From Humidesulfovibrio sp. (lineage in GTDB: Bacteria > Desulfobacterota > Desulfovibrionia > Desulfovibrionales > Desulfovibrionaceae), in assembly GCF_030689645.1 (NCBI RefSeq), contig NZ_JAUYFU010000048.1, positions 186,001-250,000 of the forward strand: DNA of 64,000 bases, read 5' to 3'. The translations under genes were made by a program, and so were the position numbers. Shown in pieces: positions 1 through 64,000 of the stretch. Position 1 is the first letter of the stretch; every line of letters starts with the position of its first letter. The notes beneath the pieces are model-generated. The model ran no database searches, had not been told where the DNA came from, and worked only from the letters and a program-made list of their open reading frames with translations.

Positions 1-330
1 GGCCACAGTTACGCGGCCACGCTCCTCGTCCAAAGCGCGGCGCAAGGCCGCGACATCGGCTTCAAGCATTTGGATGCGCTCCGCTTGCGCCGCCTGCGCA
101 AGACGCGCTTCCTCCCGCAACAGGGCCAGCTCACGTTGAAGGCGGCCCTGGGCCTCAAGGCTTTCGGAAACCTTCAAAAGCGCGCCATTCATGCACTGAA
201 GGACGCCTTCAGCCAGAGCCGTAGACTCGCCAACCTCAATCCCGCCAGCCTGCTCAAACCGGCCCAACTGAGCAAAGCCAGCGGCGAGGTCGCGCTCAAG
301 GTGGTCAAGGGACCAGTCAGCCTTGCCCAT
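1..330 (-). CDS. Coiled-coil hypothetical protein, N-terminal part (runs off the left edge)
   Basis: An open minus-strand frame starts at ATG 328-330 and continues to base 1 without a stop, so at least 110 residues are visible and the C-terminus lies outside the window. A GAGGGAG ribosome-binding site sits 7 bases before the ATG, and an in-frame stop at 346-348 rules out a longer start. The protein begins MGKADWSLDHLERDL. It becomes very rich in Ala, Glu, Leu, Arg and Gln from about residue 45 (ELALLREEARLAQAAQ and on), as expected of a long alpha-helical coiled coil. No enzymatic motif is visible. The family is not recognised and no function is proposed. Confidence is high for coding and low for role. 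Confidence 0.7.
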   Translation of the reverse strand, partial: MGKADWSLDHLERDLAAGFAQLGRFEQAGGIEVGESTALAEGVLQCMNGALLKVSESLEAQGRLQRELALLREEARLAQAAQAERIQMLEADVAALRRALDEERGRVTVA

Positions 331-495
331 GCCAGCTCCCTCGGCCTAGACTGGGCGCAAAAGCCGCACACCTAAGCCTGCCTGCAAGAATTAATCGTGC
401 ATACCGCATGCGACAGGTGATGTCTAGAGTTTTTATAAATTCTGGAGCTGTGTCTCAGCCAGATAGATCGGCAAAGGGGCAGGGAGGACTTGGCG

Positions 496-1596
496 CTACT
501 CTTCTTGGTAACTTCGCTGAATCTCCAACACGAGGTCATAGTTGGCGATAAACACGTCATAAAGATCCGGATCGAAATGCTGGCCGCGGCCTGCGGCCAT
601 TATTTCAAGTGACCGCTCGTTGCTCAGGGCCTGCTTGTAAGGACGCCGTGTGGTCAACGCGTCGAACACATCAGCCAGGGCGCAGATGCGGCCCGAGAGG
701 GGAATCTCATGTCCGGAAAGCCCGTTAGGGTACCCGGTCCCGTCCCATTTTTCGTGGTGCGAAAGGGCAATCTCAGCTCCGGCGTCGAGATACTTTGAAG
801 ACCCTCCACGCAAAATAGAGGCGCCGATCAAGGTGTGCCGCCGCATGACCAACCATTCGTCCTCGGTAAGCTTGCCGGGTTTGAGCAGGATGGCGTCGGG
901 AATGCCCATTTTGCCGATGTCGTGCATTGGACTGCTGTTCAAAATGAGGTCAACCTGCTCCTCGTCAAGCCCGTGGCCTTTGGCGATGACGGCGCAATAC
1001 CGACTCATGCGCATGATGTGGCTGGCCGTGTCCTCGTCCTTGTATTCCGCTGCAGCCGACAGTTTATGGATGGTTTCCATATGGGCCTGGACTGTGGCCT
1101 GCCGAGCGCGCTCAAGGTCCGCCAGGGCCGAACGCAAGGCGCTGGTCTTTTCGGTGACCATCTGCTCAAGGTGAAGTTGATACTCTTTCACCTCGGAGTG
1201 GTATTTCTTCATGCGTAAAAGCGAAGCCATGCGAACACCTAGCTCGGTGGCGTCGATGGGCTTGGCGACAAAGTCATTGGCTCCTGCCTGGACAGCCTTT
1301 AGCCGGTCTTCTTTGGCGGAGAGGGCTGTCACCATGACGATGGGCAAGTCCGCGAACTCCGGCACTTCGCGTATGGCTCGCGCCACTGCAAAACCGTCCA
1401 TGCCGGGCATCATTATGTCGAGGAGAACAAGATCAATGCTCTTGTCAAGCAGTTGCAGGGCGGTCGGACCAGACTCCGCAGAAACGCAATCAAGCCCGTG
1501 GGCCTTGAGCAGACCCTCTAGGACCTTGCGATTAATCAATTCATCATCAACAACCAAAATACGATCGCGTCTCGCCTCGACAGTAAGTGATGTCAT
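496..1596 (-). CDS. Response regulator with HD-GYP domain (putative cyclic-di-GMP phosphodiesterase)
   Basis: This 366-residue cytoplasmic protein joins an N-terminal receiver domain (about residues 10-130, phospho-acceptor Asp60 in LLDIMMPGMDG, Lys112) through a short coiled coil (about 135-180) to a C-terminal HD-GYP domain. The HD-GYP hallmarks are complete: MHDIGKMG (His225-Asp226), His254, and HHEKWDGTGYP at 280-290. HD-GYP proteins hydrolyse cyclic-di-GMP to pGpG or GMP, so a phosphorylation-controlled phosphodiesterase is inferred. A start 11 codons upstream (base 1629) is possible. The ATG at 1594-1596 is preferred because GGGGTG lies just before it, while the upstream ATG has no ribosome-binding site. 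The gene faces away from the hemerythrin fusion at 1874 across about 277 bases. No sensor kinase is adjacent. Confidence 0.93.
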   Translation of the reverse strand: MTSLTVEARRDRILVVDDELINRKVLEGLLKAHGLDCVSAESGPTALQLLDKSIDLVLLDIMMPGMDGFAVARAIREVPEFADLPIVMVTALSAKEDRLKAVQAGANDFVAKPIDATELGVRMASLLRMKKYHSEVKEYQLHLEQMVTEKTSALRSALADLERARQATVQAHMETIHKLSAAAEYKDEDTASHIMRMSRYCAVIAKGHGLDEEQVDLILNSSPMHDIGKMGIPDAILLKPGKLTEDEWLVMRRHTLIGASILRGGSSKYLDAGAEIALSHHEKWDGTGYPNGLSGHEIPLSGRICALADVFDALTTRRPYKQALSNERSLEIMAAGRGQHFDPDLYDVFIANYDLVLEIQRSYQEE

Positions 1597-1742
1597 TTTC
1601 ACCCCGGGATTAGTTCTGCTCGTGGGCATCTTTAATTGTTATGATAAATAATCAATTTTTGCACCCGGAATCAACCCCCTACGTACGACACAGGAAAAAC
1701 TCCTGCAAATCCGCTGGACGAATAGAGTATCAGCATAGTATA

Positions 1743-1755
1743 TCGTTTGAAACGA
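1743..1755. promoter_or_regulatory. Perfect 6+1+6 inverted repeat between divergent genes
   Basis: TCGTTTGAAACGA reads as TCGTTT, one base, AAACGA, a perfect dyad. It lies in the 277-base gap between the HD-GYP gene and the divergent hemerythrin fusion, 118 bases before the latter's ATG. Such a dyad could be an operator for either gene. This is inference from shape and position only, and no known regulator motif is claimed. Confidence 0.3.
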
Positions 1756-1873
1756 ACGGGCTTCCCCTTTGCTCATGAATACTAAATCCAGGGCCGCACC
1801 TTTCTGCCCACCAAAATCCTAATATGGGCTTCCTTCCCCTGCCCAAGAAAACGCTCACAAACCTGGTGGAAGA

Positions 1874-4492
1874 ATGTTAGAAATTACCAAGATCGAAGTC
1901 GCGGAAGGCATTTTTTACATCACAATTCCCGACGCAGATGTGAACATTCTTTGCGGTTGCCCAGCGGACAGCGTCAAGCACTTAATGAAGCGCGGCCTCA
2001 TCCAGACCAAGGAAGTCAGCGGGATCAGCTTCGAAACTGGGCCAAACGCCATCCTGCTCTCGGACGTGCTTATCCAAAACGGCCGTTTCACCAACCTTTC
2101 CGAATTCCCCATCCTCCAGATGTTTTATCGCCAAGGACGCATCATTCCTGGGCACCCCAACAACACTGGGACAAAGCCCTTGCTTATCGGCTCGCGCAGG
2201 CAAGTCGAGGCCCAGATGGAGTATATCTACCGGGGCAACTACGGTCTTGTGAGCCAGGAAGAGATAATGCAGACCGGGATACCGGCCGACATGGCGAAAG
2301 CCATGATGCGCCTTAAGCTCAAATTCGCCTTTGGCAAAATTCGTCGCATGGATGAATATCTCGACCTCGTGGTGTTGGAGAATGAGCCGCAGGAAATCCG
2401 CAACCGGGTTTTTGTGAAACGCTTGAAGCCAAACATTTTCGAGATTTCCTACGGCAACGAATCCGTCCGGGTCGACTTGAACTCACCAGCGCCGCACTCG
2501 CACCCCCTGCCGTCCTATGTGCTCGGCTTTCATCAGATCAAGCGTGACTACTTTGCCGTGCTGCACTCCGGCGAGGGCGACGGTTGGGATATAAACCGTC
2601 CGGCCATGGCCAGCATTCTTATGTTTCAGGGCAAGGTGTACCTCATCGACGCCGGACCAAACATCATGCACACGCTGAATGCCCTTGGCCTCAGCGTTAA
2701 CGAGATCGCAGGCATTTTTCACACGCACGCCCACGACGACCACTTCTGCGGCCTGCCGGACATTATGCGCGCCGACCACCGCATCCCATACTACGCCACC
2801 CCCTTGGTGCGGGCCTCGGTGATGAAGAAGCTCGCGGCCCTGTCCATGATTGATGAGGACGAATTCCAGCACTATTTCGAATTCCACGACCTCATCATGG
2901 GGGAATGGAATGATGTGGACACTCTGGAAGTCATGCCCGTGTTCTCACCGCACCCTGTTGAGACCACTGTGATGATGTTCCGCACCCTTGACCGCTCCGG
3001 GTACCGCACCTACGCCCACTTTGCAGACATCGCGAGCCTTAAGCTCCTGCGCGGTATGATCACCGAGGATGCGGATGAGCCAGGCATCTCCCAAGAATTG
3101 TATGACTGCGTTGCGCAGAGTTACCTGACCCCAGTGAATCTGAAGAAGCTCGACATCGGTGGAGGCATGATTCACGGCGATGCCGAAGACTTTGCTGAGG
3201 ACAAGAGCGATAAGATCGTGCTGGCGCATACTGCCCTGCCGCTTACAAACCGCCAGAAGGAGATAGGTTCTGGCGCCCCCTTCGGCACGGTGGACGTGCT
3301 GATCCCCTCCCACCAGGACTACGTGCGTTCCTACGCGTTCCACTTTCTGTCCAGCTATTTTCCCAACGTGCCCCGTTCACGGCTGCGCGTGCTGCTGAAC
3401 AATCCCGTGGTCAAGTTCAACCCAGAGTCCATCATCCTCAAGGCAGGGCGACGGGCTGACTGCGTTTACCTCCTGCTCACGGGCCAGGTTGAAATGATTC
3501 AGACCAAAAACCGCGTATTCGGCACGTTATCTTCCGGGGCCATGCTGGGAGAAGTGACCGCTCTCACGGGGAAGCCCAGCGCAGAAACACACCGCGCGGC
3601 GAACTTCGTCCAGGCCCTGCGAATTCCAATGGACCTGTACACCGTGTTCGTAAAGAACAATGGTTTTTTTGAGCGTATGATCCGCCAAATGGACGTGCGC
3701 AGTTTCCTGTACACTAACCGCCTTTTTGGCGACGCCATGTCCTGCACGCGCCAGAACGCCATCGCTGCCGCAGTTTCGGTAAAACACTACCCGAAAGGCA
3801 CCACCATCGAGCGCAGCATCTCTCCCAGACTGGGCCTCGTAAAGTCAGGCAGCGTGGACTTGCTCATCGGGGACCGCACAGTGGAACGCCTGAAAACAGG
3901 TGACTTTTTCTGCGAAAGCACAGTGCTCTTCGACATACCTTGCCTGTTCCGGGCCGCAACAACCCAAGACACCGAGCTTTACGACATCCCGGCGCAGGTG
4001 TTGTCTGAAGTGCCCATCATCCGCTGGAAGCTGCTTGAAGCGTATGAAACCCGCCTGGACAAGGCGATATCATTCGACAATATGTCCAATCCTCTTGCCT
4101 GGCAGGAAGAATACAGTACAGGCATCAGCGTAATGGACACGGATCACCAAGACCTTTTTCGCACAGCCCAAACCCTCTACCATGCACTGTTTGCGAAGAA
4201 CACCATTGATGATAAAGCCGCATTGTTCAAACCACTGCTTCAGGTCACGAACAGACACTTCACGACGGAAGAAGAACTCATGCGCAAACACGCCTTCCCA
4301 GCCTTGGAGGCGCACAAGAAACACCACAGCCAGATCCTTAAAACAATCACTGATTATGCCGAGGGATTCGCAGAAGGCCGACATGCCACAAAGAAAGAAG
4401 TCACCATCTTCATTAAAAACTTTGTCATGACCCACATCCTGACAGAGGACCGCAAGCTTGGAACATATTTGACCGAAACAGGCATTTCCTAA
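1874..4492 (+). CDS. Metallo-beta-lactamase fold, two cyclic-nucleotide-binding-like domains and a hemerythrin domain in one protein
   Basis: This 872-residue soluble protein has no signal peptide or membrane segment. Residues 1-210 are not recognised. A metallo-beta-lactamase fold spans about 215-485, with THAHDDH at 284-290 (His285, His287, Asp289, His290) and later ligand candidates His360, Asp385 and His480. A cyclic-nucleotide-binding-like domain follows (about 500-610, GAMLGEVTALTG), then a second, more degenerate one (about 630-735). The C-terminal 130 residues are a bacteriohemerythrin domain with all di-iron ligands in place: His758, His795, Glu799, His814, His818, His854, Asp859. 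Hemerythrin domains bind O2 or NO, so an oxygen- or redox-sensing hydrolase is inferred. GGTGGAAG precedes the ATG. The divergent neighbour is an HD-GYP regulator. The substrate of the hydrolase domain cannot be told from sequence. Confidence 0.9.
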   Translation: MLEITKIEVAEGIFYITIPDADVNILCGCPADSVKHLMKRGLIQTKEVSGISFETGPNAILLSDVLIQNGRFTNLSEFPILQMFYRQGRIIPGHPNNTGTKPLLIGSRRQVEAQMEYIYRGNYGLVSQEEIMQTGIPADMAKAMMRLKLKFAFGKIRRMDEYLDLVVLENEPQEIRNRVFVKRLKPNIFEISYGNESVRVDLNSPAPHSHPLPSYVLGFHQIKRDYFAVLHSGEGDGWDINRPAMASILMFQGKVYLIDAGPNIMHTLNALGLSVNEIAGIFHTHAHDDHFCGLPDIMRADHRIPYYATPLVRASVMKKLAALSMIDEDEFQHYFEFHDLIMGEWNDVDTLEVMPVFSPHPVETTVMMFRTLDRSGYRTYAHFADIASLKLLRGMITEDADEPGISQELYDCVAQSYLTPVNLKKLDIGGGMIHGDAEDFAEDKSDKIVLAHTALPLTNRQKEIGSGAPFGTVDVLIPSHQDYVRSYAFHFLSSYFPNVPRSRLRVLLNNPVVKFNPESIILKAGRRADCVYLLLTGQVEMIQTKNRVFGTLSSGAMLGEVTALTGKPSAETHRAANFVQALRIPMDLYTVFVKNNGFFERMIRQMDVRSFLYTNRLFGDAMSCTRQNAIAAAVSVKHYPKGTTIERSISPRLGLVKSGSVDLLIGDRTVERLKTGDFFCESTVLFDIPCLFRAATTQDTELYDIPAQVLSEVPIIRWKLLEAYETRLDKAISFDNMSNPLAWQEEYSTGISVMDTDHQDLFRTAQTLYHALFAKNTIDDKAALFKPLLQVTNRHFTTEEELMRKHAFPALEAHKKHHSQILKTITDYAEGFAEGRHATKKEVTIFIKNFVMTHILTEDRKLGTYLTETGIS

Positions 4493-4870
4493 ACTGATCA
4501 AAAGCCAACAAGTCAAGCTGCCAGCCCTCGCCCTCTCCCTGCGTACAATTTTGTCATTCAAGCCTTCTGCGAATCACTGGCTTTTACAAAATAGTAACAC
4601 CACAGCTTTCAACCTGCCCCAGAAACATGCCAACATGTTGACATAAAACAACTATCCACTTTGGCCCAATTCTTGATACTATGCGATCCAATCAGCGCAC
4701 GCTGAAGGCCGATGGGGAGCCGGGCTCCCTCACAAGGCTTGCCACCACTTGATTGGCCTAGGCAGTTGGCATACGGTGGTCCGAGGTATGGCCCTTTCCT
4801 GAAATGATGGCCGCACTTCTTACATATTTGCCAAAAACCAAACGCCACTAAATCACAGGAGTCAGCCACC
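4493..4870. other. 378-base non-coding gap upstream of glutamine synthetase
   Basis: No convincing gene lies here. It contains a palindrome at 4628-4643, a short GC-rich inverted repeat at 4715-4729 (gggag/ctccc with a 5-base loop), and the ribosome-binding site for the downstream gene (caggag, 4857-4862). The gap is long for this window and probably carries the promoter and control region of the ammonia-assimilation gene. No standard -35/-10 pair or convincing sigma-54 box was found. Confidence 0.5.
4628..4643. promoter_or_regulatory. Palindrome TGcCAACATGTTGaCA (candidate operator)
   Basis: A perfect 10-base palindrome CAACATGTTG (4631-4640) extends, with one mismatched pair, to TGN-CAACATGTTG-NCA. 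It lies about 230 bases before the glutamine synthetase start, in its only upstream gap. Dyads of this size are typical protein-binding sites, but the binding protein cannot be named from sequence. Confidence 0.35.
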
Positions 4871-7051
4871 ATGAGCGGAATCCAGGCACGTCTCAACGCC
4901 ATTTCGGCAGTAATAAACTACAAACCGTCCCATGCTCCCCTGAACTTCCACGACACCAAACCCACAGACATTTTCGGCTGCAACGTCTTCAGCGAAAAGG
5001 TCATGAAGGACCGTCTGCCCAAGCCCGTATACAAGTCGGTCATCAAGACCATTGAGCTTGGCGAGAAGTTGGACGCAAGCATTGCCGATGTGGTTGCCAA
5101 TACAATGAAGGACTGGGCCATCGAAAAGGGCGCCACCCACTTCACACACGTGTTTTTTCCGCTCACCGGCATGACTGCCGAAAAACACGACGCATTCCTG
5201 GTGCCAGACGGCAAAGGCGGTGCCATCGCCGAGTTCAGCGGCAAACTGCTGATCCAGGGAGAACCCGACGCCTCGAGCTTCCCCTCCGGCGGCCTGCGCT
5301 CCACCTTCGAAGCCCGCGGCTACACCGCCTGGGACGTCACCAGCCCGGCATATATTTTAGAAAATCCGAACGGGACTTTCCTGTGCATTCCCACCGCCTT
5401 CGTGTCCTGGTCTGGCGAGGCCCTGGACAAGAAGACTCCGCTCCTGCGCTCCAACCAGGCCCTTGCCAAGCAGGCCAAGCGCGTGCTCGATCTGTTTGGC
5501 GTAGACACCAAGCTTCCCGTGACCGCTTACGCTGGCCCCGAGCAGGAGTACTTCCTCATCGACCGCAACTTCGTGTTTTCGCGCCCAGACCTGCTTATCG
5601 CTGGTCGCAGCCTCTTCGGCGCCAAGCCCCCCAAGGGCCAGGAGTTCGAGGACCAATACTTCGGCGTGGTGCCCCGCCGCGTGCTCTCCTTCATGATGGA
5701 GGTTGAGCGCGAACTGTTCAAGCTGGGCGTTCCCGTGAAGACCCGCCACAATGAGGTTGCCCCCAGCCAGTTTGAAATCGCCCCCATATATGAAGCTGGC
5801 AACCTTGCAACCGACCACAACCAGATGATCATGACCACCCTGCGCAGCGTGGCCAAGCGCTATGGCATGGTGTGTCTGCTGCACGAAAAGCCCTTTGCCG
5901 GCATTAACGGTTCTGGCAAGCACCTCAACTACTCTGTTGGCAACGCCGAACTTGGCAGCTTGTTTGATCCGGGTGACACCCCGCACGACAACGCAATGTT
6001 TCTGGTGTTTTGCGCCGCTGCCATCCGCGGACTTCACAAATATGGCGCGATTCTGCGCGCCACAGTCGCCACCGCCTCCAACGACCACCGTCTGGGCGCC
6101 AATGAGGCCCCTCCAGCCATCATGTCCATGTACCTTGGCGAACAGCTGGCCGATGTGTTCGACCAGATCAAGAAGGGCAAGCTCAAGAACTCCAAGAGCA
6201 AGGGAGTCATGAGCATCGGCGTTGACACATTGCCTCCGCTGCCCATGGATCCGGGCGACCGTAACCGCACCAGCCCCTTTGCCTTCACCGGAAATCGCTT
6301 CGAGTTTCGCGCGGTCGGTTCCTCACAGTCCATCGCTGGCTCACAGGTGGCCATCAACGCCATAATGTCAGAATCCCTGGACTACATCGCCACCGAGCTG
6401 GAGAAAGCCACCAAGGGCGACCCCGGCAAGCTCAACGCCGCTGTCCAGACCCTGCTCCAAAAGATCGTGAAAGAGCACGACGCGGTGGTGTTCAACGGCG
6501 ACGGCTACTCCGAAGCCTGGCACAAGGAAGCTGCAAGGCGCGGTCTCCCCAACCTGAAGACAACCCCCGAGGCCCTGCCTGTGCTGGGTTCCAAGGAATG
6601 CATTGAGCTGTTCACCAAGTACGGAATCCTTACGGAGCCCGAACTGAAAAGCCGCGTCGAGATCTACCTGGAGCAGTACTCCAAGACCGTCAAGACTGAG
6701 GCTAACCTCGTGGTACGCATGGCCACCACCATCATCTTCCCCGCCGCCATGCGCTACCAGAGCGAACTGGCTTCCGCCTGCGCCAACCTCAAAGCCATCG
6801 GCCACGATTACAAGATGGGGACCCTGGACGACGTCACCGCCAAACTGCGCGGCATGCAGGAAGCCGTCGCCAAGCTTGAAGCACTCATGGAACACGAGGC
6901 CAAAGACGCCCATGCCGAGGCCAAGCATCTTTGTGACATGGTCCTGCCTGCCATGGGCGAGGTCCGCGTTTACGCCGATGCTCTGGAGTCCGTTGTGGCC
7001 GATGACCTGTGGGCCCTGCCGAGCTACCAGGAAATGTTGTTCATCCGCTAG
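4871..7051 (+). CDS. glnN: Type III glutamine synthetase
   Basis: This 726-residue protein has the size and signature blocks of the GSIII class, for example [16 protein letters not shown] near residue 97, [28 protein letters not shown] and GSGKHLNYS. It catalyses ATP-dependent formation of glutamine from glutamate and ammonia in the cytoplasm. GSIII is known from Bacteroides, cyanobacteria and anaerobic deltaproteobacteria, and is longer than GlnA (about 470 residues). The start is set by caggag upstream of the ATG. The gene appears monocistronic, with a 378-base gap before it and a strong terminator after it. No PII gene or NtrC-type regulator is adjacent. Confidence 0.97.
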
Positions 7052-7076
7052 CAATTCGGACCAGCATGACAAAATC

Positions 7077-7104
7077 AAGGCCGCCCTTTGGGGCGGCCTT
7101 TTTC
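7077..7104 (+). terminator. Intrinsic terminator after glutamine synthetase
   Basis: The stem aaggccgccc / gggcggcctt with a short tttg loop is followed by T residues. It lies 25 bases after the stop at 7051 and also separates this gene from the convergent VanX-like gene. Confidence 0.9.
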
Positions 7105-7157
7105 ATGCGCTGTCAGGCTGACAGCAGCAAAACAAAAGAAATGCGTGAAAAGGAAAA

Positions 7158-7874
7158 TCAAGGAGCGTCAGGCAGGGGCAAATCCAAGGGTTCATAGCTT
7201 TGCCAGCCTGGACCATCGAAATGCCACCATTCGGTCGCCAATGGCTCGAAGCCCTGAGAGCTCATGGCTTTTTCCAGTGTCAGGCTGTTCGCTCGGGCCT
7301 CAGTGCTGGCTGCACGGCTGTCCCGATGAGCCTTTTCAGAGAAATCGTCATACCCTGTGGGCATTGCCAATTCGCTTCCATGCCTATCGACCAGAGTCAC
7401 GTCAACGGCGGCGCCCCTATTGTGACGGGAACTTTTCACGATCACGCCATCAACGCGCACGGGTTCAAGCACATAGCGCTCGTCGGGCATGATGCGCCAG
7501 AACTGCTCCTGGACCGAGAATGGGCGATAACAATCAAAGATCTTAAGCCCGAGCCCCTGACTGCGGAGTTGCTCCTGGACCTTGAGCAACCTTCTGGCGA
7601 TGTCGGCGCGAAGGTAGCAACGGGCGGAAGGATAGACCCTTTGACCAGTGAAATTGTTGCCCGTAGCGTAACGAATATCGAGGGCAAGACTGTTGTCCAC
7701 CTTTGCCGGCTCCACAAGCCCCGATTCCTTCAGGTCCAGGTCGGCGCGCTCGGCTGCAATCCCAACTGAATGGGGCGCCAAAAAAGCAAATGCAAAACAA
7801 AAGACCAGAATCTGAAAAGGCTTGGCGAGGAGGAGGACGACAGGACGCTGGCTTGTTGCGTTACGCACGCTCAT
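7158..7874 (-). CDS. VanX-like D-alanyl-D-alanine dipeptidase (peptidase M15D), exported
   Basis: This 238-residue protein starts with an N-terminal hydrophobic export signal (about residues 12-41). The mature part carries the M15D zinc site: SRHNRGAAVD at 149-158 (His151, Asp158) and EWWHFD at 215-220 (catalytic Glu215, His218), plus the conserved YRP motif at 116-118. The family hydrolyses D-Ala-D-Ala dipeptide. In Gram-negative bacteria it is usually a periplasmic enzyme for recycling wall-derived dipeptide rather than a vancomycin-resistance determinant. No VanH or VanA ligase is nearby, which argues against resistance. It follows the MucR-like gene by 18 bases in the same direction, so co-transcription is likely. 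It converges with glutamine synthetase. Confidence 0.9.
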   Translation of the reverse strand: MSVRNATSQRPVVLLLAKPFQILVFCFAFAFLAPHSVGIAAERADLDLKESGLVEPAKVDNSLALDIRYATGNNFTGQRVYPSARCYLRADIARRLLKVQEQLRSQGLGLKIFDCYRPFSVQEQFWRIMPDERYVLEPVRVDGVIVKSSRHNRGAAVDVTLVDRHGSELAMPTGYDDFSEKAHRDSRAASTEARANSLTLEKAMSSQGFEPLATEWWHFDGPGWQSYEPLDLPLPDAP

Positions 7875-7892
7875 GGTGTCCAGCCTTTTAAG

Positions 7893-8285
7893 CTATTTCT
7901 TGCCGCGTTTCTTCCAGAGCTCCATCTCCTTCATCTTCTTCCGACGCTCACGCTGCAAGGATTTGCAGACAAGCGGCATGCCCTTCTTGTAGCCAAACTT
8001 TTCGCGGTATTCGATTGGGGTAAGGCCATGAGAGGAAAGATGCTTCTTGGTGATGATCTTAAAAGCTTTGCCGCACACACAACAAGTGATGGTCTTTTCG
8101 CGGACGCACTTGGACGGATCACAAGAAGCTTCTTCGTCAACGGACGGCACAGGAGCTTCTCCGGAAATAGCCTGAATGCCGCGAACCAGCTTTTTGACCA
8201 TGGAGAGGATGTCTTCCTCAGTCATAGTCCGCACGCTGGCCTGCGCCTTGACGATTTCAAGAGCTTCCTTCAAATAGTCATCCAT
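7893..8285 (-). CDS. MucR/Ros-family zinc-finger transcriptional regulator
   Basis: This 130-residue protein has the Ros/MucR prokaryotic zinc finger: C68-x2-C71, about ten residues, then His82-x3-His86, followed by the diagnostic stretch HGLTPIEYREKFGYKKGMPLV. The C-terminus is very basic (KKRGKK). The N-terminal 50 residues are probably for oligomerisation, as in MucR. Members are DNA-binding regulators of envelope, polysaccharide and motility genes in alphaproteobacteria and are also common in Desulfovibrio. A strong AAGGGGG ribosome-binding site precedes the ATG. The gene sits 18 bases upstream of the VanX-like gene. Its targets cannot be inferred. Confidence 0.9.
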   Translation of the reverse strand: MDDYLKEALEIVKAQASVRTMTEEDILSMVKKLVRGIQAISGEAPVPSVDEEASCDPSKCVREKTITCCVCGKAFKIITKKHLSSHGLTPIEYREKFGYKKGMPLVCKSLQRERRKKMKEMELWKKRGKK

Positions 8286-8476
8286 CAGATTCCCCCTTTA
8301 CTTTGATGTATCATCCATTTACTGGCTACACCTGCAAAAAACTACTAGATTCACTGAGAGTATATCTAACACCAGCCTACCGGTGCGTCAACATGTGAAG
8401 AAGGTTTGTCATCATCCCATCCCCTATGCCCAGCAACTAGAGTGATGAAAACTTCGGCACCATCCTGTTTCAAGCA

Positions 8477-8512
8477 CAAAAAAAGACGGGACCGCCTGTT
8501 GGCGATCCCGTC
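8477..8512 (-). terminator. Intrinsic terminator of the ilvBNC row
   Basis: On the minus strand a 12-base stem (gacgggatcgcc / ggcggtcccgtc with one internal mismatch, 4-base loop) is followed by seven or more T residues. It lies 22 bases after the ilvC stop. Confidence 0.93.
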
Positions 8513-8533
8513 TGCAATGCAATTGATGAGACG

Positions 8534-9538
<1,005 letters not shown>

Positions 9539-9570
9539 TCATTCGTCGGGCACCCCCGGCGTTGTTCACT

Positions 9571-10056
9571 TTACGAATTCTGAACCGAACGCTTCATGGC
9601 CACCATGCCCGAGCGCGATATCTCTTTGACGCCAAAACGGGTCAACAGACTCAAAATGGCGGCGATCTTGTCGTAATTGCCGGTGGCTTCGATGGTAATC
9701 TCATCAATGCTCACATCAACCACCTTGCAGCGGAAGATGTCCACAGTGCGCAGGATCTCTGCACGATTGGCGTCGTTGGCATTGATCTTCATGAGCACCA
9801 TCTCGCGCAGCACGCTCTTGAGTTCCGTCAGATCCACCACTTTGATGACAGTGATGAGCTTGCGAAGCTGCTTAACGATCTGCTCGATAATCTGCTCGTC
9901 GCCCTCGGTGGTGATGGTCATGACTGAGATACCTGGGTCAAGGGTGGGACCAACGTTCAGCGACTCAATGTTGAAGCCGCGTCCGCTGAACAGCCCGGCC
10001 ACGCGCGAAAGCACGCCAGGCTCGTTCTCGACGGTTACTGATAAGGTATGACGCAT
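9571..10056 (-). CDS. ilvN: Acetolactate synthase small (regulatory) subunit
   Basis: This 161-residue protein starts MRHTLSVTVENEPGVLSRV, a typical ACT domain (about residues 1-75) that binds branched-chain amino acids for feedback control. It is followed by the C-terminal activation domain. A longer frame runs upstream to base 10152, but the ATG at 10054-10056 is chosen because AGGAGG lies 7 bases before it and the family begins here. The gene starts 10 bases after the ilvB stop, so the two subunits are translated together. Confidence 0.96.
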   Translation of the reverse strand: MRHTLSVTVENEPGVLSRVAGLFSGRGFNIESLNVGPTLDPGISVMTITTEGDEQIIEQIVKQLRKLITVIKVVDLTELKSVLREMVLMKINANDANRAEILRTVDIFRCKVVDVSIDEITIEATGNYDKIAAILSLLTRFGVKEISRSGMVAMKRSVQNS

Positions 10057-10066
10057 GGCTGGCCTC

Positions 10067-11761
10067 CTACACGAGCAGCATGTCGGTGAGGGAGGCCCCT
10101 GCCGGGACCATTGGGTACACGTTCTCCTCCTTCTCCACGCGCACGTCCACAATGACCGTGCCTGGCGTGTCGAGGGCCTGCCTCAGAACGCGCTCTACGT
10201 CCTCAACCTGAGTGATGCGGAACCCTGTGGCTCCATATGCTTCAGCCAACTTAACAAAGTCCGGCTGGGCGTCCATACAGGTCTCACAGTAGTTCTTCTT
10301 GTAGAAGAGTTCCTGCCACTGCCGCACCATTCCCAGGAATCCGTTGTTCAGGATGACGATTTTTACGCCAAGGTTGTTGCAAACGCTGGTGGCAAGCTCC
10401 TGGATGTTCATCTGGATGGAGCCGTCGCCCGCAATGTCGATGACCATTTTGTCCGGGCAGGCAAATTGCGCGCCTATGGCAGCCGGAAATCCGTAGCCCA
10501 TAGTGCCGAGCCCGCCGGAGGACAAAAAAGTATTCGGTTTATTGAAAGTATAAAACTGAGCCGCCCACATCTGGTTCTGGCCCACCTCGGTGCAGATGAT
10601 GGCGTCGCCCTTGGTGATCTCGTGGAGCTTCTCCACCACGTACTGGGGCTTGATGGTGGTGGCGCTCGGCTTGTAGGTCAGCGGATGCTCCTTGGCCCAC
10701 ACGCCCACCTTGGTGATCCAAGGCATGTGCCCGCCCTCAAAGTCGTAGTCGGCCAGGCTGGGCTCAAGCTCTTCCTTCAAGGCCTCCAGAGCCAAGCGGC
10801 AGTCGGAGACGATTGGTACGTGAACACTCACGTTCTTTTGAATGCTCGTGGGATCGATGTCGATGTGGACAAGGGTCGCTTTAGGCGCAAAGGTGCTCAC
10901 TTTGCCGGTGACGCGATCATCAAAGCGCGCGCCAATGGCCAGCACAAGGTCTGCATTGTTGATGCCCATGTTTGCTGCGTAGGTGCCATGCATGCCCAGC
11001 ATACCAAGCCAAAGGCGCTTGTTGTCGCCAGGGAAGCAGCCGAGGCCCATAAGGGTGGCGGTTACTGGAATGTGCAGGTTCTCGGCCAGCCAGGTAAGGG
11101 CCTCATGGGCGTGGCTTGAGATGACGCCGCCGCCGGCGTAAATGATGGGGCGCTCGGATTCGCGGATGAGCTGCGCCACCTTGCGGATCTGACCAGCGTG
11201 AGGCTTGTAGTTGGGGTTGTAGCTGCGCATGTTGACATCAGCTGGCCACACAAATTTCGTGCGGGTCTGCATGATGTCTTTGGGAAGATCCACCAGCACC
11301 GGACCGGGGCGACCCGACCGGGCAAGGAAGAACGCCTGGCGAATAACATGTGCCAGGTCGTTCACGTCCTTCACAAGGTAGTTGTGCTTGGTGCAGGGAC
11401 GGGTGATGCCGACGATGTCCACTTCCTGGAATGCATCGTTGCCGATGAGCGGCGTCGGCACCTGGCCGGTCAGTATCACCACCGGAATGGAGTCCATGTA
11501 GGCGGTGGCGATGCCGGTGACGGTGTTGGTGGCGCCAGGGCCGGAGGTCACCAGACAGACGCCGACCTTGCCCGAAGCTCGGGCATAGCCGTCGGCCGCA
11601 TGGATGGCCCCCTGCTCATGGCGCACCAACACGTGTTTGAAGGATGCGTTGGGCAGTTCGTTGTAGATGTCAATGACGGCTCCGCCAGGGAACCCGAATA
11701 CAACCTCCACTCCTTCGCGCTTCAAACACTCAAGCAGGATTTGAGCTCCAGTGAGCTCCAT
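10067..11761 (-). CDS. ilvB: Acetolactate synthase large (catalytic) subunit
   Basis: This 564-residue thiamine-diphosphate enzyme condenses two pyruvates, or pyruvate with 2-oxobutyrate, at the head of branched-chain amino acid synthesis. It shows the N-terminal [15 protein letters not shown] with the catalytic Glu in [14 protein letters not shown], and the C-terminal GDGSIQMN...LNNG motif that binds the diphosphate. The start MELTGAQ is set by AGGAGG nine bases upstream, and the 21 extra residues of the open frame are rejected. It follows the YdcH-like gene by 4 bases. No leader-peptide attenuator is visible, which suits its position inside a longer transcription unit. Confidence 0.98.
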
Positions 11762-11765
11762 AAAC

Positions 11766-11996
11766 TTACGCCTCCTGGTGACGATACTTATCCAACAAGG
11801 CTTGCAGTTTCGTCTTTCCGGCAAGCTTCTTCTTCTTAAGCTCCTTGATCTCCTGTTCGACGACAGGGCTTAGGAAAGGCTTGCCTTCTAGCTTTACGAT
11901 CATCTTTTCGTAGTCCTGATGCTGCTGCCACAGGGCCCGCAGTTCAGAATCCTGAATTTCAAACTTTTCGATGAGGGCGCGATCCATTGCTTCCAT
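11766..11996 (-). CDS. YdcH-like (DUF465) small coiled-coil protein
   Basis: This 76-residue, highly charged helical protein ([19 protein letters not shown] to [10 protein letters not shown]) resembles the DUF465/YdcH family: a short hairpin of helices with an [16 protein letters not shown] core and a lysine-rich second helix. The function is unknown. AAGGAG seven bases upstream fixes the start. The gene begins inside the last 38 bases of the DUF167 gene and ends 4 bases before ilvB, so it is translationally linked to both. Confidence 0.8.
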
Positions 11997-12339
11997 GTGT
12001 GGCTCCTTCAGTTGGAGGTTGCCCGCCAGCCTGGTCCGCTTCCTGGACCTGAGGCCAGATCGGCTCTTTCTGAGCAAGGACTCGAAGTGTCTTCCTGCGG
12101 GACGTGTGCCCTGCCTCAAGGCTCACCTGGCTTCGCTTAAGCCCCAAAAGGGCCGCCACATACTCCACCAATGCGGTGTTGGCCTTGTTGTCCACGGCGG
12201 GGGCGCTCAGACGGATCTTCAGGCAGTTCTGGTGCAATCCGGCAAGCTCGTTGCGCTTGGCCCCTGGCTGCACCCAGACCTGCATCCGCCAATCCCCGCT
12301 GCCCGCCACGCGGACATAATCAGGGGGCGCCTGTCCCAC
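11959..12339 (-). CDS. yggU: DUF167 / YggU-family protein
   Basis: This 126-residue protein has a DUF167 core at about residues 15-95: WVQPGAKRNELAGLH, then LKIRLSAPAVDNKAN, then LGLKRSQVSLEAG. DUF167 proteins are small, conserved and of unknown function, and are often encoded beside yggT, as here. The C-terminal 30 residues (QEADQAGGQPP...) are low-complexity and overlap the start of the next gene by 38 bases, so the tail may be a by-product of that overlap. It lies 6 bases after the DivIVA-like gene. Confidence 0.88.
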   Translation of the reverse strand: MGQAPPDYVRVAGSGDWRMQVWVQPGAKRNELAGLHQNCLKIRLSAPAVDNKANTALVEYVAALLGLKRSQVSLEAGHTSRRKTLRVLAQKEPIWPQVQEADQAGGQPPTEGATHGSNGSRPHRKV

Positions 12340-12345
12340 TCAATT

Positions 12346-12849
12346 TCACTCCGCTTTCCGCAAATACTTCAACTTCGATTCCAAGGACTCCAGCCGAGTC
12401 TCGGCGGGATCCTCAGAGTCAATGATGCGCAAATGCGTTTCCAAAAGCCCGCGCAGCTGGATCTCGAACTGGCTGCGCTGGCGTTTCAAATTCTCAATAT
12501 CTTCGTAGAGTTGAGCAAGCCGATTGTGGCCCTGCTGGACCATGCCCTCGGCCTTAGACCTGGCTTCGTCCAAAATGAGCTGCGCCTCGCGCTGGGCGCC
12601 GCCCTTGATGTCGTCCACCATCTTCTGCGTGCTCATGAGGGTGTCGCGCAAAGTTTCGTCGCGCTGGCGGAACTCCTCCACAGAGGATTCCATGCGCTTG
12701 ACCTTCTTGAGGAGATTCTTGCGCTCCTCGGCCACGGCCCCCAGCATCTCGGCCACCTCGGCCATAAGCTGATCGACTTCCTCCGGGGCGTAGCCCCAGA
12801 CCTTCTTGGCGAACTTGCGGTTCAGGAGGTCGATTTTGGAGATGGTCAC
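12346..12849 (-). CDS. DivIVA-domain coiled-coil protein
   Basis: This 167-residue protein begins MTISKIDLLNRKFAKKVWGYAPEEVDQL, matching the DivIVA N-terminal domain that recognises curved membrane. It continues as a long coiled coil to about residue 150. DivIVA-type proteins mark poles or septa in Gram-positive bacteria. Deltaproteobacterial versions occur in the yggT-divIVA-DUF167 block, which is seen here in the same order. The gene starts 4 bases after the yggT stop. A role in cell shape or division is inferred only from family and neighbours. Confidence 0.88.
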   Translation of the reverse strand: MTISKIDLLNRKFAKKVWGYAPEEVDQLMAEVAEMLGAVAEERKNLLKKVKRMESSVEEFRQRDETLRDTLMSTQKMVDDIKGGAQREAQLILDEARSKAEGMVQQGHNRLAQLYEDIENLKRQRSQFEIQLRGLLETHLRIIDSEDPAETRLESLESKLKYLRKAE

Positions 12850-12853
12850 GCCC

Positions 12854-13189
12854 CTACCCCACCAGGATGGAAGACAAAGCGCCCATCATGCGGGCGCTCA
12901 TGGCCATGTCAATGACCAGTCGGTCCAGAAGAGCGCTCAAGATCTGCACCGCCGCGATGATCAAAATCGGCGACAGGTCGAAACCGCCAACGACAACGAA
13001 GGGCAGCCAACGGCGAATGCGGGCGTACAGCGGCTCCGTAGCGTTGCGCAAAAAGCGCACTATTGGATTGTAAGGATCTGGATTAACCCAGGAAAGAAGG
13101 GCGGAAACAATGACCACCCACATATACAGCGTGAGCAGCGTGGAAGCCAGCTGCACAATCTTCACCAGAACGATCATGAGATATGACAT
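12854..13189 (-). CDS. yggT: YggT-family membrane protein
   Basis: This 111-residue integral membrane protein has two YggT repeats, each with a hydrophobic helix: LASTLLTLYMWVVIVSALLS with the conserved WVNPDPYNPIVRFL, and a second helix over LSPILIIAAVQIL. YggT proteins are linked to osmotic or potassium stress and envelope processes, but the mechanism is unknown. The start MSYLMIV is chosen because GGAGG lies 5 bases upstream; the 28-residue upstream extension is not YggT-like. First of the yggT-divIVA-yggU block. Confidence 0.9.
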   Translation of the reverse strand: MSYLMIVLVKIVQLASTLLTLYMWVVIVSALLSWVNPDPYNPIVRFLRNATEPLYARIRRWLPFVVVGGFDLSPILIIAAVQILSALLDRLVIDMAMSARMMGALSSILVG

Positions 13190-13277
13190 CAAACCTCCAC
13201 AGGACAGGGCGTCGAGTAAAGCCGGGCACCCTGCATGTGCCTCTCTTGTGGCATACCAAATGCGAAGAATCAAGCCC

Positions 13278-13958
13278 CTATGGCTTGGATGAAAGTTCCG
13301 GCCAGGCCCGCTTCAAGGCGGAAAGCAGCATCGGAAAGTCCGGCACCAAAAGATCGCTTGCAAGATCTGGATTTTTGAAGGCCCAGAAGTCCACGCCAGC
13401 GTTCTTAGCGGTCTCCTCATCCACGCTGGAGTCGCCCAAAAAGACGACATCCGCCGCCCTAAGCCCCCAGGCTTCAAGAATCTGCCGCACCCCATCCGGG
13501 TTGGGCTTGGGCGCGGCAGTGTTGACGACAGTCATGACAGGATCGAAATACCCTTCAAGATCCACCGCTTTGAACACCAGATGCACGGTGTCCATGCGGT
13601 TGGTGTCCACGCCAAGCAGAAATCCGCCAGCCTTGAGCCATCCCAAAAGCTTGCGGATGCCCGGTTCGCGAGAGAGGAAAGGCAGCATGTCGCGGTAGTC
13701 GATCTGCGAGCGATAGGCCAGGGCCTCTTCATAATGCACCGCCGGCACGATGCGCCTGAGGGAGTCGTAAACGTTCTGAATGTGCGTGTAGCGCTCATCC
13801 TCCGGGCTCATGGGCGGCAGACCGAAACGCGTCCGGTACCTGTTGTAGTAAACCACGTTGGCCTGCAGGGAGTCGATGAGCACACCGTCGCAGTCAAAGA
13901 TGAAGCCTTTGTAGCGGCGCAGGACCGAAACATCAAAACCGGCGTCGAGCAAGGACAT
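13278..13958 (-). CDS. HAD-superfamily hydrolase (phosphatase)
   Basis: This 226-residue cytoplasmic protein carries the HAD motifs: FDCDGVLID near residues 21-29 (nucleophile and general acid Asp), the Thr/Ser motif near VDTNRMD, Lys in AAPKPNPDG, and GDSSVDEETAKNAG with the motif IV acidic residues. It looks like a phosphoglycolate-phosphatase-type member with a helical cap. The substrate is unknown. It lies 88 bases upstream of yggT and 9 bases downstream of the preceding hypothetical gene. Confidence 0.88.
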   Translation of the reverse strand: MSLLDAGFDVSVLRRYKGFIFDCDGVLIDSLQANVVYYNRYRTRFGLPPMSPEDERYTHIQNVYDSLRRIVPAVHYEEALAYRSQIDYRDMLPFLSREPGIRKLLGWLKAGGFLLGVDTNRMDTVHLVFKAVDLEGYFDPVMTVVNTAAPKPNPDGVRQILEAWGLRAADVVFLGDSSVDEETAKNAGVDFWAFKNPDLASDLLVPDFPMLLSALKRAWPELSSKP

Positions 13959-13967
13959 GCGGGGCCC

Positions 13968-14798
13968 CTACTCGTTTCCGACTGGCTGCGCGAACACACC
14001 CACAGTCAGCATGGCGTCCAGCCAGGGCTTGGCGTCCGGCAGGCGATCAAGCCCCATGAGCCGCCAAGCCTGCGCGCGAAACACGCGCGCCGCGCCGGGC
14101 ACCTCGTCGAGGGAAGCCTCGGGAACACCCGCTTCAGCCAAGTCAACGCCGATCTCCGCATCAGAGGTGCACAGGATCTGCCCCGGCATAAGAGCGGCAT
14201 AGCTTTCAAGCAGCCTGCGCCAGGGCATGGCCAAGCTCGAGGTCTCGGGCCGCGCAAGCCCAGAAAGCTCACGACCCAGGGCCAAAGCCTCCTGGTCGGC
14301 TTCATCCTCCACGACCTCCGCGCCTGCGGCGACGCTCTGGTCCAGGCGATCCCAGGCCGACTTGAGCCTGTCCTCAACGCCGTGCAGGTCCAGAAGACGC
14401 TCCTCAAGACTCCAGGCCAGCAAAAGGAACATCTGGGCCTGGCGCCGAGCGGCGTCCAGGGCGTCTGCTCCGCAAGGGCTGGATATAACGCCCAGCACAC
14501 TTTTCTCAACCTCCAACTGAACAGCCCTGCCGCTCTCGGACGAGAGGATTCCGGCCTGCTCGATCAGACTCTGAGCAAGGATATCGCGGGGGTGAGCCTG
14601 ATTCTCTCCAAAGCGCAGCGTGTCGGCCAACAGCGCCTTTGCCGTGCGGTCATCAAACGGGGCGACCTCGGAACGCACATGCTCCAGGCTGGCTGCGGAT
14701 CCAAGTCCGGGATCCAGAAAACGCACCCCCTCAGGCAGGGCTGCGCGGGCTGAAGCAGTAAGAAAATCAGGATGCATCTGCGGAAAATGAAGAAACAT
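13968..14798 (-). CDS. Uncharacterised protein of 276 residues
   Basis: This complete frame of 276 residues, rich in Ala, Leu and Glu, looks globular and mostly helical. It has no signal peptide, transmembrane segment, cofactor motif or cysteine cluster that I recognise. It lies between a 128-residue hypothetical (15 bases upstream) and the HAD hydrolase (9 bases downstream) on the same strand, so it is probably co-transcribed with them. The pair of hypothetical genes may function together. No function is proposed. Confidence 0.75.
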   Translation of the reverse strand: MFLHFPQMHPDFLTASARAALPEGVRFLDPGLGSAASLEHVRSEVAPFDDRTAKALLADTLRFGENQAHPRDILAQSLIEQAGILSSESGRAVQLEVEKSVLGVISSPCGADALDAARRQAQMFLLLAWSLEERLLDLHGVEDRLKSAWDRLDQSVAAGAEVVEDEADQEALALGRELSGLARPETSSLAMPWRRLLESYAALMPGQILCTSDAEIGVDLAEAGVPEASLDEVPGAARVFRAQAWRLMGLDRLPDAKPWLDAMLTVGVFAQPVGNE

Positions 14799-14813
14799 GT
14801 GTGAACTCCAGAT

Positions 14814-15200
14814 TCAAGCTTTGGGGTGCAGGCGGTAGTTGGTGCAATGGCCAGCGCACGCTGGCAAGCGAAGCAGACAGATGTCCACCAAAAGATGGAG
14901 GCATTCGGGGAGGGTCTCCACCTGCGCCAGAGAAAAACCCGGGCAATCAATCGGCTCCTCGGCCAATCGCTCAAAGCGCAGGCGCCACAACCGCAAAAGC
15001 TCCGTTTCATTCAGGTCGAAACTCTCGGCCCGGCTTAGAAAGTCATCATACACGGCCTCCCAGCGGACCTGAACAGAGCAGCGCCAGGCCGTGTGAAACC
15101 CTGGGTTCAGCTGCTCCTCATAGAGACAACGGCCCAGGTGGTAGAAGCGGCAGCCAAAGGCAGGCAGGCGCACAACGCCTGAGTCTGAACCTTTAGGCAT
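14814..15200 (-). CDS. Uncharacterised cysteine-containing protein of 128 residues
   Basis: This 128-residue protein has seven Cys, including FGCRFYHLGRCLYEEQLNPG near the N-terminus and PACAGHCTNYRLHP at the C-terminus. These could form a metal site, although the spacing matches no family I know. Its partner is the 276-residue hypothetical immediately downstream (stop to start 15 bases). It is the first gene of the minus-strand row and faces tatA across 149 bases that contain a nested inverted repeat. Confidence 0.72.
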   Translation of the reverse strand: MPKGSDSGVVRLPAFGCRFYHLGRCLYEEQLNPGFHTAWRCSVQVRWEAVYDDFLSRAESFDLNETELLRLWRLRFERLAEEPIDCPGFSLAQVETLPECLHLLVDICLLRLPACAGHCTNYRLHPKA

Positions 15201-15240
15201 GCGATCCGCCCGCTTGGTATCGAATCATGAAGCCGCCTCC

Positions 15241-15280
15241 GGCTTTACAATTACGCTGCAGCGCAGGGGGTTGTAAAGCC
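15241..15280. promoter_or_regulatory. Nested inverted repeat between divergent genes upstream of tatA
   Basis: The ten-base arms ggctttacaa (15241-15250) and ttgtaaagcc (15271-15280) are perfect reverse complements. Between them sits a second palindrome, cgctgcagcg (15254-15263). No T-run follows, so a terminator is unlikely. An operator or a structured leader for tatA, which starts 70 bases later, is possible. Confidence 0.4.
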
Positions 15281-15349
15281 GCGCCAAGGCTCAGGCCATT
15301 GACCTGCCCTTGGCCCAGACGTAAGGTGCCAAAACAGGAGGCTATACAA

Positions 15350-15538
15350 ATGGGCGGACTTACAGGTGTTTTACTTATCATCATCGTGGTGCTCATAATC
15401 ACGGGATTCAGCAAGCTGCCAGAACTTGGCTCTGGCCTAGGCCGCAGCATCAAGAACTTCAAGCGCAGCTTGAACGAACCAGACGAAATCGACGTGACGC
15501 CGGAGTCGGAACGCAAGAAAAACGAGCCCCGCGAATAA
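15350..15538 (+). CDS. tatA: Twin-arginine translocase subunit TatA
   Basis: This 62-residue protein has one N-terminal transmembrane helix (VLLIIIVVLIITGFSKLP) followed by the TatA signature LPELGSGLGRSIKNFKRSL and a charged tail. TatA polymerises to form the channel for folded twin-arginine substrates such as periplasmic hydrogenases. The start is the ATG at 15350, with AGGAGG eight bases upstream. The 41-residue extension of the open frame is discarded. tatB and tatC are not adjacent. Confidence 0.93.
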   Translation: MGGLTGVLLIIIVVLIITGFSKLPELGSGLGRSIKNFKRSLNEPDEIDVTPESERKKNEPRE

Positions 15539-15568
15539 CCTGCAACGCCTGCCGGTCGATGTCTGGCG

Positions 15569-16156
15569 TTATGGCCGGGAATGCCCGTTGTCGTTGTGGG
15601 GAAACATGCGCAGGCCGATCACCAGATAATACACTCCGCTCAAGGCTGTGAGGGCCGCAACAGTGTACACAAGCCACAAGCGGATGTCCGGGTGGAAGCT
15701 CTCCATGCTGTGCTCGACCATGATTAGCAGCACCAGCGATATCTGGGCCGTGGTGGCGCACTTGCTGATCCACACCGGACGGATGCCCCGCTTCACGTCC
15801 ACCCCGGAATAGTGCAGAAGCGCCAGACCGCCAACGATGAACATGTCGCGGCTGACCACAAGAACCGTGAGCCAACCCGGAATCCAATCCTGTACGCCAA
15901 GACAGATGAAGCTCGTCACCAGCAATATCTTGTCGGCCAAGGGGTCGAGCATGGCGCCAAAGCTTGAGCGCTGCTTAAGTATGCGGGCCAGTGCGCCGTC
16001 CAGGGCATCTGTGAACCCGGCCACGGCGAAGAGCACCCAGGCGATGTCGAAGCGGCGATCCACAAAGGCCATGACAAAGCCCGGCGTAAGCATGATCCGC
16101 GTCACGGTGAGCATGTTCGGGATAGTCCAGTTGTTCTCGCGCAGAGGAGGCGTCAT
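15569..16156 (-). CDS. pgsA: CDP-diacylglycerol-glycerol-3-phosphate 3-phosphatidyltransferase
   Basis: This 195-residue integral membrane enzyme has about five hydrophobic segments and the CDP-alcohol phosphotransferase signature DGALAR...G...D...D, seen as DALDGALARILKQ then FGAMLDPLADK near residues 50-75. It makes phosphatidylglycerol phosphate, the first committed step to PG and cardiolipin. Other CDP-alcohol transferases share the signature; PgsA is favoured by length and by the N-terminus (NWTIPNMLTVTRI). The ATG overlaps the stop of the upstream gene by 4 bases (ATGA). Confidence 0.9.
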   Translation of the reverse strand: MTPPLRENNWTIPNMLTVTRIMLTPGFVMAFVDRRFDIAWVLFAVAGFTDALDGALARILKQRSSFGAMLDPLADKILLVTSFICLGVQDWIPGWLTVLVVSRDMFIVGGLALLHYSGVDVKRGIRPVWISKCATTAQISLVLLIMVEHSMESFHPDIRLWLVYTVAALTALSGVYYLVIGLRMFPHNDNGHSRP

Positions 16157-17298
16157 GGTGCGGACAACCCCGCCTTGCCGGACACGACGACCGGCTGGCT
16201 CGCAGAACCGGAAAGGTCTGCCTGGCTCACAAGACTGAGCTTGCGAGCGCTCAAGACCTCGCGCAAACGGGCGTCCAAGGCTTGCTGGCTGACGACGCGA
16301 CAGGTGAACTGCGCATGGATGTCTGCACCAGCCAGTTCAATTATTTCCAGCTTAGCTTCCTGCACCGCCTCATCCCAGGCCATCGCGGCCAGGAGAAAAT
16401 CCATTACGCCGTCCACGCTGGTGAAGCCGGCGAAGGTCAGGCGCTGCATGCCCGGCCCAGCCTGGCGCTGAGCATCAGCAAAATATTTGCCCCACACCTC
16501 GAACCACAGCCCCGGCAGATCGGCGGCGTCTGCCGCCAGAACCTTGCCGCCCTGCCGCAACACGGCCTTGTAGTAGCCCTGGGGCAGGCGCTCCAGGGTC
16601 ACCTCGGGCGCTGTCGCGGAAGAGCCAAGCGACCCACGAGTTAAGCCCAGCAGAGGATTGGATGCCTCGAGACCCTTGGCGTCCTTTTCCGTCACCCCCG
16701 GACCAAGGCGCAGCACATACACGCCCGGATGCAGTCTCCCGGCGAAAAATCCCAGACGAACAAGGGTCTGTCGCAAATAGGCGCGGTTCACGTCCACATT
16801 GAGCTCAAGTTCAAGGGGCAGGCCCTGAGCCAGCGGCTTCACCGATGTGTTTTGATTCTGGTCGACGGAGGATTCCTCCAGAGACGGCTTGACCGCAGGA
16901 ACTTCCTGATAAGCAAGGACGTAGTCCAGAGCGTGGGGAGCAAGATGAACGCGCAAGGCGGTCATGCGGTGCTCTGCAAAATTTCCGGACAGCAAGCGCC
17001 GGGCTTCTTTGCTCACGGCCTCAACAAGGGCGCGATCAAGAGCCTGCTGACGGGCCTGGACCTGCGGCAATCCAGCATCGGCGGCGGCGCTGACATGCAC
17101 GGATTCGGCGCGCGCAAGCCCCGCCGAAAGAGTCAGCGCAGCCAAAACGGCCAGCACCAGCAGAGCATTGGACAAACAGCAGAAGACCTTGCCGCCAGCC
17201 TGAACGCGCCTGCGCGACACGGAGACAACCCTCTGCAGTTGCACCAATTCCTGCTTCCCTGCGGCCATGGCCGCCCGAGGTCCCATTGCTACGGTCAT
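16153..17298 (-). CDS. Uncharacterised exported protein, possibly DUF2066-like
   Basis: This 381-residue protein has a long basic N-terminus, then one hydrophobic segment (about residues 42-64) ending in LARAES, which could be a signal peptide with a late start or an anchor. The mature region begins VHVSAAADAGLPQVQARQQALDRAL and resembles DUF2066 periplasmic proteins, but I cannot confirm the assignment. GGAG nine bases upstream supports the ATG, although an internal start nearer the hydrophobic segment is possible. It overlaps pgsA by 4 bases and is probably co-transcribed with it. No catalytic motif is visible. Confidence 0.7.
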   Translation of the reverse strand: MTVAMGPRAAMAAGKQELVQLQRVVSVSRRRVQAGGKVFCCLSNALLVLAVLAALTLSAGLARAESVHVSAAADAGLPQVQARQQALDRALVEAVSKEARRLLSGNFAEHRMTALRVHLAPHALDYVLAYQEVPAVKPSLEESSVDQNQNTSVKPLAQGLPLELELNVDVNRAYLRQTLVRLGFFAGRLHPGVYVLRLGPGVTEKDAKGLEASNPLLGLTRGSLGSSATAPEVTLERLPQGYYKAVLRQGGKVLAADAADLPGLWFEVWGKYFADAQRQAGPGMQRLTFAGFTSVDGVMDFLLAAMAWDEAVQEAKLEIIELAGADIHAQFTCRVVSQQALDARLREVLSARKLSLVSQADLSGSASQPVVVSGKAGLSAP

Positions 17299-17444
17299 GA
17301 CTGTGGCTCCTACACCACATCTCTAGCGGGCACAACGCCCCCGGAGAGCAATATACCATGCAGGATACTGAAAATTTCCGTGGTTGCGGTGCCGTGGTCG
17401 ATGGGCTAGGGGTTGTAGATACTGCTCACCAACCTGGAGGAGCC

Positions 17445-17936
17445 ATGAATCTGTATCTCATGCAGCACGGCGCATGCCTGCCCCAGGAAGTAAAGGCCAA
17501 CCAACCGCTCACCCCAGTCGGGCACGACCAGATGGTCAGCGCCGCCAGGGCCATGCGCATAATGGGGCTATGGTTCGACGCGTTGCTGGCCAGCCCGTTT
17601 CATCCGGCCATGCAGACGGCGGGCATCGTGGCCGAAGGCATGGGCTACGCCCTGTCCAGCGTCACCAGTTTCGAAGCGCTGCGCGGAGGCACCAGCCTCA
17701 AGACCTGTCTGGAGCACCTGCGCGAGTGCGAACGGTTCCAGTCCGTGCTCATCTGCGGCGAACTGCCTCTGCTGGGCAGCTTGGCCTCGCACCTGCTCAC
17801 CTCTGGTCCGAAGTTGAGCCTGGCCCTTGAAGGCGGCGCGCTGCTGGCCATCGGCGCGCCTCGCCTGGAGAGCCGCAACGGCACCTTGCGTTGGCTCCTG
17901 CAGTCCGGCCAACTGCAGATGATCGCCGCAGGCTAG
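17445..17936 (+). CDS. SixA-like histidine-phosphatase-fold protein with degraded active site
   Basis: This 163-residue protein has the length and layout of SixA-type phosphohistidine phosphatases (MNLYLMQHGACLP, then LTPVGHDQM, then LLASPFHPAMQTA, then VLICGELPLLGSLASHLL). Three normally conserved catalytic positions differ: RHG is QHG (7-9), SPxxRAxQTA is SPFHPAMQTA (50-59), and the later GH is GE (105-106). Only the nucleophile-type His8 remains. SixA removes phosphate from histidine in phosphorelays; here activity is doubtful, and a binding or scaffold role is possible. The start has GGAGGAG upstream, and a 29-residue extension is rejected. The gene converges with the M24 peptidase gene. 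Confidence 0.82.
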   Translation: MNLYLMQHGACLPQEVKANQPLTPVGHDQMVSAARAMRIMGLWFDALLASPFHPAMQTAGIVAEGMGYALSSVTSFEALRGGTSLKTCLEHLRECERFQSVLICGELPLLGSLASHLLTSGPKLSLALEGGALLAIGAPRLESRNGTLRWLLQSGQLQMIAAG

Positions 17937-17954
17937 CCCAGCTACCCAGCGCCC

Positions 17955-19181
17955 CTATCCCTCGACGCACAGCAGGTCGTAGGCCTGCCCGGTGATGCAG
18001 ACCGCGCCCGCGTCTGTGACTTCAAAGGTGTTCTCCACACCGACCATGCCAAGGCCGGGAATGGCCTGCTTGGGCTCCAGCGCAAAGACCATGCCCCGCT
18101 CCACCGGGCGGTCGAAGCCCTTGGCTATGGCTGGCCAACCGTCGATGGCCAAGCCGATGCCGTGTCCCAGGAAGGGCACCTTGTTGGCCCCCAAGCCCAT
18201 GAACCCATCGGCAAAGCCCGCCTTCTTGGCCCACACCAGGCAGTGCGCCCATATCTCGCTCACCAGCGCGCCAGGCTTGAGCTTCTCCGCCGCCCAGGCC
18301 TGCACGTCCACGCAGAAATCGTGGGCCGCCTGGACCTCGGCAGGGACGCTCCCGGATGCGCCTCCCCAATAGAGCTGGGTTTTGTCCGTATGGTAACCCT
18401 CCAACTGGAACCCGATGTCCAGCGCGAGGGGCTCGCCATTTTTCCAGACCTTGCCCGCATACCCCATCAGCGGCACCGCCGGATGTTCCCCGCGTACGCC
18501 CAAAGGGCCGTTGAAGCTGCTGGGATAAATCCCGGAATCGCCTGCGGATACGTGCCCCAGGAAACATTCTTCGCCATTGGCGCTCATGCGCAGAACCCCC
18601 TGATGTCCCAGCTCAAAAAACACGGCCCAGGCAGTGTGCGCAATCTCACGCTCGCTCATTCCAGGCCTAATGAGCTGAGGCAGCACGTCATACAGGGCCA
18701 GATGGTGCCGCTCGCCGCAAGTGCGCATGACATCCAACTCCCATTCGCTTTTAAGTGATTGGGCGATGGCCAGGACCGCATCGCCGGAAACGAAGCGATG
18801 GGCGGAAAGACGCGAACGCAGCATGTCGCCCAACTGCCAGGTGAGCCCGGACATGTCCACGGCGATGGTCTCGCTGAAGGGAACGCCAGCCTCGGCGGCA
18901 AGGTCAGGCAGGTCGGTGTAGGAACGATAGGTGGCCATGCGGGTGCTCGGGGCCTCCAGGGCTGCGCGGCCCTCGCCCTTGCGCAGCATGAGCAGGGGTT
19001 CGCCATGACGCGGGAGCCAAAGGCAGCCCATGCCCAAGGTGCCGCACAGGTAATAGATGGCCGGGCGCGCAAATACGAGCAGGCCACCCGCCTCAGGGGC
19101 GAACTCGGCCAAAAGGGCGCGGCAGCGGGAATGGCGGAGGGACAGCTCCTCGGCGGGGATGGTGGCCAGGGCTTCGAACAT
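17955..19181 (-). CDS. M24-family metallopeptidase (Xaa-Pro aminopeptidase/dipeptidase-like)
   Basis: This 408-residue cytoplasmic protein has a creatinase-like N-terminal domain (about 1-160) and a pita-bread M24 catalytic domain. The five metal ligands are visible: Asp in LALDIGFQ, Asp in GYHTDKTQ, His in FLGHGIGLAID, Glu in FALEPKQAIPG, and Glu in GVENTFEV. Members remove N-terminal residues before proline or cleave Xaa-Pro dipeptides, but the exact specificity cannot be read. It stands alone: convergent with the SixA-like gene and divergent from the CoA-binding gene. Confidence 0.9.
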   Translation of the reverse strand: MFEALATIPAEELSLRHSRCRALLAEFAPEAGGLLVFARPAIYYLCGTLGMGCLWLPRHGEPLLMLRKGEGRAALEAPSTRMATYRSYTDLPDLAAEAGVPFSETIAVDMSGLTWQLGDMLRSRLSAHRFVSGDAVLAIAQSLKSEWELDVMRTCGERHHLALYDVLPQLIRPGMSEREIAHTAWAVFFELGHQGVLRMSANGEECFLGHVSAGDSGIYPSSFNGPLGVRGEHPAVPLMGYAGKVWKNGEPLALDIGFQLEGYHTDKTQLYWGGASGSVPAEVQAAHDFCVDVQAWAAEKLKPGALVSEIWAHCLVWAKKAGFADGFMGLGANKVPFLGHGIGLAIDGWPAIAKGFDRPVERGMVFALEPKQAIPGLGMVGVENTFEVTDAGAVCITGQAYDLLCVEG

Positions 19182-19310
19182 GGGGGGTGCTCCGGTGTCC
19201 GCTGGGTTGCGGGTCTAGGCAATTGCAACGGATTGCGCTACAGTTTTGAATCACGCAGCGATCAGACGCGCCGCAGTTTCCAGCGGCTGGCTGACACAAC
19301 AAGGACAATC

Positions 19311-19739
19311 ATGCTGTACAGCGACAAAGAGCTAGCCGCCCTTCTTGAGCAGGTCAAGACCATCGCCATTGTTGGCGCCAAGGATAAGCCCGGCCAGCCG
19401 GTTGACATGGTGGGACGCTATCTCATCAAAGCCGGGTTCACCATCATCCCCGTGCATCCCAAACGCACAAGCGTGTGGGGTATCCCAGCCTATCCCAGCC
19501 TGGCCGATGTGCCCAAGCCCATAGACCTCGTGAACCTGTTCCGAGCGGCCGAAGCCTGTCCGGCCCATGCCCAGGAAACATTGCTCCTGCCGAACCGCCC
19601 GCGCTGCTTCTGGATGCAGTCCGGCATCAACAGCGCCCAGGCCCGGCAGACTCTGGATGGCTGCGGCATTTTCGTGGTGGAGGACCGCTGCCTCATGGTG
19701 GAGCATGCGCGGCTGCTTAAGGGAGATGCGAATGCTTGA
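19311..19739 (+). CDS. CoA-binding domain protein (YccU-like)
   Basis: This 142-residue Rossmann-fold protein starts MLYSDKELAALLEQVKTIAIVGAKDKPGQP. The IVGAKDKPG and VIPVHPK-type segments are those of the small CoA-binding family related to succinyl-CoA ligase alpha subunits. Its physiological role is unknown. The start is the ATG at 19311; the much longer upstream open frame is antisense to the M24 gene. Its stop overlaps the start of the CxxCxxCC protein gene (ATGCTTGA), so the two are translationally coupled. Confidence 0.85.
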   Translation: MLYSDKELAALLEQVKTIAIVGAKDKPGQPVDMVGRYLIKAGFTIIPVHPKRTSVWGIPAYPSLADVPKPIDLVNLFRAAEACPAHAQETLLLPNRPRCFWMQSGINSAQARQTLDGCGIFVVEDRCLMVEHARLLKGDANA

Positions 19740-20199
19740 GGCAGCCTTTGACTGCAAACGCTGCGGCCACTGCTGCCAGGGTGAGGGCGGCATCGTGCTC
19801 ACCGAGCATGACCGCGAACGACTTGCTGCGCATTTAGGCCTGTCCATTGAAGAAATGTTGGGGCAATTCACCGAAAGCGCCCGCGAGAAACTCCGCCTGC
19901 GTGTTGGGGATGACGGCTTCTGCGTGTTCTTCCGACAGGGCGAAGGCTGTGGAGTGCATCCCGGCAGGCCAGACATTTGCCGCGCCTGGCCGTATTTTCG
20001 CGGCAACCTGGTGGACTCCACCAGCTGGGAGATGATCCAGACCGACTGCCCCGGGGTAGACAACGCCGCCGGACACGAGGCCTTTGTCCAGGAAGGCGTC
20101 GACTATCTCCACGAGCACGGTCTGATCCATGAAGCAGGCCCGGACTCGCCTCACGCTCTTGTGCTCACCAAAACGCTGATGAACCGCAAAAGCAAATGA
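19732..20199 (+). CDS. YkgJ-family cysteine cluster protein
   Basis: This 155-residue protein has the diagnostic CKRCGHCC (residues 8-15) and later Cys residues in FCVFF, GCGVHPGRPDICRAWP and TDCPG, the pattern of the CxxCxxCC (UPF0153) family thought to bind zinc or an Fe-S cluster. The function is unknown. GGGAG seven bases upstream supports the start at 19732, which overlaps the CoA-binding gene by 8 bases. Its stop overlaps the start of the J-domain gene by 4 bases (ATGA), making a three-gene coupled unit. Confidence 0.88.
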   Translation: MLEAAFDCKRCGHCCQGEGGIVLTEHDRERLAAHLGLSIEEMLGQFTESAREKLRLRVGDDGFCVFFRQGEGCGVHPGRPDICRAWPYFRGNLVDSTSWEMIQTDCPGVDNAAGHEAFVQEGVDYLHEHGLIHEAGPDSPHALVLTKTLMNRKSK

Positions 20200-21020
20200 A
20201 CATCCGGGACTGCCAGCGCATCCTCCAAGTCTCACCGAACGCGAACCTAGACGAGGTCAAGGCTGCGTTCCGCAAACTGGCGTTCAAGCTTCACCCGGAC
20301 CTGAACCCGACCCCAAAGGCCGCCGAGCAGTTCCGCGAACTGAACGAAGCTTATATCCTGCTCACCCGCGCCCTGAAGGACGAACCTGTCGAGGCGACTG
20401 GCCAGGCGCGTTCCAAGGCTCAGGAGCCCACGGACGCAAAGACACGCAAAGCACAGGCTGGCAAGGCTTATGCTCGCGGCGCGGCGCAAGCTTCGCAGAC
20501 CGCTGGAGCGAATGCATCATCAGGCGGTGGCTTCCACTTCCGGGAAGAAGAAGTCCTGCGCGACCTGCTCACCGACCCCTTTGCCCGGCAGGTTTTCGAG
20601 GACATATACAGCCAACTCAAACATGGGCACCCCAGACCCGGCCAAACGACGCACAAGGCTCCACTCTTTCAGCCCCCCCCACCGCAGCAGGAGGGCCCCA
20701 CCACCAATCGCCGCAAGCTGGAAATCACCTGGGGCGACAAATCCCTGGGCCTTGATCTGAGCAAAGGACTGATTGGCGGCGTCAAATCCTGGCTCAGGGG
20801 TCAGTTGGATGACGAGCAGACCGTGAGCTACCCGGCCCACGCTGTTGGCCCAGGCAAGCTTCTGCGGCTGACTGTGAGTTCGCGCTTCGGCGATCCCAAG
20901 ACCGTGGAGATCACCCTGCCGCCGGATTTCGTTGTGGGTCGCCCCATCCGCCTCAAAGGCCTTGGCCGCAAGCTCGGCCCCTTCACCGGGGATCTGTTCC
21001 TGAGGGTTCTGGCCAAATAG
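20196..21020 (+). CDS. J-domain protein without zinc fingers
   Basis: This 274-residue protein has an N-terminal J domain (residues 3-60, HPD at 33-35), a linker rich in Ala, Lys and Gln (about 65-110), a middle region, and a C-terminal part resembling the substrate-binding beta domain of DnaJ (KTVEITLPPDFVVGRPIRLKG, then FTGDLFLRVLAK). It lacks the G/F region and CxxCxGxG zinc repeats of the full DnaJ encoded at 27613-28728. It is therefore an accessory co-chaperone for DnaK, with unknown clients. Start and stop positions couple it to the upstream cysteine cluster gene. Confidence 0.87.
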   Translation: MNIRDCQRILQVSPNANLDEVKAAFRKLAFKLHPDLNPTPKAAEQFRELNEAYILLTRALKDEPVEATGQARSKAQEPTDAKTRKAQAGKAYARGAAQASQTAGANASSGGGFHFREEEVLRDLLTDPFARQVFEDIYSQLKHGHPRPGQTTHKAPLFQPPPPQQEGPTTNRRKLEITWGDKSLGLDLSKGLIGGVKSWLRGQLDDEQTVSYPAHAVGPGKLLRLTVSSRFGDPKTVEITLPPDFVVGRPIRLKGLGRKLGPFTGDLFLRVLAK

Positions 21021-21116
21021 CGCAAATGGCGGCCTTGTGTTCCGTACGGAAATTGACTAGTCCGCTGGGAACCCTCTGCATCACAAACCTATGCCCCCCG
21101 CAGCAAGGAGCCAAGA

Positions 21117-21758
21117 ATGCTCGCCATTCTCGACTATAAAGCAGGCAACCAGACAAGCGTGCGCCGCGCCCTGGACCACCTCGGCATCAAGAACCTGATC
21201 ACCAATGATCCAGACGTTCTCGCCAAGGCCGACGGCATAATCTTTCCCGGCGTCGGAGCGGCAGGTCAAGCAATGGACGAGCTGACCTCCGGGGGCCTGG
21301 ACGAGGTGCTCAAGGCCCTTATCTGGCAGGAGAAGCCCCTGCTCGGCATCTGCGTTGGCTGCCAAATCCTGCTCGACTATTGCGAGGAGAACGACACCCG
21401 CACCCTGGCCGTCATTCCCGGCGAATGCCGCCTTTTCAACCCCTCCTGGTCTGAGGAAGACGGCACCCCCATCCGCGTGCCGCACATGGGCTGGAACCGC
21501 GTGGTGCTGAAAAAGGACTGCGCGCTGTTCAAGGACATCCCGGCCGAAGCCGAATTCTACTTTGTGCACAGCTACCACCCCGCGCCCAAAGCTGAATTCA
21601 TCATCGGCGAAACCAACTACGGTGAGCACTTCTGCTCCGTCCATGGCCGCACCGGCCTGTGGGCCGTGCAGTTCCACCCGGAAAAAAGCGGAACGCCAGG
21701 CCTGACTCTGCTCAAGAATTTCCACGAGTATTGCCTGGAGGCCCAGAATGCTCAGTAA
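21117..21758 (+). CDS. hisH: Imidazole glycerol phosphate synthase, glutaminase subunit
   Basis: This 213-residue class I glutamine amidotransferase supplies ammonia to HisF in histidine and AICAR synthesis. The catalytic triad is visible: Cys in [12 protein letters not shown], and His and Glu in [11 protein letters not shown]. The oxyanion region [10 protein letters not shown] is also typical. AAGGAG lies eight bases before the ATG. It overlaps hisF by 11 bases, as expected for two subunits of one complex. The rest of the histidine pathway is not in this window. Confidence 0.95.
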
Positions 21759-22527
21759 GCGCATCATCCCTTGCCTTGACGTGCGCAACGGCAAGCTCAC
21801 CAAAGGCGTAAAGTTCAAGGACAACGTCGACATAGGCGACCCTGTTGAGACTGCCAGGCACTATTACGAGCAGGGCGCTGACGAGATAGTGTTCTACGAC
21901 ATCACCGCCTCCTCCGAGGGCCGTGGCATCTTTCTCGACGTTGTCGAGCGCGTGGCCAGCCAGATTTTCATCCCCTTTTCCGTGGGCGGGGGCATCAACA
22001 CAGTGGCCGACATGCGCGCCGTGCTGCTCGCCGGGGCCGAAAAGGTCTCGGTGAACTCCGGCGCGGTGAAGAATCCTGACATCATCAGCGAAGGCGCAGC
22101 CGCCTTTGGCGCTCAGTGCGTGGTGCTGGGCATGGACGTGAAGCGCGTGGACAAGAGCGAGGCCATCCCCTCCGGCTTCGAAGTGGTCATCCACGGCGGG
22201 CGCAAATTCACCGGCCTTGACGCCCTGGAATGGGCCAAGACCGGCGAGGCCCTTGGGGCTGGCGAAATCTGCCTCAATTCCATCGACGCCGACGGCACCA
22301 AGGACGGCTACGATCTTGAACTGACACGGCTGGTGTGCGAAAGCGTGCGTATCCCGGTCATCGCTTCGGGCGGCGCGGGGAACCCCCAGCACATGGCCGA
22401 CGCCTTCACCAAGGGCAAAGCGTCAGCCGCGCTCATCGCCTCCATCGTGCACTATGGCGAGTACACAATCCGCCAGATCAAAGAGCAAATCGCTGATCAG
22501 GGCGTGCGCATGCGCATGGTCTGGTAA
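21748..22527 (+). CDS. hisF: Imidazole glycerol phosphate synthase, cyclase subunit
   Basis: This 259-residue (beta/alpha)8-barrel enzyme cyclises PRFAR with ammonia delivered from HisH. It shows [21 protein letters not shown] with catalytic Asp11, VGGGI (half-barrel phosphate site), and Asp in [12 protein letters not shown] near residue 180, followed by [17 protein letters not shown] precedes the start, inside the end of hisH. It is followed by a 41-base gap with a short hairpin and then bioF, so histidine and biotin genes may share a transcript. Confidence 0.97.
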
Positions 22528-22544
22528 GCCAAAGAGCCCCCAAC

Positions 22545-22561
22545 GCGGCCAAAAGGGCCGC
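22545..22561 (+). promoter_or_regulatory. Short hairpin in the hisF-bioF gap
   Basis: The stem gcggcc/ggccgc with a 5-base aaaag loop ends 7 bases before the bioF ATG and includes the only purine-rich stretch that could act as a bioF ribosome-binding site. It has no T-run, so it is not a normal terminator. It might limit or couple bioF translation. Confidence 0.4.
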
Positions 22562-22568
22562 ATCCACC

Positions 22569-23711
22569 ATGAACGAACTCCTGCGCCACTATGCCGACAC
22601 ACTGGAGTCCCTGAACGCCCAGGGTCTGCTGCGACTTCTGCCGTCTACGGAGCGCAAGGGGCTGCTGGACTTTTCCGGCAACGACTACATGGCGCTGGCC
22701 CGAAGGCCGGAACTCGTCGAGGCCGCCACCAAGGCCGGACACCTCTACGGCGCTGGCGCAACGGGCTCGCGCCTTCTTTCCGGCAACACCCCTGTCCACG
22801 AGGCCTTTGAGAGGCGCATCGCGACCGACAAAGGCACAGAAGCAGCGCTCATTTTCGCCTCCGGCTATCAGGCCAACGCCGCCTGCATCGCCGCCCTGCT
22901 GGACAAGAGCATCCTTGGTGCGGAACCTATAGTTTTTGCAGACAAACTCAATCACGCCAGCATGCACCTGGGCTGCGCACTGGCTGGTGTCCGGCAGACG
23001 CGCTACAGGCATCTGGACCTTGAACATCTTAAAGTTCTACTTGACAAACACGCCACAGAATCCCGGCCCAAGGTGATCCTGTCCGAGTCCGTATTCGGCA
23101 TGGACGGCGACCAGGCTGACATTGCCGCGCTTCAAGATCTGGCCCTTAGCTTCGGTGCGCTCCTGTACATCGACGAGGCCCACGCCACCGGCGTTTTCGG
23201 CCCGCGCGGATACGGTCTGTGCGAGGCCGTGTCCCTCGCCCCATCAACCGTGGTCATGGGTACCATGAGTAAAGCTCTGGGCGTCAGCGGCGGATACGTG
23301 GCCTGTGCAGGCATCGTGCGCGACTACCTCATCAACAAGGCTGGCGGCTTCATATTTTCCACCGCGCCCTCGCCCCTCACTGTCGCCGCAGGGCTCAAGT
23401 CCTGGGAGCTGCTGCCCAGCCTGAACGCCGAGCGCGCCGCCCTGCTGGCCCGCGCCGAGACCCTGCGCAAGGGGCTGCGAGGACTAGGCCTCGACCACGG
23501 CGCATCCACAACACATATCGTGCCCGTGATTTTCGGCACCCCGGAACGCGCTCTTTCGGCCAGGGACGCCCTGGCTGCGCAAGGCATCACAACCTCCGCA
23601 GTGCGGCCTCCCACTGTGCCGCAGGGAACATCCCGCTTGCGCATCGGACTCTGCGCCACGCACACGGACCAGGACATCGAGCGCTTGCTGACAGCGCTGG
23701 GCTCCCTATGA
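22569..23711 (+). CDS. bioF: 8-amino-7-oxononanoate synthase
   Basis: This 380-residue PLP enzyme joins pimeloyl-ACP (or CoA) with alanine in biotin synthesis. It shows DFSGNDYMALARRPE, GAGATGSRLLSGNTPVHE, SVFGMDGDQAD, YIDEAHATGVFG and the PLP lysine in GTMSKALGVSGG. It is the first gene of the biotin row and overlaps the hydrolase gene by 4 bases (ATGA at 23708-23711). No strong ribosome-binding site precedes it; the nearest purine tract lies in a hairpin. Confidence 0.96.
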   Translation: MNELLRHYADTLESLNAQGLLRLLPSTERKGLLDFSGNDYMALARRPELVEAATKAGHLYGAGATGSRLLSGNTPVHEAFERRIATDKGTEAALIFASGYQANAACIAALLDKSILGAEPIVFADKLNHASMHLGCALAGVRQTRYRHLDLEHLKVLLDKHATESRPKVILSESVFGMDGDQADIAALQDLALSFGALLYIDEAHATGVFGPRGYGLCEAVSLAPSTVVMGTMSKALGVSGGYVACAGIVRDYLINKAGGFIFSTAPSPLTVAAGLKSWELLPSLNAERAALLARAETLRKGLRGLGLDHGASTTHIVPVIFGTPERALSARDALAAQGITTSAVRPPTVPQGTSRLRIGLCATHTDQDIERLLTALGSL

Positions 23712-24358
23712 CCGGCCTGCTGTTCCTGCACGGCTGGGGCTTTGGCCCAGACGCCTGGACTGAATGGACCAGGGCCTTTCCAGACCGCCCCATCGCACTC
23801 CTGAACGCCGGTTACTACACCCCAGAGCGTATGACAGTGCCGCCCAACCCGGACGGCTGGGTAGGCATTGGCCACTCCCTCGGCTTTGCTAGGCTGCTGG
23901 CCATGGACGTTCCCTGGCGCGGGCTCATCGGCCTGGGCGCGTTCCTGCGCTTCTGCTCCGCAACTGGCCAGGATTCCGGCACGCCGCCGGAAACCCTCGA
24001 CGCCATGATCACCCGGCTGGACGTTGATCCTGCGGACGTGCTGGCGCGCTTCCTGCGCCGCAGCGGCGTCAAAGGCTCGCGCCCGTCTTCATCCTCGACT
24101 GATGACTGTGAGTTGCTGCGCCGGGATCTGCTGACTCTGCGCCACCTCAACCTTTCCGCACCTCACGGTGCGCCGCCAATTTTTCTTCTGCACGCCGCCG
24201 ACGACCGCATCGCCCCCCTGGCCCTTGCGCAAGAGGCTCATGCAAAGCTGAAGGACTCGCTGCTGCATGTGTTCGAATCAGGCGGCCACGCCCTGCCCTT
24301 CACTCGCACAGCAGATTGCCTTGCCCTTGTGCGGGAGTTCCTCCATGACGCGGCCTGA
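23708..24358 (+). CDS. Alpha/beta hydrolase in the biotin operon (BioH/BioG role, pimeloyl-ACP methyl ester esterase)
   Basis: This 216-residue alpha/beta hydrolase opens LLFLHGWGFGPDAW (oxyanion region), has the nucleophile elbow GIGHSLGFA near residue 58, Asp in LHAADDRIAPLA, and His in ESGGHALPF. It lies between bioF and bioC with overlaps of 4 and 14 bases. In that position it most likely removes the methyl group from pimeloyl-ACP methyl ester to end the BioC pathway. BioH, BioG, BioK and other families do this job; the HGWG start is BioH-like, but the short length does not settle the family. Confidence 0.85.
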   Translation: MTGLLFLHGWGFGPDAWTEWTRAFPDRPIALLNAGYYTPERMTVPPNPDGWVGIGHSLGFARLLAMDVPWRGLIGLGAFLRFCSATGQDSGTPPETLDAMITRLDVDPADVLARFLRRSGVKGSRPSSSSTDDCELLRRDLLTLRHLNLSAPHGAPPIFLLHAADDRIAPLALAQEAHAKLKDSLLHVFESGGHALPFTRTADCLALVREFLHDAA

Positions 24359-25103
24359 TTCAAAAAGCAGCCGCAGCGAGCTGGTGGCCAAACGCTTCGG
24401 CGCACGGGCCGCGCAGTACGACGAGCACGCCCTGCTCCAGCGCGAGTCCGCCGCCCGGCTGGCAGCGTTCATAGGGGCACACGGTGGCCTGCCTGCCACT
24501 GGCCTGGTGGCCGAAATCGGTTGCGGCACCGGACTGCTCACGAGCCTGCTGTCGCCCAGCGCCGAGAGCTATCTGGCCACGGACATTGCGCCGGAGATGC
24601 TGGCGCGCTGCCGGGAGCGCCTGGGGCACCTGCCGCAACTGTCCTTTGACGTGCAGGACGGTGAACAGATCTGCTTCGCCTCTCCCCCGGCAGCCATCGT
24701 AACCAACCTAACGGCCCAATGGTTCCAGAATCCCGTCGCAGGACTTTGCCGACTGGCAGTAAAAACCAGACGCCTGGCCTTTGCTGTGCCGGTTTCCGGC
24801 AGTTTTCCTGAATGGCGCCAGGCCTTCCATGATTTGGGACGCGAGCCTGGGCTGCTGCCCCTTCCCGACGCCGGTGAGCTCACTAGCGCCCTGGCCGCCC
24901 TGCCGGGCAGAACTGGATTTTTCGAGACAGCTACCCACGTCATCCGCTACGAAAGCGCCCGCGCCTTTGCTGACAGCTTCCGGAACATCGGTGCGGACCA
25001 GCCGAGGCAAGGCTACAGGCCAGAGCCCATCCGTCCCGTGCTGGCGCGTTTCGCGGACGGCATGGACGCTACGGCTCACGTCCTCTACGGCTACGTCAGA
25101 TAA
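24345..25103 (+). CDS. bioC: Malonyl-ACP O-methyltransferase
   Basis: This 252-residue SAM-dependent methyltransferase has motif I VAEIGCGTGLLTSLL, then YLATDIAPEML and the post-motif region NLTAQWFQNP typical of BioC. It methylates malonyl-ACP so that fatty-acid synthesis can extend it to pimeloyl-ACP methyl ester. The ATG at 24345 has GGGAG nine bases upstream and lies inside the end of the hydrolase gene. bioD starts 10 bases after its stop. Confidence 0.93.
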   Translation: MTRPDSKSSRSELVAKRFGARAAQYDEHALLQRESAARLAAFIGAHGGLPATGLVAEIGCGTGLLTSLLSPSAESYLATDIAPEMLARCRERLGHLPQLSFDVQDGEQICFASPPAAIVTNLTAQWFQNPVAGLCRLAVKTRRLAFAVPVSGSFPEWRQAFHDLGREPGLLPLPDAGELTSALAALPGRTGFFETATHVIRYESARAFADSFRNIGADQPRQGYRPEPIRPVLARFADGMDATAHVLYGYVR

Positions 25104-25112
25104 GGAGAAGGG

Positions 25113-25733
25113 ATGAAGGTTTTCGTCACAGGCACGGACACTGATGTCGGAAAGACCATCGTTTCGGCTTGGTTGTGCCTGCACTCTGGCGCAGACTACT
25201 GGAAGCCGATCCAATCCGGCCACCCGCCAGACCGCGATGCCGACACTGTTGCGCATCTCTCCGGGGCACGCCTGCACCCGGAGCGACATCTGTTGCGCGA
25301 GCCGCTCTCCCCCTACCACGCCGCCAAACTCCAAGGCCTGCGCATCGAACTGGACGATTTTCGCGCGCCAGACACCTCACGCCCACTGGTCATGGAGGGC
25401 GCTGGCGGAGTGCTGGTGCCGGTGAACGAGTCGGCCACAATGCTGGACCTGATGCTGCGCCTTGGGGCGCCTGTAATAGTGGCGGCGCGCAGCAGTCTGG
25501 GCACCATCAACCACACATGCCTGACCCTGCTTGCCCTGCGTTCACGCAACATTCCAGTTCTGGGCGTAGTGCTCTGCGGCCCGATCAACCCCGGCAACCG
25601 CGAAGGCATCGAACAGTTCGGAAACGTGAAGGTGCTGGCGGAGATTCCGCCCCTGGAGCCGCTGACCAGGGATTCGTTGCAACGCGTGGCCCCCCTGCCC
25701 GGAGCCCTGGGCTGGATACGGTGGAAGTCTTGA
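25113..25733 (+). CDS. bioD: Dethiobiotin synthetase
   Basis: This 206-residue ATP-dependent enzyme forms the ureido ring of dethiobiotin from DAPA and CO2. It shows the P-loop FVTGTDTDVGKTIVSAWL, the DAPA-contacting KPIQSG, and MEGAGGVLVPVNES. Length and motifs fit BioD. AAGGAGAAGG precedes the ATG. The stop TGA (25731-25733) overlaps the likely TTG start of bioA. Confidence 0.96.
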   Translation: MKVFVTGTDTDVGKTIVSAWLCLHSGADYWKPIQSGHPPDRDADTVAHLSGARLHPERHLLREPLSPYHAAKLQGLRIELDDFRAPDTSRPLVMEGAGGVLVPVNESATMLDLMLRLGAPVIVAARSSLGTINHTCLTLLALRSRNIPVLGVVLCGPINPGNREGIEQFGNVKVLAEIPPLEPLTRDSLQRVAPLPGALGWIRWKS

Positions 25734-27049
25734 GCATTGTCGACATTGACCGCAAGTACGTCTGGCATCCGTTCACGCAGGAGCGCACCGCGCCGCCGCC
25801 GCTGCCTGTGGTGCGGGCCAATGGAGCAAGCCTGTTTCTTGAGGATGGTCGGGAACTGCTGGACATGGCCTGTTCCTGGTGGGTCAACGTGCACGGGCAC
25901 AGTCATCCCAAGATCGCCTCAGCCCTGGCCCACCAGGCTGCCACCATGGAGCATGTGATCTTCGCCGGATTTACCCACGAGCCAGCAGCGCGGCTGGCCG
26001 AATGCATTGTTAACGCTCTGCCCCGTCCTCTTGCCCGTGTGTTCTATTCCGACAACGGCTCCACCGCGGTGGAAGTGGCTCTGAAGATGGCTTGGCAGTA
26101 TTGGCGCAATACGGGCGACACGCGCCGCCGCCTGTTCCTGGCCTTTAACGGAGGGTACCACGGCGATACCTTCGGGGCCATGGCCGTGGGCCGCACCAGC
26201 GGCTACTACGCGCCCTTCAACGACCTCATGTGCGAGGTGCGGCATCTACCCTTTGTGCACACCTGGATCGGCGACAACTCCTTTGAGGAACGCGAAGCTC
26301 TCGCTCTTGCGCAGATAGACGCCCTGCTTGAAGCGCATGGGCGCGAGGCCGCAGCCTTCCTGGCCGAGCCGCTGGTTCAGGGCGCCTCCGGCATGAACAT
26401 GTGCCGCCCGGAGTTCCTGCGCGCCGTTGTGGAACTCATGCAGGCCCGCGACATTCCGGTGATCCTAGACGAGGTCATGACTGGGTTCGGTCGCACGGGC
26501 ACCATGTTCGCCATGGAACAGGCGCAGGTGACGCCGGATCTTGTCTGCCTGTCCAAGGGCATTAGCGGCGGTTTTCTGCCCCTGGCCGCCACTGTCGCCA
26601 ATTCGCGCATCTACAACGCCTTTCTGGGCGAAGACTTCCACACAGCCTTTGCCCACGGGCATTCCTTCACCGCCAACCCCCTTGGCTGCGCCGCCGGGCT
26701 GGCTTCCTTCGCTCTGTTCGAGGAAGAAGGCACCCTGGCGCGCATCTCGCGTATTACCGAAGCCAATCGCGCCTGGCTGGAGGATGTGGCGCAACTGCCC
26801 GGCGTCACACGACCGCGAGCGCTTGGTTCAATCGCCGCAGTCACGCTGGGCGCGGACCAAAGCGACTACCACGCAGGCGTTGGTGCTGCTGTGAAAGCGA
26901 TGTGCTTTGAGCGAGGGCTGCTCATTCGCCCCATGGGCAACGTGGTGTACCTGATGCCGCCTGCCTGCATCACCCCGGAGGAATTGAGCCGCGCACAGCG
27001 TGGCCTGACGGAAGTGCTGCGGGAGACTGCGCACCTATACCGCTCCTGA
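25730..27049 (+). CDS. bioA: Adenosylmethionine-8-amino-7-oxononanoate aminotransferase
   Basis: This roughly 439-residue class III PLP aminotransferase converts KAPA to DAPA with SAM as amino donor. It shows the N-terminal YVWHPFTQ, SWWVNVHGH, GGYHGDTFGAM, VILDEVMTGFGRTG and the PLP lysine in CLSKGISGG. No ATG is available. TTG at 25730 overlaps the bioD stop (TTGA) and has GGTGG upstream. GTG at 25721 is the alternative, adding three residues. The much longer open frame (from 25169) is out of frame with and covers bioD, so it is rejected. bioB is not in the window. Confidence 0.95.
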   Translation: MSIVDIDRKYVWHPFTQERTAPPPLPVVRANGASLFLEDGRELLDMACSWWVNVHGHSHPKIASALAHQAATMEHVIFAGFTHEPAARLAECIVNALPRPLARVFYSDNGSTAVEVALKMAWQYWRNTGDTRRRLFLAFNGGYHGDTFGAMAVGRTSGYYAPFNDLMCEVRHLPFVHTWIGDNSFEEREALALAQIDALLEAHGREAAAFLAEPLVQGASGMNMCRPEFLRAVVELMQARDIPVILDEVMTGFGRTGTMFAMEQAQVTPDLVCLSKGISGGFLPLAATVANSRIYNAFLGEDFHTAFAHGHSFTANPLGCAAGLASFALFEEEGTLARISRITEANRAWLEDVAQLPGVTRPRALGSIAAVTLGADQSDYHAGVGAAVKAMCFERGLLIRPMGNVVYLMPPACITPEELSRAQRGLTEVLRETAHLYRS

Positions 27050-27065
27050 CCCAACCACATGCGCA

Positions 27066-27105
27066 TGAAAAAGCGCCCGCTCCGGCAGTACCGGGGCGGG
27101 CGCTT
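27066..27105 (-). terminator. Terminator between convergent bioA and moaC
   Basis: A long stem (aagcgcccgctccgg / ccggggcgggcgctt, one G-T pair, 5-base loop) has a run of A on the plus-strand side, giving T residues after the hairpin for the minus-strand moaC transcript. It probably also serves bioA, as a weaker site. Confidence 0.88.
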
Positions 27106-27129
27106 CATTGTGCATTCAAAACGGAGGAG

Positions 27130-27609
27130 CTAGTCGGCCTGGAACAGCCCGCTCTTGCCGCCGCTCTTGTACACCAAGCGACAATCAGTGATGCAGATGT
27201 CCTTCTGCACAGCCTTGCACATATCATAGATGGTGGCCGCAGCGATCTGAGCGGCCACAAGGGCCTCCATCTCAACGCCAGTCTTGGCGCTGGTGCGGGC
27301 CTCGGCCTCGATGCGAATGATGCAGGCAGTCTCGTCTATGTCGAAGCTGACGTCGGCGAAATCAAGTGCAAGGGGATGGCACAACGGGATAAGCTCAGCC
27401 GTGCGTTTGGCGGCCAGGATTCCAGCAATGCGCGCCGTGCCGAGAACCTCGCCCTTGGGCAGGGCCTTCAGGACGAGCAGGCGCATGGTCTCAGAATTCA
27501 ACACCACATCCACCCGCACGCGGGCAATGCGAACACTGTCGTTCTTGCCCGAAACATCCACCATGCGGGCACGTCCAGCATCGTCAAGGTGCGAGAATTC
27601 CTGGCTCAT
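27130..27609 (-). CDS. moaC: Cyclic pyranopterin monophosphate synthase
   Basis: This 159-residue enzyme acts in the first stage of molybdenum/tungsten cofactor synthesis with MoaA. It shows [38 protein letters not shown] and [22 protein letters not shown], all typical of MoaC. The cofactor is needed by formate dehydrogenases and related enzymes in sulfate reducers. It starts 3 bases after dnaJ ends on the same strand, so it is the last gene of an rpoZ-dnaJ-moaC row. Other moa genes are elsewhere. Confidence 0.97.
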
Positions 27610-27612
27610 ACT

Positions 27613-28728
27613 CTAATCCCCCATGACCTTTTCTTTGGCCTTCTTGAAGAAGTTCTTGGCCTTCTTCAGGGGTTTTTCGTCTTCCAGCTTGGCAAATTCC
27701 CGCAAGAGTTCTTCCTGCTTTGAGGAAAGACTGGTTGGTGTCTCAACCTTGATTTCAATGAGCAGGTCGCCCTTGCGACCACCGCTCGGATGAGGCAGGC
27801 CCATGCCCCGCAGTTGGAATACTTCTCCGCCCTGAGTCCCCTTGGGAATATCCACAGTGATGGGGTCATCAAGAGTGGGAATCTCGATCTTGTCTCCCAA
27901 AGCGGCCTGCACCATGCTGATGCTGCGCCGCAGGATCAGGTTCTGGTCCTGGCGGTCAAAAGTCTTGTCCACCTCGACGCTGATGACAACGTACAGGTCG
28001 CCATGGGGGCCGCCGTTGACTCCAGCCTCGCCCTCTCCGCGCAGACGCAGGCGCGAGCCGTCGTCCACCCCGGCAGGGATGCGCACCTTGAGTTCGCGAG
28101 TCTGGCTGGTGAGCCCAGCACCCCGGCAGGCAGTGCAGAACTTGGTGATGAGCTTACCCCGGCCATGGCAGCTGGGACAGGTGACCGAGATGCGGAAGAA
28201 CCCTTGCGCCTGCTGCACGCTGCCAGTGCCACGGCACTGTCTGCACTCGGACATCTCGGTGCCCGGCTCCGCGCCTGTGCCCTTGCACTCTGCGCAAGGC
28301 ACGTTCAGGGGGATCTTGAGGGTCACCTCGTCGCCCTTGGCGGCCTGACGGAAGCTAATGTTCAGATTGTAGCGCAGGTCCATGCCGGCCTGGGGGCGTC
28401 GTCCGCCGCCTCGGCCTGCTCCTGCGAAGCCGAACACCTCACCGAAGATGTCGCTGAAGGCTCCGAAGATGTCTTCGGACGAGTTGAAGCCCTGCCCGGC
28501 GCCATTCAGGCCATCGTGCCCGAAGGTGTCGTAACGGCGGCGCTTCTCCGCATCGCGCAAAACATCATAAGCCTCAGCGGCCTCTTTGAACTTCGTCTCT
28601 GCGTCCGGGTCTTCCTGATTGCGGTCGGGATGGAACTCAAAAGCCAATTTTCGGTAGGCGCGCTTGAGTTCGTCTTCCGAGGCGGTCTTCTGCACCCCGA
28701 GGACTTCGTAAAAATCTCGTTTGGACAT
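27613..28728 (-). CDS. dnaJ: Chaperone protein DnaJ
   Basis: This 371-residue full-length type A J protein has a J domain with HPD at 33-35, a Gly/Phe region (about 75-110), four zinc-binding repeats ([32 protein letters not shown]), and the C-terminal substrate-binding domains. It stimulates DnaK ATPase and delivers unfolded clients. dnaK and grpE are not adjacent; instead it follows rpoZ by 11 bases and precedes moaC by 3. No heat-shock inverted repeat (CIRCE) is visible upstream. Confidence 0.97.
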
Positions 28729-28739
28729 GAGTCTGTTCT

Positions 28740-28961
28740 TTATGCTTCAGGAGCCTGGATACCGGCCTCGGGGATGGCAGCGCCAGGCAAAACCTTGCCT
28801 TGGGCTATCTCACGCAGGGCGGTGACGGCTTCCTTGTTGTTGGATTCGATGAGGGGGGCGTATCCCTCGCGGTACTGCTTCACGCGCTTGATGGCCATCT
28901 GCACGATGAGAAAGCGATTGGGGACCTTTTCGAGACAATCTTCGACGGTGATTCTCGCCAT
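28740..28961 (-). CDS. rpoZ: RNA polymerase omega subunit
   Basis: This 73-residue protein starts [29 protein letters not shown], the conserved omega N-terminus that folds around the beta-prime C-terminus. AAGGAG seven bases before the ATG at 28961 fixes the start; the longer open frame has a non-omega prefix of 50 residues. It lies 41 bases after the DUF4340 gene and 11 bases before dnaJ. Confidence 0.95.
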
Positions 28962-29002
28962 GAAGCACTCCTTGTGAACAGGTGTTGAACAGAACTGCCG
29001 CG

Positions 29003-30364
29003 CTACTGCGGGGCTTTGGGCTGCCTCGCGGGCAGATATCCTTGAACATCTTCGAGCAGCTGGCTGGTCACGGGGTAGAACATCTCCTCCGAACCGACCT
29101 TGAGCCAGCACTGGTCCGCCGGAAGGCGGGGATCTGTAAAGAATGTAAACGATGACATCACCTTGCCGTCCTTCGTAAGAAGGTCGAACTCAAGGCGCTG
29201 CACTGCCGGGTAGCCCAGGCGGGCAACGGGTTCGGCTTCGAACCTTAACTCTTTAAGTCTCCACAGCGTCATGTCAATACCGGAGACCTTGCGTCCCGTG
29301 TCGCGCTCCTCCCAGCCGGAGGGCGTCTTATCAACCTGAAGGGTCTGATTGTTCATGGTTGAGTACATGCGCGCACCCTCTACGCGGGATGAATCAAAAT
29401 TAACCACCCCGCGCCACTGCATGTCGTAGGCTTGGCGCACAAGGCTTTTGGCCTTTTCGCGGTCAATAAGGAAACCAGCCGGGTGCCGAGTGGAGCGGCC
29501 ATAAACCTGGTCCGCATCCAACGGTGCAAACAGCTCCAGGCGAAGGGGCGCAGCAGCCTTGGGCATGGTCATCTCAATGCTGCACACAGGCCGACCAGTC
29601 ACCTGCCTGTCAGGCCTGGTGAGAATGACATCCGCATTTACAGCCGTGAGATTGTGGACATACAGCCGCACCTCAGAGGATGTGACGGTGGTGCCCTGCA
29701 TGGATGCGGGAACAACAAAGGTGAACAGATCGTCCTTGCGCTCAAGATCCCACTGGACGCCGTGCGCGCCGTGCAGGGTGAGACGCTGAACATCTTCGCC
29801 CCGCACCTCAAGCAGCCGGGTGTCGAAATAGAAGTCCATGGGCTTGTCGAAATGGTGCAGCACGCTGGCGTCCAGCAGAAACACAGACTCCGGCGCAAGG
29901 GAGCTGTGAGCGTAAAGCGCAGCGCCGGTCGGGGTCTCATGGCCAAGCGTCAGCTTGGCCTCGCGGTCATCAGCGCTGGCAGGCTTGATGTGGATCTGCA
30001 CGGACGGCGCATCCAGCCCCAGGGCCGAGGTGTCTGCGCTGGCGGCCTGCTCCAGCATCTGGCTCGGACGGTTGTGAGCTATGGCGGCAAGCAGAGCCTC
30101 AATGCGGGCCGTGTCTGCGGGCACAGGCAGTGCGTCAGCCTCGGCTCCGTCAAAGCGCACCACCCATCCCGAGGGTTCGCGCAGCAGAGAATAGCGTTCC
30201 TTAGGCGTGGCAACTTCGATGCTCTGCACGGCGTCGATAGTGTAGTCGGGCCAGATGCTCATGGCAAGGCGCTGTTCCTGCTGGTACAGAAAAAAAGCGA
30301 CACCTAGCGCCATAAAGAGCACCAGAAGCAGCATCAGTCCGAAGCGGGTGAATGGGGTGGTCAA
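29003..30364 (-). CDS. Membrane-anchored DUF4340 protein (TTG start)
   Basis: This 453-residue protein has one N-terminal transmembrane helix (about residues 8-27) followed by a large extracytoplasmic DUF4340 region of repeated beta-rich units ([22 protein letters not shown] and later similar stretches). DUF4340 proteins often accompany GldF/GldG-type ABC transporters, but no such transporter is encoded here. The start codon is TTG at 30362-30364 with GGAAGG about 6 bases upstream; no ATG gives the full helix. It is probably the first gene of the row ending in rpoZ-dnaJ-moaC. The function is unknown. Confidence 0.82.
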
Positions 30365-30417
30365 GGCTGGCCTTCCGAATATGGCTAAGGGCAGCGCCCA
30401 AGGGGGTGTAACGTGAA

Positions 30418-30436
30418 CCGCGAAGCGGTTTCGCGG
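30418..30436. repeat. Inverted repeat ccgcgaa/ttcgcgg in divergent gap
   Basis: Seven-base perfect arms separated by gcggt lie between the divergent DUF4340 and TtcA-like genes, 54 bases from the TTG start of the former. It could be an operator or a leader hairpin; position and symmetry are the only evidence. Confidence 0.35.
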
Positions 30437-30470
30437 TGCGAAGTATTCAGTTGCTTGTATGTCGACTACG

Positions 30471-30502
30471 CAAAGGAGTTTTAGTTAACCGTGACTCCCT
30501 TG
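30471..30502 (+). repeat. Hairpin-forming repeat upstream of the TtcA-like gene
   Basis: caaaggagt (30471-30479) pairs with actcccttg (30494-30502) with one G-U, across a 14-base loop that contains gttaac. It lies 67 bases before the start codon, in what is probably the mRNA leader. No T-run follows. Confidence 0.3.
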
Positions 30503-30569
30503 CATGTCAAGCTCAAATGCCCTAAGCCCGGGCCTCAGGCAGTTCAGAAAGACAGCTGAGGAGATTCCC

Positions 30570-31352
30570 ATGTCAGGATTCAACAAGCTCTCGTATGCGC
30601 AAAAAAAATGCGTCAGCACCGTGGGCATGCTGATGCAAAAAGTGGATATGGCCGGTCCAGGCGCACGGATTGGGGTCGCTGTGTCCGGTGGGGTGGACAG
30701 CTTCGCCCTCATCAAGACCCTGACCATTCGCAAGGCCATTCTGCCCTTTCCCATCGAACTCATGGTGCTGCACATCAATCCCGGGTTCAGCCCGGACAGC
30801 CACATTCCGCTGGTGGAATGGTGCAAGAGCGAAGGCTTGTCCGCACACATTGAGCTCACCGACCACGGCCCGCGTGCGCACTCCGATGAGAACCGCAAGA
30901 ATTCGCCTTGCTTTCTGTGCGCCATGCTGCGTCGCAAACGGCTGTTTGATCTTTGCCGCGAGTACAACCTGACACACTTGGCCTTTGGCCACAACGCCGA
31001 TGACCTCGTGGTCACCTTTTTTATGAACGTTGTGCAAAACGGACGAGTAGACGGGCTTACGGCATCCGAGGATTTCTTCAAGGGTCGCCTCAGAATCATC
31101 CGGCCTGCGCTATTTTTGGAGAAATCCTTCATGCGTGCTGCAGCACGCCAATGGGAGCTGCCAATCTGGAAGAACGATTGTCCGTCCTCCGGCAGCACCA
31201 GGCGCAAAGAAATTCACGACTGGCTGCAATTGGAGATGGGCCGCGACAAACGCATCCGGCAGAACATTTTTAATGCACTGACGAAATTCCAGCTGGGACG
31301 CCAAAAGGGACTGACGGGGCACGAACTTGACCCCGGTTCCATCATGGGCTAG
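30570..31352 (+). CDS. TtcA-like PP-loop ATPase (tRNA 2-thiocytidine synthetase family)
   Basis: This 260-residue protein has the PP-loop VAVSGGVDSFAL, the CxxC in PCFLCAMLRRKRLF, GHNADDLVVTFFMN, and a third Cys in NDCPSSGSTRR, matching the layout of TtcA, which thiolates cytidine 32 of tRNA using an Fe-S cluster. GAGGAG six bases before the ATG at 30570 fixes the start. The 5' region holds two inverted repeats (30418-30436 and 30471-30502). Other PP-loop tRNA sulfurtransferases share these motifs, so the substrate is inferred. Confidence 0.85.
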   Translation: MSGFNKLSYAQKKCVSTVGMLMQKVDMAGPGARIGVAVSGGVDSFALIKTLTIRKAILPFPIELMVLHINPGFSPDSHIPLVEWCKSEGLSAHIELTDHGPRAHSDENRKNSPCFLCAMLRRKRLFDLCREYNLTHLAFGHNADDLVVTFFMNVVQNGRVDGLTASEDFFKGRLRIIRPALFLEKSFMRAAARQWELPIWKNDCPSSGSTRRKEIHDWLQLEMGRDKRIRQNIFNALTKFQLGRQKGLTGHELDPGSIMG

Positions 31353-31408
31353 GGGAATGAACTCTGGGGTCATGTCCACATTTCATCAAGGCGTAAACAT
31401 AATTTATC

Positions 31409-32311
31409 ATGTTATTCGGCAAGTTCCACATAGTCATCTTCCGCGAGAAGCGCGGCAGCACCCGAAAGTTGCAACTGCGCGGTTGGATGCTGCTTGGCCT
31501 CGGGACGCTTCTGGTGGCGCTTCTGGCTGGAAACCTGGTGCTTCTCAAAAATGCGACCAACAGCGGCACGCTGGAACGCAGCCTGAGCCTCACTGAAAAA
31601 TCCGCCAACGAACAGAAATCACAGCTCCTTAACTTAAGCCAGAAGCTCGTGACCCTTCAAAAAGACGTCTCGCGCATTCGCGATTTCGACTCCAAGCTCA
31701 GGGTGATGATCAACCTTGAGCAGGAAAACACCATGAGCGTGGCATCCCGCGGCGGCCCCGGCCAGGACATGACCAAGGGCTACCTGCCCATCTACAGACA
31801 AGAGCTTCTTGCCCGCAAGATGAATGAATTCTTGCGCCAGCTTTCCGTGGAGGCGCGCCTGGAAGAGGTCCGCCAGCAGGAAATCATCCAGCGCCTGCGC
31901 GCCAACAAGGACGTGCTTGAGTCCACCCCATCGGTGTGGCCCGCCGGCGGCTGGGTTACCTCCGGCTTTGGTTGGCGCAGCTCGCCCTTCACGGCCAAGA
32001 AGGAATTTCACAAGGGGCTCGACATTTCCGCACCAGCCGGAACGCCCATCTACGCCCCCTCACGCGGCGTCGTTTCCTTCATCGAGCGCGACCCCTCCTA
32101 TGGGCTGGTGCTGAACATCACCCATGGCACCGGACTGGTTACGCGCTACGCCCACCTCCAGCGCGTAAACACCAAGCAGGGCCAGGTAGTCCAACGCGGC
32201 GAAGTCATCGCCTTCATCGGTGACTCCGGCCGCAGCACCGGCCCGCACCTGCACTACGAGGTGCGCATCGGCGGCGTTCCCGTGAACCCCATGCGCTACA
32301 TTCTGAACTAG
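31409..32311 (+). CDS. M23-family (LytM-type) peptidase, membrane-anchored
   Basis: This 300-residue protein has a short cytoplasmic tail, one transmembrane helix (about residues 24-46), a coiled coil (about 55-170) and a C-terminal M23 domain (about 190-300) with zinc ligands in FHKGLDISAP and HLHYEV. M23 enzymes cut peptidoglycan cross-bridges or act as amidase activators; both sets of zinc ligands are present, so it is probably active. It lies just before the flagellar row, 161 bases upstream of fliR, but a link to flagellar assembly is only positional. Confidence 0.92.
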   Translation: MLFGKFHIVIFREKRGSTRKLQLRGWMLLGLGTLLVALLAGNLVLLKNATNSGTLERSLSLTEKSANEQKSQLLNLSQKLVTLQKDVSRIRDFDSKLRVMINLEQENTMSVASRGGPGQDMTKGYLPIYRQELLARKMNEFLRQLSVEARLEEVRQQEIIQRLRANKDVLESTPSVWPAGGWVTSGFGWRSSPFTAKKEFHKGLDISAPAGTPIYAPSRGVVSFIERDPSYGLVLNITHGTGLVTRYAHLQRVNTKQGQVVQRGEVIAFIGDSGRSTGPHLHYEVRIGGVPVNPMRYILN

Positions 32312-32352
32312 CGCCTCCATCCGCCCGCCAACGCGGCGCAACACCCCGCAGA

Positions 32353-32381
32353 ACCTTGCCACTTTACGCACTGCGCAAGGT
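32353..32381 (+). repeat. Inverted repeat between the M23 gene and fliR
   Basis: accttgc (32353-32359) and gcaaggt (32375-32381) form a 7-base stem with a 15-base loop, 41 bases after the M23 stop. There is no T-run, so a weak terminator or an operator before fliR are equally possible. Confidence 0.3.
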
Positions 32382-32472
32382 GGGCTAGGTACAAAGAGCT
32401 GCGCCCAATCACAGGTACGCGCAATGTGCGCGGCCATTTATGCGCAGCCATACAAACGTGTGATGGCGGGCA

Positions 32473-33258
32473 ATGGACATCTTCAATTTCGACCCGAGCA
32501 TGGTTTTGAGCTTTTACCTCACGCTGTTCCGAATCAGCGTGGTGCTCTTCATCATGCCTTTTTTCGGGGACACCCTGCCCAACGTGATGAAAGCCTCCCT
32601 GCTGCTGGTGCTCTCCCTGGCCGTATGGCCCAACCTCTCGTTTCCCGGCACGGCCTTTCCGGCCCACCCCTTCAACATCGCCATTATGTTCGCGGGCGAA
32701 ATTGTGCTCGGCATGACTCTGGGCTGCATCGTGCGCATGCTCGTCGCCGCTGTGCAGATTGGCGGCGCCATCATCAACTTCCAAATGGGATTCTCCATGG
32801 TCAACTCCATCGACCCCCTCACGGGTCAGCAGGAGCCCATGACAACGCACTTCATTTACATGTGCACCATGCTCACCTTCCTGTCCCTCAATGGGCACCT
32901 GCACCTTATCAAGGCCCTTGGCTCCAGTTTCGACATAGTGCCGCCGGGGGGCCTTTTCCTTTCCCCGGAACTCATGAACGAAGTCATGCTCTTCTCCAAA
33001 CAGATGTTCGTGCTGGGCGTGCGCATCGCCGCGCCAGTCATCATGGCGCTATTCCTTGTGGACCTGGCCCTGGCGCTCATTTCTCGCATGGCCCCGCAAA
33101 TGAACATCCTGGTAATGGGCTTCCCCCTCAAAATCGCCGTCGGCTTCCTCTTCCTCTCTTATGTCATGGAGATAATGAGTGAATATGTCACCAACTTCAT
33201 CGTGGCCATGGACGGGGTGCTGATTCACCTGATGAAGCTTGGCGCACCGCACACCTAG
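32473..33258 (+). CDS. fliR: Flagellar export apparatus protein FliR
   Basis: This 261-residue polytopic membrane protein has about six hydrophobic segments, the FliR-type LFRISVVLFIMPFFG near the N-terminus, and GGAIINFQMGFSMVNSIDP in the middle. FliR forms the export gate of the flagellar type III system with FliP and FliQ and contacts FlhB. It is followed 24 bases later by flhB, the usual order. fliP and fliQ are not in the window. Confidence 0.95.
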   Translation: MDIFNFDPSMVLSFYLTLFRISVVLFIMPFFGDTLPNVMKASLLLVLSLAVWPNLSFPGTAFPAHPFNIAIMFAGEIVLGMTLGCIVRMLVAAVQIGGAIINFQMGFSMVNSIDPLTGQQEPMTTHFIYMCTMLTFLSLNGHLHLIKALGSSFDIVPPGGLFLSPELMNEVMLFSKQMFVLGVRIAAPVIMALFLVDLALALISRMAPQMNILVMGFPLKIAVGFLFLSYVMEIMSEYVTNFIVAMDGVLIHLMKLGAPHT

Positions 33259-33282
33259 CGGCACACAGAGGAACCACAGGAA

Positions 33283-34347
33283 ATGTCGAGAGAAGATCCT
33301 AGTAGAACAGAAAAGGCGACGCCAAAGCGGATCAAGAAAGCCCGCGATGAAGGCAGCGTCGCCAAATCCGCCGAACTCAGCAAGGTGGTGGTGCTCCTTG
33401 CTGGGGTCGTGGCCATGCGCTACATGGGCGAGTTCTTTTTCAACAACATAAACGAAGTCTTCCACTGGTTCTTCACTGAAGGTCTGCGCCAACCCCTTAA
33501 TCAACGAACCGTGCATAGCATGCTCCTGTGGTCCTCGCTCAAGATTGCTTACATGGTTCTCCCGGTGATGCTTATCATCGCAGCCGCGGCGTACATCACA
33601 ATGCGGCTGCAGGTCGGCAAACTCTGGTCCCTCAAATTCCAGTGGGACAGAATCAATCTCAACATATTCAGCTCACTGAAGCAGATGATGGCCAGCCCAG
33701 AAACTCTGGTGCGCCTGGGGCGCGATGTCGCCCAAGCCCTGGCTGTCGGCATCGCCCCGTATATTGTAATCAAGCAGGAGCTTCCAAACCTCATCCCACT
33801 GTTCCACCAGAACATAATGGGCATCACCACATACATGCTGCTCGTCTCGTACAAGATGATCTGCTATGCCCTGGTGCCCATGATCCTCATCGCGCTGGCT
33901 GACTTGTGGTGGACACGCTACCGCTACGAAGACAACCTGATGATGACCAAGGGAGAGACCAAGGACGAGCGCCGGCAGATGGAAGGCGACCCGGAAATCA
34001 AGCAGAAGCAGCTACGCAAAATGTTTGAGGTCATGGGGCGCAGGCTCAACACCACAGTTCCCAAGGCCGACGTGGTCATCACAAACCCCACGCACTACGC
34101 CATCGCCCTGCGCTACGATGTCACCGAGGCCCCAGCACCAATGGTTCTGGCCAAGGGCGTAGACCGCATGGCGCTTAAAATACGTGAAATAGCAATAGAA
34201 AACGACATCCCCCTGCACGAGAACCCTCCTCTGGCACAAGCTTTGTATAAGCAGGTGGAAATCGGCGAGACAATCCCCGAAGAGATGTATCAGGCAGTGG
34301 CGGCAATTCTCGCCAAGCTGGCGAAATTCAAGAAGCGCCCGACCTGA
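33283..34347 (+). CDS. flhB: Flagellar export switch protein FlhB
   Basis: This 354-residue protein opens with the conserved SREDPSRTEKATPKRIKKARDEG, has four transmembrane segments (between about residues 33 and 210), and a cytoplasmic domain with the autocleavage motif NPTHYA (Asn268-Pro269). Cleavage there switches the export substrate from hook to filament proteins. The length is normal. It precedes flhA by 58 bases. Confidence 0.97.
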   Translation: MSREDPSRTEKATPKRIKKARDEGSVAKSAELSKVVVLLAGVVAMRYMGEFFFNNINEVFHWFFTEGLRQPLNQRTVHSMLLWSSLKIAYMVLPVMLIIAAAAYITMRLQVGKLWSLKFQWDRINLNIFSSLKQMMASPETLVRLGRDVAQALAVGIAPYIVIKQELPNLIPLFHQNIMGITTYMLLVSYKMICYALVPMILIALADLWWTRYRYEDNLMMTKGETKDERRQMEGDPEIKQKQLRKMFEVMGRRLNTTVPKADVVITNPTHYAIALRYDVTEAPAPMVLAKGVDRMALKIREIAIENDIPLHENPPLAQALYKQVEIGETIPEEMYQAVAAILAKLAKFKKRPT

Positions 34348-34405
34348 TCTCCCCTTCGCGAGTTGATGCCCTGGCCGGTTTCAAACCGAGAGGAGCGTCA
34401 ACAAA

Positions 34406-36508
34406 ATGTCCCAGAGCGCCAAATTCGCCTCCATAGACATCGACTACGCAAAGTTCGCCAAGCAAGGCGACATCATGCTGGCTGTTGGCGTCGTCATCAT
34501 CCTCATGATGATGCTCGTGCCCATGCCCACGCTCCTCCTCGACCTCATGCTCACCTTCAGCATCAGCATTTCCATCGTGGTGCTCGTCACCTGCATGTTC
34601 TTGGAATCGCCCATGGAGTTCACGATCTTTCCTTCGCTGCTCTTGGTCACGACATTGCTCCGGCTGTCGCTGAATGTCGCCTCGACGCGCCTCATTCTGC
34701 TGCACGGCCATGAGGGGACAGGAGCCGCTGGCGGCGTCATCCAAAGCTTCGGAGAATTCGTCGTCGGCGGCAACTACGCCATCGGCATCGTCATCTTCTT
34801 CATCCTGTTCACCATCAACAAAACCGTCATCGTCGCCGGTATGACGCGCATCGCAGAAGTCGCCGCACGCTTCACCCTGGACTCCATGCCCGGCAAGCAG
34901 ATGGCGGTTGAAGCAGACCTGAACGCCGGGCTCATCGACGAGCCAGAAGCCACCCGCCGTCGTGACAAGATCCGCAAGGAAGCCGACTTCTACGGCGCCA
35001 TGGACGGCGCGGGCAAGTTCGTGCAGGGAGACGTCAAGGCCGGAATGATCATGCTTTTGATCAACATCTTCGGCGGATTCTTCATCGGCGTATTCCAGAA
35101 GGGCATGCCCTGGATGGACGCCGCGCGCACCTACACGCTGCTGACCATCGGCGACGGTCTCGTCGCCACCATCCCCTCGCTTATCATCTCCACCGCGTCC
35201 GGCATCATTGTCTCCCGCGCCGCGGCAGAGGCCAAGATGGGCGAGGAGTTCCTGGGACAGTTGACCTTCCACCACCGAGCCCTCAAGCTCGTTTCCGGCA
35301 TCCTGCTCGTGTTTGGCCTTGTGCCGGGCCTGCCCACCCTGCCCTTCCTCACCTTTAGCGCGCTCATTTACTGGATCGCCGGAGTGGCCGAGCGCACCCG
35401 CCCAGCCCACGACGCCCAGCAGCAGGCCGAAAAGAACAAGGGCGCCGCACCCAAGCTCGATACGCCCGAAGAGGTGCAGTCCCTGCTGCCGCTCGACCAG
35501 TTGGAACTGGAGGTCGGCTACGGCCTCATCCCGCTGGTGGACGAGGAACAGAACGGGAACCTGCTGTCACGCATAAGGAGCATCCGTCGTCAGTTTGCCT
35601 TGGATATGGGCGTGGTCATCCCCTCGCTGCACCTGCGCGACAACCTCCAGCTCAAGCCTGGCGAGTACCGCGTGCTGGTAAAGGGCAACCCCATCGCCTC
35701 TGCGGAAATCCTCATCGACCACTTCCTGGCCATGGACCCAGGCGACGCCAAGCATCGCATCGAAGGCGTTGCTACGGTGGAGCCGGCCTTCAACTTGCCC
35801 GCTGTTTGGATTCCTGAGGCACGTCGCGAGGCTGCCATGCTTGCTGGCTACACAGTGGTTGATCCGTCCACAGTGGTCGCCACACATTTGACGGAAGTCT
35901 TCCGCCGCAGCCTTCACGAGTTCCTGGGCCGCCAGGAAGTGCAGGAACTTTTGAACAATCTGGCCAAGCGCGCTCCCAAGGCAGTGGAGAACCTGGTCCC
36001 CGGTGTGCTTCAACTTGGCACAGTGCAGAAGGTGCTGCAGAATCTGGTTCGCGAGAGCATCTCCATCCGCGACATGCTCTCCATCGTGGAGGCCCTGGCC
36101 GATTACGGCCCGGCCGTCCAGGATGCGGCAATGCTCACCGAGTACGTGCGCTCCCGCATGGGCCGCACCATCGTCAAGGGATATCTGGCGAGCGACAATT
36201 CCCTGCCCATCGTCACCCTTTCGAGCGACATTGACGCCACGCTCATGAGCAGCCTGCGCAACACGGATCAGGGCGGATACTTGGCGCTTGAACCTGCCAA
36301 GGCGCAGCAGATCATCAAGGCCATCGGCAACGCCCAGGAAAGCGCCGTGGGCACGGACGGCCAGCCTGTCCTGCTTACCACTCCACAGGTTCGCCCGCAC
36401 TTGGCCCAATTGTTGCTTCGGTTCCTGCCAACCATGCCCGTGATATCACAGGCGGAGATACCGGCAGATATCAGAATCCAATCATTGGCCACTGTTAAAC
36501 TGAGCTAG
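34406..36508 (+). CDS. flhA: Flagellar export gate protein FlhA
   Basis: This 700-residue protein has an N-terminal membrane domain with eight hydrophobic segments (about 20-330, including the conserved FHIPEP-region equivalents such as TRIAEVAARFTLDSMPGKQMAVEADL) and a large cytoplasmic domain (about 350-700) that docks chaperone-substrate complexes. The length is standard. It is followed 4 bases later by flhF, so translation of the two is probably linked. Confidence 0.97.
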   Translation: MSQSAKFASIDIDYAKFAKQGDIMLAVGVVIILMMMLVPMPTLLLDLMLTFSISISIVVLVTCMFLESPMEFTIFPSLLLVTTLLRLSLNVASTRLILLHGHEGTGAAGGVIQSFGEFVVGGNYAIGIVIFFILFTINKTVIVAGMTRIAEVAARFTLDSMPGKQMAVEADLNAGLIDEPEATRRRDKIRKEADFYGAMDGAGKFVQGDVKAGMIMLLINIFGGFFIGVFQKGMPWMDAARTYTLLTIGDGLVATIPSLIISTASGIIVSRAAAEAKMGEEFLGQLTFHHRALKLVSGILLVFGLVPGLPTLPFLTFSALIYWIAGVAERTRPAHDAQQQAEKNKGAAPKLDTPEEVQSLLPLDQLELEVGYGLIPLVDEEQNGNLLSRIRSIRRQFALDMGVVIPSLHLRDNLQLKPGEYRVLVKGNPIASAEILIDHFLAMDPGDAKHRIEGVATVEPAFNLPAVWIPEARREAAMLAGYTVVDPSTVVATHLTEVFRRSLHEFLGRQEVQELLNNLAKRAPKAVENLVPGVLQLGTVQKVLQNLVRESISIRDMLSIVEALADYGPAVQDAAMLTEYVRSRMGRTIVKGYLASDNSLPIVTLSSDIDATLMSSLRNTDQGGYLALEPAKAQQIIKAIGNAQESAVGTDGQPVLLTTPQVRPHLAQLLLRFLPTMPVISQAEIPADIRIQSLATVKLS

Positions 36509-36512
36509 TGCC

Positions 36513-37610
36513 ATGCATGTAAAAACTTTCAGAGGATCGGATGTCCAGGCTGCCCTTGCGAGGGTGAAGGCCGAATTGGGCGAGGACGCCATCATCCTGA
36601 ACACCAAGACCGTGCGCAGCGGGTCAGGCAAGGGCTGTGAGATAACCGCAGCCATTGATCCGAGATCAAGCGCCGGGAGCAAGGGTAAGGGCGGCTCATC
36701 GTCCCGCGACGGCGCTGGCTCACCGCAGCAGCTGGATGAGAATCCAGCCGACTGGGCTTGCGAGTGGCGGCACATCAAGGATCAGCTCATGGCCTTGGTG
36801 AAGCCTCAGCTCAACATGGACGACCTGTCGCCGCGTCAGCGCGTTGCCATCAAGTACCTGGAGCGCGAAGAAGTGGACATGCAGGTGCTCCTGCGCGTGT
36901 TTCTGGACCTCAAGGCCAACCCGGAGCGGCCCATCCTTCCGGTGCTTGAGTCTGTGGCGCCCTGCTATGGGTTCGAGTCAAAAAAATGGCTTCAGAAGTT
37001 CCACATCTTTGCCGGCCCGCACGGCGTGGGCAAAACCTTGTCGCTCATCCGCCTGGCCCTGCGGGAGAAGCAGGCCCGCCCCAAGGCGCGCATCTGCGTT
37101 GTCGCGGCCGACCAGGGCCAGGGAAAGGGCCGCTTGGTGCTGCGTCATTATGCCGACCTTTCCGGCCTGGCCTTCCGCGAGGCGGGCAGCGCCGAAGAAA
37201 TGCAGGAAGTGCTCAAGGAGTCCTCAAAGTTCGACCTGATCTTTATCGACCTGCCCGGACTCTCTGGGTCCGCCACGTTGAGCGAGCACCTGACGGACCT
37301 GGGCCTTACGGACAATCGGGAGATGGCTGCACATCTAGTGCTGGCGCCATATTTCTCCGCAAGTCAGTATGCGCAGATAGCAAAGCGCTATGCCTGCACG
37401 CTACTGCAAAGTCTCATCTGGACGAAACTGGACGAAGCCTGTAGTTTCGGAGCGCTGCTGAATATGGCGCGGCTTACGGAACTGCCTGTTTCCGCCCTGT
37501 CCTTTGGCCCGGGCCTCAAAAACAGCATCGCCCCGGCCCAAAGCGACATGTTGTGGCGACTGATCTTCAAGCACACGCTGCCCGGCCACCAAGCCGAGCA
37601 GGCGGCATAA
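36513..37610 (+). CDS. flhF: Flagellar SRP-like GTPase FlhF
   Basis: This 365-residue protein has an N-terminal basic region (MHVKTFRGSDVQAAL), a helical N domain and an SRP-type G domain with P-loop GPHGVGKT at 168-175, DLPG at 246-249 (where most FlhF have DTAGRS-like sequence) and TKLD at 304-307. FlhF sets the site and number of polar flagella with FlhG. The changed G3 motif may affect hydrolysis. The usual order flhA-flhF-flhG-fliA is kept. Confidence 0.95.
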   Translation: MHVKTFRGSDVQAALARVKAELGEDAIILNTKTVRSGSGKGCEITAAIDPRSSAGSKGKGGSSSRDGAGSPQQLDENPADWACEWRHIKDQLMALVKPQLNMDDLSPRQRVAIKYLEREEVDMQVLLRVFLDLKANPERPILPVLESVAPCYGFESKKWLQKFHIFAGPHGVGKTLSLIRLALREKQARPKARICVVAADQGQGKGRLVLRHYADLSGLAFREAGSAEEMQEVLKESSKFDLIFIDLPGLSGSATLSEHLTDLGLTDNREMAAHLVLAPYFSASQYAQIAKRYACTLLQSLIWTKLDEACSFGALLNMARLTELPVSALSFGPGLKNSIAPAQSDMLWRLIFKHTLPGHQAEQAA

Positions 37611-37621
37611 GGCGAGGCACC

Positions 37622-38452
37622 ATGACACGTACGGCTCTCCCCCTGGTCTTCTCCGTCACCTCCGGCAAGGGCGGGGTGGGCAAGACCAACATATCGGTGA
37701 ACCTGGCCTGCGCCCTGACCCGGATGGGCAAACGCGTGGTGATTCTGGACGCCGACCTCGGCCTCGCCAACGTGGACGTCATCCTGGGCATTGCGCCCAA
37801 ACTGAATCTGTTCCACCTTTTCAACGAGGGCATGACGCTGGAGAACATCCTGTGCGACACGCCTTACGGCTTCCGCATCCTGCCTGCCGCCTCGGGCGTC
37901 AGCGACATGGTGAACCTCACCACGGGGCAGAAGCTCGACCTGTTGGAGGCCATGGACTACCTTGAGGGCGACATCGACCACCTCATTGTGGACACAGGCG
38001 CAGGCATCAACGACAATGTGCTGTACTTCAACATCGCGGCCCAGGAACGGCTGGTTGTGCTTACTACAGAGCCCACCTCCCTCACCGACGCCTACGCGCT
38101 CATCAAGGTGCTGAAGCTGAACCACGGCGTGGACCGCTTCCGCGTGCTGGTAAACATGGCCAATGACGAGAAGACGGCCAAGGAAATTTTCACCAAGCTC
38201 TACAAGGCCTGCGACCATTTCTTGAGCGGCGTTTCCCTTGACCTCGTGGGCTCCATCCCTATGGATCCGGCGGTGCGCAAGGCCGTCATCAACCAGACCC
38301 CCTTTGCGAGCATGAGCCCGCATTGTCCGGCCAGCGTGGCCATCAATAAGGCGGCAGAGAAGATCAACACCTGGAAAGTCACGGCAAAAGCAGATGGAAA
38401 CATCAAGTTCTTTTGGAAAAAGCTCCTCTTCCAGGAGCAGTCCGTGGCGTGA
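37622..38452 (+). CDS. flhG: Flagellar number regulator FlhG (MinD-like ATPase)
   Basis: This 276-residue ParA/MinD-type ATPase has the deviant Walker A SGKGGVGKT at 14-22, LDADLGLANVDVILG, and VDTGAGI. FlhG restrains flagellar number and stimulates FlhF GTPase. The ATG at 37622 follows a purine-rich tract 11 bases after flhF; the frame's upstream extension lies inside flhF. The C-terminal KFFWKKLLFQEQ could be a membrane-targeting helix. fliA starts 59 bases before its stop. Confidence 0.94.
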   Translation: MTRTALPLVFSVTSGKGGVGKTNISVNLACALTRMGKRVVILDADLGLANVDVILGIAPKLNLFHLFNEGMTLENILCDTPYGFRILPAASGVSDMVNLTTGQKLDLLEAMDYLEGDIDHLIVDTGAGINDNVLYFNIAAQERLVVLTTEPTSLTDAYALIKVLKLNHGVDRFRVLVNMANDEKTAKEIFTKLYKACDHFLSGVSLDLVGSIPMDPAVRKAVINQTPFASMSPHCPASVAINKAAEKINTWKVTAKADGNIKFFWKKLLFQEQSVA

Positions 38453-39185
38453 GCTGGAGGCCGGACAAACGGCCTGGGCGCAGTTTCCCCCGCGCGACCA
38501 GGAGCAGATCGTCCGCCACTACGCCCCGAAGATTCGCATTCTCGCACTGCGGATGAAGAACAAGCTTCCGCAGAGTGTTGAACTTGGCGAACTGATAAGC
38601 GCGGGAAGCATGGGGCTTCTTGATGCGCTGGGTAAGTTTCGCCCTGAACTCGGCATCAAGTTCGACACTTACTCCGAGAACCGCATCAAGGGCGCCATGC
38701 TCGACGAGCTGCGGAGAATGGACTGGTTCTCGCGCGGCATGCGCCAAAAAGTCAAAATGCTCGACGAGGCCATGCGTCAGATTGAGCACGAAACCGGCGC
38801 CGCGGCAACGCAGGAGCAGCTTTCGACCAAGACCGGTCTCTCCGCCCGGGAGGTTCAGAACGGCCTTGAGGCGCTGCAAAACCAGCTATGCGTCAGCCTG
38901 GACGCTTTTCAAGAGAATTTTGTCGGGAGCCGGGAATCGTTGTCAGAGAATGAACCCTATCAATCCACAGCCTTCCAGGAAATGGTTGACAAGATTGCTG
39001 GGCTCATAGAAGAATTGACACCGCGAGAGAAGCTTGTCATATCGTTGTATTACGGAGAAGAATTGAACATGAAGGAAACGGCCCAGGTTATGGACATAAC
39101 CGAGGGACGAGTCTCCCAACTGCATTCCCAGGCGCTGGCCAAGCTGAGGGACAGTTTCCGCAGACGTTACGAAAACGAAGACTGA
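38394..39185 (+). CDS. fliA: Flagellar sigma factor FliA (sigma-28)
   Basis: This 263-residue sigma-70 family factor has region 2 (YAPKIRILALRMKNKLPQ then ELISAGSMGLLDALGKF and FDTYSENRIKGAMLDELRRMDW), region 3, and region 4 (LTPREKLVISLYYGEELNMKETAQVM). It directs late flagellar and chemotaxis genes. The only ATG giving the full protein is at 38394, inside flhG (59-base overlap), with a weak ribosome-binding site, so coupling to flhG translation is likely. Residues 1-20 are Ser-rich. No FlgM is in the window. Confidence 0.95.
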   Translation: METSSSFGKSSSSRSSPWRELEAGQTAWAQFPPRDQEQIVRHYAPKIRILALRMKNKLPQSVELGELISAGSMGLLDALGKFRPELGIKFDTYSENRIKGAMLDELRRMDWFSRGMRQKVKMLDEAMRQIEHETGAAATQEQLSTKTGLSAREVQNGLEALQNQLCVSLDAFQENFVGSRESLSENEPYQSTAFQEMVDKIAGLIEELTPREKLVISLYYGEELNMKETAQVMDITEGRVSQLHSQALAKLRDSFRRRYENED

Positions 39186-39199
39186 CAGGAGATAAAACC

Positions 39200-39580
39200 A
39201 TGCCCGCAGACAGAAATTTGCGCATCCTCGTTGTTGACGACTTTTCCACCATGCGCAAAATCATTAAAAATATTCTTCGCCAGCTCGGCTTCAACAATGT
39301 GGTTGAGGCAGACGATGGAACCACTGCATGGGAAACCCTGAACCGTGACAACATCGACTTCATCATCTCCGACTGGAACATGCCGCAGATGACAGGCATT
39401 GAACTGCTGCGCAAAGTCCGCGGCAGCGAAGAATACGCCACAACGCCCTTCCTCATGGTCACTGCGGAAGCCCAGCAGGAAAATATCATTGAGGCTGTGC
39501 AGGCCAAGGTGTCCAACTACATCGTTAAACCGTTCACGCCCGAGACGCTGGGGCAGAAGATCGACAAGATTTTCACCTAG
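39200..39580 (+). CDS. cheY: Chemotaxis response regulator CheY
   Basis: This 126-residue single receiver domain shows the acidic pocket Asp13-Asp14, phospho-acceptor Asp58 in FIISDWNMPQM, Thr88 and Lys110. The WNMPQMTGIELL segment is diagnostic of CheY. It binds the motor switch when phosphorylated by CheA. It lies 14 bases after fliA and 42 bases before fliL; cheA and receptors are not in the window. Confidence 0.95.
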   Translation: MPADRNLRILVVDDFSTMRKIIKNILRQLGFNNVVEADDGTTAWETLNRDNIDFIISDWNMPQMTGIELLRKVRGSEEYATTPFLMVTAEAQQENIIEAVQAKVSNYIVKPFTPETLGQKIDKIFT

Positions 39581-39622
39581 CCACTCTGGGCACTGAACCC
39601 TTGACGGGGGGGTGCTTGCTGC

Positions 39623-40321
39623 ATGGCTGCTGATCCACTGGATGAGACTGCTGGTTCACGCGCCGGCGGGGATAGCCAAAATGATATCGCGATTGACACC
39701 AGTGAAACTTCGCGTGGCACCCAGAAGGTTGAACTTGATCTCGACGATGCCCCTTTCCTTGAGGAAGAAGAAGAAGTAAAGCCGGAGCCGGTAAAGCCCT
39801 CAGCGCCAGTAAGCCTTGAGCCTGCGAAAGAAGAGAAGCCGCCCCTTGAGAAAAAGAAACTCATTATCATTGGCGCGGCTACCCTTGTACTGATCATCGT
39901 AGCTGCGCTAGCCGTCAAGTTCCTGTTCTTCAAGAGCAAGGCAGCACCGGAACCTGCAAAGACCGAACAGGCTGCCCCTGCCCAAGAAAACGCTACGGTG
40001 GCCGAGCCGGAGAAGCCGGAAATTCATTTTCGCATGGAGCCTTTTTGGGTTGAACAAAAGGCTGGCCCGGAAGAAGTTCGCTTCCTCATCGTGCGCATGC
40101 AACTTGGCACCAAAGACCCAGCAGTGGCCAAGGACTTCGAGATGAAGCTCCTGCCAGCTCGAAACGCCATTTTCTATTACTTGAAGAATAAAGACGTCCA
40201 TTTTTTGGTCGATGAGCAGAATACAGACAAACTGAAGGCGGAATTACTTCTGGTCATCAACCAGTACGTCGCCGATGGCAAATTCGACACACTGATGTTC
40301 GAGGAGTATGTGGTGAAGTAA
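39623..40321 (+). CDS. fliL: Flagellar basal body-associated protein FliL
   Basis: This 232-residue protein is longer than most FliL because of a charged, Glu/Pro-rich cytoplasmic N-terminus (about residues 1-75). One transmembrane helix follows (IIIGAATLVLIIVAALAVKF, about 76-95), then a periplasmic stomatin-like domain ending in LFEEYVVK. FliL surrounds stator units and supports torque. The next gene starts at the base after its stop. Confidence 0.92.
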   Translation: MAADPLDETAGSRAGGDSQNDIAIDTSETSRGTQKVELDLDDAPFLEEEEEVKPEPVKPSAPVSLEPAKEEKPPLEKKKLIIIGAATLVLIIVAALAVKFLFFKSKAAPEPAKTEQAAPAQENATVAEPEKPEIHFRMEPFWVEQKAGPEEVRFLIVRMQLGTKDPAVAKDFEMKLLPARNAIFYYLKNKDVHFLVDEQNTDKLKAELLLVINQYVADGKFDTLMFEEYVVK

Positions 40322-40666
40322 ATGTCTTCCAGCCCGCTGGACATGCCCATTCTGATCTCACAACTGCCGAACGTGCAGCAGCTGCTGGGGCCTCAGCACA
40401 TGCCGCACGAAGCGCAAAAGTATCTTTTTGGCCAGATTGTTGCCGAAAAGCAACGCAAGGAAGAGCAAACCGTCCAAGAAGTTGACAAGAACGAGGGACT
40501 GGATGCCATGGGGCGCGACTCTGGCGGCAACAAGAACGCCTCGCAACACGCCCCACGACCAAGTCGCCCCAAGAGCACACCTGACCAGGACCAACCAGCC
40601 AGTCCCGGCCCACAGTCCTCCAACGCCTCTCCATGGTCAGGCAACATCATCAACGTCAAGATTTGA
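40322..40666 (+). CDS. Uncharacterised small protein directly after fliL
   Basis: This 114-residue protein starts at the base following the fliL stop (TAAATG), so it is almost certainly co-translated. Residues 1-45 look ordered (MSSSPLDMPILISQLPNVQQLL...). The rest is disordered, rich in Ser, Pro, Gln and Asn, and ends SPWSGNIINVKI, a hydrophobic strand that could be a docking tail. No known domain is recognised. Position suggests a flagellar or chemotaxis accessory factor. Confidence 0.7.
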   Translation: MSSSPLDMPILISQLPNVQQLLGPQHMPHEAQKYLFGQIVAEKQRKEEQTVQEVDKNEGLDAMGRDSGGNKNASQHAPRPSRPKSTPDQDQPASPGPQSSNASPWSGNIINVKI

Positions 40667-40673
40667 CTATCTT

Positions 40674-40940
40674 TCACTTCCCGCGATGCTCATCGCTGTT
40701 GAACTGCACACCCTTTTTGCGCCCCTCCTCCTCCTCGTGTTGAGCCTGCTCGTCATCCGCCTCCTGCTCCTCCTTTTCTGGAAAGCGCCCTGTGTACCAG
40801 TAATAAATCCACTTGGCGCGTTCGCTTCTGGTCTTCAACTCCGTAGGCCCACTGCCAGGCCTCACCTTCATGCGGTCAAAGAAAAAGGCAAAGCAGACAC
40901 CGATTAGCAACACGATAATTGCGAACAACCAGGTGGACAT
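40674..40940 (-). CDS. Small membrane protein with acidic cytoplasmic tail
   Basis: This 88-residue protein has one N-terminal transmembrane helix (TWLFAIIVLLIGVCFAFFF), a basic segment with SERAKWIYYWYTGRFPEKEE, and a Glu-rich tail. It runs convergent to the fliL-linked gene with only 7 bases between stops. A GGAGGC ribosome-binding site precedes the ATG at about 10 bases. The function is unknown. Confidence 0.65.
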   Translation of the reverse strand: MSTWLFAIIVLLIGVCFAFFFDRMKVRPGSGPTELKTRSERAKWIYYWYTGRFPEKEEQEADDEQAQHEEEEGRKKGVQFNSDEHRGK

Positions 40941-41122
40941 GTCCGGTGCCTCCTGCAGGCGGTTGGATGAAACTCACCAGTTTTAACACATTATCCTACA
41001 CAGATTCGAAACGCGAGGTTAATTCTCGACCTTTCCCGCATTGCCTCTTCACACAGAAATATGCATAATGTTCTGACAATGCGGTATCCCACTCGCCAAC
41101 TCAATCACGACAAGGAGCCTTT

Positions 41123-41683
41123 ATGCCCGTAGCCAGCGAGTTTACCCTGTTCAGCGGTGGCGCCCAGGGCGCAGAAGCAGAGTTCGGCAGCCAAGCCGAG
41201 CGCTTCGGAGTGCAGGAGGTCAACTACTCCTTCGAAGGGCACAAGATCGAGCGCTCCAGAGGCTTGCGCATGCTGACCCAGGAAGAGCTCATGCGAAAGG
41301 ACGTCAGTCTGACTTACGTCTCCAAACTGCTGGACCGCAACTTCAGCAACGGGCCGCTTATCCGCATGGTGCTGCGCACCATAATGCACCAGGTTGACGG
41401 CGGGCTCGAAGTTTTTGTGGTGGGAGCCATTCTGGACAACGGCACGGTCAACGGCGGCACAGGCTGGGGAGCAGAATTCGCTAAAATCTGCAACAAACCC
41501 CTGTTTGTTTTCGATCAGGTGAAAAACAGCTGGTTCTCATGGGAGGACAACGCCTGGAAACCAGTCGCCGAGCCTGTCATCAGCAAAGCTCATTTCACAG
41601 GCACTGGCACCCGGTTCATCGAAGACAATGGCCGAGCAGCCATCGCGGCTCTCTTCGCCAGATCCTTCGGCACAGGCCAATAG
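41123..41683 (+). CDS. SLOG/YpsA-like Rossmann-fold protein
   Basis: This 186-residue protein has SGGAQGAEAEFG at residues 11-22, a nucleotide-binding loop of the SLOG/LOG superfamily, and later NGGTGWGAEFAKICNKPLFVFDQ, the second glycine-rich segment, followed by the WFSW motif common in YpsA-like SLOG proteins. Members bind or cleave nucleotides or act as sensors. The substrate is unknown. AAGGAG precedes the ATG. It is divergent from the small membrane protein gene across 182 bases and is followed by a membrane/HTH gene in the same direction. Confidence 0.75.
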   Translation: MPVASEFTLFSGGAQGAEAEFGSQAERFGVQEVNYSFEGHKIERSRGLRMLTQEELMRKDVSLTYVSKLLDRNFSNGPLIRMVLRTIMHQVDGGLEVFVVGAILDNGTVNGGTGWGAEFAKICNKPLFVFDQVKNSWFSWEDNAWKPVAEPVISKAHFTGTGTRFIEDNGRAAIAALFARSFGTGQ

Positions 41684-41855
41684 GCCGTCGTTTACAGAAC
41701 ACCTCCGCGCTGGGCGGCGTCCGGCAACATCCGGCGTCGCCCGCGTTTTTTTGTCATCCCACACGCCCGCTACGCTTGATTGCAATTCCCCGCAAAACCG
41801 GGCATCTCACTGGCAACGCCCCCCTCCCAACAAGCACAACCGCATAGGTGCCGAC

Positions 41856-42275
41856 ATGCAGATTTCCGCGCTCCTGCTTCTGTCCCTTACAGTCACAGAA
41901 CTGGTGCTCCTCTTCGTGGTCATCGCCTTCTACCTGCGCCTGCGCAAAAGCGAGGCGCTCATTGCCCGCATGCAGACCAAGCAGGAGGAATTTCTCGTCA
42001 AGCTTCGTGCCAACGCTCAGCTAGAACAAGAGTTGGTAGACAGCTTCGAACGCAGACAGGACGAACTCTCACGCCTTGACACCCAGCTCACGGAACGGGT
42101 GTTCATCTTGAACAAGCTGCTCAAGCAGGCCGACGAATACGCCCGCTCTCCGCAATTCCTGCGCCAGATAATCATCACCGGGCACAGGCAAGGCAAAACC
42201 GTCAAGGAACTGGCCAAGGCTACGGGCATCGGCGCGGACGAGGTGGAATTCATCATCGATCAGTCCGGCGACTAG
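41856..42275 (+). CDS. Membrane-anchored coiled coil with HTH-like C-terminus
   Basis: This 139-residue protein has an N-terminal transmembrane helix (LLLLSLTVTELVLLFVVIAFYL), a coiled coil (about 30-90) and a C-terminal TVKELAKATGIGADEVEFII, which resembles a helix-turn-helix like those in DUF6115-type proteins. The ATG at 41856 has a GGTG tract; the 76-residue upstream extension of the frame overlaps the SLOG gene and is rejected. It precedes the FliK-like gene by 18 bases. Confidence 0.75.
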   Translation: MQISALLLLSLTVTELVLLFVVIAFYLRLRKSEALIARMQTKQEEFLVKLRANAQLEQELVDSFERRQDELSRLDTQLTERVFILNKLLKQADEYARSPQFLRQIIITGHRQGKTVKELAKATGIGADEVEFIIDQSGD

Positions 42276-42293
42276 CCCAGCGCGACAATCCCC

Positions 42294-43154
42294 ATGCGTA
42301 TCAACGGCTACGGATCAGGCTTCGGTAAACCTAGCGACAGCCGCGACCGCGCCGCAGCATTTCGAGCCAAGCACAGCATCGGTCAACGCATCAATGGCCG
42401 CATACTCCGGCGTGAGCACAACGGTTTGTATTGGGTTCAAGTGGGCGGCGGTGAACTGCTGGCGCGTCTTGAGGTCCAGGCTGAACCCGGTGACCATCTC
42501 ATCTTCATCGTGCGTGCCCTGACCCCGGAGATAATGCTTCAGGCGCTTTCCGGCGGAATGTCCGCAGGCGACGTGCCTGGGCTGGTGCAACGCTTCCGCG
42601 CCGCGCGCGAAGTATTCGAGGTCCAGGACAGCACGCTTCTGGCAACGCTCTGCTCCATCCCACCACACCCAGGCTTGCGACACGAAAGCTTCCAACTGGC
42701 TCTAGCCGACAACCCGGAAAGCGCCATGCGTCTCGCAAAAGTTCAGGATCTCCTCGCTCAGATCAACGCAAGCCTTGCTGCAGATCAGAACACTGTTGCC
42801 GATTACCAGCCCTGGCTCCTTCCCATGGGCCGAAGGCAGGAAATGCTTCGGTCCATGCGCAGCCAAGGCGGCACGGAGGTTTGCCTTAGCGCAGTCGACC
42901 CCGCTGCCGGCTCCTTCGAGTCCCGGCTTATTGCGGCCCCCGGCACAGCCCGACTGTTTCTCGCAGCCGACTTGCCGCAGGCTTGCGGTCCGCTCCAGGT
43001 TGAGCTGGCCGCCCTGATTCGGCATGAGTTTTCCGTCGAACCTGAGATGCTAGGGCCAACCCGGCGACGCAACAACCCACAAGGCGGAGTGCTTGGCGAA
43101 CTCTTCGGCTCAGTGCCAGGCTGGACCTCTGGCGGTCTCAACACACGAGTTTAG
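42294..43154 (+). CDS. FliK-like / uncharacterised protein linked to flagellar genes
   Basis: This 286-residue protein has an N-terminal region of about 80 residues (GQRINGRILRREHNGLYWV, then GELLARLEVQAEPGDHLIFIV) that looks like a small beta-barrel of the sort seen at the start of FliK-like proteins in sulfate reducers. A helical middle follows, then a C-terminal ARLFLAADLPQACGPLQVEL segment that is FliK-C-like only in outline. Assignment to hook-length control is a guess. It follows the membrane/HTH gene by 18 bases and ends at a terminator shared with lpxC. Confidence 0.6.
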   Translation: MRINGYGSGFGKPSDSRDRAAAFRAKHSIGQRINGRILRREHNGLYWVQVGGGELLARLEVQAEPGDHLIFIVRALTPEIMLQALSGGMSAGDVPGLVQRFRAAREVFEVQDSTLLATLCSIPPHPGLRHESFQLALADNPESAMRLAKVQDLLAQINASLAADQNTVADYQPWLLPMGRRQEMLRSMRSQGGTEVCLSAVDPAAGSFESRLIAAPGTARLFLAADLPQACGPLQVELAALIRHEFSVEPEMLGPTRRRNNPQGGVLGELFGSVPGWTSGGLNTRV

Positions 43155-43167
43155 TTAGGCCGGAAAC

Positions 43168-43190
43168 AAAAAAACGCCCCGAAGGGCGTT
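43168..43190 (-). terminator. Terminator between convergent FliK-like gene and lpxC
   Basis: The stem aacgccc/gggcgtt has a 4-base loop. On the minus strand it is followed by a run of T, on the plus strand by acacttttcg. It lies 23 bases past the lpxC stop and probably serves both genes. Confidence 0.85.
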
Positions 43191-43213
43191 ACACTTTTCG
43201 CTCATCCGAAAAA

Positions 43214-44161
43214 CTAAGCCATGGCTGGCTGACCGCGCAAACCGCCACGAGCCGGCTCGGCAACGGGAGCCTTTCCCGGCGCGTCGGCTGGAGCCACCTC
43301 AGGCAGAGCCAGGGTGCGCTCTTCAAGGTACTCGGTGGTATTATCCTCAATGTAGCGCAGGAAGGAATTATTAAGCGCATGCCCCGAGGCGTACACCTCG
43401 AAGTGACCCTGAAGAGGCAGGCCCATGACAGCCATGTCGCCCACAAAATCAAGCATCTTGTGACGCACGAACTCGTCGGAGTAGCGCAGGCCGTCAGTGT
43501 TCAGGACGCCGAATTCGTCAAGCACTACAGCGTTGTCGAGGTTGCCGCCAAGGGCCAAGCCATTGGCGTGCAGGTACTCCACTTCGCGCAGAAACCCAAA
43601 GGTGCGCGCCTTGGCGATGTCTGTGGCGAAAACGTCCGGGGTGACTTCAAGACTCAAGCTCTGGCGACCAATAAGCGGGTGGGCAAACTGTATGGTGTAG
43701 TCGACCTTGAAACCGTCATGCGGGGTGGCCTTGATAAATTTTCCGTCGCGCTCGAAGCTGATGGGTTTGGTGATGGCCAGAACCTTGCGCGCCTTGGTCT
43801 GGCGACGGACACCGGCCTGATTCAGCAGATACACGAAAGAGGCTGCGCTGCCGTCCATTATGGGCAGCTCACGGCCCTGAACTTCGATTCGGATGTTGTC
43901 GATGCCGAGTCCGCGCACGGCGGCCAGCAAGTGCTCAACGGTGGCGATGTGGTCATGACCATTGCCAAGACTGGTGGCCAGACCGGTATCAACGACCATG
44001 CGGGGCTTGGGGCTCAGAAAGGAAGTGCCAGACCCGCTGCGCAGGGCGAAGAGGATGCCCGTGTCTTCTGGAGCGGGACGCAGCACCAACTCAACCTGCT
44101 TGCCGCCATGGAGGCCGATGCCCGCGCAACGCACTGTGTTTTTAATGGTGGTCTGATGCAT
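43214..44161 (-). CDS. lpxC: UDP-3-O-acyl-N-acetylglucosamine deacetylase
   Basis: This 315-residue zinc enzyme carries out the committed step of lipid A synthesis. It shows GIGLHGGKQVELVL, the zinc-binding TVEHLLAAV, IMDGSAASFV, HKMLDFVGDMAVMG and GHALNNSF. The start MHQTTIKN has GGAGG five bases upstream. The last 35 residues (ALPEVAPADAPGKAPVAEP...) form a Pro/Ala-rich tail beyond the usual end of the fold. The 145-base gap before it may carry its own promoter, although the genes upstream on the same strand are prmC and prfA. Confidence 0.96.
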   Translation of the reverse strand: MHQTTIKNTVRCAGIGLHGGKQVELVLRPAPEDTGILFALRSGSGTSFLSPKPRMVVDTGLATSLGNGHDHIATVEHLLAAVRGLGIDNIRIEVQGRELPIMDGSAASFVYLLNQAGVRRQTKARKVLAITKPISFERDGKFIKATPHDGFKVDYTIQFAHPLIGRQSLSLEVTPDVFATDIAKARTFGFLREVEYLHANGLALGGNLDNAVVLDEFGVLNTDGLRYSDEFVRHKMLDFVGDMAVMGLPLQGHFEVYASGHALNNSFLRYIEDNTTEYLEERTLALPEVAPADAPGKAPVAEPARGGLRGQPAMA

Positions 44162-44306
44162 GTTCCCTCCAACGACCGACCATATGCACAGGGGATGCCA
44201 AGCACGAACCACAACCTAAACCAACGACATCAAAGGAATTTATTTGTCCAAACAAAAACATCAACTTGTGTCTTTTCTGCAACAAGGTGGCAAGGTTGCC
44301 ACACGG

Positions 44307-45248
44307 TCACGCGCATTCGCCGCATTTTTGCGAGGGTAAAACGACCTTGAGAATGCGATCCAGCCCCGCGTAGTCTTTAAGGATAGACACATGGGCAAAT
44401 TCATAGGCCGATTGGCGGGTCAATTCTTGGGCAGCCGCCCCCTGGCCGCTGCCGATCTCACAGAGAAGCACGCCTCCGGGACGTAAGGCCAGCCTTGCGA
44501 CCGGAAGCAGAGCCTCAAGGTGCCAAAGCCCCTGTTCAGGACTGACCAACGCTAAGCGAGGCTCAAAAAAACGGACCTCTGGCGACAATTCCGCATATTC
44601 GGATTCCGTCACATATGGGGGATTGGAAACGAGAAGGTCAAGGGAAGCTACAGGGAAATCCAGACGTGTGAAGTCAGCGCACTGGAAAGCGAGCCGTTCC
44701 TCAACGCCGTTGGCGCGGGCGTTCTGCCGGGCCACTTCAAGGGCGTGACCACAGACGTCAACAGCCAGGCCACGCGCTGCGGGAAACTCATGAGCCAGTG
44801 CAACTGCCAATGCGCCGGATCCAGTGCCAAAATCTGCAAAAGCGAAGGAGGCGTTTGCCGGGAACAGGCGCTGAACCTCTTCAACTATGAGTTCCGTTTC
44901 AGGACGAGGAATGAGCACATCCGGCGTGACGCGGAAAGTCAGGCCGAAAAACTCCTTCTCTCCCAATATGTAGGCTGCAGGTTCGCCCTTTTCGCGCCGG
45001 GACACCAACTCCCGAAAGGCAGTCAGGTTCGCGTCATCAGGCTTATCCTTGGCGCGCATGATGAGCCCCAGGCGCGACAAACCAAAGGCCTTGGCGGCAA
45101 GAAGCTCTGCCGACAAGCGTGGGGAATCCACCTTAGCCGCAATGAGTTGCTTCTCCGCACACAGCACAGCGTCGTTGATGGTTCCGGGCCGGGTGTCGTG
45201 CTTGGCCAGAAGTTCACGCAGAGATGAAGGGCGGCGCCGTTCGCTCAC
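44307..45248 (-). CDS. prmC: Release factor glutamine methyltransferase
   Basis: This 313-residue SAM-dependent methyltransferase modifies the Gln of the GGQ motif in release factors. It shows a helical N-domain, RVTPDVLIPRPETELIVEE, motif I ADFGTGSGAL at 138-147, and the catalytic NPPY at 209-212. It follows prfA, its substrate gene, by 4 bases, the standard arrangement. Confidence 0.96.
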   Translation of the reverse strand: MSERRRPSSLRELLAKHDTRPGTINDAVLCAEKQLIAAKVDSPRLSAELLAAKAFGLSRLGLIMRAKDKPDDANLTAFRELVSRREKGEPAAYILGEKEFFGLTFRVTPDVLIPRPETELIVEEVQRLFPANASFAFADFGTGSGALAVALAHEFPAARGLAVDVCGHALEVARQNARANGVEERLAFQCADFTRLDFPVASLDLLVSNPPYVTESEYAELSPEVRFFEPRLALVSPEQGLWHLEALLPVARLALRPGGVLLCEIGSGQGAAAQELTRQSAYEFAHVSILKDYAGLDRILKVVLPSQKCGECA

Positions 45249-45252
45249 GAGT

Positions 45253-46326
45253 TCAGGATCCGGAAGCCTGCAACTTCAGGGATTCGGTCTGGTAATGGCT
45301 GGTGAGGGCCTGGATGAAATCGCCCACATCCCCTTCCATCACTGCATCCAGCTTGTACAGGGTGAGGTTGATGCGATGGTCCGTCACGCGGCTTTGAGGA
45401 AAATTATAGGTGCGGATGCGTTCGGAGCGATCGCCCGATCCAACCTGCGCGCGGCGGATGTCCGTCTCCACGGCCTTGGCCTTTTCCTGCTCCTGGGCCA
45501 GCAGGCGTGAGCGCAAAACCTTCATGGCCGAAGCCTTGTTCTTGTGCTGTGATTTTTCGTCCTGGCATTGCACCACAAGCCCGGAAGGAATGTGAGTGAT
45601 GCGCACGGCGGACTCTGTGCGGTTGACGTGCTGGCCGCCAGCGCCGCTAGCGCGGAACACATCGATGCGCAGGTCCTCACCTCGAAGGTTCACGTCCACT
45701 TCTTCGGCCTCGGGCATTATGGCCACGGTGACGGCGGAGGTGTGGATGCGGCCTTGGGCCTCTGTGGCGGGAACGCGCTGCACTCGGTGGACGCCAGCCT
45801 CCCACTTGAGCTTGCTGAACACGCGGTCGCCGGAAATGGAAGCGATGACTTCCTTATATCCGCCAGTGTCCGTCGGGCTCGCGTCAAGAACCTCCACACG
45901 CCACCCAGCACGTTCTGCAAAGCGAGAATACATGCGAAAAAGATCGGCGCAAAAAAGGGCAGCCTCATCGCCGCCAGTGCCAGCGCGAATCTCCAGAATG
46001 CTGTCCTTGTCGTCCAAGGGGTCTTTAGGCAGAAGCATGAGCTTCAGGTCGGTATCCAGCTTCTCAAGGCTGACCTTAAGCCCTTCAGACTCGGCTTCAG
46101 CCATCTCCCGCATCTCAGGGTCAGCGTCCTTCAACAACTCTCGGTTGTCGGCCAATTCCTGGGAAAGGCGTTTGAATTCGCGAAAAGCGCGAACGATGAC
46201 GCCCAGATCAGCATGGCTTTTAGCGACCTTGCGGTAACGCTCCTGGTCGGCCAACACCTCAGGTGCTCCGAGTTCCTTTTCAAGATCCTCGAAGCTGTGT
46301 TCGATTTCCTCGAGCTTGGCAAACAT
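45253..46326 (-). CDS. prfA: Peptide chain release factor 1
   Basis: This 357-residue factor recognises UAA and UAG. It carries PAT at 186-188 (codon recognition) and GGQ at 230-232 (peptidyl-tRNA hydrolysis). The start [11 protein letters not shown] is preceded by AGGAGG ten bases upstream and overlaps the DUF1385 stop by 4 bases (ATGA), so the ten-residue upstream extension is rejected. It is co-transcribed with prmC. Confidence 0.97.
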
Positions 46327-47276
46327 CAGGAACAGCCCTCCTCGTTCACGGCACACTTTAAAGCTGCCATGGCAACCTCGATTTGGCTATCGTCCGGTTC
46401 CTTGGTGGTCAACATCTGGAGCACCAGCCCAGGCCAACAAAGCATACGGCAAAGCACGTTAGAATTAAACTTCCCAGCAAAGCGGATGATCTCATAGGCT
46501 AGGCAGCTCACGGGAACCATGAACAACAGCTTTGCCCCAACAATGTATAAATGTTTGAAAATGGCGACATCCGGCTTGTAGAACTTGAGCAGCAACGGGA
46601 CCAATGCAGTGTGCAGCAGGATGCTCACAGCCAGGACGAAGAGAAGAAAAGAGGTGCCGCAACGCGGATGCAGCCGGCTCATGGCGCGAGCGTTGGCGAT
46701 GGTCAGTTCGTCGCCGTTCTCAAAGCTCCATATGACCTTGTGCTCCGCCCCGTGGTATTGGAACACGCGGCGGATGTCCGGCACCAAAGAAATGATGCCG
46801 ATATACCCCACAAAGACCACCATCTTGTACATGCCGTCCCAGGCGTTGAAGCTCAGAGACTCGACATCGCCCGAGAGGCCGAACCACTGCATAAGGGCGG
46901 ACAGGAAGTGCGGAAGCACCACGAAGAGCCCCAGGGCGACGCCCAGGGCGACGACCATGGTCACCACCAGATGCCAGGGCGAGAGCTCGCTTTCGCCGTC
47001 CTCGCCCTCGCCGCTCTGCATGGCCGAAAAATTCAGCGCCTTGATGCCATTGACCAGGGTCTCCAAAAGCACAGGAAAACCGCGCAAAAACGGTTTGCGC
47101 AGGATGGCGGCATCGGTGAGCGAAAACCACGGGCGCAACTCCACCAGGATCTCGCCGTCGGGCTTGCGCACGGCGATGGCCAAGCGGTTTTTGGCGCGCA
47201 TCATCACGCCTTCAATGACAGCCTGGCCGCCGACAGTCGGAGCGGCGGTGAGAAATGGAAATAGGGCGCGTCTCAA
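46326..47276 (-). CDS. DUF1385 (YqhQ-like) membrane protein, TTG start
   Basis: This 316-residue integral membrane protein has the family hallmark [23 protein letters not shown] near residues 15-37, several transmembrane segments (about 100-125, 145-165, 200-225), and [13 protein letters not shown]-type central motifs (here YHGAEHKV). The family is conserved next to rpmE and prfA in many bacteria, as here. Its function is not established. The start is TTG at 47276, with AGAGG nine bases upstream; no ATG precedes the conserved block. Confidence 0.88.
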
Positions 47277-47424
47277 GGGGGCAACCTCTGGATGGTCAAG
47301 GGGCTAGAGCCAACATACGGCCAGCCGGACCATCCGGCAGGCCCCTTCCAGATAAGTCCGGAACCTCCGAAGTAAAGGCGCGCAATGATAGCGCGAGGCA
47401 GGAGGGCGGACAAAAGGAAACAAG

Positions 47425-47458
47425 AATGCCTCCATTGGGTACCCAACAGAGGCATTCC
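47425..47458 (-). terminator. Hairpin after rpmE
   Basis: gaatgcctc/gaggcattc (9 bases) enclose a perfect inner palindrome ttgggtacccaa, making a long stem 19 bases after the rpmE stop on the minus strand. The following ttgtttcc is a weak T-run. It separates rpmE from the DUF1385 gene, so it probably ends or reduces rpmE transcription. Confidence 0.75.
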
Positions 47459-47476
47459 AGTGTGCGCGCGGGTGCG

Positions 47477-47695
47477 CTACTTCTTGGCGTCGGCGACGGC
47501 AGCGTACTTCTTGCGGAAGCGATCGATGCGGCCGGCGGTGTCGATGAAGCGCTGCTTGCCCGTGTAGAAGGGGTGACAGTTGGAACAAATTTCCACAGTC
47601 ACTTCTTTTCCCATGGTGGTCAGCATGGCGGTTTCGTATCCGCAGTTGCAGCGCACCATGGCGTCATTCACATTGGGATGAATATCTTTCTTCAT
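47477..47695 (-). CDS. rpmE: Ribosomal protein L31 (zinc-binding type)
   Basis: This 72-residue protein starts [24 protein letters not shown] and has both cysteine pairs (CNC and [10 protein letters not shown]), i.e. the zinc-containing C+ form. GGAG seven bases upstream favours this ATG over the one six codons earlier (base 47713), which lacks a ribosome-binding site. It is divergent from thiC across 354 bases that contain the TPP riboswitch. Confidence 0.96.
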
Positions 47696-47817
47696 GGTAA
47701 TCTCCGTGCTCATTGTTCACTTGAAGAAGGGCCATATACGCCCGATGGTCCACGATTGCAAGAGCCCGGAAGCAAGTTTTCCGCGCTGGGGCAAAATCCA
47801 GCCATGCCTTGCGCCTG

Positions 47818-47846
47818 TTGACTTCCACACCACGTGAAGCTAGCAA
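47818..47846 (+). promoter_or_regulatory. Possible thiC promoter
   Basis: TTGACT (47818-47823), a 17-base spacer, then TAGCAA (47841-47846) would start transcription near 47853, just before the riboswitch. The -35 is good but the -10 matches the consensus at only three of six positions, so this is tentative. Confidence 0.3.
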
Positions 47847-47874
47847 GGAACCTCGTTCATTGCCAGCATAAAGC

Positions 47875-47966
47875 CATACGGGAGTCTGGAAAACCGGGCT
47901 GAGAGGGTCTCTAGCATCGAGACCGACCGTGGAACTCAAGACGGGTCATGCCGTTGGAGGAATTGG
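47875..47966 (+). ncRNA. TPP riboswitch (THI element)
   Basis: The leader of thiC contains the conserved blocks in order: acgggag, then gggctgagaggg, then gagaccgaccgtggaac, then tcaagacgggtcatgccgttggagga. These match the pyrophosphate- and pyrimidine-binding arms of the TPP aptamer. Thiamine diphosphate binding would reduce thiC expression. A hairpin closer to thiC may be the expression platform. Confidence 0.93.
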
Positions 47967-48015
47967 AACAGGCTGGATGATCGGCCCCCCTCCTCACGCA
48001 TGTCCCAGTTTGAAC

Positions 48016-48033
48016 CGCCCTGGCCCCAGGGCG
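48016..48033 (+). promoter_or_regulatory. Hairpin before the thiC ribosome-binding site (possible expression platform)
   Basis: cgccctg and cagggcg form a stem whose 3' side ends 4 bases before aaggag (48038-48043). There is no T-run, so control of translation initiation rather than termination is likelier. The alternative pairing with the aptamer was not worked out. Confidence 0.4.
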
Positions 48034-48049
48034 AAACAAGGAGTGCGTC

Positions 48050-49327
48050 ATGTCCATCATCAACGCCAACCCGGCCCTTGCGCAGATCCTGGCCAAGAGC
48101 CTTCCCGAGCTCATGGCCTTCGAGCATATGAGCGAAGCGGACATCAGATCCCGCATTGACCAGGGGAGCCTAGCGCTTCTTGGCAACCCCAAGCACGCCA
48201 AGGTCAGGCCCACACTCATAGGCCAGCCCGCACGGGTCAAGGTCAACGCCAACATCGGCACCTCGCCCATTACGAGCGACATGGGCACCGAGACAGACAA
48301 ACTCCAGGTGGCCGAAACCGCCGGAGCCGATGCGGTTATGGACCTTTCCACCGCAGGCGACTTGGACGGCATTCGTGAACGCATGCTTGCCGCCACCTAT
48401 CTTCCTTTGGGCACAGTGCCCCTCTACGCCGTTGCCCAACAATGCACAGAGTCCGGGCGCGATCCTGCCGGGTTCGAACCCGCCGAGCTTCTGGCAGAGG
48501 TGGCCAAACAGGCCGAGCAAGGCGTGGATTTCATGACGCTCCACTGCGGCCTGACTAAACGCGGGGCCGAATTGGCCCAAAGCGGTTCTCGCAAGCTCGG
48601 TATCGTGTCTCGCGGCGGCGCCATTTTGGCGCGCTGGATGCGCCGCACGGGCGAGGAAAACCCGCTGCTCACCCACTATGACGAGCTGTTGGAGATTTGC
48701 CGTCGGCACAACGTCGTCATCAGCCTAGGCGACGGCCTGCGGCCCGGTGCAGGCATCGACGCGGGCGACCCGGCCCAATGGGAAGAGGTGCTGACTTTGG
48801 GGATACTTGCCAAACGCGCCTGGGCCGCTGGCGTTCAGGTGATGATCGAAGGACCTGGCCACGTCCCCCTGCATTTGGTTCAGGCCCAGATCCAGGGTAT
48901 AAAAAGGGCCACCTTCGGCGCGCCCCTCTACGTCCTTGGGCCGCTTGTGACTGACACGGCGGCCGGTCGAGACCACATCGCCGGGGCCATCGGCGGCGCC
49001 ATGGCCGCCCAGTTTGGCGCAGACTTCTTGTGCTACCTCACCCCGGCTGAACACCTCTGCCTCCCAGACGCCAAGGACGTGCACGAGGGTGTGCTCGCCT
49101 CCCGCATCGCCGCCCAGGCCGGCGAAACGGCCCTTGGCCGTCCCTGGGCTGTGGCCCGCGAGGAAGCCATGTGCGAGGCGCGGCTGCGCCTGGACTGGGC
49201 GGGTATGGCCGATGCGGCCCTGGACCCCTGCTTGGTGCGCCAGCGTTCGCAGGGCACGGAACATGGCAAAGAGTGTGGCATGTGCGGAAAATTCTGCGCC
49301 ATTCGCATGGCCGAACCAGAGAAATAA
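48050..49327 (+). CDS. thiC: Phosphomethylpyrimidine synthase ThiC (short form)
   Basis: This 425-residue radical-SAM enzyme rearranges aminoimidazole ribotide into the pyrimidine of thiamine. It shows KVNANIGTSPITSD, AGADAVMDLST, MTLHCGLT and EGPGHVPLH, and a C-terminal Fe-S motif CGMCGKFC with spacing C-x2-C-x3-C (409, 412, 416), one residue shorter than the C-x2-C-x4-C of the enterobacterial type. It lacks the N-terminal extension of plant and E. coli ThiC, as do many anaerobe enzymes. The related BzaF makes hydroxybenzimidazole; the TPP riboswitch upstream favours thiamine. Other thi genes are not nearby. Confidence 0.95.
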   Translation: MSIINANPALAQILAKSLPELMAFEHMSEADIRSRIDQGSLALLGNPKHAKVRPTLIGQPARVKVNANIGTSPITSDMGTETDKLQVAETAGADAVMDLSTAGDLDGIRERMLAATYLPLGTVPLYAVAQQCTESGRDPAGFEPAELLAEVAKQAEQGVDFMTLHCGLTKRGAELAQSGSRKLGIVSRGGAILARWMRRTGEENPLLTHYDELLEICRRHNVVISLGDGLRPGAGIDAGDPAQWEEVLTLGILAKRAWAAGVQVMIEGPGHVPLHLVQAQIQGIKRATFGAPLYVLGPLVTDTAAGRDHIAGAIGGAMAAQFGADFLCYLTPAEHLCLPDAKDVHEGVLASRIAAQAGETALGRPWAVAREEAMCEARLRLDWAGMADAALDPCLVRQRSQGTEHGKECGMCGKFCAIRMAEPEK

Positions 49328-49343
49328 GCTTCATTGAACGGAA

Positions 49344-49371
49344 GCGTCTGCCGTTGCCTGACGGCAGACGC
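49344..49371 (+). terminator. Hairpin after thiC
   Basis: gcgtctgccgt/acggcagacgc (11 bases, perfect) with a 6-base loop begins 17 bases after the thiC stop. It is followed by A residues rather than T, so it may be an mRNA 3'-end stabiliser used together with the next hairpin. Confidence 0.65.
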
Positions 49372-49407
49372 AAAAAAAGGGGCGGAAGCATCAGCTTCCG
49401 CCCCTTT
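49372..49407 (-). terminator. Strong terminator of dsrC (bidirectional)
   Basis: ggggcggaagc/gcttccgcccc with loop atca is followed by seven T on the minus strand, 21 bases past the dsrC stop. On the plus strand TTT follows, so it can also end thiC transcripts. Confidence 0.92.
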
Positions 49408-49427
49408 GCAAATCATAAACTGGAGGC

Positions 49428-49745
49428 TTACACGCAGCCGGTGGGCTTGGGCAGGCCAGCCATTTTGCAGGCGCCCTTGCCGGGGCCGGAGGGGAACAGC
49501 TCGTAGATCTCCTTCAGCTTGTATCCGGTCACCTTGGACAGGATGCGAACCATGGGAGCGATGCCGTTCTTCTTGTAGTAGTCCTGCAGGAAGTCGATAA
49601 CCTTCTGGTGGTTCTCGGAGATGACGGGGATGCCCTCGCTCTCCTTGACGAACTCGACCCACTCGGGGCTCCATTCCTCAAATTTCAACAGAAAGCCGTC
49701 CTCGTCAACTTCAAACTTTTTACCTTTGAACTCAAGAATAGCCAT
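49428..49745 (-). CDS. dsrC: DsrC sulfur-carrier protein of dissimilatory sulfite reduction
   Basis: This 105-residue protein has the full DsrC C-terminal arm GACKMAGLPKPTGCV, with both redox cysteines Cys93 and Cys104. TusE-type relatives have only the last one, so this is true DsrC, the trisulfide carrier between DsrAB and the DsrMKJOP complex. GAGGAGG upstream supports the ATG. It stands apart from dsrAB, as is usual in Desulfovibrio, with a strong terminator that fits a highly expressed single gene. A YcaO-TPR gene lies 159 bases upstream on the same strand. Confidence 0.97.
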   Translation of the reverse strand: MAILEFKGKKFEVDEDGFLLKFEEWSPEWVEFVKESEGIPVISENHQKVIDFLQDYYKKNGIAPMVRILSKVTGYKLKEIYELFPSGPGKGACKMAGLPKPTGCV

Positions 49746-49904
49746 TCGTCTTCCTCCTCTAGGATCTTATGGATAAAGCCACAGCCGTTCATTCCAAAAT
49801 TGCCGCAGACATGGCAAAAGCCTATCCGCGTCAGAGAGGGACTAATTGATTTCTGGCTCCCGGTCAATACGGTCTGGGAGTATATCCGCCTTTGAGGAGG
49901 ATTT

Positions 49905-51641
49905 TTATTCCCCGGCGCCTTCGCACAATTCCTTCAAATGCTTGCGCGCGTAGTCAAGGCCTGCGTCAAGCTTCAGGGCCGACTCCAGGTATTCCAGAGC
50001 TTCCTCGCGCTCACCTAAAAACTTGTGGCACAGGCCAAGGTTGGCCAGATCTGGCGCGGAGCCGCTATCCAGAGTCAGCACGGCATGAAAATCGATCTTG
50101 GCCCGCTCGTATTCACCGGCCTTGAATCGGCCCACCCCACGCAGGTTAAAATACTCCTTCACTTCGCCGTCAAGCTCTATGGCTCGGTCAAGGTGCGGCA
50201 TCGCCGACTCCCAGCGGTTATTCTGAGACAGCGCATAGGCCTGATAGAAAGCACACAGGGCGCGCTCCCCTGCTCCTGGCTGGGCGGGCTCGGCCTTGGC
50301 GAAAAGCGCTGCCGCGCCATGTATGTCGCCCATGCGCAGCATCAGCAGAGCTTGGAAAAAAGGCAGATAGTATACGTCCGGCGCTACATCGGACAAAATG
50401 GAAAGCCCGGCCAGCGCCTCGTCGTCGGCCGACTCCTCGGCCAACTTGCGGCCAACAAAGAGCCCCAGACTGCGATTTTGCGTGCGCTCTCGAAAGTCGA
50501 ACCCAGGCACAAAGTTGTAGTTGGCGGGCACGTCCAGATCGGCGCGCGTGGTCTCGAGCGTATACAGGGTATAGCCTTGGGCCAGCAAACCGTCGGCCAG
50601 CCGGGACAACTCCACACGAATGTTCGCATCCTCCACGCAAGGCAGGCTGTTCAAATCGACCACAGGCCCCTTGAGCAGCCAATCAAACTGCGCCGGATCG
50701 GTGAATTTGCGCAGGCCAGAGGCCTCGTACACCCGCGCGGTCTCAAAATCACCCGCTAGCTGGGCGATCTCCGTCACTGCGCGCACCGCCGCCTTGACAG
50801 GGTTGGCTGCGGTGCCTGCCGTATAGACGATCTCGCTCAAGGCCGGAAAGGTCTTGGGGTCAAAGGCCAGCGCGGCCACGGTGGGCACGGGCATGCCCAG
50901 GCTGATGTCTTTCAGCAGCAGCAGCACGCCGTTCTTGCGAAAACGCTGGCACAAATCCTTCAACACCGGGTCGGTCAGCGTTTCTTGGTTGATAGTGGGC
51001 AGTTCTGGCGATGAACGATCGACAAGGGCCGAAACATGGCGTTCCACCAGCTCACAACCACCCTGAAGGATCGACTCCTCAGGGGTATTTCCGGCTGAGG
51101 AACCGTTAAACTCGTTCAGGGTCTTGAACCAGTCCAGCGGCACCACACACGTTTCTCCAGTAGCCACATTCAGAACTGGACAGAAGCGCCAGCGCACCAA
51201 ATCCATAAGCCGCCGGGCGTCTTCAATGGTAAGGTCATCGTCCACAGACTGACAAATCTGGGCGATGTCCATGAGCTGCGACCCGAAAAGATCTTCAGCC
51301 TCAGACCAGGTGGCCAGGGTGAAATTCGTTTCATCGGCCCAGAAGCTGAAATAGCTGAAGCGCTCCACAAGCTCCATCAGAGCCGAAGCCTCAGCCTGTT
51401 CAGGGCTCGCGCCCTTGCCCATCTGCTTGCGGGTGGGCATCACGGCCCGGGCCTCCGGTCCGCAGATGCTCAGAAAAACTGGAATGCCTAAGCGACCAGT
51501 GTCCACACGCTTGGTCTCCTCCAGCACGCCGGGACATTTCTCCTCCAACCGGGCTTTGACCAACGCCACGGTCTGAGCGGGGGAGGCCGCCTTATCCTGA
51601 TCCGCTGTGTAGACCTTGAAACAGTCCTTGAGCTTCAACAT
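49905..51641 (-). CDS. YcaO-domain protein with C-terminal TPR repeats
   Basis: This 578-residue cytoplasmic protein has a YcaO ATP-binding domain (about 40-400) with the three signature pairs: Glu90/Glu93-Arg94 in SALMELVERF, Glu197/Glu200-Arg201 in GGCELVERHV, and Glu291/Gln294 in VTEIAQLAG, preceded by GKGASPEQAEASA. Residues about 430-578 are TPR-like helices. YcaO enzymes phosphorylate backbone amides to form azolines, thioamides or amidines; E. coli YcaO is linked to S12 methylthiolation. No leader peptide or TfuA partner is visible. AAGGAG fixes the start at 51641. dsrC is the next gene downstream. Confidence 0.9.
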   Translation of the reverse strand: MLKLKDCFKVYTADQDKAASPAQTVALVKARLEEKCPGVLEETKRVDTGRLGIPVFLSICGPEARAVMPTRKQMGKGASPEQAEASALMELVERFSYFSFWADETNFTLATWSEAEDLFGSQLMDIAQICQSVDDDLTIEDARRLMDLVRWRFCPVLNVATGETCVVPLDWFKTLNEFNGSSAGNTPEESILQGGCELVERHVSALVDRSSPELPTINQETLTDPVLKDLCQRFRKNGVLLLLKDISLGMPVPTVAALAFDPKTFPALSEIVYTAGTAANPVKAAVRAVTEIAQLAGDFETARVYEASGLRKFTDPAQFDWLLKGPVVDLNSLPCVEDANIRVELSRLADGLLAQGYTLYTLETTRADLDVPANYNFVPGFDFRERTQNRSLGLFVGRKLAEESADDEALAGLSILSDVAPDVYYLPFFQALLMLRMGDIHGAAALFAKAEPAQPGAGERALCAFYQAYALSQNNRWESAMPHLDRAIELDGEVKEYFNLRGVGRFKAGEYERAKIDFHAVLTLDSGSAPDLANLGLCHKFLGEREEALEYLESALKLDAGLDYARKHLKELCEGAGE

Positions 51642-51655
51642 GGATGCTCCTTGCA

Positions 51656-51687
51656 GAAAGAAGCCCGGAATGGACATTCCGGGCTTC
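51656..51687 (-). terminator. Terminator between the Tim44-like gene and the YcaO gene
   Basis: gaagcccggaat/attccgggcttc (12 bases) with a 4-base loop lies 26 bases after the Tim44-like stop. On the minus strand it is followed by TTTC. It sits 19 bases before the YcaO start, so it may also act as a leader hairpin. Confidence 0.8.
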
Positions 51688-51712
51688 TGTTTCATGTGAA
51701 TGGCAAATGGAG

Positions 51713-52693
51713 CTAACTGTCCAGTTGCTGGATGCCCTCAAGACGCCAGTTGGCATTCACGTCAGCCGTGGGGCGTGAGAAGTGCCAAACCTCGCGGATC
51801 TGCTTGGGCCGTTCCTCGCCTGCGTCCTCACGCATCAAAACGTCAAACATCACAGTAACCACAGTGTCCACACTTTCTTCCCGGAACTCCAGCAACTGGG
51901 CGTTGACCAGCAGCAGCTCTGTCTTGGAGGGGGTGGGGTCGGCGGCGGCCTGACGGCGAATCTCGGCCAAAACCTCCGGCGTGGTGAACAGGGCGATGTC
52001 ATTCAGGTCGCGACGGTCCCAGGAGTGCTGAAGACGCGCGTACACTGTTTTGGAACCTTCCAGGAACTCGTGCACATTAAAGCCCTGCGGCACGATGGGC
52101 CCAGCCGGGGCGTCTGTTGCAGCGGTTACGCCAAAGCCGCCAGTCGAAGCCTGGCCGGAATCGTTGCGCAGAGGACCCCAGCTTGTTTCCGCACGAGAGC
52201 GGGGATCTGCGGAGTGGGAGCCAGCGGAGGGAGCCGACATGGATCCCGAAGCAGCAGCGGCCTTCTTGGAGTCAGACCAGCGGCGGAAGAGCTTGTAGGC
52301 CAAGAATGCGACAAGCCCGATGAGCAGGATGTCGAACATGCCCATGCCGCCGCCAGCGCCCCAGCCACCGCCGCCACCAAAGAGCATTGAGCCGATCAGG
52401 CCGCCGGCGACCAAACCGCCAAGCCCCCACCCCATACGAGAAAACATGCCGCCCGGAGCCTGTGGCGGCGGGGTCGGCGCGGCTTGCTGGTTCATAGGAC
52501 GACTGGCCGGCGCAGTCTGTGCCGGGCCGGTAGGCGAACTGGGAGTGGCCGGGGTGTAGCTGCGGGAATAACTGCTCTTGCCACCAAAGGAACCGCCGCC
52601 GCCCACCCGCTTTGCCAAAGCCGCATCAGCAAGCAGGGCGCTCACCAGCGTCAGCGCAAGCATAGCGGAAAGGGTCTTCATCTTCGTTTTCAT
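51713..52693 (-). CDS. Tim44-like domain membrane protein
   Basis: This 326-residue protein has a signal-like hydrophobic N-terminus ending ALAKR, a Gly/Ser/Pro-rich linker (about 30-90), a glycine-rich transmembrane pair (WGLGGLVAGGLIGSMLF and GMFDILLIGLVAFLAYKLF), and a C-terminal Tim44-like domain (about 200-326). Such proteins occur widely in proteobacteria with unknown role. The start at 52693 is chosen over 52714; the next in-frame Met at 52681 is also possible. It follows a receiver-only response regulator by 17 bases. Confidence 0.85.
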   Translation of the reverse strand: MKTKMKTLSAMLALTLVSALLADAALAKRVGGGGSFGGKSSYSRSYTPATPSSPTGPAQTAPASRPMNQQAAPTPPPQAPGGMFSRMGWGLGGLVAGGLIGSMLFGGGGGWGAGGGMGMFDILLIGLVAFLAYKLFRRWSDSKKAAAASGSMSAPSAGSHSADPRSRAETSWGPLRNDSGQASTGGFGVTAATDAPAGPIVPQGFNVHEFLEGSKTVYARLQHSWDRRDLNDIALFTTPEVLAEIRRQAAADPTPSKTELLLVNAQLLEFREESVDTVVTVMFDVLMREDAGEERPKQIREVWHFSRPTADVNANWRLEGIQQLDS

Positions 52694-52710
52694 GAACCTG
52701 TATCCTCTTT

Positions 52711-53106
52711 TCAAACCTCGAAGCCGAGGCTGCCAATTGTCTCGTAGAGACGTTCTGTCAGAATAGGTTTCGTAATGTAGGCGGTTGCTCCGCCCTTATA
52801 AGCGCTCATGACTGAACGCATGTCGCCCAAAGCCGTGGTCATTATTATCTTGATTCCCTGCCCGGATCGGACTCCGGCAACCTGCTCCTGGCTGCGTATA
52901 TCCTCAAGTACTTCCTGGCCGTTCTTACGCGGCATCATAATATCCAGGCAAATGAGTTGGTAGGGCCTGCCCTCATCCACCGCAAGGCGGTAGGCGGCAA
53001 GAGCCATATCTCCATCGCCGACAACCGTACATTCGCCAAACCTGGAAAGAAGTCCAGACATGTAGCGAGCGCTGGTGCTGTCATCTTCGGCGATGAGTAT
53101 GCGCAT
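52711..53106 (-). CDS. Single-domain response regulator
   Basis: This 131-residue receiver domain has no output domain: acidic residues at 8-9, phospho-acceptor Asp55 in LICLDIMMPRKNG, Thr in IMTTALGD, and Lys in AYITKPI. AAGGGAG seven bases before the ATG at 53106 supports the start; the 48-residue upstream extension of the frame is rejected. It is probably co-transcribed with the Tim44-like gene. The partner kinase is unknown, and it resembles Desulfovibrio CheY-like regulators more than motor CheY. Confidence 0.9.
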   Translation of the reverse strand: MRILIAEDDSTSARYMSGLLSRFGECTVVGDGDMALAAYRLAVDEGRPYQLICLDIMMPRKNGQEVLEDIRSQEQVAGVRSGQGIKIIMTTALGDMRSVMSAYKGGATAYITKPILTERLYETIGSLGFEV

Positions 53107-53270
53107 GGCGTCTCTCCCTTGCCTCCATCCATATCTGAACTTCCGGCAAGAAACAATCGCTCCACATACGGCATTCGCGTGCGCCCTTGCCACAAGGGGC
53201 GAGTCGAAGTATCTGTACCCCCCAGGCCGGGTTCCCCCCAGGCCCAACACATTCTGGAGGCATACGCTTC

Positions 53271-53582
53271 ATGTCCTACTTGAGCTTTTCAGCCCAGTCC
53301 GACCTGCCCGCGAAATGGAAGGGCTGGCCGTTCCATTCCGGCGCCGGCGGCGACTGGGAAACCAGTCTCGCCACTTACGCATTCTCTTTCGTCATTCTTG
53401 CGGCCATCTGCCTTTTCCTGCGCGCGCTTTACGGCCCCAAGGGCATTTGGCGCGACAAGGAAATGGAGCGTGAGGCCGAGGAAACCCGACGCCGCGAACA
53501 CGCCCGGCTTGACTCGGACCTGCGTTCCGGGCGCATCACCCAGCAGATGTACAAACTGAAAAAGAAGGCCATCGACAGATGA
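53271..53582 (+). CDS. Small membrane protein with SHOCT-like tail
   Basis: This 103-residue protein has one transmembrane helix (LATYAFSFVILAAICLFLRAL), then a charged helix (EREAEETRRREHARLDSDL) and a C-terminal SGRITQQMYKLKKKAID that resembles the SHOCT oligomerisation motif. GGAGG lies ten bases before the ATG. It overlaps the HD gene by 4 bases (ATGA), so a joint role is possible. No other domain is seen. Confidence 0.75.
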   Translation: MSYLSFSAQSDLPAKWKGWPFHSGAGGDWETSLATYAFSFVILAAICLFLRALYGPKGIWRDKEMEREAEETRRREHARLDSDLRSGRITQQMYKLKKKAIDR

Positions 53583-54364
53583 GCGAAGCTCTTGTGCGCC
53601 TTGTGGCCGAGCGCTTCGAGACCTTTGCTGGCCAATTCCTCAACGATCCCGGCGACGACTTCGCCTTTCGACTTAAAATCGCGCACACCAAGCGCGTGCA
53701 AGCAATTTCTGAGACCATAGCCAGAGATGAAGGCCTGCCAGAGCATTTGGCCCTGGCGGCGCGCTTGGCGGCGCTGATGCACGACGTTGGGCGCTTCCCG
53801 CAATACCGTCAGTTCCGCACCTTCCGCGATCCCGATTCCGCAAACCACGCAGGCTTAAGCGTCACCCACGCCCTGCGGGAGAAACTCCTGGCCGATGTGC
53901 CCGGCAACATCCGCCGATTGGTGCTGGGCGCCACCTTTCTGCATAACAAACGCTCCTTGCCGCACCTCGCTTCCGAAGATCTCAGAACTGTGTCCAGGGT
54001 CATCCGCGACAGCGACAAGCTGGACATCTACAGCGTCATAATCGCCCATTTCTCGCAGGAGAATCCAGAACATCCCGAGGTTGCGATGAACGTCATCGAC
54101 GAGCCGAGAATGTACACCGCCCCAGTGCTGGACGCCCTGCTACGCCGGGAACCAGGCGACTACCGGACAATCGTCTACGTCAACGATTTCAAACTGATGA
54201 CCATAGGGTGGCTCTACGACCTGAACTTCCGCACATCCTGCCGCCTGCTCAAGGAACGCGCCTACCTGGACACCCTCTTCGACACCCTTCCCCGCGACGA
54301 GAAGCTTGCCCTGTTCAGGCGACAAATCTCGACAGACCTTGCCCACAGGCTTGCGGGTGCTTAA
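53579..54364 (+). CDS. HD-domain phosphohydrolase
   Basis: This 261-residue protein shows His36, the HD pair His68-Asp69 in LAALMHDVGRFPQY, and further ligands in GATFLHNK and VIRDSDKLDIY, the layout of the HD superfamily, with a divalent metal site. The substrate (nucleotide or cyclic nucleotide) cannot be read. It is coupled to the small membrane protein gene by a 4-base overlap and precedes the flavoprotein gene by 42 bases. Confidence 0.88.
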   Translation: MSEALVRLVAERFETFAGQFLNDPGDDFAFRLKIAHTKRVQAISETIARDEGLPEHLALAARLAALMHDVGRFPQYRQFRTFRDPDSANHAGLSVTHALREKLLADVPGNIRRLVLGATFLHNKRSLPHLASEDLRTVSRVIRDSDKLDIYSVIIAHFSQENPEHPEVAMNVIDEPRMYTAPVLDALLRREPGDYRTIVYVNDFKLMTIGWLYDLNFRTSCRLLKERAYLDTLFDTLPRDEKLALFRRQISTDLAHRLAGA

Positions 54365-54406
54365 CTCCGTCGCCTGACCGAACCTCCAGCCAGCCAGGGG
54401 AACCTC

Positions 54407-55336
54407 ATGGACCAGAAGCAAGTATACGACGTGGTGATTCTGGGGTGCGGCCCCGCAGGCATACAGGCAGCAATTCACGCCTCTCGCAAGAAGACAAGCG
54501 TGCTCATGCTGGGACGCCTCAACAAGAGCAGCCTGTTCTGGGCGCACGTTGAGAATTTCCTCGGCATGTTCAAAACCAGCGGCGAGGATATGCTCACCAC
54601 CGGCCTGACTCAGGCCAAGAGCTTCGGTACAGAAGTTCTTGAGGAAGACGCCCTTCGCCTCACACCTGCGGGAAGACTCTTTGAAATCGAAACCGAGAGC
54701 GGAACGCTCCTGCTGGCTCGGACGCTGATCATAGCCACCGGCACAACGCGCAACAAGCTTGGCGTCCCAGGCGAAAAGGAATTCCTTGGACGCGGCGTGT
54801 CCTACTGTGTGGATTGTGATGGCGGCTTCTTCCGAGACGAGGACGTGGCCGTTGTCGGCGGACAGAGCGCCGCAGCGGGCGGTGCGCTCACCCTGCTCCA
54901 CCTCGCCAAGAGCGTGCATATTGTAGCGGAAACCCTTGATGTATCTCCCGTGCTCCAGGCCAAGCTAGCCACAAGCGGTGCCATCCTGCACGAAGGCGTC
55001 AAGATCAAGGCTATCCACGGCGAATCGCAGGTCACCGGCCTGGAGCTTTCCGATGGCACGAACCTGCCCGTGGCCGGAGTGTTCATCGAACTCGGGGCCA
55101 AGGGCGTGCTGGAGCTGGCCTCGTCCCTTGGACTCATGCTTGATGAATCCATGAAATATATTGAGACCGACAAGAAACAGGCCACCAACGTTCCAGGCGT
55201 ATACGCCGCGGGGGACATCTGCGGCGCGCCACTGCAAATGGCGAAGGCCGTGGGCGAGGGCTGCGTTGCGGGGACAAACGCCGCCACCTACGCCAAGAAC
55301 ATGAAGCTGGCCCAGGAAGGGCCTGGCGAAGAGTAA
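54407..55336 (+). CDS. Thioredoxin-reductase-like flavoprotein lacking the usual NADPH motifs
   Basis: This 309-residue FAD protein has GCGPAG at 13-18, ATGTTRNKLGVPGE, a redox CVDC at 134-137 (CATC in typical thioredoxin reductase), and GVYAAGDICG near the C-terminus, so the FAD domain and disulfide are intact. In the pyridine-nucleotide domain the expected GGGNTA is GGQSAA (151-156), and the HRRxxxR motif for NADPH is absent (VAETLDVS instead). Ferredoxin- or F420-linked relatives of thioredoxin reductase show such losses, so an electron donor other than NADPH is inferred. It is not next to a thioredoxin gene. Confidence 0.88.
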   Translation: MDQKQVYDVVILGCGPAGIQAAIHASRKKTSVLMLGRLNKSSLFWAHVENFLGMFKTSGEDMLTTGLTQAKSFGTEVLEEDALRLTPAGRLFEIETESGTLLLARTLIIATGTTRNKLGVPGEKEFLGRGVSYCVDCDGGFFRDEDVAVVGGQSAAAGGALTLLHLAKSVHIVAETLDVSPVLQAKLATSGAILHEGVKIKAIHGESQVTGLELSDGTNLPVAGVFIELGAKGVLELASSLGLMLDESMKYIETDKKQATNVPGVYAAGDICGAPLQMAKAVGEGCVAGTNAATYAKNMKLAQEGPGEE

Positions 55337-55391
55337 CCCGCAGGCGGCGCCACATCGCAAAGGGCTGGCGGCGAACAGGGAGGACGTGGGC

Positions 55392-56933
55392 CTACTTTCG
55401 CAGCAAAGCCACCACCTGGCTCATCTTCAGCTCGCCTGTCGCGGGTCCGACGCGCACGTAATAGTGCTCTTCTTCGCCGTTTGTGACGATGACCGGGGTT
55501 TCCGCCTTCTGGCACGTGATGGCCAGAACCACATTTTCCTCAATAGTCACAGCCTGGGCGGAGACAAACCGGGCATATTCAGCCCCGATGTGCTGGTTGA
55601 ACAAATTGACAAAATGCAGAAGCAGGCGGTCTTTGCTCGGGAAGCCGTCGGCCTCGGTGCCAAGCACCGCGCCCGTGTCCTCTACTCCCACCAGCAGCAC
55701 TCCTCCCTTGGAATTCAAGAAAGCGGCGATGGTCTTGAGACATGCCAGTTCAATGCGTTTGTCGGACTTGCCAGAGTAAAGATTTGTGCGCAACGTTGAC
55801 TTGAATTCAATGTCCTCGCGCTCGCCAGCGCGAAGAAACGCATAGACATCATCCGCTGAAAGTTGGCGATCCAATCCAATGGTGAGCAGTCCCGAGCGCA
55901 AGCGTTTCCTGAGAAGCGACACAAGCCATAAGCCGACCGCGCCAGCGGCGAGACAAACGGCGGCAAGCCCCCAAAGCAGATTTGCGCCGCTCCCAATGCC
56001 TGCCTGCGCCTTGCCGCGGGGCACAGCAAAGCCAATGAACGATGCACGGTCAATAAGGGTGAGCTTGTCAAAAACTCCGCGCCACCGCTCGCCCTTCCAA
56101 CTGAACTCGACGACCTCAAGATAGCTGTTCCCGGACCTGGCGAAAGCCTCGGCCATTGCCCCGGCGGCGGCGTCCAACACGCCATCTCGCGCCGGATGAA
56201 AACCCTGCTGGTCCAGCGACCCCACGACCTTGTCGCCATATCCGAAAATGGTGACTCCCGCCTCCCTGCCAGCCAATGCGGTAAACGGAGAATCCAAGCT
56301 TGAAAGCTCTATGCCAAAAGAGACAACCAAAGGTCGCCCATTGTCATCAGGCAGCCGCAAGCTGGCGAACACCTGCCCAGGCTCCGCCCCTGCCGGCGTG
56401 CTGGACCAGACAAGGTCTCCCCCGCTTCTCCCCCTTACGTCGAAGCCCTGGGGCGCCAAGAGCCCTTCATCGGTGGCAGGGCTCAGCACAGGGCCCGCAC
56501 TCAAGGGCTGCACCATGCCTACAGCAAACGCGGCGCGGCTAGGCGGCAGAGACTCCACGCGATCCTGGCTCTTTCGTAAATAGAGCAATACATCGGAGCC
56601 ACGTGTGACGACAGCGGAGTCGATGAACCGGAGCCGCCCGACAATGGGCCTGAAAAGCCGCTCCAGCGAGACTCGCGTCAGAGGTTGCACAGAAGGATTC
56701 ACGCCATGACGCGAAAGGAAAACGGCCTCGGCCATCGAGCTGGACACCAGGGCCAGCCGCGCCTCCATCGCCTGCAGGGTCAGCAGCAAGCCGTTGCGTT
56801 CAGCGCGTGAACCCAACTCTCGAGCCATCGCCCCAAAAAGGAGCGCGAGCAGCAGCGCCACTAGGGCGACCCCCCACTGCAAAAGGCGGAACCGACCCTT
56901 GGCCATGAGCAGCAGAGGGGGAGACAACCTCAT
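55392..56933 (-). CDS. Membrane-anchored periplasmic sensor with cytoplasmic AlbA_2 (Schlafen-type) domain
   Basis: This 513-residue protein has TM1 (about 17-36), a periplasmic region of about 280 residues, TM2 (319-341), then a cytoplasmic AlbA_2 domain (about 371-500) with EREDIEFKSTL at 371-381 and NSKGGVLLVGVEDTG at 407-421. The layout is that of a sensor histidine kinase or cyclase with an AlbA_2 output in place of the kinase. AlbA_2 domains bind nucleic acid or nucleotides. Its start overlaps the MltF-like stop by 4 bases (ATGA), so the two are co-translated. The output is unknown. Confidence 0.85.
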   Translation of the reverse strand: MRLSPPLLLMAKGRFRLLQWGVALVALLLALLFGAMARELGSRAERNGLLLTLQAMEARLALVSSSMAEAVFLSRHGVNPSVQPLTRVSLERLFRPIVGRLRFIDSAVVTRGSDVLLYLRKSQDRVESLPPSRAAFAVGMVQPLSAGPVLSPATDEGLLAPQGFDVRGRSGGDLVWSSTPAGAEPGQVFASLRLPDDNGRPLVVSFGIELSSLDSPFTALAGREAGVTIFGYGDKVVGSLDQQGFHPARDGVLDAAAGAMAEAFARSGNSYLEVVEFSWKGERWRGVFDKLTLIDRASFIGFAVPRGKAQAGIGSGANLLWGLAAVCLAAGAVGLWLVSLLRKRLRSGLLTIGLDRQLSADDVYAFLRAGEREDIEFKSTLRTNLYSGKSDKRIELACLKTIAAFLNSKGGVLLVGVEDTGAVLGTEADGFPSKDRLLLHFVNLFNQHIGAEYARFVSAQAVTIEENVVLAITCQKAETPVIVTNGEEEHYYVRVGPATGELKMSQVVALLRK

Positions 56934-58459
56934 TTTTTAGCCTTCAACTCAGCACGGCCATTGCCTGAAATTCCCCGCGCCTTGTGGCTCTTGCGTTCCA
57001 GCTCACGCTGGGCGGTCAGCTTGTACGCCACATAATACTTATAGATGTTCGACACGTAGCGGACCGTTTCGATTCCGGTAACCTTGCCGGCAGCGATCTC
57101 GACATTGCCGAACCACCTGTTGTTGTCCAGGCCCATCTCGTCTGCGGTGCGGCGCATGCGGGCCATATTTCCAGGCCCGGCGTTGTAGGCGGCAAAGGCG
57201 AAAAGCATGCGATCAAGCGGCTCAACGTTCGCATCGTCAAAATAGGTGTTAATAAGATGCCTGTGATACTTCACCCCAGCATGGATGTTCGTCTCCAACT
57301 CGTGAACACGTGGCAGGTTGATGGGCGAGCCCGCTGCCGTGCTGGGCATGATCTGCATAACGCCAACGGCCCCGCGTGAGCTTCGTGCTGCCTGGTTAAG
57401 CCTCGACTCCTGGTAGGCCTGCGCGGCGATAAGCAGATAATCCAGCGAGTAGGTTTCTGCGTACTTCCTGAAGTGCTTCACGGACTTGTTGAAGCGCTTC
57501 AACTCTTGACTGGTGGTCGGATTGCGCAGATAGCCTGCCTTGCCAAAATATTTGCCCACAAGATGACCTACGGACCCTAACGCCTTGTACTCTGTAAGAA
57601 AGTCATTCAGAACCTTGCTCAACTGCGGACTGTTCGAACGCACGGCCCAGGCGACGCTTCTATCTGCAGCCAGGACAAGGTCTTCACGGACCTTGAGGTT
57701 CGGAATGACCTGCGCCCAGAGCTTGGCGCGATAATCGTCCACAACGGTGTAATCCACCACACCGGCCCCAATCAGTTCCAGGATGTCCTCAGACTCAAGA
57801 TGCTCGTCTGCTTCTTCAATAATCACTGGCTTTCGCCCAGCAGCAGCCAGGCGCTTGCTCAAGCCCAACAGGCTCTCATAGTAGCTGCTTGAACGGCGCA
57901 CATACACGCGCTTGCCGGACAGGTCATCCAGTGACTTCAAGTGTGGCGATTGATTGCCCTGAACCACGACCTCCTTCACTGTGGATGAGATAGGATTAGA
58001 GAAGTCCACCACTGCGTCGCGCGCCTCAGTGACGGTGAGGCTTGCCGCAGCAATGTCCCCCCGACCGCTTATCAGGGCAGGCAGCAGTTCGTCGCGGCGA
58101 ACCGGGATAAACACAATGCTCACGGGATACTTTCCGGTATTAAGGCGCTTATTGAGCCAAAGCTCAAAGTCCTGGAACACCATTGCCGTTACGCCGCTTG
58201 GCGCCGCGCCGTCCATGAAGAAATTTGTGCGGCTGTATGTCACAAGAACACGCAACATGCGCTTGGGCGTCAACGTGTCCAAGTCACCGACCCAGCGACT
58301 GTCCAGCATGCCTTTCACGGGGCTTTCAATTCCTGCCGAAGTCGTGGAGTCCGACGAATTCTGCGAGAAGGCCAAGCCAGGGACAAGAGCCGTGAGCAGC
58401 AGCGCCATCAGAGTGGAGAGAACCACCTTGCGGCATGGGGCATTACATTTTCGCGGCAT
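56930..58459 (-). CDS. MltF-like lytic transglycosylase with solute-binding domain
   Basis: This 509-residue exported protein has a signal peptide (about 1-32), a periplasmic amino-acid-binding-type domain (about 65-320, LRVLVTYSRTNFFM, GDIAAASLTVTEARDAVVDFS) and a C-terminal SLT domain (about 340-480) with catalytic Glu in AYQESRLNQAARS, then VGVMQIMPSTA and AAYNAGPGN. MltF cuts glycan strands; the solute-binding part regulates it in MltF of enterobacteria and Pseudomonas. AGGAGG precedes the ATG. The AlbA_2 sensor gene follows with a 4-base overlap. Confidence 0.93.
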   Translation of the reverse strand: MPRKCNAPCRKVVLSTLMALLLTALVPGLAFSQNSSDSTTSAGIESPVKGMLDSRWVGDLDTLTPKRMLRVLVTYSRTNFFMDGAAPSGVTAMVFQDFELWLNKRLNTGKYPVSIVFIPVRRDELLPALISGRGDIAAASLTVTEARDAVVDFSNPISSTVKEVVVQGNQSPHLKSLDDLSGKRVYVRRSSSYYESLLGLSKRLAAAGRKPVIIEEADEHLESEDILELIGAGVVDYTVVDDYRAKLWAQVIPNLKVREDLVLAADRSVAWAVRSNSPQLSKVLNDFLTEYKALGSVGHLVGKYFGKAGYLRNPTTSQELKRFNKSVKHFRKYAETYSLDYLLIAAQAYQESRLNQAARSSRGAVGVMQIMPSTAAGSPINLPRVHELETNIHAGVKYHRHLINTYFDDANVEPLDRMLFAFAAYNAGPGNMARMRRTADEMGLDNNRWFGNVEIAAGKVTGIETVRYVSNIYKYYVAYKLTAQRELERKSHKARGISGNGRAELKAKK

Positions 58460-58536
58460 GAATCCTCCTGGTACAGGCCCATCTCAAATGCTGGCTGAAC
58501 TGCTCAGAGAAGATGAACACATTAAGATTAAAGCAT

Positions 58537-58577
58537 CCACCGGCCGCTAACGGTGGTCCGAAAGCGACCGGTGGTCG
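58537..58577. repeat. Tandem inverted repeats upstream of the MltF-like gene
   Basis: ccaccg/cggtgg (58537-58556, 8-base loop) and cgacc/ggtcg (58565-58577) lie side by side in the 201-base gap between the DUF3313 gene stop and the MltF-like start. They may act as a weak terminator of the first or as an operator for the second. Confidence 0.35.
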
Positions 58578-58660
58578 TAATTTTGTCGTGTCTACTGGCG
58601 CAGTGCTATACTGTGCGCTACGTTACCATCACATACCCCACGAACAGAGTTGGGGCAACT

Positions 58661-59353
58661 TTACTTGGCCTTGGCGCCCCAAGCGTCAAGAATGGCCTTC
58701 TCCCTCTGCAAGGCCCACTGTTCCATGGCCTGCTTGGTAACGCCCTGACTCTCGTAGCCCGCAGAGTCGTACTTATCACCAGCCTTTTTGCCCGCAAACA
58801 AGGCAAGCGGCTCATTGGTGACGGCATCAACAAAACGCACCTCAACAGAGCACTGGCCGACAGCAGTGTGCTTCCCGGTAACCGCCTTCTTGCCATACGA
58901 CAAGAGGATGCCAACAGGTACGATTGAGGTGATGGCGTTGCCAACAGGGTAGCTCGGCGTCACATCGGTGATGGCCGCCTGAACGCGGATCGTCTTGGGG
59001 CCAGGCGTTTCCGTGAGGGGGAACTCGATGTCCTTCAAGGCCTTCACAAGAACATCACGAAAATACTTTTGGATCACCACGAGGTCTTCCTTCTCTACGC
59101 CAGTGCGCTCATTCATCGACTGCACAGTGGGCCACAAGACAACATCGTCCACTAATATCTTGTTGTATTTTTTCGGATCAAACTTTGGATTGCGCCACTT
59201 CATTATGTTGCCGTCTTTATCCCTAGCCTTGAGCAGAGAATAGTCTTTACCCAGGAAGTGCTCTACCTTTGTTTCTGCGGCCTGCGCAGATCCAAAACCA
59301 AGCAGCACAGCCAGCATGACCAAAGTAGAAAATAATGTTGTGCCCATTTTCAT
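58661..59353 (-). CDS. DUF3313-family exported protein
   Basis: This 230-residue protein has a signal peptide (about 1-26, ending AQAAETK) and a DUF3313-like body: FDPKKYNKILVDDVVLWPT, then LVKALKDIEFPL, then VEVRFVDAVTNEPLALFAG. DUF3313 proteins are usually lipoproteins, but no lipobox cysteine follows this signal, so it is probably soluble in the periplasm. AAGGAG seven bases before the first ATG fixes the start. The function is unknown. It is preceded by a long A/T-rich gap and may have its own promoter. Confidence 0.82.
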   Translation of the reverse strand: MKMGTTLFSTLVMLAVLLGFGSAQAAETKVEHFLGKDYSLLKARDKDGNIMKWRNPKFDPKKYNKILVDDVVLWPTVQSMNERTGVEKEDLVVIQKYFRDVLVKALKDIEFPLTETPGPKTIRVQAAITDVTPSYPVGNAITSIVPVGILLSYGKKAVTGKHTAVGQCSVEVRFVDAVTNEPLALFAGKKAGDKYDSAGYESQGVTKQAMEQWALQREKAILDAWGAKAK

Positions 59354-59741
59354 TTTAGTCTCCTTTCGGTTGTATTGACCATGACATACTCGATCCTACA
59401 GACCAGCCCAAAAACTTAACAAGAGTATGCAGCAGCAACTCAACACTAAACAATAACAGGTTAATAAAATCAAGCAAGACACATAAATCACAGGCATATA
59501 AACCAACAAGAACAAAATATACTGATCTTATCAACACAGCAAATAAACTAACTGTTTTCACGTGGCATCACGGAAACAACAGCATTTTATCTTTGCAAGA
59601 TCAGGCAATGAGCAAAAGACGCATGCATCACCACCAAAAACGTCGCCAGGACCAGGCACCTAAAAAAGACCATGGTGAATATTAGCATCCTCATAAAACA
59701 AAGCAACAGCATTCTTGAGGTCTCGGCGACATGACCACCAA
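59354..59741. other. A/T-rich non-coding gap
   Basis: About 390 bases between the DUF3313 start and the hydrogenase terminator are visibly poorer in G+C than the rest, roughly 40% by eye. The plus strand is rich in A and C with few G. A 68-codon minus-strand frame at 59355-59561 has no credible ribosome-binding site or family. It is most likely the upstream control region of the DUF3313 gene. No phage, integrase or repeat sequence was seen. Confidence 0.55.
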
Positions 59742-59789
59742 AAACGTGGCGACCGGTTCGAACTACTGCTCGAACCGGTCACCACGTTT
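59742..59789 (-). terminator. Strong terminator of the hydrogenase operon
   Basis: A near-perfect stem: aaacgtgg/ccacgttt outside and gaccggttcga/tcgaaccggtc inside, with one mismatch between the two segments and an 8-base loop. On the minus strand it ends in TTTTT. It lies 49 bases after the hydA stop. Confidence 0.92.
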
Positions 59790-59807
59790 GCCAGAGGGCT
59801 AGAGGGG

Positions 59808-59832
59808 GGCATTCCTCCGGGGGAGGAATGCC
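59808..59832 (-). terminator. Second hairpin just after hydA
   Basis: ggcattcctcc/ggaggaatgcc, an 11-base perfect stem with a 3-base loop, lies 5 bases after the hydA stop. It lacks a T-run and probably protects the mRNA 3' end ahead of the true terminator. Confidence 0.7.
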
Positions 59833-59837
59833 ATCCA

Positions 59838-61262
59838 TTACTTCCTATTGAACCGCACCAGACTCCGAGCTCCGTCGTCCAGACCGCGCGCATCGATGCA
59901 GTGCGTGGAGCAGCTGATGCAGGGGTCATACGCACGCACCAGCATGGACAGCTTCAGCTCCAGCTCCTTCTCGGACAGGCCAGAAAGCTGTGGCACAAGC
60001 GCGTCCAAATCCCGCTGGATGTTGGCATGGTTCTGATTGGTGGGGATGACGCAATCGGCTTGAAAGATGCGGCCATTATCGTCGTATTCGTAGAAATGAA
60101 ACAGGATGCCGCGCGGCACTTCCACCGCGCCCGCGCCGCGCCCGGCAGAGATGCTTGGCCGGGCCGGAGCCTCTTCGCGGATGCCGCGGATGAGCAGCTC
60201 GTCAACCTGGGTGATGGCCTCCTCCACAGTATGCACGCACTCAACCAGCTGGGCGATGGTGATCAGGAAGGGATTGGTCTCGCCCTTCTTGAGGCCAAGC
60301 TTCTTGGCTGCAGCCTTGGCGCGCGGCATGAGGAAGTCGGCGTTGAGGTTGAAGCGCGCCAGGGCGCCCACCATGTATGACTCGCCTTGATTCTTGGTCC
60401 ACTTGGCGGTGGAGGTGGGGATGATGTATTCACGGGTGACGTTGCGGTACTGCCGCACCGGCCTGCGTTCGTCGCGGCTGGAGCCGATCTCGCCCCAGTA
60501 CATGGCGTATTCCGATGGGGAGACAAGAGCCACGTACTCGGTTTCGCGCTCGAACTTGGGGAACTTGTCCATGAGCCCGGCGAAGAAGTCCACAGCGAAG
60601 TCAAGATTGGGCAAAGTATCCACAAGCATGCCACGCAGGGTGACCAGGTCCTCGGTGGAGGGGAACATGGTGAAGCCGCCCGGAGTCATGCGCTGGGGAT
60701 GCGTGGTGCGGCCGCAGATGAGGCGGCTAAACTCGTTCGAGACACGTCGCGCGCCGATGAACTTGAGCACGGCTTCTTTATGTGTCTGAGCCAGGGGCAG
60801 GATGGAGTCCACGCCCATGAGGTCCGGCAGCACCAGATAGGCGATGTGCAGCAGATGACTTTGCAGGTTCTCGGCATGCAGGGCCAGGCGGCGCAAAAGG
60901 TGCGTCTGCTCGCTCACGTTGATGTTGAGCGCGTCCTCGGTGGCCTGCAGGCTGGCAAGCTGGTGGCCGATGGCGCAGATGCCGCAGATGCGCGACACGA
61001 TGTGGTGCACGTCGGTGTAGTCGCGCCCCACAAGCATGGCCTCGAAAAAGCGCGGAGCCTCGGGAACCTCCCAGCGACAGGTGGAAACGGTGCCGTCGGC
61101 CTCCACGTCCACCACTATATTGCCGTGGCCCTCCACGCGTGTGAGGTAATGGACGCGGACCTTCTTGGGTCCTGGCACGTTCTCGGGCACGGACACGGGC
61201 GTAGCCGGAGACTTGGCCTTCTTCGGCTTTGCTGTGGCGGTCTTTGCAGGTGTCTTGGCCAT
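59838..61262 (-). CDS. hydA: Group 3 [NiFe] hydrogenase large (alpha) subunit
   Basis: This 474-residue catalytic subunit has the nickel ligands RICGIC at 91-96 (Cys93, Cys96) and DPCISCSTH at 446-454 (Cys448, Cys451). The 20 residues beyond that are the expected C-terminal peptide removed by a maturation protease; no such protease gene is in the window. The first 30 residues are Ala/Lys/Pro-rich, an unusual basic extension. Together with the beta, gamma and delta subunits encoded upstream in order, it forms a soluble NAD(P)-linked hydrogenase of the sulfhydrogenase type. It is the last gene of the operon. Confidence 0.95.
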   Translation of the reverse strand: MAKTPAKTATAKPKKAKSPATPVSVPENVPGPKKVRVHYLTRVEGHGNIVVDVEADGTVSTCRWEVPEAPRFFEAMLVGRDYTDVHHIVSRICGICAIGHQLASLQATEDALNINVSEQTHLLRRLALHAENLQSHLLHIAYLVLPDLMGVDSILPLAQTHKEAVLKFIGARRVSNEFSRLICGRTTHPQRMTPGGFTMFPSTEDLVTLRGMLVDTLPNLDFAVDFFAGLMDKFPKFERETEYVALVSPSEYAMYWGEIGSSRDERRPVRQYRNVTREYIIPTSTAKWTKNQGESYMVGALARFNLNADFLMPRAKAAAKKLGLKKGETNPFLITIAQLVECVHTVEEAITQVDELLIRGIREEAPARPSISAGRGAGAVEVPRGILFHFYEYDDNGRIFQADCVIPTNQNHANIQRDLDALVPQLSGLSEKELELKLSMLVRAYDPCISCSTHCIDARGLDDGARSLVRFNRK

Positions 61263-61311
61263 GGTCTATCCTCTCCTCGTCCCGTTGCCGGGCCGGTGGC
61301 TGACGTCGATG

Positions 61312-62052
61312 CTACAGGGCCGCGCCCGTGTCGCCCAGGAAAAAACGCAGAAGATCCTGAATGGCCTTGCGGCTGGTGCCGGGCCGGTCCATGACGATGC
61401 GCGCTGCGTCGAGATTGGCGCCGGGAACAAGGCCGCGGCAGCCCCAGCAGTGGGCGCCCTGGCTCACGCAGGCCGCCTTGCAGCCCGCTCGGGTGATGAT
61501 ACCCAGGCACATGCGGCCCATCTCGTAACGGCAAACGTTGCCCGCCTGCTTGCACTCCACGCACACCGGGAAGTCCGGTATCCAGGGCGTGCGGCCCAGG
61601 AGCAGCTCCTTGGTGATGCGAGCGAACTCAGCGGGGTCGATGGGACAGCCGGGAATCTCGGCGTCCACAGTGACCACGCTTTTGAGCGGGCGGGCGGCGT
61701 ATGTGCTGAACCAGCGGGCGCTGTTGCCGTAGACTTCCTCCCGGTACACGTTCTCGGCCAGGAAGTTCTTGAGGCAGTTGATGCCGCCAATGGCCGCGCA
61801 GGCGCCCAGGGCCACAAGCACCTTGGCGTTTTTGCGGATCTCCTTCAGGCGTATCTCGTCCTCCGGCCTGGTGATGGAGCCTTCGATGAAGGCCACGTCG
61901 TAGTCGTCGGAGTGGCCGGTGGCCACCTCGCGGAAGCTCACCACCTCAACGTGCCCCAGGATATCGAGCAGGCGCTCCTCCAGGTTGGCTATCTGAAGCT
62001 GGTCGCCCTCGCATCCGGCGAAGTCGAAGAAGGCTATTCTTGGTTTTGCCAT
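61312..62052 (-). CDS. hydD: Group 3 [NiFe] hydrogenase small (delta) subunit
   Basis: This 246-residue Fe-S subunit has AGCEGDQ near residue 13 and further Cys in LGACAAIGG, IPGCPIDPAEF and FPVCVECKQAGNVC, ligands of the proximal and medial clusters. There is no twin-arginine signal, which places the enzyme in the cytoplasm. It passes electrons from the nickel site to the beta and gamma subunits. It precedes hydA by 49 bases and follows hydG by 21. Confidence 0.93.
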   Translation of the reverse strand: MAKPRIAFFDFAGCEGDQLQIANLEERLLDILGHVEVVSFREVATGHSDDYDVAFIEGSITRPEDEIRLKEIRKNAKVLVALGACAAIGGINCLKNFLAENVYREEVYGNSARWFSTYAARPLKSVVTVDAEIPGCPIDPAEFARITKELLLGRTPWIPDFPVCVECKQAGNVCRYEMGRMCLGIITRAGCKAACVSQGAHCWGCRGLVPGANLDAARIVMDRPGTSRKAIQDLLRFFLGDTGAAL

Positions 62053-62073
62053 GACTGTCCCCTCCGGCCGCGG

Positions 62074-62907
62074 CTAGATGGCTTCCTGGTAGGCCTCGAT
62101 GTCCGTGTAGCAGAACACGGGGCCGTCGATGCAGGTGTTGAGCTCGTTGATCTGGCAGTGGCCGCACTTGCCCAGGCCGCACTTCATCTTTCGCTCAAGG
62201 GAGACGAAGATCTGGTCCGAGGCGATGCCCTTTTTGCGGCATTCGGCTATGACGAAGCGGTACATGATCGGGGGACCGACCATGGCCACAAATGTGTTGC
62301 CAGGATCAAGCTCGGCCTTAGGCAGAAGCGTCGTTATGACACCCACATTGCCCTTCCAGGTGTCGTCCGGCATGTCTACCGTCTCCAGCACCTCAATGTC
62401 GCCGCTTTTGGCGAGGTCGGCGATCTCGTCGACGAAAATGCGCTCCTTGGGCTCGCGCGTACCCACCATGAGCACCATGCGGCCAAACTCGTCGCGGTGG
62501 CGCAACTGATAAAAAAGGAGCGAGCGCAAAGGGATGTACCCCAGGCCGCCAGCCACGATGAGCACGTCCTTGCCCACGAACTTCATAACCGGAAACGAGC
62601 TGCCGTAAGGGCCGCGCAGACCCACCTTAGCGCCAGGCTCAAGGGCGTGCAGGGCGCCTGTCACAGCGCCGATGCGCCGCACGGCGATCTCGAAGGTGTT
62701 GTGCGTGCGCCGCGGAGGCGAGCTGATGGAGAACGGTGCCTCGCCGATGCCGTAAACGGACAGGTTCACGAACTGGCCTGGCTTGTGCGCCAGCGGCTTG
62801 CCGTTGTCCTGCTCGAAGGTGAAGCGGGTGACGAAGTCGGATAGCTGGGTTTTCTCCACCAGCGTAACCGGACGCGGCACATACGGCGAGAAGAGTTTAG
62901 TGTTCAT
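62074..62907 (-). CDS. hydG: Hydrogenase gamma subunit (FAD/NAD(P)-binding, 2Fe-2S)
   Basis: This 277-residue ferredoxin-NADP reductase-type protein shows the FAD-contacting APFSISSPP, the nucleotide-binding GGLGYIPLRSL, and a C-terminal 2Fe-2S motif CGLGKCGHCQ plus a fourth Cys. It links the hydrogenase to NAD(P). GGAGGAG before the ATG at 62907 fixes the start; the long upstream frame is a shadow of hydB. It overlaps hydB by 11 bases. Confidence 0.94.
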   Translation of the reverse strand: MNTKLFSPYVPRPVTLVEKTQLSDFVTRFTFEQDNGKPLAHKPGQFVNLSVYGIGEAPFSISSPPRRTHNTFEIAVRRIGAVTGALHALEPGAKVGLRGPYGSSFPVMKFVGKDVLIVAGGLGYIPLRSLLFYQLRHRDEFGRMVLMVGTREPKERIFVDEIADLAKSGDIEVLETVDMPDDTWKGNVGVITTLLPKAELDPGNTFVAMVGPPIMYRFVIAECRKKGIASDQIFVSLERKMKCGLGKCGHCQINELNTCIDGPVFCYTDIEAYQEAI

Positions 62908-63943
62908 GCACGGTCTCCTCCCAAAGCTCGTTAAAGACCTTGAGGGGGTTGGCGATGCCAGCGGTGCAGGCGCGCACGCAGCGCCCGCAGCCCACGCAGC
63001 CAAGCTCCCCGATCTTGTCGTAAATGTATTTGCCCTTGCGGAAGTACCGGTGGCGGTAACGATCCTGAGCCTTGGGCCGGAAGTTGTGGTTGCCCGCAAC
63101 CTTGGCGAAGCTCTCCAGCATGCAGCCGTCCCACTCGCGATAGCGGATGCCCTCTTCAAGCAGGTCGTCAGCCTCCTCGCGGATGTCGAAGCAATAGCAG
63201 GTGGGGCACACCAGATTGCACGAGCCGCAGGCCAGGCACATCTGTGAGTAGCGACGCCAAAGCGGAGAATCCCAGCACTTGGCCAGCAGGCGCGGGGTTT
63301 CCTCCCAGTTGTAACGCAGACCGCTTCTGCGGGCCTTGAACAGAATGCGCGCCTTGGCGCGGCGCGCGCCTTCCTTGTCGCCAGCAGTGGAAAGCAGGAG
63401 AGGACCGCCCATGGCAAGGAGTTCCTCGCCACGCACCGACCCGACCTCCACAGTGAAAGCAGCGGGACCGATCTTGGTCCAGTAAAGATCGTAGCCGTGG
63501 GCCGCCGTAGCTGCCCCCACAGTGGCCCAAAAGGCCGCAGGCGAAACCGTGAGCGGTTCAAAGGCCATGATCACCGTGGCAGCGCGACGGCGAACGTAAT
63601 TCTGATCTGGCGCGCCGGACTCAAGCAACTGGTCCAATTGATTGATAGCTTTGACGTCGTACGGGTGCACGCCGAAAAGGATCTGCGGAGGGGCCTCGAA
63701 CACTGGCGCTGCCTCGCAGGTCTTGAGATTGAAGGTGATGAGCGTTTCGCGCGGAGGCAAAAGAAAGCGCTTGGGCGAATTGTAAGCAACGTCGAAGTCC
63801 CAGGCGATCTCCAGGCCCTTTTTCCAGGGCACCAGATCGTAAAAACCTTCGCGCAGCTTTGCCGGAACATGGAGCGCATGCTGCTGGCTCCATTTCTCAA
63901 ACAGCCCAGGCAGCTGTTCCTTGTACACTGTGTACGTCGTCAT
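62897..63943 (-). CDS. hydB: Hydrogenase beta subunit (2x4Fe-4S)
   Basis: This 348-residue subunit has two ferredoxin-type clusters: CLACGSCNLVCPTCYC near residue 243 and CVGCGRCVRACTAGI near residue 317. It carries electrons between the delta and gamma subunits; Pyrococcus HydB was described as sulfite-reductase-like. GGAGGG before the ATG at 63943 fixes the start. It is the first hydrogenase gene in the window, and transcription comes from beyond the right edge or from the last 57 bases. Confidence 0.93.
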   Translation of the reverse strand: MTTYTVYKEQLPGLFEKWSQQHALHVPAKLREGFYDLVPWKKGLEIAWDFDVAYNSPKRFLLPPRETLITFNLKTCEAAPVFEAPPQILFGVHPYDVKAINQLDQLLESGAPDQNYVRRRAATVIMAFEPLTVSPAAFWATVGAATAAHGYDLYWTKIGPAAFTVEVGSVRGEELLAMGGPLLLSTAGDKEGARRAKARILFKARRSGLRYNWEETPRLLAKCWDSPLWRRYSQMCLACGSCNLVCPTCYCFDIREEADDLLEEGIRYREWDGCMLESFAKVAGNHNFRPKAQDRYRHRYFRKGKYIYDKIGELGCVGCGRCVRACTAGIANPLKVFNELWEETVHEH

Positions 63944-64000
63944 TGTTTCCCTCCGGGAGCGGATGGCTGTGACTCTACGGTGCAACTCATTAGGTCATTA

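Follow-up and report, generated by a model that had tools for sequence, protein, structure and literature searches.

P0001, a protein encoded in the window (the whole stretch of 64,000 nucleotides of Humidesulfovibrio sp. DNA that was analysed), is proposed to be a dCache receptor with a membrane-tethered Schlafen-type ribonuclease as its output, a reading to which a probability of roughly 0.5 is given. Its architecture, the predicted folds, the conservation of a Glu/Glu/Asp triad with its alignment to SLFN13, and the spread of the family were computed. The gene overlaps that of an exported MltF-like protein, P0002, and the features of both are collected in Table 1.

Table 1. Features of the P0001 and P0002 genes (window positions).
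Feature	Positions	Strand	Basis or remark
P0001	55392..56933	minus	open frame, 513 aa; predicted dCache-like sensor, two transmembrane (TM) helices, AlbA_2 (Schlafen-type) output
TM helix 1 of P0001 (aa 17-35)	56829..56885	minus	hydropathy; within model helix 12-77
Periplasmic sensor of P0001 (aa 36-322), predicted dCache fold	55968..56828	minus	model; residues 145-171 of low confidence
TM helix 2 of P0001 (aa 323-341)	55911..55967	minus	hydropathy; within model helix 316-350
AlbA_2 domain of P0001 (aa 371-499)	55437..55823	minus	Pfam; fold as SAMD9 tRNase and SLFN domains
Glu371 codon, aligned with SLFN13 E205	55821..55823	minus	invariant, 48/48
Glu376 codon, aligned with SLFN13 E210	55806..55808	minus	invariant, 48/48
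Asp419 codon, aligned with SLFN13 D248	55677..55679	minus	invariant, 48/48
P0002	56930..58459	minus	open frame, 509 aa; exported MltF-like protein
SBP_bac_3 domain of P0002 (aa 107-307)	57539..58141	minus	Pfam
SLT transglycosylase domain of P0002 (aa 330-441)	57137..57472	minus	Pfam
Glu351 of P0002	57407..57409	minus	Glu in 33/33 homologous copies
ATGA overlap, P0002 stop and P0001 start	56930..56933	minus	4 bases
GAAGG, possible ribosome-binding site of P0001, within P0002 3' end	56941..56945	minus	sequence; inference

Membrane layout and AlbA_2 domain of P0001

Of 288 genomes from the taxonomic family that were searched, 51 contained a match to P0001 at E ≤ 1e-10 and 40 a match to P0002 at E ≤ 1e-30, and both are therefore considered more than chance. 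Of the 51 genomes, 47 were read in wide context (the window, 9 and 37 loci), with G109, G289, G290 and G296 outside this reading. The 48 aligned proteins are P0001 and 47 others, including L050 of G084, which belongs to another family. A scan of named genomes with an alignment confirmed at least 438 relatives, and no prevalence is claimed because only the best 80 of these were kept; 79 of the 80 loci gave an open reading frame with a match. The named-genome scan with the P0001 sequence alone found no relative. For Pfam scanning, 49 proteins were hand-picked from the 48 and the 79.

The structure model of P0001 had a mean pLDDT of 79.3 and a pTM of 0.56, with residues 145-171 below a pLDDT of 50, and predicts a dCache-like fold between the two TM helices. 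Compared with solved structures (VIA), the sensor matched best to 3lif (Z 15.3, rmsd 3.3, 228 aligned), followed by 3lic (Z 15.0) and PctD (Z 14.7). No Pfam dCache match was found in P0001 itself, and the assignment is based on the model and on the relatives: dCache_1 was matched by 18 of the 49 scanned proteins and MCP-like_PDC_1 by 11, sets that may overlap. The two-TM layout was present in 42 of the 48 aligned proteins and missing from six; it was present in 67 and missing from 12 of the 79 named-locus proteins (best 80 of at least 438 relatives). The long first helix, the double PAS-like fold and the second TM helix are shared with the dCache receptors 3lif, 3lic and PctD, a class of histidine kinases, diguanylate cyclases and chemoreceptors, but these carry a kinase, GGDEF or MCP output where P0001 carries AlbA_2, with no HAMP domain by Pfam. 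At E ≤ 1 the Pfam scan of P0001 returned AlbA_2 alone, with no kinase, GGDEF, HAMP or further DNA-binding domain, in support of the original prediction that AlbA_2 stands where a kinase or cyclase would follow a periplasmic sensor.

SLFN_AlbA_2 (PF04326) was matched with an E-value of 7.6e-18 (65.6 bits, cut-off 25.3) by a single copy in P0001, the sole match in the window's genome at E ≤ 0.001. This part was modelled at pLDDT 96, and the Z values in a fold search (VIA) were 13.7 (3lmm, DIP2311), 13.1 (SAMD9 in complex with DNA), 12.6 (SAMD9 tRNase domain) and 10.7 to 7.1 (SLFN entries). All 20 top entries (Z 13.7 to 7.1) were SLFN, SAMD9, DIP2311 or a RecG-related domain, the next other kind following at Z 5.4. 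At E ≤ 0.1, a profile built from 44 AlbA_2 domains matched 15 PDB sequences: 14 were from SLFN proteins (2.2e-7 to 7.5e-4) and one was RecG-related (0.015). An SLFN protein proper has two SLFN lobes in one chain, and five SLFN chains in this search gave a second, weak AlbA_2 match, whereas P0001 has only one such stretch.

In 5yd0 (SLFN13), chain positions 218, 223 and 261 align with E371, E376 and D419 of P0001; their spacing of 5 and 38 is that of E205, E210 and D248 in SLFN13. As to whether the AlbA_2 residues are conserved, a point on which the original prediction depended, the three were invariant in 48 of 48 aligned proteins and present in 78 of the 79 named-locus proteins (best 80 of at least 438 relatives), the sole miss being a truncated open reading frame of 206 aa, a pattern that by itself does not separate nuclease from binder because most AlbA_2 proteins share the motif. 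Across the aligned sequences of the relatives, conservation is higher in AlbA_2 than in the sensor: identity between P0001 and the copy in genome G009 is 85.1% versus 58.5%, and the means over 41 relatives are 47.7% versus 16.6%, the latter sensor figure coming from a weak alignment.

By model and alignment, the AlbA_2 domains of the Schlafen RNases SLFN11, SLFN13 and SLFN14 and of SAMD9/SAMD9L appear to have the same fold and E/E/D triad as P0001. We know of no SLFN or SAMD9 protein with a periplasmic-type sensor in front. Such proteins come from animals and have two SLFN lobes or large domains of other kinds, whereas P0001 has one AlbA_2. RNA cleavage and translation control are described as functions of the Schlafen RNases and SAMD9/SAMD9L (PMC5862951, PMC11221667), and mutation of E205, E210 or D248 diminished the nuclease activity of SLFN13 (PMC5862951). 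The prokaryotic Schlafen-family RNases with a minimal kinase and wHTH in BREX-related loci have a bacterial Schlafen-family domain as P0001 does, and they are described as linked to defence (PMC12839542); P0001 instead combines a sensor with two TM helices and lies among different neighbours. No description of a transmembrane receptor with a Schlafen-type output was found in the titles and abstract openings of the open-licence PMC papers listed.

The adjacent transglycosylase gene

The overlapping pair is real, with two open frames sharing four bases, and the GAAGG precedes the P0001 ATG at 7 nt. Pfam and hydropathy confirmed both products as originally described, an exported SBP_bac_3 and SLT protein and a two-TM protein with a C-terminal AlbA_2 domain. 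P0002 matched SBP_bac_3 at 1.8e-16 and SLT at 1.1e-18 (67.3, cut-off 21.3), has a single, N-terminal hydrophobic segment, and carries Glu351, which we take to be the catalytic Glu of SLT. The order of its domains is that of the lytic transglycosylase MltF, but the match to MltF (NF008112) over aa 61-489 scored 187 bits, under the curated cut-off of 354. Neither the promoter scan (2 sites versus 1.7 in shuffles) nor the terminator-like sites (8 versus 4.8, sd 2.6) were used as evidence.

The coupling of sensor and transglycosylase put forward in the original prediction did not hold up when other genomes with the same pair were sought. In the taxonomic family, 27 genomes passed the thresholds for both genes, and these were adjacent in one, the window's genome. 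No P0002 homologue (E ≤ 1e-3) was found in 127 other P0001-family loci, some of them short contigs; these loci are not independent, since at least four named loci (L156, L178, L212 and L220) repeat genomes already among the 47. P0001 was likewise absent from all 32 loci holding P0002 homologues. Beyond the window's genome P0002 had 41 places, 33 read as wide loci and the other 8 by distance table. Coupling as a general feature was rejected on these counts, and the transglycosylase gene can be called no more than a companion of the receptor in a local operon, not its conserved partner. The relatives closest to P0001, with identities of 66% and 64%, both lie in other surroundings: the copy in G009 lies between a divergent DUF6538 gene, presumably an integrase, and a Usp gene, and that in G006 is flanked by an AsmA gene and by one named GroEL-like from its sequence only.

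Relatives of P0001 and their neighbours

The P0001 receptor family is widespread, with relatives in records labelled sulfate reducers, purple sulfur bacteria and Verrucomicrobiota among the at least 438 confirmed. Some relatives are response-regulator-AlbA_2 proteins whose genes stand after those of hybrid kinases; all three kinases checked have PDC/dCache sensors. An ATP12-like N-terminus, suggested by the sequence of the TM-less relatives, was dropped as it had no Pfam backing.

All 27 loci read in genus g5, where 30 genomes have a match, place the receptor gene directly after phoH-ybeY, ybeY being an endoribonuclease gene. In the window's genome phoH, ybeY and an argF-like gene follow one another with no receptor gene between them, and for this reason the link was not kept as ancestral; it is probably one event in one genus. 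The distance between ybeY and P0001 in the window's genome is about 11 kb, a nearness treated as chance because the two are on separate contigs in G009 and G006.

An SBP_bac_3 gene lies 134 bp upstream of the relative in L221, and a Peripla_BP_6 gene downstream in five of the 27 g5 loci, probably one event. Bmp-type genes adjoin the AlbA_2 proteins without TM segments in L051 and L109. Solute-binding neighbours as a sensing theme are a lead only, for which the LuxP/LuxQ-like arrangement is the comparison.

Proposed mechanism and alternatives

P0001 would act as a one-component transmembrane receptor. Two helices would anchor its dCache-like sensor in the periplasm, where the sensor would bind a small ligand or a periplasmic protein, and the signal would run through the second TM helix to the cytoplasmic, membrane-tethered AlbA_2. 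This domain would act as a Schlafen/SAMD9-type metal-dependent ribonuclease on tRNA or rRNA through Glu371, Glu376 and Asp419, and translation would be slowed on an outside condition. Catalysis, substrate, ligand, dimerisation, and the direction in which the ligand would switch the nuclease are what we infer.

AlbA_2 might instead be a non-catalytic nucleic-acid binder in a membrane-bound regulator of transcription or translation, the ligand setting release or grip of DNA or RNA. The SAMD9 domain 7ksp, solved with DNA, is among the closest folds, and SLFN5 is described as binding tRNA without cleavage (PMC11221667), at odds with the title of PDB entry 7cux, which says ssRNA cleaving. Binding alone, however, would not demand that all three RNase carboxylates be invariant, and Pfam shows no further cytoplasmic DNA-binding domain. 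A pure binder seems rather unlikely.

It is improbable that the two genes form a wall-damage pair, with the MltF-like protein detecting or releasing fragments of the wall and passing them to P0001. The one observation for it at this locus is the overlap, with a plausible shared mRNA; solute-binding proteins beside some relatives (L221, the five g5 loci) agree with it, but they are few and of differing families, the pair is adjacent in a single genome, and the closest relatives have different neighbours. Just as doubtful is an anti-phage device in which phage adsorption or injection is sensed in the periplasm and the Schlafen domain cuts tRNA and aborts infection. Prokaryotic Schlafens are described as anti-phage RNases in PMC12839542, itself citing a preprint. 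GmrSD_N was matched by one of the 49 scanned relatives, taken to be L050, whose protein matches PADLOC HEC-05 at 8.1e-38 and whose locus holds an HsdM gene, and the DUF6538 gene adjoins the G009 copy. Against this, most of the named neighbours of relatives have housekeeping or stress functions (phoH-ybeY, Na+/H+ antiporters, Usp, MscS), and at E ≤ 0.01 P0001 has a single PADLOC match, a weak one to pAgo (7.9e-4), in the AlbA_2 part.

Returning to the receptor with a ribonuclease output, a wider proposal is offered tentatively: a broad bacterial receptor family may use this output, dCache driving AlbA_2 via a TM helix or via a histidine kinase and a response-regulator-AlbA_2 protein, with outside ligands controlling how fast tRNA or rRNA is cleaved at the membrane. 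The known outputs of bacterial transmembrane receptors form a short list of phosphotransfer, cyclic nucleotides, chemotaxis, phosphatases and DNA binding, to which an RNA-cutting receptor, if true, would add control of translation through the cutting of tRNA or rRNA. The SLFN and SAMD9 nucleases would then gain a counterpart in bacteria whose sensory input is defined, and the animal antiviral proteins would have their catalytic domain in common with everyday environmental signalling in bacteria.

Gene pair and its distribution

The genes of the receptor-like protein P0001 and the exported protein P0002 overlap in the window (table below). P0002 has a single, N-terminal hydrophobic segment and Pfam domains SBP_bac_3 and SLT; the MltF model aligned to aa 61-489 with 187 bits, below its cut-off of 354. 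The DUF3313 gene upstream was not found by tblastn in the other 127 P0001-family loci. The G+C content drops to 0.478 in 59000-59999, the remainder of 50000-63999 having 0.55-0.65.

Features of the gene pair and of P0001
Feature	Position	Strand	Remark
DUF3313 gene	58661-59353	same as P0002	201 bp gap to P0002
P0002 gene	56930-58459	minus	
P0001 gene	55392-56933	minus	GAAGG 7 nt before start
Overlap of both genes			ATGA
P0001 transmembrane helices	aa 17-35, 323-341		
P0001 AlbA_2 domain	aa 371-499		Pfam

Among 288 genomes of the taxonomic family, P0001 was matched in 51 (E <= 1e-10), once in each, and P0002 in 40 (E <= 1e-30). At these thresholds 27 genomes contained both, adjacent in the window's own genome only; in 13 the genes were on one contig at a linear distance of at least 395 kb and in 13 on separate contigs. 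A tblastn search for P0002 (E <= 1e-3) in 128 P0001-family sequences, which include short contigs and at least four duplicates of a genome, gave a match in the window alone. P0001 was found (E <= 1) in none of 32 loci with 33 copies of P0002 homologues. The closest relatives of P0001 have different neighbours: a divergent DUF6538 gene and, on the other side, Usp in genome G009 (66% identity), and AsmA and a GroEL-like gene in G006 (64%). The coupling is therefore restricted to the window's lineage. The overlap named in the original prediction of a coupled sensor of wall damage or a ligand is confirmed; the coupling itself is not supported. Within the window's genus, P0001 was matched in 3 of 15 genomes, part of the non-matching ones being incomplete. 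One locus of another genome (L054:8525-14722, G045) carries two MltF-like P0002 homologues (50% and 49% identity) with match starts about 4.9 kb apart.

The AlbA_2 domain and its possible activity

Residues invariant in all 48 proteins (P0001 and 47 relatives) include G370, E371, E376, F377, K378, R382, K400, N407, G410, G411, D419 and R494. The top chains for a profile of 44 AlbA_2 domains were SLFN13 (2.2e-7; 5yd0, labelled Schlafen 8 in the structure file), SLFN14 (4.6e-7), SLFN12 (1e-6) and SLFN11 (1.1e-6). E371, E376 and D419 aligned with 5yd0 chain positions 218, 223 and 261, D419 also in a second, separate alignment; both Glu positions were covered in four of the five profile alignments printed, several lower-ranked chains beginning past them. 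SLFN13 E205, E210 and D248 are likewise 5 and 38 positions apart, which points to a numbering offset of 13 between chain and protein. Mutation of any of these three is described as diminishing nuclease activity (PMC5862951), and the equivalent SAMD9L residues E198 and D243 as required both for its antiviral effect and for its block of translation (PMC11221667). The AlbA_2 model (pLDDT 96.1) matched 3lmm, the DNA-bound and the tRNase domain of SAMD9 and SLFN entries far better than it matched other folds.

The architecture, conservation and folds of P0001 are shown by computation. Its most likely reading, with a probability of about one half, is a ligand-gated, membrane-tethered Schlafen-type RNase, for which we infer catalysis, substrate, ligand and polarity. 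The E/E/D motif is common to most AlbA_2 proteins, and for this reason a domain that only binds is the main rival, although a rather unlikely one. A role in defence is less probable still: PMC12839542 describes prokaryotic Schlafens as RNases directed against phages and one GmrSD_N relative has a PADLOC match, but only these two points suggest it.

AlbA_2, Schlafen RNases, dCache receptors and MltF are each already known. For MltF, PMC10746161 describes an inhibitor and an anti-inhibitor, neither a receptor of the P0001 kind. The Cache survey PMC4822843 drew its Cache domains from proteins whose output domains are known; neither AlbA nor AAA_4 occurs as a term in its main text. No description of a Cache-Schlafen receptor was found in the open-licence literature.

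Spread and neighbourhoods of the family

At least 438 relatives of P0001 in named genomes were confirmed by an alignment scan; the records of the best 80 are labelled Desulfobacterota groups, Gammaproteobacteria, Verrucomicrobiota/Kiritimatiellales, Phycisphaerae and others. In a phylum-wide draw, 22 of 297 genomes, the window's included, matched at E <= 1e-30, about half of the matches spanning little beyond the AlbA_2 end. The two-helix layout was seen in 42/48 proteins and in 67 of 79 from named loci. Pfam assigned AlbA_2 to all 49 family proteins searched, dCache_1 to 18, MCP-like_PDC_1 to 11, Response_reg to three and GmrSD_N to one. A protein with AlbA_2 at its C-terminus and a HEC-05/GmrSD-like N-terminal part (L050:6354-8612) lies in a restriction-modification-like locus with HsdM. 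Two AlbA_2 proteins of about 415 aa (L051:8575-10828 and L109) lack transmembrane helices, have an N-terminal part of no assigned family and adjoin a Bmp-type solute-binding gene (Pfam on L051 only, where the ORFs overlap by 14 bases).

In one genus of the family (g5), the receptor gene directly follows phoH and ybeY in 27/27 loci read (Pfam names taken from L093), and most loci appear to continue with argF, argG, argH and ftsH. This neighbourhood fits an RNA target and is probably one event; phoH-ybeY-argF occurs without the receptor gene in the window's genome. A Peripla_BP_6 gene (Pfam on L082 only) lies between the receptor and argF-like genes in five of the 27 (L082, L084, L092, L098, L115). 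Further neighbours are diverse, among them Na+/H+ antiporters, Usp, MscS and a SpoIIE-type phosphatase.

Sensor inputs and the common output

The full P0001 model had a pLDDT of 79.3 and a pTM of 0.56; residues 145-171, under 50, were left out of interpretation. In this model the first helix is long and two parts of mixed alpha/beta structure are predicted; the top VIA ranks were dCache domains of kinases and chemoreceptors (Z 15.3, 15.0 and 14.7).

The three Response_reg-AlbA_2 proteins were taken to be those of L191, confirmed by name, and, as judged by sequence, L200 and L216. Their genes lie 2 to 15 bp after a hybrid histidine kinase gene, the kinases having MCP-like_PDC_1 above cut-off in all three cases and dCache_1 in one. 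L218 encodes a further receiver-AlbA_2 protein as a truncated ORF. These four records are labelled Verrucomicrobiota, Verrucomicrobiales and Phycisphaerae. The arrangement is a two-component version of the AlbA_2 output.

Identity to the G009 relative was 58.5% in the sensor against 85.1% in AlbA_2, and to that of G006 54.8% against 82.5%. Over 41 relatives the means were 16.6% and 47.7%, the sensor being poorly alignable that far out. This faster divergence of the sensor is the pattern of one output serving many inputs.
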